43,324 bases of DNA, from NCBI GenBank assembly GCA_036000965.1, contig DASYUT010000263.1:1-43324 (forward strand), written 5' to 3'. The notes under the pieces were generated by a model. That model did not search any database and was not told the DNA's origin. It saw only the letters and a list, made by a program, of their open reading frames with translations. This DNA comes from Actinomycetes bacterium. Lineage in GTDB: Bacteria; Actinomycetota; CALGFH01. Shown piece after piece: positions 1-43,324 of the stretch. Numbering within the stretch: position 1 is the stretch's first letter; every line of letters begins with the position of its first letter. The position numbers were made by a program, and so were the translations under genes.

Positions 1-1
1 C

Positions 2-1183
2 GTCGCCGCCAACCGGTGGGCCGACCTGCGCGCCACCCTCCGCGACAACCTCGGCGGCCGCATCGAGCTCCGGCTCAACGACCCTGTCGAGTCCGAGCTG
101 GGCCGGGCGGCCGCCGCCGCGCTCCCAGCCCTGCCCGGCCGGGGCCTCACCCCGACCGGGCTCCAGTTCCAGGCCGCCCTGCCCGTGGTCGGCGACACAG
201 GAGGGGACGCGGGGCTCGCCGGGGCCGCCGCCGAGATCGGACGCCGAGTCCCCTCCGGGCCGCCCGCCCCGCCGCTGCGCCTGCTCCCCGCCCTGGTACG
301 CGAGGCTGACCTGCCTGCTCCGGGGCCAGAGCGGCCACCAGGCGTGCCGTTCGCGGTCGACGAGCACCGGCTCGAGCCGGTCCTGCTCGACCTGTTCACC
401 GCCGCGCCGCACTTCCTCGTTCTCGGGGACGCCGGGTGCGGCAAGACCAGCCTGCTGCGGCTCCTGGCCCGGGGGCTGACCACGCGGTACGGGCCCGGCC
501 AGCTACGGCTGCTCGTCATCGACTACCGCCGGACCTTGATCGACGTGGCCGAGGGTCCCCATCTGGACGGGTATGCCTGCACGCCCGCCATGGCCAGCGA
601 GGCGGTTGGGCACCTGTACCCCGTCCTGGCCGGGCGCCTGCCGTCTGCCTCGCTCTCCCGCCGCGAGCTGCTGGCCCGGGACTGGTGGACCGGCCCGCGC
701 TTCGTGATCCTGGTCGATGACTACGACCTGCTGCCCACCCCGTCCGGCAACCCGCTCGCGCCCCTGGTCGACCTGCTCGGCCAGGCACGGGACGTGGGGC
801 TGCACCTCGTCGTCGCCCGGCCGGTCGGCGGCACCGCCCGGACCGCGTTCGAGCCGGTGTTCCAGCGCCTGCGGGAACTCGGCACCCCGGGCCTGCTCAT
901 GCGGGGTGACCCCGGGGAGGGCGCCGTGCTCGGGGGCCTGAAGGCCGGCCCGCTGCCACCCGGCCGGGGCTGGCTCGTGCGCCCGGACGCCCTGAGCGGG
1001 CTCGTCCAGGTCGCGTACCAACCGCCGCCGGTGCCTGAGGTGCCAGCCCCGCCGGTGCCCGGGGTGGCGGTCCCGCGGGTGCCTGAGGAGCCGGTCCCGC
1101 CGGTGCCCGGGGTGCCGGTCGAGGCGGGCCGCGTGGCTTGGGTGCCGCCCGCCTCCCCGGCGGCTGGGCCGGGCCCGTCGTGA
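2..1183 (+). CDS. eccC: Type VII secretion ATPase EccC, C-terminal part (5' truncated by window edge)
   Basis: This is the tail of an FtsK/SpoIIIE-type motor ATPase of an ESX (type VII) secretion system. Known EccC proteins sit at the inner membrane and drive export of WXG100-type substrates. The frame is open from base 2, so the true start lies upstream. Visible parts: an opening segment with the EccC signature RWADLRATLRDNLGG, the end of one ATPase module, then a last module with Walker A GDAGCGKTSLL (about 427-459), a following LVIDYRR strand and a Walker B-like FVILVDDYD (about 700-726). The last 50 or so residues are a Pro/Val-rich tail built from short repeats. The stop TGA at 1181 overlaps the next GTG start by 4 nt, so the two genes are probably translationally coupled. 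Assignment to EccC is firm; which ESX type and which substrates cannot be told. Confidence 0.85.
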   Translation, partial: VAANRWADLRATLRDNLGGRIELRLNDPVESELGRAAAAALPALPGRGLTPTGLQFQAALPVVGDTGGDAGLAGAAAEIGRRVPSGPPAPPLRLLPALVREADLPAPGPERPPGVPFAVDEHRLEPVLLDLFTAAPHFLVLGDAGCGKTSLLRLLARGLTTRYGPGQLRLLVIDYRRTLIDVAEGPHLDGYACTPAMASEAVGHLYPVLAGRLPSASLSRRELLARDWWTGPRFVILVDDYDLLPTPSGNPLAPLVDLLGQARDVGLHLVVARPVGGTARTAFEPVFQRLRELGTPGLLMRGDPGEGAVLGGLKAGPLPPGRGWLVRPDALSGLVQVAYQPPPVPEVPAPPVPGVAVPRVPEEPVPPVPGVPVEAGRVAWVPPASPAAGPGPS

Positions 1184-2679
1184 GCCTGGCGGTCCTGCTC
1201 GTCACCGTGGCCGCCTCGGGCGGGCGTGCCGCCGACCTCGCCGTGCCCGCCGACATGCCCGTCGCCAGCCTGCTCGGCGCGCTGGCCAGCGCGGTGCTGG
1301 GACCTGACGTGGTGGGGCCCTGGTCGCTGGCTGGCGCCGACGGTGTCCCCCTGCCGCCGGAGCGGTCCCTGGCCGCCTCCGGTATTGGAGACGGTGCGGT
1401 CCTCACCCTCTGCGCTGAGGCGTCCGCCACCCGCCCGGCCTCGGTCCGCCCAGCAGCCCTCCCGCCGAGTGCGCACCCGGCCCTGGCCGGCGTGGCCCTG
1501 ACCGCAGGTCCCCCAGGGCCGTCGCCGGTGCGCGAGCGGGTGGTGACCGCCTTGCGCGCGCTCGTCCGCCGCGGGCTGGTGGAGCCGGGTCTTGGCCCCG
1601 AGGGCCGGGCCGAGCCCGGCCCGGCGGCCCGCCCTCGGTTCCAGGGTCGCTCCTGGCGCCCGGTCCTGGGGGCCGGTCACGAGCACGAGCTGGTCGGCGG
1701 CTGCGGTCGCGGCCCGGGCGCCAGGGTCGTGCAGGCCTGGCAGGCGACCGGGTACGGGCGGAGGCTGGAGGCGGCCGTGGCCGCGCCGGTACTCGATCGC
1801 TGCGCATGCGTGGGGGTGCTCTCGGCCGCCCCGGGTGTGGGCGGCACCAGCGTCGCTGCCCTGCTCGCGGCCGCGCTGGCGGGCGGGCAGAACGCCACCG
1901 TGGCGGTGGACCTCCATCCCGGGCCCGGTTCCCTCACCCAGATCCTCGCCCCCGCCCCTGATCCCACAGTCTTCGCCCCTGACATGGAGGTCCTCGCCCT
2001 CGACTCCGAGGTCTTCGCCGACGACCTGGTCGACGTACTGGAGCACCCGGCGCTCACCTGGCCGGAGCTGCGCGCCGCCCTCGGCCGGGCCGGCTCCCGG
2101 GTGGCGGTCCTGACCGCCCGGCCCCACAGCGGTCCCGCCCGGCCCGGGGGACCGGGTGCCACCGGCGCCGACGCGGGCCTGTTCGACGAGCGGGGGTGGG
2201 CCCGGGTGCTGCGCGGGCTCGCGCGCCACCCAGTCGCGGTGGTGGTCGACTGCGGGCCCGGCCTCGGCGTCCCGGCCGCCCGGGCCGCGATCGCAGCCGC
2301 CGACCAGCTCGTGCTCGTGACCGGCCCCCAGGACCGGGCGCCAGGAGCGACCCTGGAACCGAGGGCGGGCCGCCGGGCCGGGCTCGGCCCGGCCCTCGGG
2401 GCCAAGACCAGCTCTGGCCGGCCGGTGGCGTTGGTGGTGAGCCGGGCACCGGCGGGTCTGGACGCCGGCCAACTGCTCGACCGTGTGCCCTGGGCGCGCG
2501 GCGCCTTCCTGCTCCCGGACGAGCCCACCGGGGCGGCCGCGCTGCGGGTGGGGCCGTTCGCCTGGCACCGGATGCCCGGGCGCTGGCGGCGGCAGGCGTA
2601 CGAGCTCGCCGTCCTGCTGGTGTCCGACTGGCCGGCGCTGGGGTTGGCGCACCTGGCAGGACGCGCCCCGGCCCAGTGA
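1180..2679 (+). CDS. Ubiquitin-like (EsaB/YukD-like) plus MinD/ParA-like protein of the type VII locus
   Basis: The start is taken as GTG 1180, which overlaps the EccC stop (GTGA); a longer ATG start at 1138 would lie deep in eccC. The product is 499 aa. Residues about 13-75 look like the small ubiquitin-fold domain of EsaB/YukD and of the EccD N-terminus (DLAVPADMPVASLLGALA, later GIGDGAVLTLC). Residues about 205-470 resemble a MinD/ParA-type P-loop protein: GVLSAAPGVGGTSVAALLA, VAVVVDCGPGLG, and the usual AADQLVLVTGP strand. The P-loop (about 215-223) lacks both lysines of the KGGxGKT motif, so nucleotide hydrolysis is doubtful. Related two-domain proteins occur in actinobacterial ESX loci. 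A 133-bp inverted repeat lies inside the gene, one arm just ahead of the P-loop domain, so the middle of the protein (about 137-180) may not be ancestral. Family assignment is moderate; function is inferred from position. Confidence 0.65.
   Translation: MSLAVLLVTVAASGGRAADLAVPADMPVASLLGALASAVLGPDVVGPWSLAGADGVPLPPERSLAASGIGDGAVLTLCAEASATRPASVRPAALPPSAHPALAGVALTAGPPGPSPVRERVVTALRALVRRGLVEPGLGPEGRAEPGPAARPRFQGRSWRPVLGAGHEHELVGGCGRGPGARVVQAWQATGYGRRLEAAVAAPVLDRCACVGVLSAAPGVGGTSVAALLAAALAGGQNATVAVDLHPGPGSLTQILAPAPDPTVFAPDMEVLALDSEVFADDLVDVLEHPALTWPELRAALGRAGSRVAVLTARPHSGPARPGGPGATGADAGLFDERGWARVLRGLARHPVAVVVDCGPGLGVPAARAAIAAADQLVLVTGPQDRAPGATLEPRAGRRAGLGPALGAKTSSGRPVALVVSRAPAGLDAGQLLDRVPWARGAFLLPDEPTGAAALRVGPFAWHRMPGRWRRQAYELAVLLVSDWPALGLAHLAGRAPAQ
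1588..1720 (+). repeat. Inverted repeat arm 1 (133 bp) inside the MinD-like gene
   Basis: Read as its reverse complement, this stretch matches 2277-2409 over 133 bp with a single mismatch that I can see (C versus T near 1708/2288). It stays open in the gene frame but encodes a Gly/Arg/Pro-rich segment that does not look like a conserved part of the family. Confidence 0.85.
2277..2409 (-). repeat. Inverted repeat arm 2 (133 bp) inside the MinD-like gene
   Basis: Inverted partner of 1588-1720, separated from it by 556 bp. In this arm the gene frame reads the expected AADQLVLVTGP strand of a MinD/ParA-type protein. I therefore infer that this arm is the original and the other arm a copy placed in reverse. 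Confidence 0.85.
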
Positions 2680-2680
2680 C

Positions 2681-2975
2681 CCGCCACCCGCCCGCCGCCG
2701 GATCCCGCCACCCGCCCGCCGCCGGATCCTGCGGCCGGGTCCCGCGGCCGGGTCCCGCCGCCGGATCCCGCCGCGGTGCAGGGCGACCGCGGCCCGGCCA
2801 CCCACCGCCCGGCCTGACCCGCCGCGGTTGGCGTGCGCCCGGCGGCTGGGCCGGCACCCGCTGGCTGCCGACCCGGATGGGGCTGCTCGGCTCGCTGGCT
2901 CTCGCTGGCTGCCGACCCGGATGGGGCTGCCCGGTCCGCCGGCTGCCGACCGGGCTGCGGCTGCTCGGCTCTCGG
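2681..2975. repeat. Intergenic minisatellites between the ESX gene and rimP
   Basis: Two repeat blocks fill most of the 520-bp gap after 2679. The first has two exact 24-bp copies (2681-2704, 2705-2727 with the last base changed) followed by three 13-bp units ending in CCGGGT or CCGGAT (2728-2766). The second (about 2862-2975) repeats CTGCCGACCCGGATGGGGCTG twice, with a third, degraded copy. I see no credible gene here on either strand. Confidence 0.7.
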
Positions 2976-3016
2976 GTGGTCCGGTAAACGCGCAGGCCAG
3001 AAGCCTCGAACAGGTT

Positions 3017-3046
3017 GCTACGCACTGCGCGAGAGTGGTATTGTCG
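3017..3046 (+). promoter_or_regulatory. Candidate promoter for the rimP-nusA-infB operon
   Basis: TTGCTA (3017-3022) and TATTGT (3041-3046) are 18 bp apart and resemble a housekeeping sigma promoter. This is the only such pair I find in the gap before rimP. It would give a leader of about 145 nt that contains the hairpin at 3081-3102. Confidence 0.4.
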
Positions 3047-3080
3047 TTCGTCGGCGGCGGGTGACACCTGTGTTTCGAAC

Positions 3081-3108
3081 GAAGTGGGCGTTGGCCCACT
3101 TCAATTTT
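3081..3108 (+). terminator. Hairpin with short T run in the rimP leader (terminator or attenuator)
   Basis: GAAGTGGGC and GCCCACTTC form a perfect 9-bp stem with a GTTG loop (3081-3102), followed by AATTTT. It could end transcription coming from the ESX genes. Because it lies downstream of the candidate promoter at 3017-3046, it could also attenuate the rimP operon. Confidence 0.5.
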
Positions 3109-3199
3109 GTCCGGGCCACGCCACCCGCCGACAGACCGGTATGGGTGCCGCTATCGAGAGGGCGACCAGCAACGTAGACGCGTGAGGAGGTAAGCGACC

Positions 3200-3658
3200 G
3201 TGGCGACGCTTCCTTCGCGTGTCCTGGAACTGGCCGAGCAGGTGGCCGCCGGTCACGACATCGAGGTGCTCGAGGCGCAGCTCCACCGACGGGGACGGTC
3301 CCCGGTGCTCAGCGTCGTGCTTGACGCCGACGCGCCGGTCGAGGCGGACGTCGTCGAGCGGGTCTCCAAGGAGCTGTCCGACGTCCTCGACGCCGAGGAT
3401 CCGGTGCCGGGGAGCTACGTCCTCGAGGTCACCACCCCCGGGCTGGATCGGCCGCTGCACTCGGCCCGGGACTACCGCCGCCAGCTCGGCCACGAGGTGC
3501 GGGTGACGCGGACCGGGGCCGGGGAGGGTGAGGCAGCCTTCGTGCAGGGTGTGGTGGTGGCCGTGGACGACGATGCGGTGACGCTCTCCGCTGCTGGCAG
3601 CCAGCTCCGGGTGCCGCTGTCCGACGTGGTGCGGGGAAAGGTTGTGTTGCCGTGGTGA
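3200..3658 (+). CDS. rimP: Ribosome maturation factor RimP
   Basis: RimP assists assembly of the 30S ribosomal subunit in the cytoplasm. The product is 152 aa, the usual size for the family. The N-terminal alpha/beta domain (about 1-80) carries the typical DVVERVSKELSDVLD helix and YVLEVTTPGLDRPL motif. The C-terminal SH3-like barrel (about 85-152) begins with GHEVRVTR and has the VPLSDVVRGKVV strand near the end. The GTG start is supported by AGGAGG at 3185-3190, ten bases upstream. It is the first gene of the rimP-nusA-ylxR-infB cluster, and the order alone strongly supports the name. Confidence 0.95.
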   Translation: MATLPSRVLELAEQVAAGHDIEVLEAQLHRRGRSPVLSVVLDADAPVEADVVERVSKELSDVLDAEDPVPGSYVLEVTTPGLDRPLHSARDYRRQLGHEVRVTRTGAGEGEAAFVQGVVVAVDDDAVTLSAAGSQLRVPLSDVVRGKVVLPW

Positions 3659-3713
3659 CACCCAGTCAGCAGGGCCAGCGTCGGGTCGGCACCGGCAACG
3701 AGAGGACGGCGAC

Positions 3714-4790
3714 GTGAACATCCCCATCGACGAGCTGCGCTTCCTGGAGCGTGAGAAGGGCATCGCGCTCGATACCGTCATCAGCGCGCTCGAGAGCGCG
3801 CTGGCCGCCGCCTACAAGCGCCAGCCCAACGCGCCAGATGACGCCCGCGTGGTGGTCGACCGCGACACCGGCGAGGTCACCGTCTACGCCCAGGAGCTCG
3901 ACGAGGACGAGCGTGTCATCCGCGAGTGGGAGGACACGCCGTCGGACTTCGGCCGGATCGCGGCCGTGACCGCCAAGCAGGTCATCGTCCAGCGCCTGCG
4001 CGAGGCAGAGCGCGACATCACGTTCGGGGAGTACGAGGGGCGAGTCGGCGACATCGTCACCGGGATCGTGCAGCAGCGCGACCCTCGCCACGTCACCGTG
4101 GACCTCGGCAAGGTCGAAGCCGACCTGCCCCACTCCGAGCAGGTGCCGAGCGAGCACTACCAGCACAACGACCGCCTCAAAGTCTACGTGACCGACGTGG
4201 TCCGATCGGCGCGGGGACTGCGGGTGGTGGTGTCGCGCACCCACCCGAACCTCATCAAGCGGCTGTTCGAGCTGGAGGTGCCGGAGATCGCCCAGGGGAT
4301 GGTGGAGATCACCAACGTGGCCCGGGAGCCTGGGCACCGGACCAAGATCGCGGTGACCAGCCACGAGCCCGGCGTGGAGCCGAAGGGCGCCTGCGTCGGC
4401 TCGCGCGGGTCGCGTGTGCGCATGGTCGTCAACGAGCTGCGGGGCGAGAAGATCGACATCGTCCTGTACTCCGACGACCCGGCGCAGTTCGTGGCCGAGG
4501 CGCTGTCCCCGGCCAAGGTCAAGTCGGTCCGCATCGACCAGGCGGAGCGGACCGCCCACGTGGTCGTGCCCGACTACCAGCTCTCGCTGGCCATCGGCAA
4601 GGAAGGACAGAATGCCCGGCTGGCCGCCCGGCTCACCGGTTGGCGCATCGACATCTCGAGCGAGAGCCAGGCCGCCGAGCGGACGTCCGACCGGGTCTAC
4701 GAGCCAGCGGGAGGGTCGGGCCGTCCGGCCGTGAGTGGCGGTAGGCTGACCACCCCGGGCGGGAATGTCGACCCTGGTCCACGGCGTTAA
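3714..4790 (+). CDS. nusA: Transcription termination/antitermination factor NusA
   Basis: NusA binds RNA polymerase and nascent RNA and modulates pausing, termination and rRNA antitermination. From GTG 3714 (GAGAGGA about 10 nt upstream) the protein is 358 aa. It has the N-terminal RNAP-binding domain (about 1-105), an S1 domain (about 108-170), KH1 with [11 protein letters not shown] (225-235) and KH2 with [18 protein letters not shown] (293-310). It lacks the acidic C-terminal repeats of E. coli NusA, as is normal for Actinomycetota. A longer in-frame start at 3642 would overlap rimP and adds unrelated residues, so I rejected it. The last 35 or so residues are low complexity. Confidence 0.95.
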
Positions 4791-4804
4791 GGAGGAGACG
4801 GCGG

Positions 4805-5239
4805 ATGGTGCGAGTGTCCGGTGGGGATGGAGGGCCCGTGGCTGCGGCCACTGGTCGTCCGGCGACGGCCCGGAGGGCCGTGCCCCAGCGCACCTGCGTG
4901 GTGTGCCGGGTCTCCACGGACAAGCGCACCCTCCACCGCATCGTCCGTTCGCTGGACGGCGTGATCCGGTACGACCCGACCGGCTCGGCCGCCGGCCGGG
5001 GCGCCTACCTGTGTGGCGACCCGGCCTGCACGGCTCTGGCGGTCAAGCGGCGCAGCCTGCACCGCGCGCTGAAGCTGCCAGGCGGGGCCGGGGCAGAGGC
5101 CGCCGTCGAAGCGTTGCGCACCGCTCTGAGCGTGAGCGGGGGAGCGGGGCGGCGCATTGACGAGCCCCCCCAGGGCGATGAGGGGTCCGGGCGGCGCAGC
5201 CCCCGGTCGAGTGATCAAGAGGAAGTGAGAACTGGTTGA
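4805..5239 (+). CDS. ylxR: YlxR/RnpM family RNA-binding protein (DUF448)
   Basis: A small basic protein of the YlxR family, members of which bind RNA; the Bacillus homologue (RnpM) has been linked to RNase P control. The product is 144 aa. The family core spans about 27-105 with the hallmark PQRTCVVCR motif and GRGAYLC. The N-terminal 25 residues and the C-terminal tail are unstructured extensions. ATG 4805 follows AAGGAGGA at 4789-4796. The stop overlaps the infB TTG start (TTGA, 5236-5239), so coupled translation with infB is likely. Position between nusA and infB is the conserved one. Confidence 0.9.
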   Translation: MVRVSGGDGGPVAAATGRPATARRAVPQRTCVVCRVSTDKRTLHRIVRSLDGVIRYDPTGSAAGRGAYLCGDPACTALAVKRRSLHRALKLPGGAGAEAAVEALRTALSVSGGAGRRIDEPPQGDEGSGRRSPRSSDQEEVRTG

Positions 5240-8226
5240 GCAACCCGCGCGTCTACGAACTTGCCAAAGAGCTGGGGGTCCCGTCCAAGGACCTGCTCAC
5301 GAAGCTGTCCACCATGGGCGTGGAGGTCAAGAGCCATTCCTCGACGGTGACGCCGGACGTCGCGAGTCGCCTGCGCTCGTCGGTCCGAGGTGGTGGCCGC
5401 CCGGCTGAGACGTCCCCGAGAAGGCCGGCGTCCGGCCCCGCGGGCAGGAGTCCGACGTCCGGCGGCGAGAGCCCGTCCGGGCCGGGACAGGGGCCGCCCG
5501 GCCAGGGCCGCTCGGCCGCGCCCGCCCAGGGCCGCCAGCCGCAGCCCGGCCAGGCCCGTCCCAGCCAGGTTCGCCCAGGCCAGCCCGGCCAGGGCCGCCC
5601 CGGCGAGCCTGGCCAGGGCCGGCCGCTGCCCCCCGGGGTGCGCCCGCTGCCGCCCGGGGTGCGCCCGCGGCCGCCCGGCGCCCGTCCCCCGGCCGGCCAG
5701 CCCGGCCAGGGCCGGCCGCTGCCCCCCGGGGTGCGCCCGCTGCCGCCCGGCGTCCGTCCCCCGGGCGGCCAGCCCGGCCAGGGCCGGCCGCTGCCCCCCG
5801 GGGTGCGCCCGCTGCCGCCCGGTGCCCGTCCAGTCGGCCGTGACGGCCGCCCGCTGCCGCCTGCCGCCCGCCCCCTGCCGCCCGGCGCCCGTCCGGGCCA
5901 GCCCGGGATGGGCCCGCGGCCGGGACAGCCCGGCGCTCGTCCGGGCCAGCCCGGGATGGGCCCGCGGCCGGGACAGCCCGGCGCTCCCGGCCGGCCTGGC
6001 ATGGGTCCGCGGCCGGGCCCGCCCGGAGCCCGGCCGGGCCAGCCCGGAGCCCGGCCGGGCCAGCCCGGAGCCCGGCCCGGCCAGCCCGGCATGGGCCCAC
6101 GGCCCGGCGGTCCCGCCGGCCAGGGCAGGCCAGCCCCGGGCGGTGGTCCCGGCGCCGGTCGTCCCGGCGGTCCTGGCCGGCCACCCGCGGGTGGCGCCGG
6201 TCGTCCCGGCGCTCCCGGCGGCGGAGCTGGACGGCCCGGACCGGGCGGACGCCCAGGTGGCGCGGGTGCTGGCGCCGGCCGCGGTGCGCCGGGTGGCGGC
6301 CGCGGCGGCCCGGGTGGCGGTCCCGGCGGGGGCCGGGGTGGCTTCGGCTACCGTGGCCCGCGCCCGAAGAAGCGCAAGGGTGGTCGCAGGCGCGAGGAGT
6401 TCGAGGCGTCGCCGGCGCCGACCATCGGCCAGTCGGCGCTCGACATCTCGCTGGAGGGCGTCCTGCGCGTGCCGCGGGGCGTGACCGTGCAGGACCTGGC
6501 TGACCGGCTCGGCCGGCCCGCCGGTGACCTGGTGCGCCACCTCATGCAGATGGGCGAGATGCTGACCGCCACCCAGTCGATGTCCGACGACGCCGTCCTG
6601 CTCCTCGCCGAGGACCTCGGTGCCCGCATCGAGATCGTCGACCCGAGCGAGGCCGACGTGCTCGAGGAGATCGAGGGCTGGGAGGACGCCAAGCCGGACC
6701 GCGACGAGGACCTGCAGCCGCGACCCCCGGTGGTCACGGTCATGGGCCACGTCGACCACGGCAAGACCAAGCTGCTCGACGCCATCCGCCACACCGACGT
6801 GGTCGCCGGCGAGGCGGGCGGCATCACCCAGCACATCGGTGCCTACCAGGTCCGTGCCGGCGAGGACGGCCGGCTGGTCACCTTCATCGACACCCCGGGC
6901 CACGAGGCGTTCACCGCCATGCGGGCCCGCGGCGCCGCCGTGACCGACGTGGCCGTCCTGGTCGTGGCCGCCGACGACGGCGTCATGCCGCAGACCATCG
7001 AGGCGATCAACCACGCCAAGGCGGCCGGGGTGCCGATCGTCGTGGCGGTCAACAAGATCGACAAGCCGGAGGCCAACCCGATCCGGGTCCGCCAGCAGCT
7101 CACCGAGTACGACCTGGTCGCCGAGGAGTATGGCGGCAAGACGGCCTTCGTGGACGTCTCCGCCAAGACGCAGCAGGGTCTCGACACCCTGGTCGAGAAC
7201 GTGCTGCTCGTCGCCGACGTCGAGCTCAACCTGAAGGCGAACCCCAACCGTCGCGCCCAGGGCACCATCATCGAGGCGCACCTGGACCGCGGCCGCGGTC
7301 CGGTGGCCACCGCGCTGGTCCGGCGGGGCACCCTCAAGGTCGGGGACGCGGTGGCCGCGGGCACGGCGTTCGGCCGGATCCGGGCCATGTTCGACGAGAA
7401 CGGCAAGGAGGTCGCCGAGGCAGGGCCGGCCCGCCCGGTCCAGGTCCTCGGCCTGTCGGCCCCGCCCAGCGCGGGCGACGAGGTCCGGGCGGTGTCCGAC
7501 GAGCGGGTGGCCCGCTCGATCGCCCAGACCCGGGAGGCGCGCCAGCGCCAGGCCGAGATCGCCACGACCAAGGCGCCTCGTCTCGAGGACCTGTTCGCCA
7601 GGATCAAGGAGGGCGAGCTGCAGGAGCTGCCGCTCGTCGTCAAGGGCGACATGATGGGCTCGGTCGAGGCCATCGACGACGCGCTGAACAAGCTCGAGGT
7701 GCCCGAGGTGCGCCTGCGCGTGCTCCACAAGGGCGCCGGCGCGATCACCGAGAACGACGTGACGCTGGCGGCGACGGCCGGGGCGATCATCATCGGCTTC
7801 TCGGTGCGGCCGACCCCGGCCGCTCGTGAGCTGGCCACCCGCGAGGGCGTCGACATCCGCCTCTACTCGGTCATCTACCAGGTCGTGGAGGACATCGAGA
7901 AGGCCCTGCGCGGCCTGCTCGCACCCGAGCTCGAGGAGCGCGCCCTCGGCAGCGCCGAGGTCAGGCAGCTGTTCCGGGTGCCCAGGGTGGGCGTCGTGGC
8001 CGGTTCCTACGTCACCTCGGGCGAGATCACCCGCGGCGCCAAGGCGCGCCTGGTCCGCGACGGCGTGGTCGTCTACGACGGGCGGGTCGACTCGCTGCGG
8101 AGGTTCAAGGAGGACGCGCGCTCGGTGTCGGCCGGCTACGAGTGCGGCATCGGTCTCGAGCACTTCCAGGACGTCAAGGAAGGAGACCTGATCGAGGCCT
8201 ACGAGATGGTGGAGATCCCACGCTGA
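5236..8226 (+). CDS. infB: Translation initiation factor IF-2, long actinobacterial form
   Basis: GTPase that positions initiator fMet-tRNA on the 30S subunit and promotes 50S joining. The product is 996 aa from a TTG start that overlaps the ylxR stop. Domains in order: IF2_N helix-turn (about 1-50, [16 protein letters not shown]); a Pro/Gly/Arg/Gln-rich disordered linker (about 55-385) coded by tandem DNA repeats; a second IF2_N-like segment (about 394-475); then the G domain with G1 GHVDHGKT (504-511), G3 DTPGH (552-556) and G4 NKID (606-609); then domains II to IV, ending in EMVEIPR. The linker is long even for Actinomycetota. A large open frame on the opposite strand (5215-8445) is a composition shadow of this gene. 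Confidence 0.97.
5560..6110 (+). repeat. Tandem repeats coding the IF-2 linker
   Basis: In-frame repeats encode the IF-2 linker. A roughly 66-bp unit (protein [19 protein letters not shown]) recurs about three times across 5570-5830. A 48-bp unit occurs twice (5890-5937, 5938-5985). A 21-bp unit encoding PGARPGQ occurs about three times near 6020-6085. All periods are multiples of three, so copy-number change would keep the frame. Confidence 0.8.
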
Positions 8227-8253
8227 GGCTCCGCCAGGAGCCGAGCCTTCCAG

Positions 8254-8547
8254 ATGTTCGTCGCCCTGCTCCGCCTCGACCTGCGCCTGACCGACGCGAC
8301 CTCGCTGAAGGACAAGCGCTCGGTCATCAAGTCGCTCTCGGCCGCCCTGCGCCGGCTCAACTGCGCAGTGGCCGAGGTCGACCACCAGGACCTGCGCCAG
8401 CGGGCCACCCTGGCCGTGGCCACGGTGGCCGGCGAGGGCTTCCATGCCCGCCGGGTGCTGATCTCGGCCGAGCGCGAGGCCGAGCGGACCCCCGGCGTCG
8501 AGCTGCTCGACTCCACGATCACCCTGTACGGACCCGAGGACGGCTGA
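8254..8547 (+). CDS. ylxP: YlxP-like DUF503 protein
   Basis: A 97-aa protein of the DUF503 (YlxP) family. It has the family signature LTDATSLKDKRSVIKSL near residues 13-29 and the strand RATLAVATVAGEG. YlxP has been reported as a ribosome-associated assembly factor, and its conserved place between infB and rbfA fits such a role; I infer the same here. The start ATG lies 27 nt after the infB stop; the preceding CAGGAG gives a possible ribosome-binding site. No extra domain is visible. Confidence 0.85.
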   Translation: MFVALLRLDLRLTDATSLKDKRSVIKSLSAALRRLNCAVAEVDHQDLRQRATLAVATVAGEGFHARRVLISAEREAERTPGVELLDSTITLYGPEDG

Positions 8548-8557
8548 GAGAGACGAG

Positions 8558-8974
8558 ATGGCAACCCCAAGCTACCCACGCGCCAGGCGCCTGGCCGAGA
8601 CGGTCAGGCGCCTGGTCAGCGAGTGGGTCGAGGCGGAGCAGGCCGACGGCCGGCTCGGCTTCGTGACCGTGACCGACGTGCGCATGACCGGCGACCTCCG
8701 TCACGCCACCGTCTTCTGGACCGTCCTCGGCGGCGAGCAGGAGCAGGCGGCGACCGGAGCCACGCTCAGCGAGGCCACCGTCCGGGCGCGGACCTACGTG
8801 GCCCATCGCGTTCGGCTCCGCCACGCCCCGACGCTAGAATTCCAGCTCGACGACGTGCCTGGCCGTGGCGCCCGGATCGACCGGCTCCTTGCCGAGCTGG
8901 GTACCGACGACGGCGGCGAGGCCCCCGAGCCCGCGGCCGGGATCGCCCCGAACCAGGAGGGGTCGCAGCGATGA
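8558..8974 (+). CDS. rbfA: 30S ribosome-binding factor RbfA
   Basis: RbfA binds free 30S subunits and supports late maturation of the 16S rRNA 5' end. The product is 138 aa. The KH-like core is recognisable from RARRLAETVRRLVSEWV at the N-terminus, GFVTVTDVRMTGDLRHATVF in the middle and the HAPTLEFQLDDVPGRGARID region at the end. A short acidic tail follows. ATG 8558 is 10 nt after the ylxP stop, and the TGA stop overlaps the ATG of the next gene (ATGA, 8971-8974). Confidence 0.92.
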   Translation: MATPSYPRARRLAETVRRLVSEWVEAEQADGRLGFVTVTDVRMTGDLRHATVFWTVLGGEQEQAATGATLSEATVRARTYVAHRVRLRHAPTLEFQLDDVPGRGARIDRLLAELGTDDGGEAPEPAAGIAPNQEGSQR

Positions 8975-9996
8975 CCACCAGGCCCGAGTCCATCAGCCAG
9001 GAGGAATGGGAGGCCGCGGCCGCGGCCATCGCCGGGGCCGGCCAGACGGTGGTCTCCTGCCACCTCAACCCGGACGGGGACGCCCTCGGCTCGGCCCTGG
9101 CCCTGCAGCGCGGCCTGGAGAACGCGGGCCGGAACGCGGTCGTGAGCTTCTCCGAGCCGTTCGTGGTCCCGCCGCAGTACCGGTTCCTCGCCGGGCTCGA
9201 CCGGCTGATCCCGCCCGCGCGAGTGCCGGCCAACCCGGATCTGCTCGTCTGCTTCGACGCCGGCTCCCTGGACCGGCTCGGCAGCCTCGTCCCCGCCTTC
9301 GAGGGCGCGGCCACGACCGTGGTCATCGACCATCACGCGTCCAACACCCGGTTCGGGGACGTGAACCTCATCGACCCGGCCGCCCCGGCCAGCGCCGTGC
9401 TCTGCCGCGAGCTGCTCCGCCGCCTGGACCTCCCGCTCGACAAGGAGATCGCCACCTGCCTGTACACGGGCCTGGTCACCGACACCGGGCGCTTCCAGTA
9501 CCAGGCCACCTCCCCGGAGACCCACCTGCTGGCCGCCGAGCTGCTGGCTGCCGGCGTGGAGCAGTACGAGGTGTCGAAGACGCTGTTCGAGACCAACGAC
9601 ATCGGCTACCTGCGCCTGGCCGCCGACGTGCTCGGCCGTATCGCCCAGGTCCCGGAGGCGTCGCTGGTGTGGACCGCGGTGACCCTGGCCGACCTGACCC
9701 GCCACGGCGTCGACATGGACCAGACCGAGGGGCTGATCGACCTGGTGCGCACCGACGCCGCCAGCGACGTGGCCGCCGTGGTCAAGGAGCAGCCCGACGG
9801 CGCCCACAAGGTCTCCCTCCGCTCCAAGGGCGGCACCAACGTCGGCGAGCTGGCCACCCGGTTCGGCGGCGGCGGGCACGCGTTCGCGGCCGGGTTCACC
9901 TCCCAGCTCGGGGTCGAGAAGACCGTCTGGTCCATCGTCGAGGCCCTGACCGGGCAGGAGGCCGGCGCGACGGCCGCCCGCCCGCTGGTCGGGTAG
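8971..9996 (+). CDS. nrnA: DHH-family bifunctional oligoribonuclease/pAp phosphatase NrnA-like
   Basis: A cytoplasmic DHH/DHHA1 phosphoesterase of the NrnA type, which degrades short oligonucleotides (nanoRNA) and dephosphorylates 3'-phosphoadenosine 5'-phosphate. The product is 341 aa from ATG 8971, which has AGGAGGGG about nine bases upstream. Motifs: NPDGDALGS (first metal site), a central VIDHHAS (the DHH triad), TDTGRFQY, and the C-terminal DHHA1 substrate motif FGGGGHAFAAG. An upstream in-frame start (8623) would lie inside rbfA and is rejected. It is coupled to rbfA by a 4-nt overlap, a common actinobacterial arrangement in this cluster. Confidence 0.92.
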   Translation: MTTRPESISQEEWEAAAAAIAGAGQTVVSCHLNPDGDALGSALALQRGLENAGRNAVVSFSEPFVVPPQYRFLAGLDRLIPPARVPANPDLLVCFDAGSLDRLGSLVPAFEGAATTVVIDHHASNTRFGDVNLIDPAAPASAVLCRELLRRLDLPLDKEIATCLYTGLVTDTGRFQYQATSPETHLLAAELLAAGVEQYEVSKTLFETNDIGYLRLAADVLGRIAQVPEASLVWTAVTLADLTRHGVDMDQTEGLIDLVRTDAASDVAAVVKEQPDGAHKVSLRSKGGTNVGELATRFGGGGHAFAAGFTSQLGVEKTVWSIVEALTGQEAGATAARPLVG

Positions 9997-10009
9997 GCAG
10001 GCCGGCGCG

Positions 10010-10939
10010 GTGACCACGGCGGGTGCAGTCCCAGGTCGGGCCCGGGACGGCGGGGCGGCGACCACCGACGGCGTGCTCGTGTGTGACAAGCCGGCCGGGA
10101 TGACCTCGCACGACGTGGTCGCGCGGGTGCGCCGCCTGGCCGGGCAGCGCCGGGTCGGGCACGGCGGCACGCTCGACCCGCCGGCGACCGGCGTGCTCGT
10201 GGTCGCGCTCGGCCGGGCCACCCGCCTGCTGCCCTACCTGCCCATGGAGCCCAAGCGCTACCTGGCCACGGTCGCGTTCGGCACGGAGACCGACACGCTC
10301 GACGCGGCCGGGAGGGTCGTGGCCAGCACCGACGCGTCTGCGCTTGACCGGGCGGCCGTCGAGCAGGCCCTGGCCGGGTTCGTCGGGCCCGGCGAGCAGG
10401 TCCCGCCCATGGTCTCGGCGGTCAAGGTGGGCGGCGAGCGGCTCTACGCCAAGGCGCGCCGGGGTGAGACCGTCGAGCGGGCGGCCCGCCCGATCACCGT
10501 GCACGCCATGGACCTGGTCGACTTCGTCCCCGGCCACCGGCCGCTGGCCACCGTCGAGGTGGCCTGCTCCGGCGGCACGTACGTGCGCGCGCTCGCCGCC
10601 GACCTGGGCCGCGCCCTGGGCTGCCTGGCTCACCTGGCCGCCCTGCGCCGCACCGCGGTGGGCGGCTTCACCGAGCAGGCCGCGTACCCGCTCGACCGGC
10701 TGGAGTCACTCGCGGCAACGGGAGAGCTGGCCACGGCCGTGCTCGACCCGGCCGCCGCCATGGCCCCGGCCGGGGTCCGGTCGGTCTCGGCCGACGAGGC
10801 GGCCGCCCTCGCCACCGGCCGCACGATCGCCCCGACCGGCCTGGACGCTCCGGTCGCGGCCGTCGCCCCGGACGGCCACCTGGTCGCGGTCATCCAGGAC
10901 GGCTCGGGCCGTGCCCGCCCCAAGGTCGTGCTCGCATGA
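10010..10939 (+). CDS. truB: tRNA pseudouridine-55 synthase TruB
   Basis: TruB converts U55 of the tRNA T-loop to pseudouridine. The product is 309 aa from GTG 10010, with only a weak ribosome-binding site. Landmarks: GVLVCDKPAGMTSHDVV at about 21-37, the catalytic motif GHGGTLDPPATGVL with Asp56 as the expected nucleophile, the KRYLATVAFGTETDTLD strand and SGGTYVRALAADLGRALG. The usual GxLDPxATG motif has a Pro instead of the common Leu or Phe. A C-terminal PUA-like part follows. The gap to nrnA is 13 nt, consistent with one operon. Confidence 0.93.
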   Translation: MTTAGAVPGRARDGGAATTDGVLVCDKPAGMTSHDVVARVRRLAGQRRVGHGGTLDPPATGVLVVALGRATRLLPYLPMEPKRYLATVAFGTETDTLDAAGRVVASTDASALDRAAVEQALAGFVGPGEQVPPMVSAVKVGGERLYAKARRGETVERAARPITVHAMDLVDFVPGHRPLATVEVACSGGTYVRALAADLGRALGCLAHLAALRRTAVGGFTEQAAYPLDRLESLAATGELATAVLDPAAAMAPAGVRSVSADEAAALATGRTIAPTGLDAPVAAVAPDGHLVAVIQDGSGRARPKVVLA

Positions 10940-10941
10940 TG

Positions 10942-11046
10942 CGGGCGGGCGCACCCCAGGCGGTGCCCGGGGGGGAGGGGCGCCGGGCGCGGGCGGGCGC
11001 ACCCCAGGCGGTGCCCGGGGGGGAGGGGCGCCGGGCGCGGGCGGGC
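10942..11046. repeat. 48-bp tandem repeat between truB and ribF
   Basis: Two near-identical 48-bp units sit here (GCACCCCAGGCGGTGCCCGG begins at 10951 and at 10999), and a third copy starts but degrades. The inner GGCGGTGCC and the preceding GGCGCACC-like bases can fold on themselves. The repeats are open in the ribF frame, but ribF most likely starts after them. Confidence 0.8.
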
Positions 11047-11081
11047 GCGCCCGGGGCGGCGTGCGGGCAGGTGGGGCGCTG

Positions 11082-12029
11082 ATGACGGTGTGTCTCTACC
11101 ACGGGCTCGACCAGGTGCCGGCCGGGCTCGGCCCCACCGTTGTCACGGTGGGGATGTTCGACGGGGTGCACCGCGGCCACCAGGCGCTGCTTGGCCACGT
11201 GACCCGCGAGGCGGCCGCCCGGGGCGTGCCGGCCGCGGCGGTCACCTTCGACCGCCACCCGATGGAGGTGCTCCGGCCGGGCAGCCACCCGCTGCTGCTC
11301 ACCACCCTGAGCCAGAAGGTCGCCCTGCTCGGCGAGGCTGGCGTCGAGGTCGTCCTGGTCCTGCCCTTCACCTTGGAGCTCTCCCAGGTGCCGGCCCGCG
11401 AGTTCGCCACCCGGGTGCTGTTCGAGGTCATGGGCGCCCGCGCCGTGGTGGTGGGGGCCAACTTCCGCTTCGGCCACAAGGCCCAGGGCGACATCGAGCT
11501 GCTCGCGGCGCTGGGCCGGGAGCGTGGCGTGGACGCCGTGGGCGTCACCCTCCATACCGACGGACGCGAGGTGATCTCGTCGACCCGGATCCGGTCCGAG
11601 CTGGCCCGTGGCGACGTGCAGGCCGCCGCCCGCTCCCTCGGCCGTCCCTTTGCCCTCGAGGGCCACGTCAACCGGGGCGACGGCCGCGGCCGGACGCTGG
11701 GGGTGCCGACCGCCAACGTCGGCGTGCCCACCCGCCTCGCCCTGCCCGCCATGGGCGTGTACGCCGGCCACGTCGCCCCGGGGGACGGCACCTGGCTGCC
11801 GGCGGTCACCAACGTCGGCGTCAGCCCGCAGTTCGGCGGCACCGAGCTCCGCGTGGAGGCGCACGTGCTCGACTACGACGCCGACCTGTACGGCCGCCGG
11901 GTGTCGGTCTCGTTCGAGCACCGGCTCCGCGGCGAGGAGGTCTTCGCCAGCGTCGACGAGCTGGTAACCCAGATGCAGGAGGACATCCGGCAGAGCCGGA
12001 AGCTCCTCGGCGCGCCCGCCGCGTCCTGA
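11082..12029 (+). CDS. ribF: Bifunctional riboflavin kinase/FAD synthetase RibF
   Basis: RibF phosphorylates riboflavin to FMN and then adenylates it to FAD. From ATG 11082 (AGGTGGGG upstream) it is 315 aa, the normal size. The N-terminal FAD synthetase nucleotidyl-transferase domain has VTVGMFDGVHRGHQALL, VTFDRHPMEV and the ISSTRIRSEL motif. The C-terminal riboflavin kinase domain (about 185-310) has EGHVNRGDGRGRTLGVPTAN and a NVGVSPQFGG strand. The frame is open far upstream through the 48-bp repeats, so an earlier GTG (11061) cannot be fully excluded. It is the last gene of the rimP-to-ribF cluster. Confidence 0.94.
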   Translation: MTVCLYHGLDQVPAGLGPTVVTVGMFDGVHRGHQALLGHVTREAAARGVPAAAVTFDRHPMEVLRPGSHPLLLTTLSQKVALLGEAGVEVVLVLPFTLELSQVPAREFATRVLFEVMGARAVVVGANFRFGHKAQGDIELLAALGRERGVDAVGVTLHTDGREVISSTRIRSELARGDVQAAARSLGRPFALEGHVNRGDGRGRTLGVPTANVGVPTRLALPAMGVYAGHVAPGDGTWLPAVTNVGVSPQFGGTELRVEAHVLDYDADLYGRRVSVSFEHRLRGEEVFASVDELVTQMQEDIRQSRKLLGAPAAS

Positions 12030-12102
12030 GCCGGCTCGTTCAGCACGGACCGGGACCTGCCGATGCAACTCGCAGGACGTCCGGACGAGCGGAGGTGGAC
12101 GG

Positions 12103-12501
12103 GTGGCGAGCGGCCCGAAGGTCCTCGTGTGCGACGACGACGACGGCATCCGGGGCATGCTCGTCGTCTTCCTCGAGGCGGAGGGGTTCGAGGTCGAGGC
12201 CGTGGCCGACGGGCCCTCGTGCCTCGAGACGGTGGCCGAGAACCCCCCGGACGTGGTCGTCCTGGACGTGATGATGCCGCGGATGGACGGCTACCAGGTG
12301 GTCGAGGTCCTGCGCCGCAGCTTCTCCCGGCACGCGCTCAAGGTGGTCATGCTCACCGCCCGCACGTCTGGCGAGGACGCGCTCGCCGGCTGGAGCGCGG
12401 GTGTGGACCACTACATGACCAAGCCGTTCGATCCCGACGAGTTGCTGCGGCTCCTCCACTTCCTGGCCCGCACCACCGAGGCGACCACCCCGAGGGACTG
12501 A
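12103..12501 (+). CDS. Stand-alone receiver-domain response regulator (CheY-like)
   Basis: A 132-aa protein made of a single receiver domain. The acidic pocket is DDDDG (11-15), the phospho-acceptor is Asp55 in VVVLDVMMPRMDG, the switch Thr is T85 in VVMLTAR, and the conserved Lys is K107 in MTKPFDPDELL. There is no DNA-binding or output domain, so it must act through a partner. No histidine kinase lies nearby. The start is GTG 12103 with GGAGGTG about 7 nt upstream. It follows ribF by 73 nt and may be read from the same transcript or a separate one. The partner cannot be predicted. Confidence 0.88.
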   Translation: MASGPKVLVCDDDDGIRGMLVVFLEAEGFEVEAVADGPSCLETVAENPPDVVVLDVMMPRMDGYQVVEVLRRSFSRHALKVVMLTARTSGEDALAGWSAGVDHYMTKPFDPDELLRLLHFLARTTEATTPRD

Positions 12502-12618
12502 GCCTGGAAGAGCGCCGGGGCTGCCGCTTCGCCGCTCGAGCCCCAGACCCGGTTCTCGGCAGAAGTGCGCAGGTAGACCCCTACCCGCTGGCGATGTGCT
12601 GGCAACGGGCGATCCCGT

Positions 12619-12624
12619 ACGGTT
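12619..12624 (+). promoter_or_regulatory. Candidate -10 box, near-leaderless start of the membrane protein
   Basis: TACGGT ends eight bases before ATG 12633. The same arrangement, TANNNT six to eight bases before the start, recurs at three other genes here (21013, 21240, 37026). I see no good -35. Confidence 0.3.
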
Positions 12625-12632
12625 CAGCCCCA

Positions 12633-14042
12633 ATGGCCGACCGAGACGGGCGGGGGATGGACGGCAGCGTGGAGGGCGCGCGGGCGTCGGTACCGGTACC
12701 GGTCGACGGGCGCCTGGTCGAGCTCCTCGCCGTGCTGGCCGCGACCGCGATGGCCAGCTTGCCGTTCGGGGTCGCCGACCTGCTCGCCGGCATGCTGGCC
12801 GTGCCTGCGCTCGCATTCCACGCCGTCGTGCTGTTCCAGTCCAGGCCGTCGCCCGCCGCCCGCGTCTTCTCCCTGCTGGTCCTGGTCGTGGCCCTGGGAC
12901 TCCTGCCCGGCCTCCACCATGCCGTCGCCTTCCAGGACGAGCCGACCATGAGCCACGGCCACGACGGCGGCGTCGCGGTGACGGACCTGGCCGTGCGGGC
13001 GCTCCTAGAGGGCCGCGACCCGTACACCGAGAGCTACGCGGAGCTGGTCGAGGGCATGCCGATCTTCTACGGTGACCGCCTCATCGACAACCCGATCATG
13101 GAGCGCTACCCGTACTGGCCGGCCACCCTGCTCATCCAGGTCCCGGTGCAGGCCCCGCTGCTCTGGGCGGGCGCGCCCGTGGTCGACGCCCGCTTCGTCT
13201 ACCTCGGCGTCCTGCTCGCGCTCGGCGTCGGCATGGCCCGCTTCAGCCTGCGGGTGCGCGGCGACCTGCTGCTCGCCGTCGGCGTCGCTCTGAACCCGCT
13301 GGTGCTCTACTGGACCCGCTGGGGGAGCAACGACATCCTCGCGGTGGGTGGGCTCGCGCTCATGGGCTGGGCGCTGTTCCGGCGGCGGACCGTGCTCGCC
13401 GGGCTCGCGCTCGGGCTCGCGCTCGCCTGCAAGCTGCTGGTGGTGCCGGCCGTGGTGCTGTTCGCGGCCTGGCTTGCGCGCCGGGCCCGCGACGGGGAGC
13501 TCGACCGGCGGACCGCCGTCAGCGCGGCGGCCGCGGCAGTCCTGCCCGCCGCCGTCACCGCGGTGCCGTTCCTGCTCTGGCACCCGGCCGCCTTCCTGGA
13601 CGACGCGCTCCTCTACCACCTCGGCGCGAGCGCCGAACGGTTCCCGATCGCCGGGCAGGGGCTGCCGGTGCTGCTGCACGCCCTCGGGGTGATCCGCGAC
13701 CCGCTGGGCCCGGCGCCGGTCTGGGCGACCACGCTCCCGACGCTGCTGCTGCTGGCGGTGGGCGCCGGCTGGCTGTGGCGCCGGGGCTGGACCAGCCCCA
13801 GGGCCTTCCTGCTCGCCGCGACGTTCGTAACCGTGGGCACCTTCTGGTTCAGCCGCGCCTTCATGGGGAACTACTGGCCGGTGCCGATGACCCTGCTCGC
13901 GCTCGCCGTGCTCGCGCCGTGGCCCGCCGAGGCATCGCGCGCTTCAGGCGGGCAGGCGCCGCCTGACAGACAGAGCACCGCAGCTCAACAGCGGTCCCCG
14001 GCGCGCCGTGCTACCCTTGCGCGGGTGGCTGGGCCTCGCTGA
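12633..14042 (+). CDS. Polytopic membrane protein, possible GT-C/GT87-type glycosyltransferase
   Basis: A hydrophobic 469-aa protein with about ten predicted membrane spans. After a polar N-terminal stretch come helices near 30-75, then an outside loop with DPYTESYAELVEG and NPIMERYPYWP, then a ladder of Leu/Ala/Val-rich helices to about residue 440. WTRWGSNDILAVGGLALMG and the late FWFSRAFMGNYWPVPMTLL recall the GT87/DUF2029 polyprenol-phosphate mannosyltransferase group, but I see no decisive catalytic motif. The C-terminal 35 residues are polar. Start choice: ATG 12633 has TACGGT eight bases before it (possible leaderless start); ATG 12594 and 12657 are alternatives in the same frame. Function is tentative. 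Confidence 0.7.
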   Translation: MADRDGRGMDGSVEGARASVPVPVDGRLVELLAVLAATAMASLPFGVADLLAGMLAVPALAFHAVVLFQSRPSPAARVFSLLVLVVALGLLPGLHHAVAFQDEPTMSHGHDGGVAVTDLAVRALLEGRDPYTESYAELVEGMPIFYGDRLIDNPIMERYPYWPATLLIQVPVQAPLLWAGAPVVDARFVYLGVLLALGVGMARFSLRVRGDLLLAVGVALNPLVLYWTRWGSNDILAVGGLALMGWALFRRRTVLAGLALGLALACKLLVVPAVVLFAAWLARRARDGELDRRTAVSAAAAAVLPAAVTAVPFLLWHPAAFLDDALLYHLGASAERFPIAGQGLPVLLHALGVIRDPLGPAPVWATTLPTLLLLAVGAGWLWRRGWTSPRAFLLAATFVTVGTFWFSRAFMGNYWPVPMTLLALAVLAPWPAEASRASGGQAPPDRQSTAAQQRSPARRATLARVAGPR

Positions 14043-14144
14043 GGTCCGGCGGTCGCCCGGGACGCGGGACTGCGCAGCGCCCTCCGAGCCCTGCTGCGAG
14101 GCCCCCGGGCAGACTTCCGCAGTGTTCACCGGAAAGGTAGCGGC

Positions 14145-14411
14145 ATGCTGGTCAAGGACGAGAAGACCCAGATCATCTCGGAATACGCCACCAAGGACGG
14201 CGACACCGGGTCCCCCGAGGTCCAGGTCGCCATCCTCACGCGGCGCATCAACACGCTCACCGAGCATCTGAAGGTCCACAAGCACGACCACCACTCGCGC
14301 CGTGGCCTGCTGCAGATGGTCGGCCGGCGCCGGCGGCTCCTCCGCTACCTGCAGACCAACGACGTCGCCCGGTACCGCTCGCTGATCGAGCGCCTGGGCC
14401 TGCGCCGCTGA
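14145..14411 (+). CDS. rpsO: 30S ribosomal protein S15
   Basis: Primary 16S rRNA-binding protein of the 30S platform. The product is 88 aa, the standard length. It has the signature [18 protein letters not shown], then [20 protein letters not shown] and a final [15 protein letters not shown] 14145 follows GGAAAGG at about eight bases. It precedes pnp, the arrangement conserved in most bacteria. Confidence 0.97.
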
Positions 14412-14438
14412 CCGGGCCGCGCATGCGAGCACGTGGCG

Positions 14439-14455
14439 GCGCCATGAGGTGGCGC
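14439..14455 (+). promoter_or_regulatory. Small hairpin 1 in the rpsO-pnp gap
   Basis: GCGCCA (14439-14444) pairs with TGGCGC (14450-14455) around a TGAGG loop, 28 nt after the rpsO stop. It may protect the rpsO 3' end. There is no T run after it. Confidence 0.35.
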
Positions 14456-14527
14456 TGTCGCGCCCAGAAGGCGGTGAGGCCACTGGCCGACTGACGCGGA
14501 GCACGACGGACGTCGCACCGCAGACTC

Positions 14528-14559
14528 CCGGCACGGGTCGGCTGGCCGACCGGTGCCGG
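14528..14559 (+). promoter_or_regulatory. Hairpin 2 in the rpsO-pnp gap
   Basis: CCGGCAC (14528-14534) pairs with GTGCCGG (14553-14559). A 2x2 internal loop follows, then GTCGG pairs with CCGAC around a CTGG loop. That makes 12 Watson-Crick pairs in 32 nt, which is well above chance even in GC-rich DNA because the order of pairs is exact. Confidence 0.5.
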
Positions 14560-14583
14560 AGCGCAGGCCCGGCAAGGGTCGCC

Positions 14584-14650
14584 GCCAGTTGTCAGTGGTG
14601 GCTCCTGGATCGAGAACCGACCGCTCCAGGCTCCTCTACTGAGAACTGGC
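14584..14650 (+). promoter_or_regulatory. Long stem-loop ahead of pnp, likely RNase III/PNPase autoregulation element
   Basis: GCCAGTT (14584-14590) pairs with AACTGGC (14644-14650). After one G-G mismatch, TCAGT pairs with ACTGA. A mixed inner region with a few pairs follows, then CCTGGA (14604-14609) pairs with TCCAGG (14625-14630), closing a 15-nt loop. This is unusually AT-containing for the region and clearly designed as a stem. In E. coli and Streptomyces, a hairpin between rpsO and pnp is cut by RNase III and sets PNPase levels; the same role is inferred here. Confidence 0.6.
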
Positions 14651-14838
14651 ACCGCGCTCCGCTGCGCAGGGCCGGCCCGAGCCGGCCTCCGTCAGCGCAA
14701 CCTCCGCGCTTCCACGCTGGCCGGCGCCCCGCCGCCAGCCCACCACGCCCATCCGGACCCGCCACCGCCACGGAGGGCCCGGCGAGGGCCGGAACCACTG
14801 GCCTCCACGCGAGGCAGCTACTTGAGGAGAATCACTAC

Positions 14839-17073
14839 ATGGCAGTCCATCGTGTACAAGGCGCCGTCGGCGGCCGGGACATGTTCCTGGAAACCGGCAA
14901 GCTGGCCAAGCTAGCCGGCGGCTCAGTCGTCGTCGGGCTCGGCGGGACCTGGCTCCTGGTCACCGCCACCGCGGCCAAGCAGGCCAAGGAGCAGCTCGAC
15001 TTCTTCCCGCTCACCGTCGACGTCGAGGAGCGCATGTACGCCGCCGGCAAGATCCCCGGCGGCTTCTTCCGTCGCGAGGGGCGGCCCTCCGAGACGGCCA
15101 TCCTGACCGCGCGGCTCGTCGACCGGCCGCTGCGTCCTTCGTTCCCAAAGGGCCTGCGCAACGAGGTCCACGTCGTCGCCACCGTCCTCTCGGCCGACAT
15201 GCAGAACCTGTGGGACGTCCTCGCGATCAACGGGGCGTCGACCGCCGTCCAGCTCGCGGGCATCCCGTTCTCGGGGCCGGTCGGGGCCGTGCGCCTGGGC
15301 CGCAAGGAGACCGACTGGATCGTCAACCCCACCTACGACGAGCTGGCCGAGTGCACCTACGACATGGTCGTGGCCGGGCGCCAGAACGAGGCCGGCGGCG
15401 TGGACGTCCTCATGGTCGAGGCCGAGGCCACCGAGCACGCCGTCCGCCTGATGGAGGAGGGCGCGCCCAAGCCGACCGAGGAGGCCCTGGGCCTGGCCCT
15501 CGAGCTCTCCAAGCCCCACATCGCCACCGCCTGCCAGCTCCAGCTCGAGCTGGTGCGACAGGCCGGCGCCCAGCCCCGCGAGTTCCCGCTGTTCGCCGAG
15601 TACGGCGAGGACGTGGCCGGGGTGGTGCGGGCCGCCGCCGAGGCCGCGGTCCGCGAGGCGATCACCATCGCCGACAAGAACGAGCGCCAGGACCGCCTCG
15701 ACGAGCTGAAGGCCCAGGCCCTGCAGGCCGCCGCCGAGCAGCTCGGCGACGCCCTGGCCGGCCGCGAGAAGGAGGTCTCGGCCGCCTTCCGCGCGCTGAC
15801 CAAGGAGCTGGTCCGCCAGCGCGTGGTCAAGGACGGCAAGCGCATCGACGGACGCGGCCCGCGCGACATCCGGCCGCTCGAGGCCGAGGTCGGGATCCTG
15901 CCCCGGGCCCACGGCTCCGGCCTGTTCCAGCGGGGCGAGACCCAGGTGCTCAACGTCACCACCCTCGGCATGGTCCGCATGGAGCAGATCGTGGACACCC
16001 TCGACCCCGAGGAACGCAAGCGCTTCATGCACCACTACAACTTCCCGCCCTTCTCCACCGGCGAGACCGGCTTCATGCGCGGCCCCAAGCGTCGGGAGAT
16101 CGGCCACGGGGCGCTCGCCGAGCGCGCGGTGCTGCCCGTGGTCCCCGACAAGGAAGAGTTCCCCTACGCCCTGCGGCTGGTCAGCGAGGTGCTGTCGTCC
16201 AACGGCTCCACCTCGATGGCGTCGGTGTGCGCGTCCACGCTGTCGCTGATGGACGCCGGCGTGCCGATCAAGGCGCCCGTCGGCGGCATCGCCATGGGCC
16301 TGATCGCCGAGGGCGGCGAGTTCGTCACCCTGACCGACATCCTCGGGGCCGAGGACGCCTTTGGCGACATGGACTTCAAGGTGGCGGGCACGCGCGAGTT
16401 CGTGACCGCGCTGCAGCTCGACACCAAGCTGGCCGGCATCCCGAGCGAGGTGCTGATCGGCGCCCTCACCCAGGCCCGCGACGCCCGCCTGGTCGTCCTC
16501 GACGTCATCCAGGCCGCGATCGACCGGCCCCGCGAGGAGCTGAACCGGCTCGCGCCCCGCGTCCACGTCGAGCAGATCCCGGTCGCCAAGATCGGCGAGC
16601 TGATCGGTCCCAAGGGCAAGCGGATCAACGAGATCCAGGCCGCCTCGGGCGCCGACATCTCGATCGAGGACGACGGGCGCGTGTTCATCGGGGCGACCGA
16701 CGGCGAGCAGCTCGACATCGCCCTGAGGATGATCCGCGAGCAGATGAACCCGGTCATGCCGCAGACCGGCGAGCGCTACCTCGGCACGGTGGTGAAGACC
16801 ACCACCTTCGGCGCCTTCATCTCCCTCACCCCGGGCAAGGACGGCCTGCTCCACATCTCCAAGCTGGGCCGCAAGGGCCAGCGCGTGCGGGCGGTCGAGG
16901 ACGTCGTCAACGTGGGCGACAAGCTGCTGGTCGAGGTGGTCGAGGTCGACCGCCAGAACCGCATCTCGCTGAAGCTGGCCGAGGAGGGTGAGGCGGCGCC
17001 CGGGTCCACCGACGGGGTGACCGCCAGCCCGGCCGCGTCCGGGTCCGCCAGCGCCGACGGCGAGAGCCAGTAG
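14839..17073 (+). CDS. pnp: Polyribonucleotide nucleotidyltransferase (PNPase)
   Basis: PNPase degrades RNA 3' to 5' by phosphorolysis and can add tails; it works as a trimer. From ATG 14839 (GAGGAG at 14824-14829) the protein is 744 aa. It has a first RNase PH domain ([19 protein letters not shown]), a helical linker (about 225-310), a second RNase PH domain with the active-site region [12 protein letters not shown] (Asp510 and Asp512), a KH domain with [16 protein letters not shown] (about 580-600) and an S1 domain (about 644-715). A longer upstream start at 14449 would run through the structured gap and is rejected. The leader is structured (see 14528-14650). The next gene starts only 5 nt after the stop. 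Confidence 0.97.
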
Positions 17074-17078
17074 GCTCC

Positions 17079-18359
17079 ATGGCCGGGTCCGGATCAGGTG
17101 CCTTCGAGCGGACCGAGCTCGCCGGGGGCCTGCGAATCCTCACCGAGCGCATGCCCAGCGTGCGCTCGGTGGCGCTCGGGATCTGGGCCGGCGTGGGGTC
17201 CCGGGACGAGACCCCACGCCTGGCCGGCGCCTCCCACTACCTCGAGCACCTGCTGTTCAAGGGCACCGCGCGCCGCTCGGCGCAGGAGATCGCCGAGGTC
17301 ATGGACGCGGTGGGCGGGGAGATGAACGCCTTCACGTTCAAGGAGTACACCTGCTTCTATGCCCGCACGCTCGACCGCGACCTGCCGCTCGCGGTCGACG
17401 TGCTGGTCGACATGGTGCGCGCCTCCAGGCTGGCCAAGGTCGACGTGGACGCCGAGCGGACGGTGATCCTCGAGGAGATCGGCGCGGCCAACGACGTGCC
17501 CGAGGACCTGGTGCACGACGTGTTCGCCGAGGTGCTGTTCGGCGGGCACCCGCTCGCCCGGCCCGTGCTCGGCACGGTCGAGTCGATCCAGGCCATGACG
17601 CGCGACGCCCTCGCGCGCTACTGGCGGCGCCACTACACCCCGGGCAACCTGGTGGTGGCCGCGGCCGGGAGCTGCCGGCACGACGAGGTGGTCGAGCTGG
17701 TCGGGGGGGCGTTCGGCGACCTCGAGGCGGGCGGCGCGGCCGGCCCCCGGGTCGAGCGCAAGGAGCCCAGGTTCGCCGGGGGCGTGCGCGTGCGGCGCAA
17801 GCCCACCGACCAGGCCCACGTCGTGCTCGGCTGCCCGGGCATGTCACGGTCGGACCCGCGCCGGTTCGCGCTCGGTGTGCTGAACATCGCCTTCGGCGGC
17901 GGCATGAGCTCACGGCTGTTCCAGGAGGTACGCGAGAAGCGCGGCCTGGCCTACTCGATCGGCTCCTACACCGGCCAGTACTCCGAGACCGGGTCGTTCG
18001 CGGTCTACGCCGGGACGGCGCCCAAGCGGATCCACGAGGTGCTGCGGGTCGTCGGCGAGGAGACCGAGCGGGTGGTGGCCGACGGGCTGACCGAGGAGGA
18101 GCTCGAGCGGAGCAAGGGGCACTTCAAGGGCTCGCTGGTGCTCGGGCTCGAGGACACCTCGAGCCGGATGTCGTGGCTCGGCAAGTCGGAGCTGACCCGC
18201 GGCGAGATCTTGTCGGTGGACGAGGTCATCCGGCGGGTCGACGCGGTCACCGAGGCCGACGTGCGCGCAGTGGCCAAGGAGATCCTGGGCGGGGGCCCGC
18301 GGGCCCTGGCCTTGATCGGCCCGTTCGACGCCGAGGGCTTCGAGGAGTACGTGGCGTAG
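17079..18359 (+). CDS. M16-family zinc peptidase (processing-peptidase type)
   Basis: A 426-aa M16 peptidase of the kind regularly found after pnp in Actinomycetota and Firmicutes. The inverted zinc motif HYLEH is at 53-57 (His53, Glu56 catalytic base, His57), and the third ligand is expected at Glu132/133 in the VILEEI stretch. The N-terminal peptidase domain (about 10-160) is followed by the C-terminal M16 domain (about 180-360) with GGGMSSRLFQEVREKRGLAYS, the usual second-domain signature. There is no signal peptide, so it is cytoplasmic. ATG 17079 follows the pnp stop closely, suggesting co-transcription. The substrate is unknown. Confidence 0.92.
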   Translation: MAGSGSGAFERTELAGGLRILTERMPSVRSVALGIWAGVGSRDETPRLAGASHYLEHLLFKGTARRSAQEIAEVMDAVGGEMNAFTFKEYTCFYARTLDRDLPLAVDVLVDMVRASRLAKVDVDAERTVILEEIGAANDVPEDLVHDVFAEVLFGGHPLARPVLGTVESIQAMTRDALARYWRRHYTPGNLVVAAAGSCRHDEVVELVGGAFGDLEAGGAAGPRVERKEPRFAGGVRVRRKPTDQAHVVLGCPGMSRSDPRRFALGVLNIAFGGGMSSRLFQEVREKRGLAYSIGSYTGQYSETGSFAVYAGTAPKRIHEVLRVVGEETERVVADGLTEEELERSKGHFKGSLVLGLEDTSSRMSWLGKSELTRGEILSVDEVIRRVDAVTEADVRAVAKEILGGGPRALALIGPFDAEGFEEYVA

Positions 18360-18470
18360 GAAAGGCGTGGAGTCCTTCGGACGGTCGGGCGGAGCAGGCG
18401 GGAAAGGCGTGGAGTCCTTCGGACAGCCAGTTGAACCAGGCTGGAACGGCGAGGAGTCCGCAAGCGGACG
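18360..18470 (+). repeat. 42-bp repeats with small palindromes before the LOG-family gene
   Basis: GGAAAGGCGTGGAGTCC recurs at about 18360 and 18402, and a third unit degrades from about 18444. Each unit carries a small palindrome, GTCC-TTC-GGAC in the first two and GTCCGC-AA-GCGGAC in the third. The units are open in the frame of the downstream gene (protein AWSPSD twice) and run straight into it. Confidence 0.7.
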
Positions 18471-19132
18471 ATCGTCTGACTCAGACCGGCAAGCTCGCCG
18501 GTCTGTCGGTCTGCGTGTTCTGTGCGTCCGCGCACGGGTTGCCCGAGGAGTACCACCGGGCCGCGCGTGAGCTCGGGCGCGAGCTGGCCCGGCGCGGGTG
18601 GCAGCTCGTCTACGGCGGCGGTGATGTGGGTCTGATGGGGGAGGTGGCCCGGGCCGTGCACGAGCACGGCGGCCGGGTCTTCGGGGCGATCCCGCGCGCC
18701 CTGGTCGAGCGCGAGCTCGCCTACGGCCCGGCCGACGAGCTGGTCGTGACTGAGACCCTGCGCCAGCGCAAGGCCGAGATGGACGCAAGGGCCGACGCGT
18801 TCGTCGCCCTGCCCGGCGGGTTCGGCACCCTGGAGGAACTGCTCGAGGTGATCACGCTGCGCCAGCTCCGCCTGCACGACCGGCCGATCGTGCTGCTCAA
18901 CACCAGCGGCTACTACGACCCCTTCCTGGCCATGGTCCGGGCCATGGTCGAGCAGGGATTCGTCGCGGCCGGCGAGGGGGGGCTGTTCGAGGTCGCCGCC
19001 ACCCCCGCCGAAGCGCTCGACCTGGTCGAGGCCGCGATCGCGGCGGGCGCCGGCCGGACCACGGCGCTCGGCGAGCCCCCCGCCGAGGCCCTGGCCGAGG
19101 ACTGGACCGCGGAGCTGCCAGCCTCCCAGTGA
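18431..19132 (+). CDS. LOG-family protein (TIGR00730; cytokinin riboside 5'-monophosphate phosphoribohydrolase-like)
   Basis: A Rossmann-fold nucleotide hydrolase of the LOG family, whose members cut purine nucleoside monophosphates at the base-sugar bond. Motifs: SVCVFCAS (first strand), GWQLVYGGGDVGLMGEVA, and PGGFGTLEELLEV with the conserved Pro-Gly-Gly-x-Gly-Thr loop near 128. The start is uncertain: no ATG or GTG precedes the first strand in frame. I use TTG 18431, which yields 233 aa with a 25-residue repeat-derived leader; CTG 18476, with GAGGAG about 20 bases upstream, is the other option. The frame is open further upstream through the 42-bp repeats. The C-terminus is acidic and Ala-rich. 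Confidence 0.75.
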   Translation: MNQAGTARSPQADDRLTQTGKLAGLSVCVFCASAHGLPEEYHRAARELGRELARRGWQLVYGGGDVGLMGEVARAVHEHGGRVFGAIPRALVERELAYGPADELVVTETLRQRKAEMDARADAFVALPGGFGTLEELLEVITLRQLRLHDRPIVLLNTSGYYDPFLAMVRAMVEQGFVAAGEGGLFEVAATPAEALDLVEAAIAAGAGRTTALGEPPAEALAEDWTAELPASQ

Positions 19133-19197
19133 ACCGCCCGCCCGCGCCTGTCGCAGCGGCAGGGGCGGAGGCCTTCGGTCCCTCCTGTTCGGCCCGC

Positions 19198-20199
19198 TCA
19201 CGTCAGCGGGAAGGGCGGCTCCCGCCACGCCGGGGTGCCGGTGACCTCGACGGTGGTCACCCACTTCACCCACCAGAAGCCGCGCCGGCCGGGTGCCACC
19301 AGGCGGGCCGGGAAGCCGTGGCCGGCAGAGAGGGGCCGGCCGGCGAGCCTGGTGGCGAGCAGCAGCGAGCCAGCCGCCGACCAGGGCAGGCGCCTGCGGT
19401 ATCCGGTGCTCGAGGTGACCACGATGCTGGCACCCTCGTCCATGCCGGCGAGCAGCCGGTCCAGGCGCACTCCCTCCCAGCGGGCGGTCGCGTACCAGCC
19501 GCCGGTGCAGTCCAGGGTGGCGTCCACCCGGTCCGACCAGGCGGCCAGCTCGGCGTAGCCGACCAGCCGGCGATGCCCGCCCATGCGGACCTCGAGCCGC
19601 CAGGTGCCGGGATCGATGGCGGGCACCCGGTCGTCGAGCCACTGGGTGACCGGGATGCGGTCCGGGTCGCCGCCGGCGGGCAGGGAGCCGGTGAAGCGCC
19701 GTCCCGCCCCAGGCAGCCCCGAGAGCCGCACGAGCCCCTCGACGCCGAGCCAGGCCAGGCCCGCCCCGGCGGCCAGGGTGCCGAGCCGGAGTGCGGCGCG
19801 GCGCGAGAGGTCGGTGCGCCTCGGCCGCACCTGGTGCGTCCAGGCATGCCAGGCGAGCAGGGGCACCGCGAGCAGCGCCGCGCCGACGTGGACCTGCATG
19901 GCCGTGACCGGGCCGAGGGACCCCGCGCCGGCTGCGTGGAGCACCCCGGCCGCGACCGCGGTGGCCACGAGCACCGCGAAGGCGACCGACAGGCCCCGGC
20001 CCGGCCGTCGCCTGGCCAGGCCCCGGCGGGCGATAACCGACTTCCACGGGCTCAGCAGCAGCAGCGCGAGCCCGGCCACGCCGTGCCCGATCACCACCCA
20101 GCGGCCGGCCGGGGTACCGGCCGCGAACGCCAGCCCGCCGCTGGCCAGCGCCACCACCAGCAGCGCGAGCAGCGTCAGGTTGGTCGAGCGGGCACGCAT
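19198..20199 (-). CDS. Membrane-anchored sulfite-oxidase-type molybdopterin oxidoreductase
   Basis: A 333-aa protein with four hydrophobic helices (about 8-28, 34-52, 71-90, 98-118), perhaps a fifth at 137-155, followed by a molybdopterin domain of the sulfite oxidase/YedY fold. The cofactor cysteine is Cys231 in ATLDCTGGWYATARWEGV. The domain ends with FWWVKWVTTVEV, a family hallmark. The helical part carries His39, His88, His104, His118 and His122, so it may bind haem and pass electrons, as in b-type membrane anchors; this is inferred. The domain is much shorter than full sulfite oxidase and lacks the dimerisation domain. No separate haem subunit is visible nearby. The substrate is unknown. 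Confidence 0.82.
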   Translation of the reverse strand: MRARSTNLTLLALLVVALASGGLAFAAGTPAGRWVVIGHGVAGLALLLLSPWKSVIARRGLARRRPGRGLSVAFAVLVATAVAAGVLHAAGAGSLGPVTAMQVHVGAALLAVPLLAWHAWTHQVRPRRTDLSRRAALRLGTLAAGAGLAWLGVEGLVRLSGLPGAGRRFTGSLPAGGDPDRIPVTQWLDDRVPAIDPGTWRLEVRMGGHRRLVGYAELAAWSDRVDATLDCTGGWYATARWEGVRLDRLLAGMDEGASIVVTSSTGYRRRLPWSAAGSLLLATRLAGRPLSAGHGFPARLVAPGRRGFWWVKWVTTVEVTGTPAWREPPFPLT

Positions 20200-20244
20200 C
20201 AGGTCATCGATGTTCCACCCGCGGGCGCCAGCCCGTCGAGGATC

Positions 20245-21006
20245 TCATGCCGGCACGGCGCCCTTGCCCGGCACGGCGCCCCTGCCCGTGCCGGGCCTGG
20301 CGGCGCGGTCGGCGGCGGTGTCGTCCTCGCCGAACTCCGCGCCCAAGCGGCGGTCGGGGACCACGGCGTAATAGCGGCCGAACTCGTGCAGGCCGATCGA
20401 TTCGGCCACCTTCGCGGAGGCGAAGTTGTCCTCGGCGTGGTTGTAGAGGACCGCGCGACCCTGGGCGAGCACGGCGCGGGCGGCGGCCGCGACGACGCCG
20501 CGGGCCAGCCCGCGGCCGCGCGCCGCCTCCGCCGTCCCCACCGCGATCTCCCGGAGCCGGTCGTCGTAGCGCTTGAGCACGGCGGTGGACAGCACCTGGC
20601 GGTCCTCGAGCACCACCCAGGCGTCCCCGGTGAAGTGCCCGTGGACCCAGTCGGGCAGGCGCGGGTCGGCGGTGTCGACGATCGTCACCGGGACCAGCGG
20701 CGGAGGGATGGCCACGCCGGTCCGGGCCACGCCCGAGAACATGTGCCCGGGCAGCTCGGCCGCGACCGCCTCGAGCGAGGGCCGGATCGTGGCCGGCCCC
20801 CGCAGGTGGGCGGAGAGCAGCCGGGCCGCCTCGGGCGCGACCGCCACCACCGCCCCGCCGTCGCGGGTGAATGCGCGCACCGGCAGGCTCGGGTGGGGGA
20901 CCTCGGCCACCGCGATCTCGCCGGGGACCAGGCGCTCCATGGGCAGCCGGAAGCGGTCGGCGAGCACGGCCATCACCACGGCGTCGTTGTCGACGGATGC
21001 GAGCAT
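20245..21006 (-). CDS. GNAT-family N-acetyltransferase
   Basis: A 253-aa protein whose second half is a GNAT acetyltransferase domain. The acetyl-CoA loop is GTAEAARGRGLARGV (Arg/Gly-x-x-Gly-x-Ala, about 158-171). NFASAKVAESIGLHEFGRYYAV (split over 194-214) is the typical end of the fold. The first half (about 1-110) resembles the N-terminal domain seen in some actinobacterial GNAT proteins and has no clear function. The Ala/Gly/Arg-rich tail is disordered. The ATG at 21006 has TACGCT six bases upstream, suggesting a leaderless message. It lies 45 bp from the molybdopterin gene on the same strand. The acetyl acceptor is unknown. Confidence 0.8.
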   Translation of the reverse strand: MLASVDNDAVVMAVLADRFRLPMERLVPGEIAVAEVPHPSLPVRAFTRDGGAVVAVAPEAARLLSAHLRGPATIRPSLEAVAAELPGHMFSGVARTGVAIPPPLVPVTIVDTADPRLPDWVHGHFTGDAWVVLEDRQVLSTAVLKRYDDRLREIAVGTAEAARGRGLARGVVAAAARAVLAQGRAVLYNHAEDNFASAKVAESIGLHEFGRYYAVVPDRRLGAEFGEDDTAADRAARPGTGRGAVPGKGAVPA

Positions 21007-21012
21007 GTGGGA

Positions 21013-21018
21013 AGCGTA
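21013..21018 (-). promoter_or_regulatory. Candidate -10 box for a leaderless GNAT message
   Basis: On the minus strand TACGCT is followed by six bases and then the ATG at 21006, placing the likely transcription start at or next to the A of ATG. No Shine-Dalgarno sequence precedes this start. Confidence 0.4.
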
Positions 21019-21239
21019 GCGGTTCCCAGGCGGTGGCCGACAGACCATGCCCATGCCCGCGCGAACGGCAACCCCCGGCCGGGCCCGCCCGTCCACCCAG
21101 GTGGAGGTGACGGCAGCCATGATCCGCCTTGGCCCCCCCGGCGGCTGCGCCCGTGGGAGGCCGCCCCGCCCGGCGGCTGCGGCCGTCCCCGGCGGTCGCC
21201 GGGGCGGTCGCCTGGCCCGGCGGCCGCGGGCCGGTTTGC

Positions 21240-21245
21240 TACGAT
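21240..21245 (+). promoter_or_regulatory. Candidate -10 box for a leaderless EI24-like message
   Basis: TACGAT is followed by CCGGGCC and ATG 21253. The seven-base spacing puts the transcription start at the initiation codon. The region before it (about 21110-21239) is GC-rich and shows no gene. Confidence 0.45.
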
Positions 21246-21252
21246 CCGGGCC

Positions 21253-22038
21253 ATGGCCGCCCTGCCTCCCGCTCGCGCGGGCCGGGGAGCGCCGCCCGGG
21301 GCGGTCTCCGGCGCCGGCTACATGGCCCGGGGCATGCGCACGTTCCTGGCCACCCCGGCCGTCTGGCTCCTCGGGCTCGTCCCGGTCCTGATCGCCGGCC
21401 TGCTCGTCCTCGCCCTGCTCGCCCTGCTCGTCGGCAACGTCGACGCGGTCGCGGCCTGGCTCACCCCATTCGCCGACCACTGGTCGCCGGGAGCCCGTGG
21501 CGCGCTCCGGGACGCCGTCGGCATCGCCGTCGTGCTCGGCGCGCTGCTGCTCGCCGTGCTGTCGTTCGCGACCCTGGCCAACATGATCGGGCAACCCTTC
21601 TTCGAGCGGATCTCCGACCGGGTCGAGCGCGACCTGGGCGACCCGCCGGCCGGGATCGACAGCCCCTGGTGGCGGACCCTGCCGCGGGCCACCGTGGAGT
21701 CGCTGGTCCTGTTCGTGCTCATCCTCGGCGTCAACCTCCCGCTCCTCCTGCTCGGCCTCACCCCCGTGGTCGGCCAGAGCCTGGTCCCGGTGGTCCAGGC
21801 GGTCGTCTCGGGCTACCTGCTCTCGGTCGAGCTGCTCGCGATCCCGCTGGAGCGGCGCGGGCTGCGCCTGCGGGCGCGCCTGCGCTTCGCCTGGTCGCAC
21901 CGGGGTCCGGTGACCGGGTTCGGGGTGGCGGCCTTCCTGCTGTTCCTGGTGCCGTTCGCCAACGTCGTGGCCATGCCGGGCGCCGTCATCGGCGGGACCC
22001 TGCTGGTGCGCCGGCTGACGGGCGCCCGCGACCGCTGA
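21253..22038 (+). CDS. EI24/CysZ-like integral membrane protein
   Basis: A 261-aa membrane protein of the EI24 family, which includes CysZ (sulfate uptake in enterobacteria). It has the family opening YMARGMRTFLATPAVWLL, then helices near 35-62, 95-120, 155-185 and 225-250. NMIGQPFFERISDRVERDLGD after the second helix is the best family signature. The last part, LLFLVPFANVVAMPGAVIGGTLL, is also typical. In Actinomycetota these genes are seldom linked to cysteine genes and the transported substrate is unproven. No SD precedes the ATG; a -10 box lies seven bases upstream. Confidence 0.82.
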   Translation: MAALPPARAGRGAPPGAVSGAGYMARGMRTFLATPAVWLLGLVPVLIAGLLVLALLALLVGNVDAVAAWLTPFADHWSPGARGALRDAVGIAVVLGALLLAVLSFATLANMIGQPFFERISDRVERDLGDPPAGIDSPWWRTLPRATVESLVLFVLILGVNLPLLLLGLTPVVGQSLVPVVQAVVSGYLLSVELLAIPLERRGLRLRARLRFAWSHRGPVTGFGVAAFLLFLVPFANVVAMPGAVIGGTLLVRRLTGARDR

Positions 22039-22065
22039 CACGACCGTCGCTGACCCGACCCGTCC

Positions 22066-22178
22066 GAGGCGCGCGAGGCCCGTCTGCCTGAGGCGCGCGA
22101 GGCCCGTCTGCCTGAGGCGCGCGAGGCCCGTCTGCCTGAAGCGCGCGAGGCCCGTCTGCCTGAAGCGCGCGAGGCCCG
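22066..22178 (+). repeat. 24-bp tandem repeat upstream of dapB
   Basis: Four full copies and a partial fifth of a 24-bp unit (starting GAGGCGCGCGAGGCCCGTCT) begin at 22066, 22090, 22114, 22138 and 22162. Copies four and five have GAA for GAG at the start. The unit length is a multiple of three. A -10-like TATCCT (22201-22206) for dapB lies just after it. Confidence 0.9.
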
Positions 22179-22248
22179 CCGCGGTGTCGACCGCGGGCGG
22201 TATCCTGCCCGCCGGAGAGAAGCCTGGACGGGACGAGGAGGCGCGAGC

Positions 22249-23067
22249 GTGCGGGTGGGCGTGCTGGGAGCGACGGGCCGGATGGGCCAGGCCACCTGCC
22301 GGGCGGTCCTGGCCGCCGGCGACCTCGAGCTCGTCGCGGTGGTGGCCCGTTCGACCGCGGTCGGGCGTGAGCTGCGCACCGTCATACCCGAGGCGCCGCC
22401 CGACCTCCTGATCGGCCAGGATCTCTCCGACGTGATCAGCGCCGAGGTCGACGTGGTGGTGGACTTCTCGGCCCCCGACGCCACCATGGCGGCCGCCCGG
22501 ACCCTGCTGCCTGAGGCGATCCACCTCGTCTCGGGAACGACCGGCCTGCCCGACGGGGCCATGGAGGAGCTTGCCTCTCTGACCAGCGACGACGAAGGCG
22601 GCAACGCCGTGTGGGCACCCAACTTCGCGCTCGGCGCGGTGCTCGCCATGCACTTCGCGGCCATCGCGGCCCGCTTCTACCCGGGGGAGATCATCGAGGA
22701 GCACCACGCGGCCAAGGCCGACGCGCCCTCGGGCACCGCCATCCGGACCGCCCACGCCATCGCCGCCGCGCGGGCGGCCGCGCCTCCCGCCCGCGCGGGC
22801 GCCGGTCCTCCCACCCACCCTGGTCGGGAGCTCGCCCCAGGTGCGCGCGGGGCCGAGATCGACGGGGTGCGGGTGCACTCGGTGCGCCTGCCCGGTCTCG
22901 TCGCCCACCAGGAGGTCGTGTTCGGCGGCCAGGGCGAGCTGCTGACCGTGCGCCACGACTCGCTGGACCGGGTCTCGTTCATGCCCGGCGTGCTGCTCGC
23001 GGTCCGCGAGGTGCCGCTCAGGCACGGCCTCACCGTCGGCCTGGAACCCCTGCTGGGCCTGGCATGA
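22249..23067 (+). CDS. dapB: 4-hydroxy-tetrahydrodipicolinate reductase
   Basis: DapB reduces 4-hydroxy-tetrahydrodipicolinate with NAD(P)H in the lysine and diaminopimelate pathway, which feeds the cell wall. The product is 272 aa from GTG 22249 with GAGGAG at 22234-22239. The nucleotide-binding motif GATGRMGQA is at 7-15, and the catalytic region EEHHAAKADAPSGTA places His152/His153 and Lys156. The stretch about 175-200 (Ala/Pro/Gly-rich) is longer than usual between the catalytic motif and IDGVRVHSVRLPGLVAHQEV. No other lysine gene is adjacent. The stop overlaps the next ATG (ATGA, 23064-23067). Confidence 0.94.
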   Translation: MRVGVLGATGRMGQATCRAVLAAGDLELVAVVARSTAVGRELRTVIPEAPPDLLIGQDLSDVISAEVDVVVDFSAPDATMAAARTLLPEAIHLVSGTTGLPDGAMEELASLTSDDEGGNAVWAPNFALGAVLAMHFAAIAARFYPGEIIEEHHAAKADAPSGTAIRTAHAIAAARAAAPPARAGAGPPTHPGRELAPGARGAEIDGVRVHSVRLPGLVAHQEVVFGGQGELLTVRHDSLDRVSFMPGVLLAVREVPLRHGLTVGLEPLLGLA

Positions 23068-24776
23068 CCGGGGACGCGACGGCGGCGCGGCCGACCTGGT
23101 GGGTCGAGGAGTTCGACGACGACGAGCGGGCCCGGCTGGAGCCGTGGTTCACCAACGTCGACGGGCCGGTGTTCGCGCTGCGCAACCTGCCCGAGACGGT
23201 CAAGGGTGCGCTGTTCGCCCGCTACTCCCGCACCGGCAAGAGCCTGCGCCGGCTGTTCCTCGATGAGTTCGCCGACGAAACGGAGGCACGCCTTGGCGTG
23301 CCGAACGGGAAACAGAGCTTGGAGGCACGCCTTGGCGTGCCGAGCGGGGAAGAGGACCCGGAGGCACGCCTCGGCGGGACGCGTGGCCCGGCGACCGGGG
23401 ACCGGCGGGCGGCCGCGCTCTACCAGCGGGTGTTCGACGAGTACGGCGACGACTCGATCGCGCAGCTCGGCGGCGCCCACGTCGCCTGCGAGCAGGCCTC
23501 CAACCTGCTCACCAAGGTGCTCGAATGGGGCCGGCTGGCCGCCTACCTCGAGCAGTCGACCCGCTACGTCGCCTACGCCGACCGCCCTGGCGGCCGCTGG
23601 CGCTACCACCTGGACCCGGAGGTGGCCGCCGACGCCGAGCTCGGCCCCGAGTACCGCCGGGTGCTCGACGGGCTCTTCGAGACCTACGCGGAGCTGCTCC
23701 CCGCGCTCACCGGGCACCTCGGCCGGGTCGTGCCCCACGAGGCGGGCACCAGCGAGGCGGCGTGGCGGCGGGCGGTGAAGGCCAGGTCCCTGGACGCCCT
23801 GCGCGGCCTGCTCCCGGCCGCGACCACCTCCAACCTCGGCATCTACGCGACCGGCCAGGCGTACGAGGCGCTCCTGCTGCGCCTGGCCGCGCACCCGCTG
23901 CCCGAGGCACGGACCTGCGGCGAGCTGCTCCTAGCCGAGCTGCGCAAGGTCATCCCGGCCTTCCTGACCCGGGTCGACCGGGACGACCGAGGGGTGGCGT
24001 GGTCCCGTTACCTCGCCCGCACCGCGGCGGAGACCGCCAGGGCGGTCGAGGACGTGCTCGGCCCGGCCCACCTGGGCGAGGAGGGCCCGTCGGTCCGCCT
24101 CACCGAGTTCGACCCGGCCGGCGAGGACAAGGTGCTCACCGCCGTCGCCTACCCGCACGCGGGCGCCGGCGAGGCGGAGGTGGCCGCCCGGGTCGCGGGA
24201 CTGGGCGCCGGCGACCGGGCCCGCCTGCTCGCCGCATACGTCGGCGAGCGGGAGAACCGGCGCCACAAGCCGGGGCGGGCGTTCGAGCGAGCCGTCTACA
24301 CCTTCGACGTGGTGGCCGACTACGGGGCCTTCCGCGACCTGCAACGCCACCGGCTCTGCACGATCGTCTGGCAGCCGCTCACCCCCTCGCTGGGCTACGA
24401 GGTGCCGCCCGACGTCGAGGCGGCGGGCCATGGCGACCGCTTCGAGGCCGCGATGGCCGCCTCGGCCGGCCTCTTCCGGGCGCTCGCCCCCCGCTTCCCG
24501 GCCCAGGCCGCCTACGCCGTCAGCCTGGCCCACCGGATCCGCTTCGCCATCACGCTGAACGCCCGGGAGCTGATGCACCTGGCCGAGCTCCGCTCCACGC
24601 CCCAGGGCCACCCCGCCTACCGGGCGGTGGCGCAGGCGCTGCACCGGCTCGTGGCCGAGGAGGCCGGCCATCGGGCACTGGCCGGCGCCATGCGCTTCGT
24701 CGTCCACGACGAGGTCGGCCTCGGCCGCCTGACCGCCGAGCGACGCCTCGAGGCGAGGCGGGCGCTCGCGCCGTAG
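23064..24776 (+). CDS. ThyX-like double-domain protein (FAD-dependent thymidylate synthase fold)
   Basis: A 570-aa protein that resembles two FAD-dependent thymidylate synthase (ThyX) folds in tandem, a group seen in Actinomycetota and some other phyla beside ordinary ThyX. The first half has NLPETVKGALFARYSR, VFDEYGDDSIAQLGGAHVACE and EWGRLAAYLEQSTRYV. The second half has FDVVADYGAFRDLQRHRLC and the helix MHLAELRSTPQGHPAYR. The true ThyX motif RHRxxSxNxxSxR is only partly kept as RHRLCTIVWQ, so dUMP methylation should not be assumed. Residues about 74-112 are an in-frame insert of three 13-aa repeats. ATG 23064 overlaps the dapB stop, so the two are coupled. Confidence 0.75.
   Translation: MTGDATAARPTWWVEEFDDDERARLEPWFTNVDGPVFALRNLPETVKGALFARYSRTGKSLRRLFLDEFADETEARLGVPNGKQSLEARLGVPSGEEDPEARLGGTRGPATGDRRAAALYQRVFDEYGDDSIAQLGGAHVACEQASNLLTKVLEWGRLAAYLEQSTRYVAYADRPGGRWRYHLDPEVAADAELGPEYRRVLDGLFETYAELLPALTGHLGRVVPHEAGTSEAAWRRAVKARSLDALRGLLPAATTSNLGIYATGQAYEALLLRLAAHPLPEARTCGELLLAELRKVIPAFLTRVDRDDRGVAWSRYLARTAAETARAVEDVLGPAHLGEEGPSVRLTEFDPAGEDKVLTAVAYPHAGAGEAEVAARVAGLGAGDRARLLAAYVGERENRRHKPGRAFERAVYTFDVVADYGAFRDLQRHRLCTIVWQPLTPSLGYEVPPDVEAAGHGDRFEAAMAASAGLFRALAPRFPAQAAYAVSLAHRIRFAITLNARELMHLAELRSTPQGHPAYRAVAQALHRLVAEEAGHRALAGAMRFVVHDEVGLGRLTAERRLEARRALAP
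23282..23398 (+). repeat. Three in-frame 39-bp palindromic repeats in the thyX-like gene
   Basis: Units start at 23282, 23321 and 23360, each opening with GGAGGCACGCC. In units one and two the sequence GGCACGCC-TT-GGCGTGCC is a perfect 8-bp palindrome with a two-base centre; unit three is degraded. The protein reads EARLGVP twice and then EARLGGT. They split the conserved LFLDEFAD and AAALYQRVFDEYGDD segments. Confidence 0.9.
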
Positions 24777-24790
24777 GGGCCGTCCGGAGC

Positions 24791-24818
24791 CGCCCGCCGC
24801 CGGCACCGGCGGCGGGCG
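24791..24818 (+). terminator. GC-rich hairpin after the thyX-like gene
   Basis: CGCCCGCCGCCGG (24791-24803) and CCGGCGGCGGGCG (24806-24818) are perfect complements around CA, so in practice a 12-bp stem with a small loop. It starts 15 nt after the stop. A C run rather than a T run follows, as is often seen in high-GC Actinomycetota. Confidence 0.55.
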
Positions 24819-25005
24819 TCCCCCCACCGGGCAGGCTGAGCGTGTTGCGATTCGTTCACGATCGCCGACCGAACGTACCGTTACGTCCTAAACGGACAGC
24901 GCCGAGCGGCCTGATGATAGGTTCGTCGTGATCAGCGGTTTGTAAGGGGGTTTTGAGGCGTCTTAGCATGCCTGCGGCCTGTCCCCGAGGGTTGACCCAA
25001 ACGGT

Positions 25006-25617
25006 ATGCGAGCTAGCTCCCATCGCTCCTCGTCCACTGGTGGCAACGCCGCCACCGGCCTGCTGTTCGTCGGCGTCGTCATGGTGGTGCTGTTCGCAGG
25101 CGGCATCGGAGCCGTGCTCGCGACCGGGTCCGACCCCCCGCCGCCCGCTGTCCGAGGGGCCACCGCCTCGCGGGTCAGCGCCAAGGTCGCCGCGGACGGG
25201 ACCAGCGGCTCGGCAGCCGCCCGCCAGGCGGCGGTGCGGCGGCTGGCCGAGATGGTCAGCCTCCGCGACGCCGCGCTCAGCCGGCGCGACGTGGCGCTGC
25301 TCGACCGGATCTACGCGCCCGGGAGCGTCAACCGGCGGATCGACCGGGCCTCGATCGCCCAGATGCGGCGGCAGCACGTCCGCTGGATCGGGCTCTCCAC
25401 CTCGGTCCAGGTCGTCGAGGCGAGCCCGGCGGGGGCGCGGCAGTGGACCATCCTGGCCGCCTTCGCCTGCGCGCCCGCCCGGCTCGTGACCGAGTCCGGC
25501 CGGCAGGTCAAGGCCGAGCCGGCCCGCCGCCAGCTCCTGCGCTTCAGCATGGTCCTCCCGCCGGGCGGCCGGGACTGGCTGCTGCTGCGCATCGCACCCG
25601 TGCAGCCGGCGGGCTGA
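25006..25617 (+). CDS. Hypothetical protein with one N-terminal membrane anchor
   Basis: I do not recognise this gene. It encodes 203 aa: a short basic, Ser-rich N-terminus, one hydrophobic span at about 17-40 (GLLFVGVVMVVLFAGGIGAV), then a soluble part that would be outside the cell. Residues about 75-200 have the helix-strand pattern of an NTF2/SnoaL-like cone (helix VRRLAEMVSLRDAALSRRD, then LLDRIYAPGS, later WLLLRIAPVQ), which is common in actinobacterial lipoproteins and anchored proteins; this is inference. The start ATG has only a distant CGAGGG. The gene is bounded by a terminator-like hairpin upstream and converges with the CBS gene. Confidence 0.65.
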   Translation: MRASSHRSSSTGGNAATGLLFVGVVMVVLFAGGIGAVLATGSDPPPPAVRGATASRVSAKVAADGTSGSAAARQAAVRRLAEMVSLRDAALSRRDVALLDRIYAPGSVNRRIDRASIAQMRRQHVRWIGLSTSVQVVEASPAGARQWTILAAFACAPARLVTESGRQVKAEPARRQLLRFSMVLPPGGRDWLLLRIAPVQPAG

Positions 25618-25693
25618 GGGCTCAGCGCGCCACCACCACCCCACCGCCGGCGAGCTGCTCGACGCGGAAGCCGGCGGCTGAGGGCTCAGCGCC
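25605..25693. repeat. Direct duplication with palindrome at a convergent gene junction
   Basis: GCCGGCGG(G)CTGAGGGCTC continuing AGCGC occurs at 25605-25627 and 25670-25692, one base shorter in the second. Each holds the palindrome GCTGAG-GG-CTCAGC. The stops of the flanking genes fall within or next to the copies, so it may act as a two-way terminator. Confidence 0.6.
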
Positions 25694-26072
25694 CGGCCTG
25701 GAAGTCGGGCAGCAGCGCTGGCAGCACGTCGCGCACCGAGAGGATGCCGAGGAGCTGCCCGCCCTCGTAGACGACGAGGTGGCGGATGCGCCGGCGGGCC
25801 ATCTCGCCGGCCGCCTCGACCAGGTCCCAGTCGGGTCCCACGGTGACGACGTCGCCGGTCATGATGTCCTGCACCGAGGTCTCGTCCGGCTCCGCGCCGG
25901 TCGCGACCGCGTTCAGGACGTCCCGCTCGGTCAGGATGCCGACCAGCTGCTCGACGTCCTGGACGACGGCGGAGCCGACCCCGTGCTTGGCCATCACCCT
26001 GGTGGCCTCGCGGAGGGAGTGCCCAGGTCCGACCGCCACCACCGCGCTGCTCGCGACATCCCGAACCTTCAC
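25686..26072 (-). CDS. CBS-domain pair protein
   Basis: A 128-aa protein made of two CBS domains and nothing else: the first about 1-58 (HSLREATRVMAKHGVGSAVV, LVGILTERDVL) and the second about 68-124 (MTGDVVTVGPDWDLVEAA, LLGILSVRDVL). Such pairs bind adenine nucleotides or derivatives and act as sensors or as partners of other proteins. The start is GTG at 26070-26072 with AAGGAGG seven bases upstream on the minus strand. It lies just downstream of kgd on the same strand, 33 bp after the kgd stop, so it may be part of the same transcript. Target unknown. Confidence 0.88.
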   Translation of the reverse strand: MKVRDVASSAVVAVGPGHSLREATRVMAKHGVGSAVVQDVEQLVGILTERDVLNAVATGAEPDETSVQDIMTGDVVTVGPDWDLVEAAGEMARRRIRHLVVYEGGQLLGILSVRDVLPALLPDFQAGR

Positions 26073-26105
26073 GGCTCCGCCTCCTTCGTGCGCTCGTGAT
26101 TTGGT

Positions 26106-26145
26106 GACGACAACCCTAAACCCTAGACGACAACCCTAAACCCTA
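26106..26145 (-). repeat. Tandem 20-bp duplication covering the kgd stop codon
   Basis: On the minus strand the 20-bp unit TAGGGTTTAGGGTTGTCGTC occurs twice back to back (26126-26145, 26106-26125). The first TAG is the kgd stop. Each unit has two TTTAGGG-like words, by chance similar to a plant telomere repeat. Confidence 0.9.
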
Positions 26146-29100
26146 AAGGTCGGCGAACGCCCGGTCGAGTAGGTCCTTTTGCTCCTGCTGGTGCAGGGTG
26201 GGGCTCCCGGCGGCGGGGGCGGCGCCCTCGGGGCGGGTGACGCCGGTGAGGTCGAGGCCGCACTCCTGCTCGGCTCGCATGCGCAGGTACCACCAGGCGC
26301 CCATGTTCTCGGGCTCCTCCTGGACCCACCAGATCTGCTCCGCCTTCCCGTACGGGGCCAGGCGTTCGCGGAGCTGCTCGGCCGGGAACGGGTAGAACTG
26401 CTCGATCCGGAGTAGCGCGACCTGCTCGAGCTGCTTCTCCTGCCGCCGCTTGGCCAGGTCGTAGTAGACCTTGCCGCTGCAGAGAAGCACCCGGCGAACG
26501 TCCTCGGGGTCGGGACCGCCGCGGTCGGGCAGGACCTCCTGGAACCGCCCGCCGGTGAGGTCGGCGGCCGTCGACCGGGCTGCCGGGAGCCGCAGCAGCG
26601 ACTTCGGGGTCAGCGCCACGAGCGGCTTGTGGGTGGCCCGCAGGGCCTGGCGGCGCAGCAGGTGGAAGTACTGGGCCGGGGTGGACGGCACCGTCACCTG
26701 GATGTTGTCCTCGGCCGCGAGCTGCAGGAAGCGCTCGAGACGGGCGCTCGAGTGCTCCGGGCCCTGGCCCTCGAAGCCGTGGGGGAGCAGCAGCACCAGG
26801 CCCGCCCGCTGCCCCCACTTGTCCTCGGCGGCCGAGATGAACTGGTCGACGATGATCTGCGCGCCGTTGACGAAGTCGCCGAACTGGGCCTCCCAGAGCA
26901 CCAGCGCCTCGGGGTTGGCCACCGAGTAGCCGTACTCGAAGCCCACGGCGGCGAACTCGCTCAGCAGGCTGTCGTGGACGAAGAAACGGCCCTGGCCAGG
27001 AGCCAGGTTGGCCAGGGGCGTGTACAGCTCGCCGTTCTCCTGGTCCACCAGCACCGAGTGGCGCTGGCTGAAGGTGCCCCTCCGGGTGTCCTGCCCGGAC
27101 AGGCGGATCATGCGTCCGTCCAGCAGCAGGGAGCCGAAGGCGAGCGCCTCGCCGAGCGACCAGTCGACCCGGTCCTTGCCGAGCGCTGCGCTGCGGTCGG
27201 CCAGCCACTTGACGAGCTTGGGGTGGACGTTGAACGAGGCGGGCACGTCGGCCAGGCTGGCCGCGATGCGGTCCAGCCGCTCGCGCTCCACCGCGGTCTC
27301 GACCGGCGGGTCCTCGGCCATCGAGGCGGGCCTGGCCAGCTCCACCTCGGCCACCTTGCTGTCGGTGCGGGTGTCGTCGAACGCCTGCTGCAGGCGCGAG
27401 CGGAAGTCCTCGAGCGCGCGCTCGGCGTCCTCGAGCGACAGGTCGCCCCGGTTGACCAGGGCCTCGGTGTAGAGCTTGCGCACCGACGGACGCCCCTTGA
27501 TCCGCGCGTACATGAGGGGCTGGGTGAACGCCGGCTCGTCGCCCTCGTTGTGGCCGAAGCGCCGGTAGCACCACATGTCGACCACCACGTCCTTCTTGAA
27601 CGCCTGGCGGTAGTCGAAGGCCAGGCGGGCCACGCGCACGCATGCCTCGGGGTCGTCGCCGTTCACGTGGAAGATCGGCGCCTGGATCATCTTGGCCACG
27701 TCGGTCGCGTAGGTGCTCGAGCGGCCGTAGTCCGGGCTGGTGGTGAAGCCGAGCTGGTTGTTGACGACGATGTGCACCGTGCCGCCGGTACGGTAGCCGC
27801 GGAGCTGGGAGAGGTTGAGCGTCTCGGCCACCACCCCCTGCCCGGCGAAGGCGGCGTCGCCGTGGATCAGCACCGGCAGCACCGGCGCCTCCTCGCCCCG
27901 GTCGAGCAGGTCCTGCCTGGCCCGGACGATGCCCTCGACCACCGGGTTGACCGCCTCCAGGTGGCTCGGGTTGGAGGCCACCTCGACGACCACCTCCCGG
28001 CCCGAGCGGGCCTGGTGCTTGCCGACCGCGCCGAGGTGGTACTTCACGTCGCCCGAGCCCTGCGTGAGCGCCGGGTCCAGGTGCCCCTCGAACTCGTGGA
28101 AGATCTCGCCGTAGCTCTTGCCGACCGTGTTGGCGAGCACGTTCAGCCGCCCCCGGTGGCTCATGCCCATGACCACGCGCTCGTGCCCTGCCTCGGCGGA
28201 AGCGTCGAGGACTGCATCGAGCATCGGGATCAGGCTCTCGCCGCCTTCGAGGCTGAACCGCTTGTGACCCACGTACTTGTTGTGCAGGAACCGCTCGAAC
28301 GCCTCGGCCTCGTTCAGCTTGTGGAGGATCTGGAGCTGGTCCTCCTTGGGCAGCGGCTGCTGGGGGACCTCGACCCGCTCCTGGATCCACTGCTTCTCGT
28401 CGGGCTGGGAGATGTGCATGTACTCGTAGGTGGCGGTGCGGCAGTAGGCGTCGCGCAGGATGCGCAGGATCTCGCGCAGCGGCAGCTCGCGGTCGCGGGT
28501 CAGCCCCACGGTCACGAAGTAGCGGTCGAGGTCCCAGATGGACAGGCCGAAGCTGGCCGGGTTCAGCTCGGGGTGCATCGAGGGGGGCTTGACCTCGAGC
28601 GGGTCGAGGTCGGCGATCAGGTGGCCGCGCACCCGGTACATGTTGATGAGCTGCAGCACGCGGGCCTGCTTCTCCACCGCGGCCAGGGCGTCGTGCCCGG
28701 CGTGGGTGTCCGGGTGCCACTGCACCGCCACGTAGGGCACGCCCATGTCGGCGAACAGCTCGTCGTAGAACTGGTCCTCGCCGAGCAGCAGGGCGTGCAC
28801 CTTGGCCAGGAACTCGCCGCTCTCGGCGCCCTGGATGACCCGGTGGTCGTAGGTCGAGGTGATGGTGATGACCTTGCCCACGGCCATCTCGGCCAGGGCC
28901 TTGGGGTCGGCGCCCTGGTACTCGGCCGGGTAGGCGATCGAGCCGACGCCGACGATGGCTGCCTGGCCGGCCATGAGGCGCGGCACCGACAGCACCGTGC
29001 CGATCGTGCCCGGGTTGGTGATCGTCACCGTGGTGCCCTGGAAGTCCTCCACCGTGACCTTGTTGCTCTTGACCTTCTTGATGAGCTCCTCGTAGGCGCG

Positions 29101-30189
29101 CACGAAGCCGGCGAAGTCGAGGGTGTCTGCCTGCTTGATGTTGGGCACCAGCAGGGTCCGGCCGCCGTCGGGACGCTTGACGTCCACGGCCAGGCCGAGG
29201 TTCAGGTGCTCGGGGCGGACCACGTTCGGCTTGCCGTCGACCTCCCGGTAGACCGAGGTCATGGCGGGCACGGCGGCGAGCGCCTTGACCACGGCCCAGC
29301 CGATCAGGTGGGTGAAGCTCACCTTGCCGCCCCGGTGGCGGCGCAGGTGGCCGTTGAGCACGTTGCGGTTGACCTCGAGGAGCTTGGCCGGGACGGTGCG
29401 GACCGAGGTGGCCGTGGGCACGGCCCGGCTCGCCTCCATCGCCTCGACGATCCGTGCGGCGACGCCCCGGAGTGGGATCACCTCGGCTCCGGCCCCGCCG
29501 TCGGTTCGGGCCTTGCCGTTGGCTTCGGCCTTGCCGTCGCCCTCCGCCCTGGCCTCGCTCCTCGCCTTCGTGGTCTCCGTGGCCGTCGCCTTGTCGCGCG
29601 TGGCCTTGTCGCGCGTGGCCGTGGCCCTGGCCCTGGCGTCGCCGGTGGCCTCGCCGGCCTCCGGCGCGCGCGACGCCGCCTCCGCCTGCTCCTTGGACGC
29701 CGCCGCAGCCTGCCCCTGCGGTGCGGCCTTGGTCTGGCCCTCGGGCGGCGTCTGGCCCACAGACTGCGCCTGCACCTCGGGCGGCGCCTGCACCTTGGGT
29801 GACTCCTGCTCCTCGGGCGGCGCCTGGACCTGGGGCGGCGCCTGGACCTGGGGCGGCGCCTGCTCCTCGGGTGACTCCTGCTCCTCGGGTGACTCCCCGC
29901 TGTCCGCCGCCTCGCCGTCGCCACGCTCGCCGTCGACCGCCGTGGCCACGGCCGGCGCCGTCTCGACCTCGCCGTCCTCCTCGGGGTCGTTCTCGGCGAA
30001 GAAGTCCCGCCAGGCGTCGCTCACCGACTCAGGGTTGTCCAGATACTGCCGGTAGATCTCGTCGATCAGCCCGACGTTAGGGCCGAACTCCGCCCGATCG
30101 AACCATCCCATCTGCCTTGCACCACCCTTGGCGTCGGATCCGCCGCGCACCGCGGTGACGGCCGGCTCCCCGGCCGGCCCGGACGTCAC
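26143..30189 (-). CDS. kgd: Multifunctional 2-oxoglutarate metabolism enzyme Kgd (E2-E1 fusion)
   Basis: A 1348-aa fusion that joins a dihydrolipoyl-succinyltransferase-like catalytic domain to a thiamine-diphosphate 2-oxoglutarate dehydrogenase E1. Actinobacterial Kgd/SucA serves the TCA cycle, as part of the OGDH complex or as a decarboxylase or carboligase. An E1 N-terminal segment (GLIDEIYRQYLDNPESVSDAWR) is followed by a long Pro/Glu/Gln then Ala/Lys linker (about 85-235). The E2-like domain (about 235-470) has TYDHRVIQGAESGEF with His449. The E1 part has GDAAFAGQGVVAETLNL (from 777, ThDP site) and VNNQLGFTT. There is no lipoyl domain. Start: GTG 30189 has TAGGAGG five bases upstream; ATG 30111 (aligned with homologues) is the alternative. 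Confidence 0.95.
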   Translation of the reverse strand: MTSGPAGEPAVTAVRGGSDAKGGARQMGWFDRAEFGPNVGLIDEIYRQYLDNPESVSDAWRDFFAENDPEEDGEVETAPAVATAVDGERGDGEAADSGESPEEQESPEEQAPPQVQAPPQVQAPPEEQESPKVQAPPEVQAQSVGQTPPEGQTKAAPQGQAAAASKEQAEAASRAPEAGEATGDARARATATRDKATRDKATATETTKARSEARAEGDGKAEANGKARTDGGAGAEVIPLRGVAARIVEAMEASRAVPTATSVRTVPAKLLEVNRNVLNGHLRRHRGGKVSFTHLIGWAVVKALAAVPAMTSVYREVDGKPNVVRPEHLNLGLAVDVKRPDGGRTLLVPNIKQADTLDFAGFVRAYEELIKKVKSNKVTVEDFQGTTVTITNPGTIGTVLSVPRLMAGQAAIVGVGSIAYPAEYQGADPKALAEMAVGKVITITSTYDHRVIQGAESGEFLAKVHALLLGEDQFYDELFADMGVPYVAVQWHPDTHAGHDALAAVEKQARVLQLINMYRVRGHLIADLDPLEVKPPSMHPELNPASFGLSIWDLDRYFVTVGLTRDRELPLREILRILRDAYCRTATYEYMHISQPDEKQWIQERVEVPQQPLPKEDQLQILHKLNEAEAFERFLHNKYVGHKRFSLEGGESLIPMLDAVLDASAEAGHERVVMGMSHRGRLNVLANTVGKSYGEIFHEFEGHLDPALTQGSGDVKYHLGAVGKHQARSGREVVVEVASNPSHLEAVNPVVEGIVRARQDLLDRGEEAPVLPVLIHGDAAFAGQGVVAETLNLSQLRGYRTGGTVHIVVNNQLGFTTSPDYGRSSTYATDVAKMIQAPIFHVNGDDPEACVRVARLAFDYRQAFKKDVVVDMWCYRRFGHNEGDEPAFTQPLMYARIKGRPSVRKLYTEALVNRGDLSLEDAERALEDFRSRLQQAFDDTRTDSKVAEVELARPASMAEDPPVETAVERERLDRIAASLADVPASFNVHPKLVKWLADRSAALGKDRVDWSLGEALAFGSLLLDGRMIRLSGQDTRRGTFSQRHSVLVDQENGELYTPLANLAPGQGRFFVHDSLLSEFAAVGFEYGYSVANPEALVLWEAQFGDFVNGAQIIVDQFISAAEDKWGQRAGLVLLLPHGFEGQGPEHSSARLERFLQLAAEDNIQVTVPSTPAQYFHLLRRQALRATHKPLVALTPKSLLRLPAARSTAADLTGGRFQEVLPDRGGPDPEDVRRVLLCSGKVYYDLAKRRQEKQLEQVALLRIEQFYPFPAEQLRERLAPYGKAEQIWWVQEEPENMGAWWYLRMRAEQECGLDLTGVTRPEGAAPAAGSPTLHQQEQKDLLDRAFADL

Positions 30190-30368
30190 TGCGGCCTCCT
30201 ACGCCCAGTTTGCCATTCTCGCGGTCGCTCCTGGCAGTGAGAACATTGCCGCATCTGACGTGGACAAACGGTCTTGCAGGGCCTGTGGACGAGCCGAGGT
30301 GCTTTGTCGAGGCCGGGGTCTAGCATGAAAGAGACGGACACCAGCACTTCAGGAAGGCCAGCGGCGCG

Positions 30369-35183
<4,815 letters not shown>

Positions 35184-35187
35184 CGCC

Positions 35188-36081
35188 GTGCCCGAGGGCG
35201 ACACCGTCTTCCTGGCCGCGACCCGCCTTCACCAGGCCCTGGCCGGCCAGCGGCTGCTCGCGGCTGAACTTCGGGTCCCCCGACCAGTTGCGAGGCTCCG
35301 CAAGTTGGCTCCTGGTCCATCTTCCATCACCGCCGACCTCGCCGGCCAGGTGGTCCGGGAGGTGGTGCCGCGAGGCAAGCACCTGTTGTTCCGCACCGAT
35401 GCGGGCGTCACCCTGCACACCCACTTCAAGATGGAGGGCGCCTGGCACCTGTACCGGCCGGGGGAGCGCTGGCGCGGCCACGACTTCCAGGTCCGTGCCG
35501 TGCTGCGCACCGAACGCTGGGTCGCGGTCGGCCTCCGGCTCGCCATCTGCGAGCTGCTGCCGACCGACCAGGAGCACGAGGTCGTCGGCCACCTCGGCCC
35601 CGACGTGCTCGGTCCGGACTGGGACCTGGACGAGGCGGCCGGCCGGCTGCGCGCCGACCCGGACCGGGCGATCGGCACCGCCCTGCTCGACCAGCGGGCC
35701 ATCGCCGGCCCGGGCAACATCTGGAAGTGCGAGCTCTGCTTCCTCTGGGGTGTCGACCCGTGGACCCCGGTCGGCGAGGTGCGCGACCTCGAGGGCATGC
35801 TCGCCCTGCTGGGGCGGATGATGGACGCCAACCGGACCACCGGGAGGCAGATCACCACCGGCGACACCCGCGCGGGCCGGACGCACTGGGTGACCTCCCG
35901 CACGGGCAAGCCCTGCCGCCGCTGCGGCACGCCAATCCGCAAGGCCGAGCAGCAGAGCTACGACGCCGAGCGCCCGACCTGGTGGTGCCCGACCTGCCAG
36001 CCCGGCCCTGGGCCTGCTCAGGCTCAGGGGTCCCGTACCACCGTGGCTCACACCCGGGCGGCGCCCGACGCCCCCCGATGA
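35188..36081 (+). CDS. nei2: Fpg/Nei-family DNA glycosylase (Nei2-type endonuclease VIII)
   Basis: A bifunctional base-excision glycosylase/AP lyase that removes oxidised bases. The product is 297 aa from GTG 35188. The mature N-terminus PEGDTV supplies the catalytic Pro2 and Glu3. The H2TH part is near LLDQRAIAGPGNIWKCELCFL. The C-terminal zinc finger uses Cys243, Cys246, Cys267 and Cys270 (CRRCGTPI and WWCPTCQ). The threonine-rich tail after the finger is disordered. It directly follows lhr, the arrangement known in mycobacteria, so joint action in repair is likely. The name Nei2 rather than Fpg rests on the PEGDT start and on the neighbour. Confidence 0.92.
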   Translation: MPEGDTVFLAATRLHQALAGQRLLAAELRVPRPVARLRKLAPGPSSITADLAGQVVREVVPRGKHLLFRTDAGVTLHTHFKMEGAWHLYRPGERWRGHDFQVRAVLRTERWVAVGLRLAICELLPTDQEHEVVGHLGPDVLGPDWDLDEAAGRLRADPDRAIGTALLDQRAIAGPGNIWKCELCFLWGVDPWTPVGEVRDLEGMLALLGRMMDANRTTGRQITTGDTRAGRTHWVTSRTGKPCRRCGTPIRKAEQQSYDAERPTWWCPTCQPGPGPAQAQGSRTTVAHTRAAPDAPR

Positions 36082-36107
36082 CGGCCGCGGCGGACGGCCG
36101 CCGCGGG

Positions 36108-37019
36108 TCAGAGCCGGCGGAACGAGCGCACCGGCATGCGGGGCCCGAAGCGGGGCGCCCATTCCCCGGAGTGCTGCAGGAGGCGGAGGACGCGGCCCCG
36201 GTGGCCGGCGTAGGGGGCGAGCAGCTCCAGCATCCGCTCGTCGGTGCCCCGCGGCTCCCCGGCCAGCTTCCAGCTGACCAGGTGGGGCAGGTGGTAGTCG
36301 CCCACCGACACCGCGTCGGCGTCGCCCAGGGCGACGATGGCCACCTCGGCCGCGGTCCACGGCCCGACGCCGGGGACGGCCTGGAGCCGTCGGTAGGCGT
36401 CTGCCGCGGCCATGCCCACGGCCTCCTCGAGCCGCGCCGCCCTGGTGGCCGCGGCCCGGATCGTGTTGGCCCGCTTCATCTCGACTCCGAGCGGGTGGAA
36501 CTCCCAGTACGCCTTGCCCGCGAGCACGTCGGGTCCTGGCGGCACCAGCAGCGGCACCGGCCCGGGTGCCGGCGTGCCCCAGGCCCGGACCACCGCCCGA
36601 TAGGAGGCGCGTGCCTCCCTGCCGCTCACCTTCTGCTCGAGGATCGACGGGACGAGCGCCTCGAACACCGTCCGGGACCGGCTGATGCGCAGGCCGGGTA
36701 GGCTGCGGTGCAGCTCCCGGACCAGCCCGCGCGGCTCGAAGCCGTCCAGGTGGTCGCGGCTGCCCAGCAGTTCGGCGGCCGTGTCGAGGCACCAGGCCGC
36801 GCCCGGACCCCACGCCTGCACCCAGACCCTGTCGGCACCCGCGGCGTAGCGCGCGGTGGCGGGGCCCTCCGGGGTCCGCGTCGCCCGCCACCAGGCGCCC
36901 GACCGCTCCACGAGCACCGAAGGGTCGCTGCCGCGCCGCAGCGGTCCCAGCGTCAGGCCGAGGTGGACGGGCAGCGAGGGCCGTAGCGTGGTCTCGAGGG
37001 GCGTGTCGGTGGCGTGCAC
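36108..37019 (-). CDS. AlkA-like HhH-GPD DNA glycosylase (3-methyladenine type)
   Basis: A helix-hairpin-helix glycosylase of the AlkA superfamily that flips out and excises alkylated bases. From GTG 37019 it is 303 aa. An N-terminal strand-rich part (about 1-95) is followed by the helical HhH-GPD domain: SILEQKVSGREARASYRAVV, the hairpin LQAVPGVGPWTAAEVAIVAL and the catalytic VSVGDYHLP with Asp241. No Cys cluster for an iron-sulfur site is visible. A longer frame to 37253 exists but would translate the intergenic repeats; GTG 37019 instead has TACGAT six bases upstream, which fits a leaderless start. It converges with nei2, giving two repair glycosylases side by side. Confidence 0.85.
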   Translation of the reverse strand: MHATDTPLETTLRPSLPVHLGLTLGPLRRGSDPSVLVERSGAWWRATRTPEGPATARYAAGADRVWVQAWGPGAAWCLDTAAELLGSRDHLDGFEPRGLVRELHRSLPGLRISRSRTVFEALVPSILEQKVSGREARASYRAVVRAWGTPAPGPVPLLVPPGPDVLAGKAYWEFHPLGVEMKRANTIRAAATRAARLEEAVGMAAADAYRRLQAVPGVGPWTAAEVAIVALGDADAVSVGDYHLPHLVSWKLAGEPRGTDERMLELLAPYAGHRGRVLRLLQHSGEWAPRFGPRMPVRSFRRL

Positions 37020-37025
37020 GGGCGG

Positions 37026-37031
37026 ATCGTA
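37026..37031 (-). promoter_or_regulatory. Candidate -10 box for a leaderless AlkA-like message
   Basis: On the minus strand TACGAT, then CCGCCC, then GTG 37019. This is nearly the same string as before the EI24-like gene (21240). No SD is present. Confidence 0.45.
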
Positions 37032-37035
37032 CCGT

Positions 37036-37165
37036 CCGGCAGGGACGCCGGTCTGGCAGGAACGCCCGTCTGGTAGGCAGGCCCGTCCGATAGGCAGGCC
37101 GATCGGTACGGACCCGGTCTGACAGGGACGCCGGCCGGTCTGACAGGGACGCCGGCCCGCTGGCG
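37036..37165. repeat. Degenerate 17-22 bp repeats between the AlkA-like gene and yajQ
   Basis: About seven units of a GTCTGGCAGGGACGCCGG-like word follow one another, the last two (starting near 37112 and 37134) nearly identical. A -10-like TAGGGT (37193-37198) for yajQ comes shortly after. Confidence 0.7.
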
Positions 37166-37237
37166 TGCTGGCGGACGGTCCCGGGCTCTTGCTAGGGTGC
37201 GCAGCCACCACGGGCACCACCGCGAGAGGAACCTGCG

Positions 37238-37729
37238 ATGGCTGATGCGTCATTCGACGTCGTCTCCCAGGTCGACCGGCAGGAGATCGACAACGCCCTC
37301 AACCAGGCCAAGCGTGAGATCGGCCAGCGTTTCGACTTCAAGAACACCGGCACCTCGATCGACCGCTCCGGCGACGACGTGATCATCGTCTCCAGCACCG
37401 ACCAGCGGGCCCTGGCCGCGCTCGACGTCTTCAAGGAGCGGCTGGTCAAGCGCTCGGTGTCGCTGAAGGCGCTGCGGGCGTCCGAGCCGCGACCCGCGGG
37501 CAAGAGCAACTACCGCATCGAGTGCACGTTCATCCAGGGGATCCCGGAGGACAAGGCCAAGGCGCTGGCCAAGACGATCCGCCAGTCCGGGCTGAAGGCG
37601 CAGGCGCAGGTACAGGGCGACCAGCTCCGTGTCACCAGCAAGAGCAAGGACGACCTGCAGAAGGTGATCGCCCTGCTCAAGGAGCGGGACGAAGGCCTGC
37701 CCCTGCAGTTCACGAATCGACGAGGTTAG
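37238..37729 (+). CDS. yajQ: YajQ-family nucleotide-binding protein (DUF520)
   Basis: A 163-aa YajQ/DUF520 protein, two ferredoxin-like domains in a ring. Some members bind cyclic di-GMP and affect gene expression; others have been reported to bind RNA or nucleotides. The opening SFDVVSQVDRQEIDNALNQA and QRFDFKNTGTSIDR are signatures, followed by KVKALRASEPRPAGKSNYR-like and the ending DEGLPLQFTNRR. Length is exactly that of the family. ATG 37238 follows GAGAGGAACC. It is the last intact conserved gene before the accessory island, and the island's first odd feature begins ten bases after its stop. Confidence 0.95.
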   Translation: MADASFDVVSQVDRQEIDNALNQAKREIGQRFDFKNTGTSIDRSGDDVIIVSSTDQRALAALDVFKERLVKRSVSLKALRASEPRPAGKSNYRIECTFIQGIPEDKAKALAKTIRQSGLKAQAQVQGDQLRVTSKSKDDLQKVIALLKERDEGLPLQFTNRRG

Positions 37730-37739
37730 GGCCTGCGGG

Positions 37740-37806
37740 CCAATAACCTGGTCGTTCCAGCGACGACACACCGAGGTAAGCGGACTCGATCTGGCCAGGT
37801 TATTGG
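37740..37806. repeat. 12-bp perfect inverted repeat at the island border
   Basis: CCAATAACCTGG (37740-37751) and CCAGGTTATTGG (37795-37806) are exact complements 43 bp apart. The AT content of the arms is unusual here. Immediately after it comes the decayed serine recombinase. It could be part of an attachment site, an insertion end or a terminator for yajQ; the sequence alone does not decide. Confidence 0.75.
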
Positions 37807-37807
37807 G

Positions 37808-38690
37808 TGGCGAGCCCTTAGGAAGCAGCTCGATCTTCGTCAGCTCCGCGCCCAGGTAGTCGACCACCTCGACCCCCTCGGCATCGGGCTCGGCGAGGTC
37901 CAGGAGCCGCCACCTGCCCTCGGGCCGGTGCTCGGGCCTGAGCACGGGCGTGACGATGATCCGCGCTCCTCGGACGTTCAGCCGGAACTCCTCGAACAGC
38001 AGGCGCAGCCGGTCTTGGAGCATGGGTGTGGTCTCGGCGTCGAGCGTGCCCCGCACCAACCGCTGCACTCGCGAGACGGCGTCCAGGAGACCGTCGAGCT
38101 GCTCGACCGGCATCGCCCCCTGAACGGCCTTCAGCCTGTCTCTCAGACGCTTCTGGGCGGCCTGGCACCAGCCTGCTCGCGCTCGTACTCGGCGTCGAGG
38201 CGTGAGTAGAGCTTCGCCGACAGCTCGCCCACCTCATACTCCTGCTGAGCCTTCCGCGCGAGGGTGCGGACTCGGACAAGATCGGCCTCGACCTGAGCCA
38301 GCTCGTCAGCGACCACACCCGCCTCGTCGTCGCGCAGCGCCAGTAGCCGGTCTCGCTCGCGCTCCACCGTGCGCCGCACGTCCACGACGTCCATGTGCCG
38401 GTCGCGCAGATGGTCCAGCACCGCCGAGTCCAGCATCTCCCGGTCGATGGGCGGCAGATCGCACTTGCCCATGCGACGACCGCGACAGCGGTACTTGTCC
38501 TTGTTCCGGCGACCGGGCTTCGGCGACTTGATCCCGACCCTCTCTCCGCAGCGGTCGCACCACACCTGCCCCGAGAGCAGGAACCGCGCCGCAGTCTCCG
38601 GGGAGGTGCCTCGCCCGGTGAGGTTGCCGGGTCCCTGCCGACCCGAGCGGCGCTCGCCCGACTCGGGGGTCGAGCCGGTGGGGCAGGGAG
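37808..38690 (-). pseudogene. Serine recombinase C-terminal remnant, frameshifted and 5' truncated
   Basis: On the minus strand the frame entering at about 38690 reads AARFLLSGQVWCDRCGERVG, the recombinase zinc beta-ribbon of large serine integrases (Cys pairs CDRC and RCRG...C), followed by a coiled coil (LAQVEADLVRVRTLARKAQQ) as in these enzymes. It stops at 38143, but a one-base shift near 38155 restores the chain as KRLRDRLKAVQGAMPVEQL, and GARIIVTPVLRPE follows. The catalytic N-terminal resolvase domain and the recombinase domain are missing, because at about 38690 the sequence changes to an unrelated gene. So it cannot be active. The C-terminal end is uncertain and may run into the inverted repeat at 37740-37806. 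Confidence 0.75.
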
Positions 38691-39031
38691 GGCGATACGA
38701 GATCCAGAAGGGGCAGGTCAAGTCCCTTAAGGCCAAGTTCGACTCCTGGACCAAGGCGCAGGCCGAGGCGAAGGCCAAGCGCGAGAACGAGCGCGCCGCG
38801 AAGGCCAAGGCCGCTGACGAGGAGATCGACGAGGCTCTCGAGCCCGACGACGAGACCGAGGACTCCGGCGACGAGGCCGAAGAGCCCGAGATCCACCAGC
38901 CGAAGGACGTCGTCGAGGTCGCGCAGGAGAACGGGGGGCTTCCCAAGGCACAGGCCGCCGCCGACGCGCACCGCAAGGCCACCCGTGCCGCCTCCAAGGC
39001 CGCCCGCCAGCCGAAGCCCGAGACCGAGTGA
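38678..39031 (+). CDS. Charged Ala/Lys/Glu-rich hypothetical, probably 5' truncated
   Basis: I do not recognise it. From GTG 38678 the 117-aa product begins with SLKAKFDSWTKAQAEAKAKR (a strong helix), then a run of acidic residues (ALEPDDETEDSGDEAEEPE), then another Ala/Lys helix. This looks like the disordered C-terminal end of a larger phage- or plasmid-type protein. The frame is open upstream into the opposite-strand recombinase remnant and no good start or ribosome-binding site is present, so I think the first part was lost in the same deletion that truncated the recombinase. Confidence 0.45.
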   Translation: MGQGGRYEIQKGQVKSLKAKFDSWTKAQAEAKAKRENERAAKAKAADEEIDEALEPDDETEDSGDEAEEPEIHQPKDVVEVAQENGGLPKAQAAADAHRKATRAASKAARQPKPETE

Positions 39032-39140
39032 TCCACACGCTCCGCCGCGCGCCTCTCAGGACGAGGGGTGCTGCGGCATGTTTGAGGGCCGGCAGGTGTG
39101 GTCGCACCCCCGGCCCAGGCACACGAGGAAGGAGCCTCAC

Positions 39141-39328
39141 ATGCCCGACGAGCGTACCCCTACCGCCGTCCGCAGAGCCGCGCTGATAGCCGACGTGCAG
39201 CGCGTGTCTGAGCTGCTCGCACAGTGCGTCGCCGAGGCGAGGCCCTGGACCTGCCCGTCCGGCGTGACGTATTCTCCGCGATCGCGACGATCGACGGGTG
39301 GCTGAACGATCTCAGGAGGTCTGCATGA
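39141..39328 (+). pseudogene. Small hypothetical gene with a one-base frameshift
   Basis: ATG 39141 has a strong AGGAAGGAG just upstream and opens MPDERTPTAVRRAALIADVQ. As it stands, the frame ends at 39305 after 54 aa. One missing base near 39240 (around GAGGCGAGGCCC) would continue it as LDLPVRRDVFSAIATIDGWL and end at 39328 on a TGA that overlaps the ATG of the next gene (39325). That coupling is strong evidence that this is the original frame. The protein would be about 62 aa, helical, with no known family. Confidence 0.6.
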
Positions 39329-39612
39329 CCCTGTTCCTGGCCGTCAAGGCGTTGCTGCGCAAGCTGCGCATCCTGCGTCCGTTCCCGAAGGACGAGGTGC
39401 ACTACGCGAGCCAGCGCCAGAAGGAACTGGTGGGCCAGATCAGGAAGGCTCATGGACTCGCCGCCGCCAACCAGGCGATGGACGAGATTGACGCGATGAT
39501 GGCCCGGGTGGCTCCGACGGAGCAGTATCCGCCCGGCCAGGTCATCGACGACGTGACGCAGTACGTTCGGGCGAAGTATCTGCCCGACACCCTGCCCGAC
39601 CCGAAGTCCTAG
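39325..39612 (+). CDS. Small hypothetical protein of the island
   Basis: A 95-aa protein from ATG 39325 with a perfect AGGAGG at 39313-39318. The opening LFLAVKALLRKLRILRPF is hydrophobic and basic, and the rest is soluble and helical (QRQKELVGQIRKAHGLAAAN), ending DTLPDPKS. No domain is recognised. It appears translationally coupled to the frameshifted gene before it. Together with its neighbours it looks like cargo of a mobile element or prophage. Codon use and the clean ribosome-binding site make it a likely real gene. Confidence 0.65.
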   Translation: MTLFLAVKALLRKLRILRPFPKDEVHYASQRQKELVGQIRKAHGLAAANQAMDEIDAMMARVAPTEQYPPGQVIDDVTQYVRAKYLPDTLPDPKS

Positions 39613-39702
39613 TCGACCCGCCGTCCGCCTCTGCGCGGGCGGTGTGGTATATGGGATGAGGCTCCGGCGGTGGGGAAGTGCGCGCACTTGGCGCGACAGC
39701 GC

Positions 39703-39730
39703 TTGACACGCCCCGCCGGCCCTCTATCGG
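39703..39730 (+). promoter_or_regulatory. Candidate promoter in the island
   Basis: A consensus TTGACA (39703-39708) stands 16 bp before TATCGG (39725-39730). It is the best -35 in the window. It would read toward the 39736-40160 stretch, where I see only poor open frames. Confidence 0.35.
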
Positions 39731-39889
39731 AGGAGATGGGCATCTGCCTATGGCCCCCCACACCCATCCTCCGTGCTGCCAGAGGCTGGCCGGCCGCAGG
39801 AACCCGGCCCTCCTCTGCTTTTCGGAGGAGACAGGCGGCTTCCCGGCGGTTACTCACCCACCCGCCTGCCCTCCGTCCTGCTACGGAGG
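39719..39889. other. Three spaced CCCTC...GGAGG hairpin-like motifs
   Basis: Similar short foldbacks recur at about 39720-39735 (CCCTC-TATCG-GAGGAG), 39808-39834 (CCCTCCTC, CGGAGGAG) and 39870-39889 (CCTCCGT-CCTGCT-ACGGAGG, 7-bp perfect stem). Each exposes or buries a GGAGG that looks like a ribosome-binding site. The last overlaps the end of the small minus-strand ORF and could be its terminator. The open frame from ATG 39736 has an odd Arg/Pro-rich product and I do not call it a gene. Confidence 0.35.
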
Positions 39890-39970
39890 TTCGTAGTCCT
39901 CGTACCCGCCTTCGTCGTACCTGGGGCACGAGAACCCGTACTCCTCCGCCTCGCTGTGGTCGTCGGACAT
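39881..39970 (-). CDS. Very small acidic protein (29 aa) with a strong ribosome-binding site
   Basis: On the minus strand the ATG at 39970 is preceded by GAGGAGGTGAG, one of the best ribosome-binding sites in the window. The product is 29 aa, opens MSDDHSEAEEYGF and is rich in Asp, Glu and Tyr. No family is recognised. It diverges from the 40070 reading frame with an operator-like dyad between them. It may be a phage-type small protein. The overlap with the hairpin at 39870-39889 fits a gene end. Confidence 0.5.
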   Translation of the reverse strand: MSDDHSEAEEYGFSCPRYDEGGYEDYEPP

Positions 39971-40051
39971 CTCACCTCCTCTCGGTCGTACCTCTGTATT
40001 GCCGTGAAGCACAGAGCAACGGCCGAGCCGGAGGGGCGAGAACGCCGACAA

Positions 40052-40069
40052 ACTTACAGCGGTGTAAGT
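40052..40069. promoter_or_regulatory. Operator-like dyad between divergent small ORFs
   Basis: ACTTACA (40052-40058) and TGTAAGT (40063-40069) are perfect inverted arms around GCGG. The arms are AT-rich in a GC-rich setting, and the dyad ends one base before ATG 40070. This is the pattern of a repressor site in a divergent promoter region. Confidence 0.55.
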
Positions 40070-40159
40070 ATGGAGGGGGCCGCCGATCCGGTCAAGCGCG
40101 CTGCTCAGGCGCGTCGCTGCTCGATCGCGTCGGGTGAGGCATCGTCGAACGCCGTCTAA
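40070..40159 (+). pseudogene. Possible 5' end of a gene cut short at the IS630 fragment border
   Basis: ATG 40070 directly follows the dyad and reads EGAADPVKRAAQARRCSIAS and a few more residues, stopping at 40159 right at the start of insertion-sequence-like DNA. A gene starting next to its own operator suggests a regulator, but too little is left to tell. It has no clear SD and could be chance. Confidence 0.3.
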
Positions 40160-40288
40160 GCAGGTGACCAGAAGTTCTGTCCGTAACGCCTGGTGGAGAA
40201 CACCTGGGCCGACGAAGTAGCCTCGTAGGCCGTTGGAGCTTGCAACCACAGCGACCCACGAGGCACGGTCAGTCTGCGTCCCCCCATC

Positions 40289-40862
40289 GTGTACGCCACC
40301 CCACCCCACCCCACCGCCCACACCGAACTGCTTGACCTGCTCCACGGCCCCCACCGCGTCGCCTGCCGGCTGGTCATGATCCTGCTGTCTGCGCAAGGCC
40401 GGCAGCCAGCCCAGACCGCATCGCTGCTCGGCTACGACCCGCGCACCGTGCGCCGCTGGGTCCACCGCTACAACCGCGACGGGACCGCAAGCCTGGCCGA
40501 CCGGCCACGTCCCGGCCGGCCCCGCCGTGGCGGTCGGCGGCGCACCCAGCGGATCCGCCGCCTGCTGGCCCAGCCCCGCGCCTGGACGATCGGGAGGCTC
40601 TGGCAGCGGCTGGGTCGACCCGCGATCAGCCTCGCACCGTGCACCGGCGCACCCGGGAGGTGGCCTGCTGGCGGCGGTCCCGGCTGGTCGCCAGGGGCGA
40701 CCCCGATGCCGAGCGGCGCTGCGCCCAGGTCCGAGCCCACATCGCCGGCCTGCCCGCGGGCGCGGTGGTGCTGGCAGAAGACGAGACCCACCGCAACCTG
40801 CTGCCGTGGGTGCGGGCCACCTGGGTGGTGCGGGGCACCCGCCAGCGGGTGCTGACCCCGGG
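40289..40862 (+). pseudogene. IS630-family transposase, frameshifted and 3' truncated
   Basis: From GTG 40289 the protein has the IS630 N-terminal helix-turn-helix (QTASLLGYDPRTVRRWVHRY) and the basic linker [15 protein letters not shown]. Near 40632 a one-base loss shifts the frame; in the next frame RTVHRRTREVACWRRSRLVA and VVLAEDETHRNLLPWVRA follow. This contains the first catalytic Asp of the DDE site (LAEDE). The chain then ends at the left end of the IS3 element at 40863, so the other two catalytic acids are missing. It is dead. The left border may be near a TA at about 40156, since IS630 elements target TA, but no terminal repeat is clear. Confidence 0.8.
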
Positions 40863-40888
40863 TGAATCGCCCTGGGTTTGATGGAGGC
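40863..40888 (+). repeat. IS3 terminal inverted repeat (distal end)
   Basis: TGAATCGCCCTGGGTTTGAT followed by GGAGGC; pairs with the reverse complement of 42550-42575 at 19 of 26 positions. It lies 88 bp beyond the stop of the zinc-ribbon gene. Confidence 0.7.
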
Positions 40889-40976
40889 CGGTGGGGTTGG
40901 TTCTGGTCGGCTGTGCTGACGGTCGGCTGGGTCATTGTGCCGCACGGTTGTGGCGGGGCTCGAGGGGCTCGGAGCA

Positions 40977-41302
40977 TCAGGGCTGGAGGAGTTCGTTGAT
41001 GGTGACGGGCTCGTCACAGCAAGGGCAGTGTCCGCCAGGCCCCAGGCGGCGCATGAAGGTGCCGCAGTCCTGGCAGCGCTGGGTGCCGAGGAGCCTGGTC
41101 TGGCAGTCGGGGCACTCGTAGACGGTGCTGGTGCGGCGCGACCGGGTGGCAGGCAGCTCGGGTGACGTCGGGCTCGGGGTGTGACGGCGACGCCAGGCAG
41201 CCTGGCGGCAGGCGTCGGAGCACCAGCGCCGGACGCGCCCGGGTGGCAGCGGCCCGCCGCACACCCCACAGGCTGCCGTTACGGTCCCGTTACGCGACGG
41301 GA

Positions 41303-41306
<4 letters not shown>
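40977..41306 (-). CDS. Zinc-ribbon passenger protein coupled to the IS3 transposase
   Basis: A 109-aa protein with three cysteine clusters: Cys13/16 with Cys29/33 (CGVC, then WCSDACRQAAWRRR), Cys65/68 with Cys78/81 (ECPDC, RCQDC), and Cys94/96/97 (HCPCC). The first cluster resembles the small FCS/zinc-finger motif with CRQAAWRRR found in many actinobacterial proteins. The ATG at 41306 overlaps the OrfB stop by 4 nt (ATGA), so it is made together with the transposase. It lies inside the IS ends, so it is part of the element. It is intact, unlike OrfB. A role in regulation, target choice or DNA binding is a guess. Confidence 0.7.
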
Positions 41307-42179
<873 letters not shown>

Positions 42180-42183
<4 letters not shown>

Positions 42184-42521
42184 CTCGGCAGGCGCGGGTC
42201 GAGCTCCCGCGCGGAGAACGCCGAGGCCGCCTTGAGGACCTCATTGGCCCGCCGCAGCTCACGGACCTCCCGCTCAAGCTCCGCGATGCGCCGGCGCTCC
42301 TCGCTCGGCACGCCCGGACGACGGCCCCCGTCGACCTCGGCCTGCGCCACCCAGCCCCGCAGGGACTCGGTCCCCACGCCGAGCTGGCGCGCCACCCGGG
42401 TGATCACCCCGAAGCGCTCACCGGTCTCCTGGATCGTCTCGGCCACCATGCGGACAGCTCGCTCACGAAGCTCGGGCGGGTACCGCTTCTGCGACGGATG
42501 TCTGCTGTGGTCGTCTGCCAT
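42180..42521 (-). CDS. IS3 OrfA (transposase helix-turn-helix subunit)
   Basis: A 113-aa OrfA from ATG 42521. It has the HTH_Tnp_1 pattern (RYPPELRERAVRMVAE, then RVARQLGVGTESLRGWVAQA) and the C-terminal leucine-zipper coiled coil RIAELEREVRELRRANEVLK. In IS3 elements OrfA binds the ends and joins OrfB by a programmed shift or by coupling; here the OrfB start overlaps the stop. A longer start at 42557 lies inside the terminal repeat and is less likely. The gene is intact. Confidence 0.88.
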
Positions 42522-42549
42522 GACTCCATCTTCCCTTCCAAGCGATGGA

Positions 42550-42575
42550 GCCTCCACTGAAGTCAGGGTGGTTCA
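42550..42575 (-). repeat. IS3 terminal inverted repeat (OrfA-proximal end)
   Basis: On the minus strand this reads TGAACCACCCTGACTTCAGT followed by GGAGGC. It lies upstream of OrfA and pairs imperfectly with 40863-40888. Confidence 0.7.
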
Positions 42576-43085
42576 ATCACCACCACCCTGACCGGGCAGG
42601 ACCCGGCCGAGCTGCGCCTGACCTGGCGAAGCGACACCCGCGCCCGCAACCGCCTGGAAGGCGGGCTGTTCGGCAAGCGGATCCTGTTCACCAACCGTGA
42701 CGACTGGCCAGCCGCCGACATCGTGGCCGCCTACCGCTCCCAGTCCGAGGTCGAGTTCGGGTTCCGGCAGCTCAAAGACCCCCACGTGGTCTCGTTCAGC
42801 CCGATGCACCACTGGACCGACTCCAAGATCCGCGTCCACATCTTCTACTGCGTCCTCGCCCTCGCCATCGCCCACCTGCTGCGCCGCCAGGCTGAACACG
42901 CCGGCCTGCACCTGTCCGTCCGCGAGCTGCTGGCCGAGCTCGCCGACATCCAAGAGACCGTGCTGCTCTACCATGACGGCGGCAAAGGCCGCCCCCGCGC
43001 CCGCCGCATGCTCACCGACACGACCCCCACCCAGCAGCGCCTAGCCGACCTGTTCGACCTCCACCGCTGGGCACCGGCCCGCTGA
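42576..43085 (+). pseudogene. IS1634/IS4-like transposase, C-terminal remnant
   Basis: The frame is open from the exact base after the IS3 end and runs 169 codons to 43085. It contains RLEGGLFGKRILFTNRDDW and then the catalytic C-terminal signature AYRSQSEVEFGFRQLKDP (Glu, six residues, Lys as in the YREK motif of IS4-type enzymes), then SPMHHWTDSKIRVHIFYCVL, typical of the IS1634 group. The N-terminal two thirds, with the two Asp residues, are absent and are not found on the other side of the IS3 element. So it was cut by insertion plus deletion. Confidence 0.85.
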
Positions 43086-43205
43086 CCAGGCCAACACCCG
43101 GGGATGGGTAATACACCCACCCCCACCCAACACCCCGCCTGAGCAGCACAAACAGCCTAAACGACCGACGAAGGCCGGAAACTCCCGCTAGGAGGCCACT
43201 GAATT

Positions 43206-43324
43206 ATGGCGATTCTGGGTCGCGGCGACTGGCCTTCGCGGGACTTGGGCATGGGAGAGCTGGGGCTCCGCGGCCCGGTCGACGTGGTGGGCTGCCGGTT
43301 GGCCGCCCTGTGCGCAGGCCCGGG
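43206..43324 (+). CDS. Possible start of a gene running off the window end
   Basis: ATG 43206 opens AILGRGDWPSRDLGMGELGL and stays open to the last base (39 codons). AGGAGG lies at 43192-43197, a little far (8 bases) from the ATG. No family is recognised. The 120 bases between the transposase remnant and here show no clear terminal repeat. It may instead be part of the IS1634-like element's flank. Confidence 0.25.
   Translation, partial: MAILGRGDWPSRDLGMGELGLRGPVDVVGCRLAALCAGP

Follow-up and report, generated by a model that had tools for sequence, protein, structure and literature searches.

The in-frame insert in the ThyX-like gene of an Actinomycetes bacterium (lineage CALGFH01, assembly GCA_036000965.1) is probably one member of a small family of dispersed minisatellites, and several such families have probably colonised this genome. 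The repeats are scattered over the genome, specific to this lineage among the genomes compared, and present in frame within genes, with a bias in both period length and reading frame. The insert was found in a window of 43,324 nucleotides, the whole stretch of contig DASYUT010000263.1 that was analysed.

The repeat array and its host gene

The ThyX-like gene is the sole PF02511 gene found in the genome, and the predicted structure of its product matches ThyX structures in a PDB search. The features of the gene and of the insert are as follows.

23064–24776, + strand: ThyX-like gene with two Thy1 domains, host of the insert; ThyX fold in the PDB search
23282–23320, + strand: unit 1, 39 bp, palindrome at 23285–23302, reads EARLGVPNGKQSL
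23321–23359, + strand: unit 2, 39 bp, palindrome at 23324–23341, reads EARLGVPSGEEDP, 82% identity to unit 1
23360–23398, + strand: unit 3, which is degenerate and has a broken palindrome; reads EARLGGTRGPATG
23403–23960, + strand: first Thy1 domain match (profile 36–191), directly after the insert loop
24261–24662, + strand: second Thy1 domain match

Tandem Repeats Finder (TRF) places the array at 23281–23376, with 2.5 copies of a 39-bp unit. The initial annotation described three 39-bp units, each with an 8-bp palindrome. This is accurate for units 1 and 2, in which GGCACGCC-TT-GGCGTGCC is a perfect palindrome with 8-bp arms (23285–23302 and 23324–23341), but the degenerate third unit carries GGCACGCCTCGGCGGGAC, with 3 mismatches. 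When up to 3 mismatches are allowed, the window contains 5 matches to the palindrome versus 0.44 expected from shuffles, and none of 100 shuffles reached 5. The family can be described as a core, GGAGGCACGCCTYGGCGTGCCGA, with a variable spacer, repeated in tandem. Each unit encodes 13 residues, and the reading frame of the Thy1 gene stays open through the array.

The insert is located just before the first Thy1 domain match, in a loop predicted to be disordered. In an alignment of 57 sequences, the stretch that holds the insert, between LFLDEF and the LYxRVF helix, varies widely in length. The AlphaFold model of the protein gives a pLDDT below 50 at residues 79–113, flanked by helices at residues 70–77 and 112–127. 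The insert therefore extends a permissive loop, and the earlier description of an interrupted conserved segment is not upheld. Counted on the same alignment, the distance from DEFAD to the following ALY is about 19 residues in G001 and about 28 in G002, the two sister genomes, and about 46 in the source genome. The frame is kept, as first described, but relative to G001 the protein is longer by a net 27 residues or so, and relative to G002 by about 18, instead of the 39 initially given, because the insert replaces part of the native linker. The insert is absent from both sister genomes and from all other orthologues aligned, so the empty sites looked for in thyX orthologues do exist. The longer disordered loop is probably near neutral for the protein.

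Copies of the unit at unlinked loci

The search for further copies found the thyX-type unit at three unlinked loci of the source genome: thyX, the leader of dnaK on contig C186, and contig C346. The dnaK leader matches the thyX unit with 88% identity over 67 bp (DNA search, E=3.3e-17), and C346 was matched with the dnaK pair as query (E=6.7e-6). Exact matches to a 16-mer pattern occur in thyX and at one further place only. With up to 2 mismatches the pattern gave 171 matches versus 103 for the reversed control, so only the places with 0 mismatches were used. Among 40 relatives nothing convincing was found, with two marginal matches near E=0.01. A search of the repeat against Rfam gave no match, viral contigs held no exact match to a 22-mer, and no similar DNA was found in plasmids.

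The dnaK leader contains two units spaced 38 bp apart, antisense to dnaK and with their start about 25 bp upstream of it. The leaders of dnaK in G001 and G002 are clean empty sites. At L031 2157–2260 (G000:C186), the two palindromic units lie between a promoter-like TTGACA/TATCTT pair and a GAGGTG ribosome-binding site. Because the spacers are similar to the native leader of dnaK, the unit might have originated there, but this reading was set aside, as the resemblance involves a few bases. The AftD-like/F5-8C protein encoded on C346 has a C-terminal tail made up of several diverged units, in frame. The tail lies beyond the part of the protein that matches G001 and G002, and the end of the array coincides with an ATGA overlap between this gene and the next. 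Both coding copies, in thyX and on C346, are read as EARLGVP.

These loci bear on two other explanations. A purely local minisatellite could have grown by slippage within the thyX linker, with no mobility, as in the leuA VNTR of Mycobacterium tuberculosis. The tandem structure and the length-variable linker agree with this, G001 has GTCGAGGCC at the equivalent place of thyX, and 254 of the 285 arrays compared in the 0.83 Mb sample lack a partner elsewhere in it, the other 31 having a match. However, two unlinked loci, one of which is intergenic, match the core and its spacer with strong E-values, and the dnaK sites of the sister genomes are cleanly empty. Local slippage is thus already disfavoured, and we regard it as unlikely. 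The unit could also have a function at the DNA or RNA level, for example as an uptake sequence, a HIP1-like motif or a leader hairpin, and be kept for that role instead of being a selfish repeat. The position of the dnaK copy between promoter and ribosome-binding site, the strong base pairing predicted for this copy, and a swap of the inner pair from C/G to G/C in one C346 unit are consistent with such a role. Yet there are three loci only, they are not conserved in the sister genomes, the palindrome is lost in the third thyX unit, and Rfam holds no match; a functional site is highly improbable.

A dispersed family accounts for the three unlinked loci, their absence from the sister genomes and the in-frame copies in genes, and to this extent the view of the insert as a mobile, frame-preserving element of the lineage is partly supported. 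Since the units showed neither a target-site duplication nor a terminal signature, and no enzyme that would mobilise them was found, we infer mobility from their distribution only.

Minisatellite load of the genome

The density of arrays was determined in 832 kb, 13% of one draft MAG, including the window, and in 100–200 kb of each control genome. The set of relatives includes no second genome of the genus; G024, from the same phylum, is a complete genome. At a TRF score of at least 50, the sample holds 381 arrays, whose copy numbers the MAG assembly may misstate, whereas a dinucleotide simulation of equal length held 17 and a Markov-5 simulation of 800 kb held 45. At a score of at least 80, the source genome has 240 arrays per Mb versus 11 in G002, 77 in G001, 100 in G024, 10 in G038 and 50 in G031. 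For intergenic arrays with a score of at least 120, the figure per Mb of intergenic DNA is 394 versus 0 in G002, 113 in G001 and 219 in G024. Array density alone is not unique to the source genome, because G024 is also fairly rich in intergenic arrays.

A home-made codon-model gene caller divides the arrays with a score of at least 120 into 71 intergenic and 25 coding. The period is divisible by 3 in all 25 coding arrays and in 30 of the 71 intergenic ones. By the same gene calling, an array is present in 147 of 474 intergenic gaps.

Stems in the array units are like those in shuffled units, apart from slightly more stems of at least 8 bp, and a general palindrome theme among the array units of this genome was rejected. 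Since palindromes are no general feature of the units, these repeats are better termed dispersed minisatellites, some of them with hairpins.

Further repeats occur in the window.

10941–11059: 48-bp minisatellite, with related arrays at several other sample loci (L189, L190, L179)
18359–18480, + strand: array of 42-bp repeats with hairpins, located before the LOG gene, a separate family with one partial match elsewhere (C40)
22066–22178, + strand: array of the 24-bp family, core GARGCGCGCGAGGC, intergenic, upstream of dapB; the genome carries this family in at least 44 places
26106–26145: short tandem repeat GACGACAACCCTAAACCCTA with a telomere-like CCCTAAA motif

The LOG-associated units had been noted as similar to those in thyX. 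The layout is indeed alike, but in DNA searches they did not come up as homologues of the thyX unit. A 70-bp family is present in at least 45 places in the genome. One of its repeats is found at L209 4484–4663 (G000:C166), and the repeat often ends in a GGGGGGAGCGAGCTCCCCCC hairpin. At the loci examined, the core matches of this family are all outside called genes.

The 24-bp family inside enzyme genes

The GARGCGCGCGAGGC core occurs at 44.5 per Mb in the source genome (37 matches in 832 kb) versus 0–5.4 per Mb in other genomes, and Markov-6 simulations of the same 832 kb gave 2–6 matches each. The family has no long palindrome, and its unit corresponds to 8–9 residues when translated. In a test that scored the array flanks only, 12 of 35 arrays were inside genes. 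The hosts include a histidine kinase, a PNKP ligase, a molybdopterin dehydrogenase, a prolyl oligopeptidase, an acyl-CoA dehydrogenase and IleRS, and further a P-type ATPase, a MerR regulator, a GNAT protein, a pseudouridine synthase and PurL. Five host arrays fall at gaps against solved homologues.

PurL: gap within 3viu_A
PNKP ligase: gap between residues 112 and 115 of 4drf_A
IleRS (isoleucyl-tRNA synthetase): gap between 847 and 856 of 8c8v_A
Acyl-CoA dehydrogenase: gap between 227 and 234 of 1ukw_A
Pseudouridine synthase: gap between 148 and 153 of 1qyu_A

The array in the molybdopterin dehydrogenase lies between two domains, and the best solved match stops before it.

The sense copies of the family are all in one phase (4/4, read as EAREA), and so are 7 of the 8 antisense copies (ASRAS). 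On the question whether insertions always keep one frame, the sense copies agree and the antisense copies show one exception. The choice of frame was examined post hoc, and because many units carry a TGA in one of the frames, the sense result was in part bound to arise. Most frames stay open in GC-rich DNA, so an absence of stops is by itself little evidence.

Comparison with known repeat systems

The palindromic elements of Rickettsia (RPEs) and Wolbachia are dispersed, lie in frame in conserved enzyme genes as well as in intergenic DNA, and form solvent-exposed inserts (PMC2229807, PMC3767692). The present repeats share in-frame genic insertion and absence from outside orthologues, and they also occur in intergenic DNA. 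Their dispersal amounts to 3 loci for the thyX family and at least 44 places for the 24-bp family. RPEs are palindromes of 100–150 bp, whereas the units here are tandem repeats of 24–39 bp, and the thyX family alone has a long palindrome; the CGTC end reported for R. conorii RPEs is missing here, and the phylum is different. The RPE analogy drawn at the outset thus holds in behaviour, namely in lineage specificity, reading frame and absence from the sister genomes, and not in membership, as the tag, an intact Y1 transposase and the long single palindrome are wanting.

Intragenic REPs with GTAG or CGTC tags, for example in O. terrae, are short hairpins, often grouped, that encode 20–30 residues in coding regions (PMC3733652). 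The grouping of short hairpin units in coding regions is alike; the difference is that the units here carry no GTRG or CGTC tag and that no intact RAYT was found. At L247 1500–3134 (G000:C31), a locus of IS200/IS605 type, a Y1 match with an in-frame stop adjoins an intact-looking tnpB, and this is the sole Y1_Tnp match in the genome. No Y1_Tnp was found in the sister genomes, and no cognate RAYT in the source draft assembly.

A REP- or RPE-class palindromic element moved by a Y1 (RAYT) transposase would explain the hairpin units, their tandem grouping, the GGAG common to the foot of the hairpin in the thyX and dnaK units, and in-frame intragenic copies such as those described for intragenic REPs and RPEs; a Y1_Tnp remnant also exists in the genome. 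But the foot is not GTAG/GTGG or CGTC, the single, interrupted Y1 gene lies beside tnpB, and most array units in the genome are not palindromic. A RAYT/REP origin was rejected on the interrupted gene and the absent tag, and membership of this class is quite unlikely.

The leuA VNTR of M. tuberculosis consists of in-frame 57-bp units in an enzyme gene, and its copy number alters enzyme properties (PMC2704214). It is likewise an in-frame minisatellite in an actinobacterial enzyme gene, but it is a copy-number polymorphism of one gene, whereas the thyX unit also occurs at unlinked loci. Head-to-tail tandem units of 10–100 bp, which define minisatellites and VNTRs, are present here. The MIRU minisatellites of mycobacteria are also dispersed actinobacterial tandem repeats, of other length and sequence. 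An ATGA stop/start overlap, as at the end of the C346 array, is a MIRU trait, and we know of no MIRU inside catalytic domains.

Transposed satellite families, tandem arrays scattered over a single genome, were reported from Leptospira interrogans, Methanocella conradii and Chloroflexus aurantiacus in a 2019 survey, which describes such transposition as rare in prokaryotes (PMC6749651). Here, too, unlinked loci of a single genome carry similar units. The satellites highlighted there are non-coding or of unstated coding status, whereas many copies here are intragenic and in frame. PARCELs are tandem, palindromic, translated and dispersed, and form an amphipathic domain of 25 residues; the ORFs that contain them have no assigned function, and many are membrane-targeted (PMC2996958). 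The first four properties recur in the present repeats, but in place of the amphipathic domain there are short hydrophilic inserts in enzymes. The array resembles the leuA VNTR in form and the transposed satellites in distribution.

A proposed path for spread and survival

The path would begin with the copying of a unit to a new site by a mobilising or ectopic-copying process. Tandem expansion would follow by replication slippage, probably aided by the hairpin where one is present. Selection would then purge the insertions that break genes, so intragenic survivors would lie in linkers and surface loops, with a unit length divisible by 3 and hydrophilic frames, a survivor pattern that is itself seen in this genome. 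In the dnaK leader, the insertion adds two palindromes capable of forming hairpins between promoter and ribosome-binding site, with a putative regulatory effect.

In-frame mobile repeats in conserved enzymes have so far come chiefly from Rickettsia, Wolbachia and a few REP-rich genomes. Here, several short dispersed tandem families behave alike in an actinobacterial lineage known from a draft genome, and the sister genomes keep empty sites. Tentatively, at a little under an even chance, the repeats may represent a genome-wide invasion of an actinobacterial lineage by dispersed translated minisatellites, which entered permissive loops of core enzymes of metabolism and translation in one or two preferred frames, spread other than by a known RAYT or IS, and would be a second, independent counterpart of the Rickettsia elements. 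The system lets one ask directly by what route non-coding repeats turn into protein sequence, which loops accept them, and what copies units with no known transposase.
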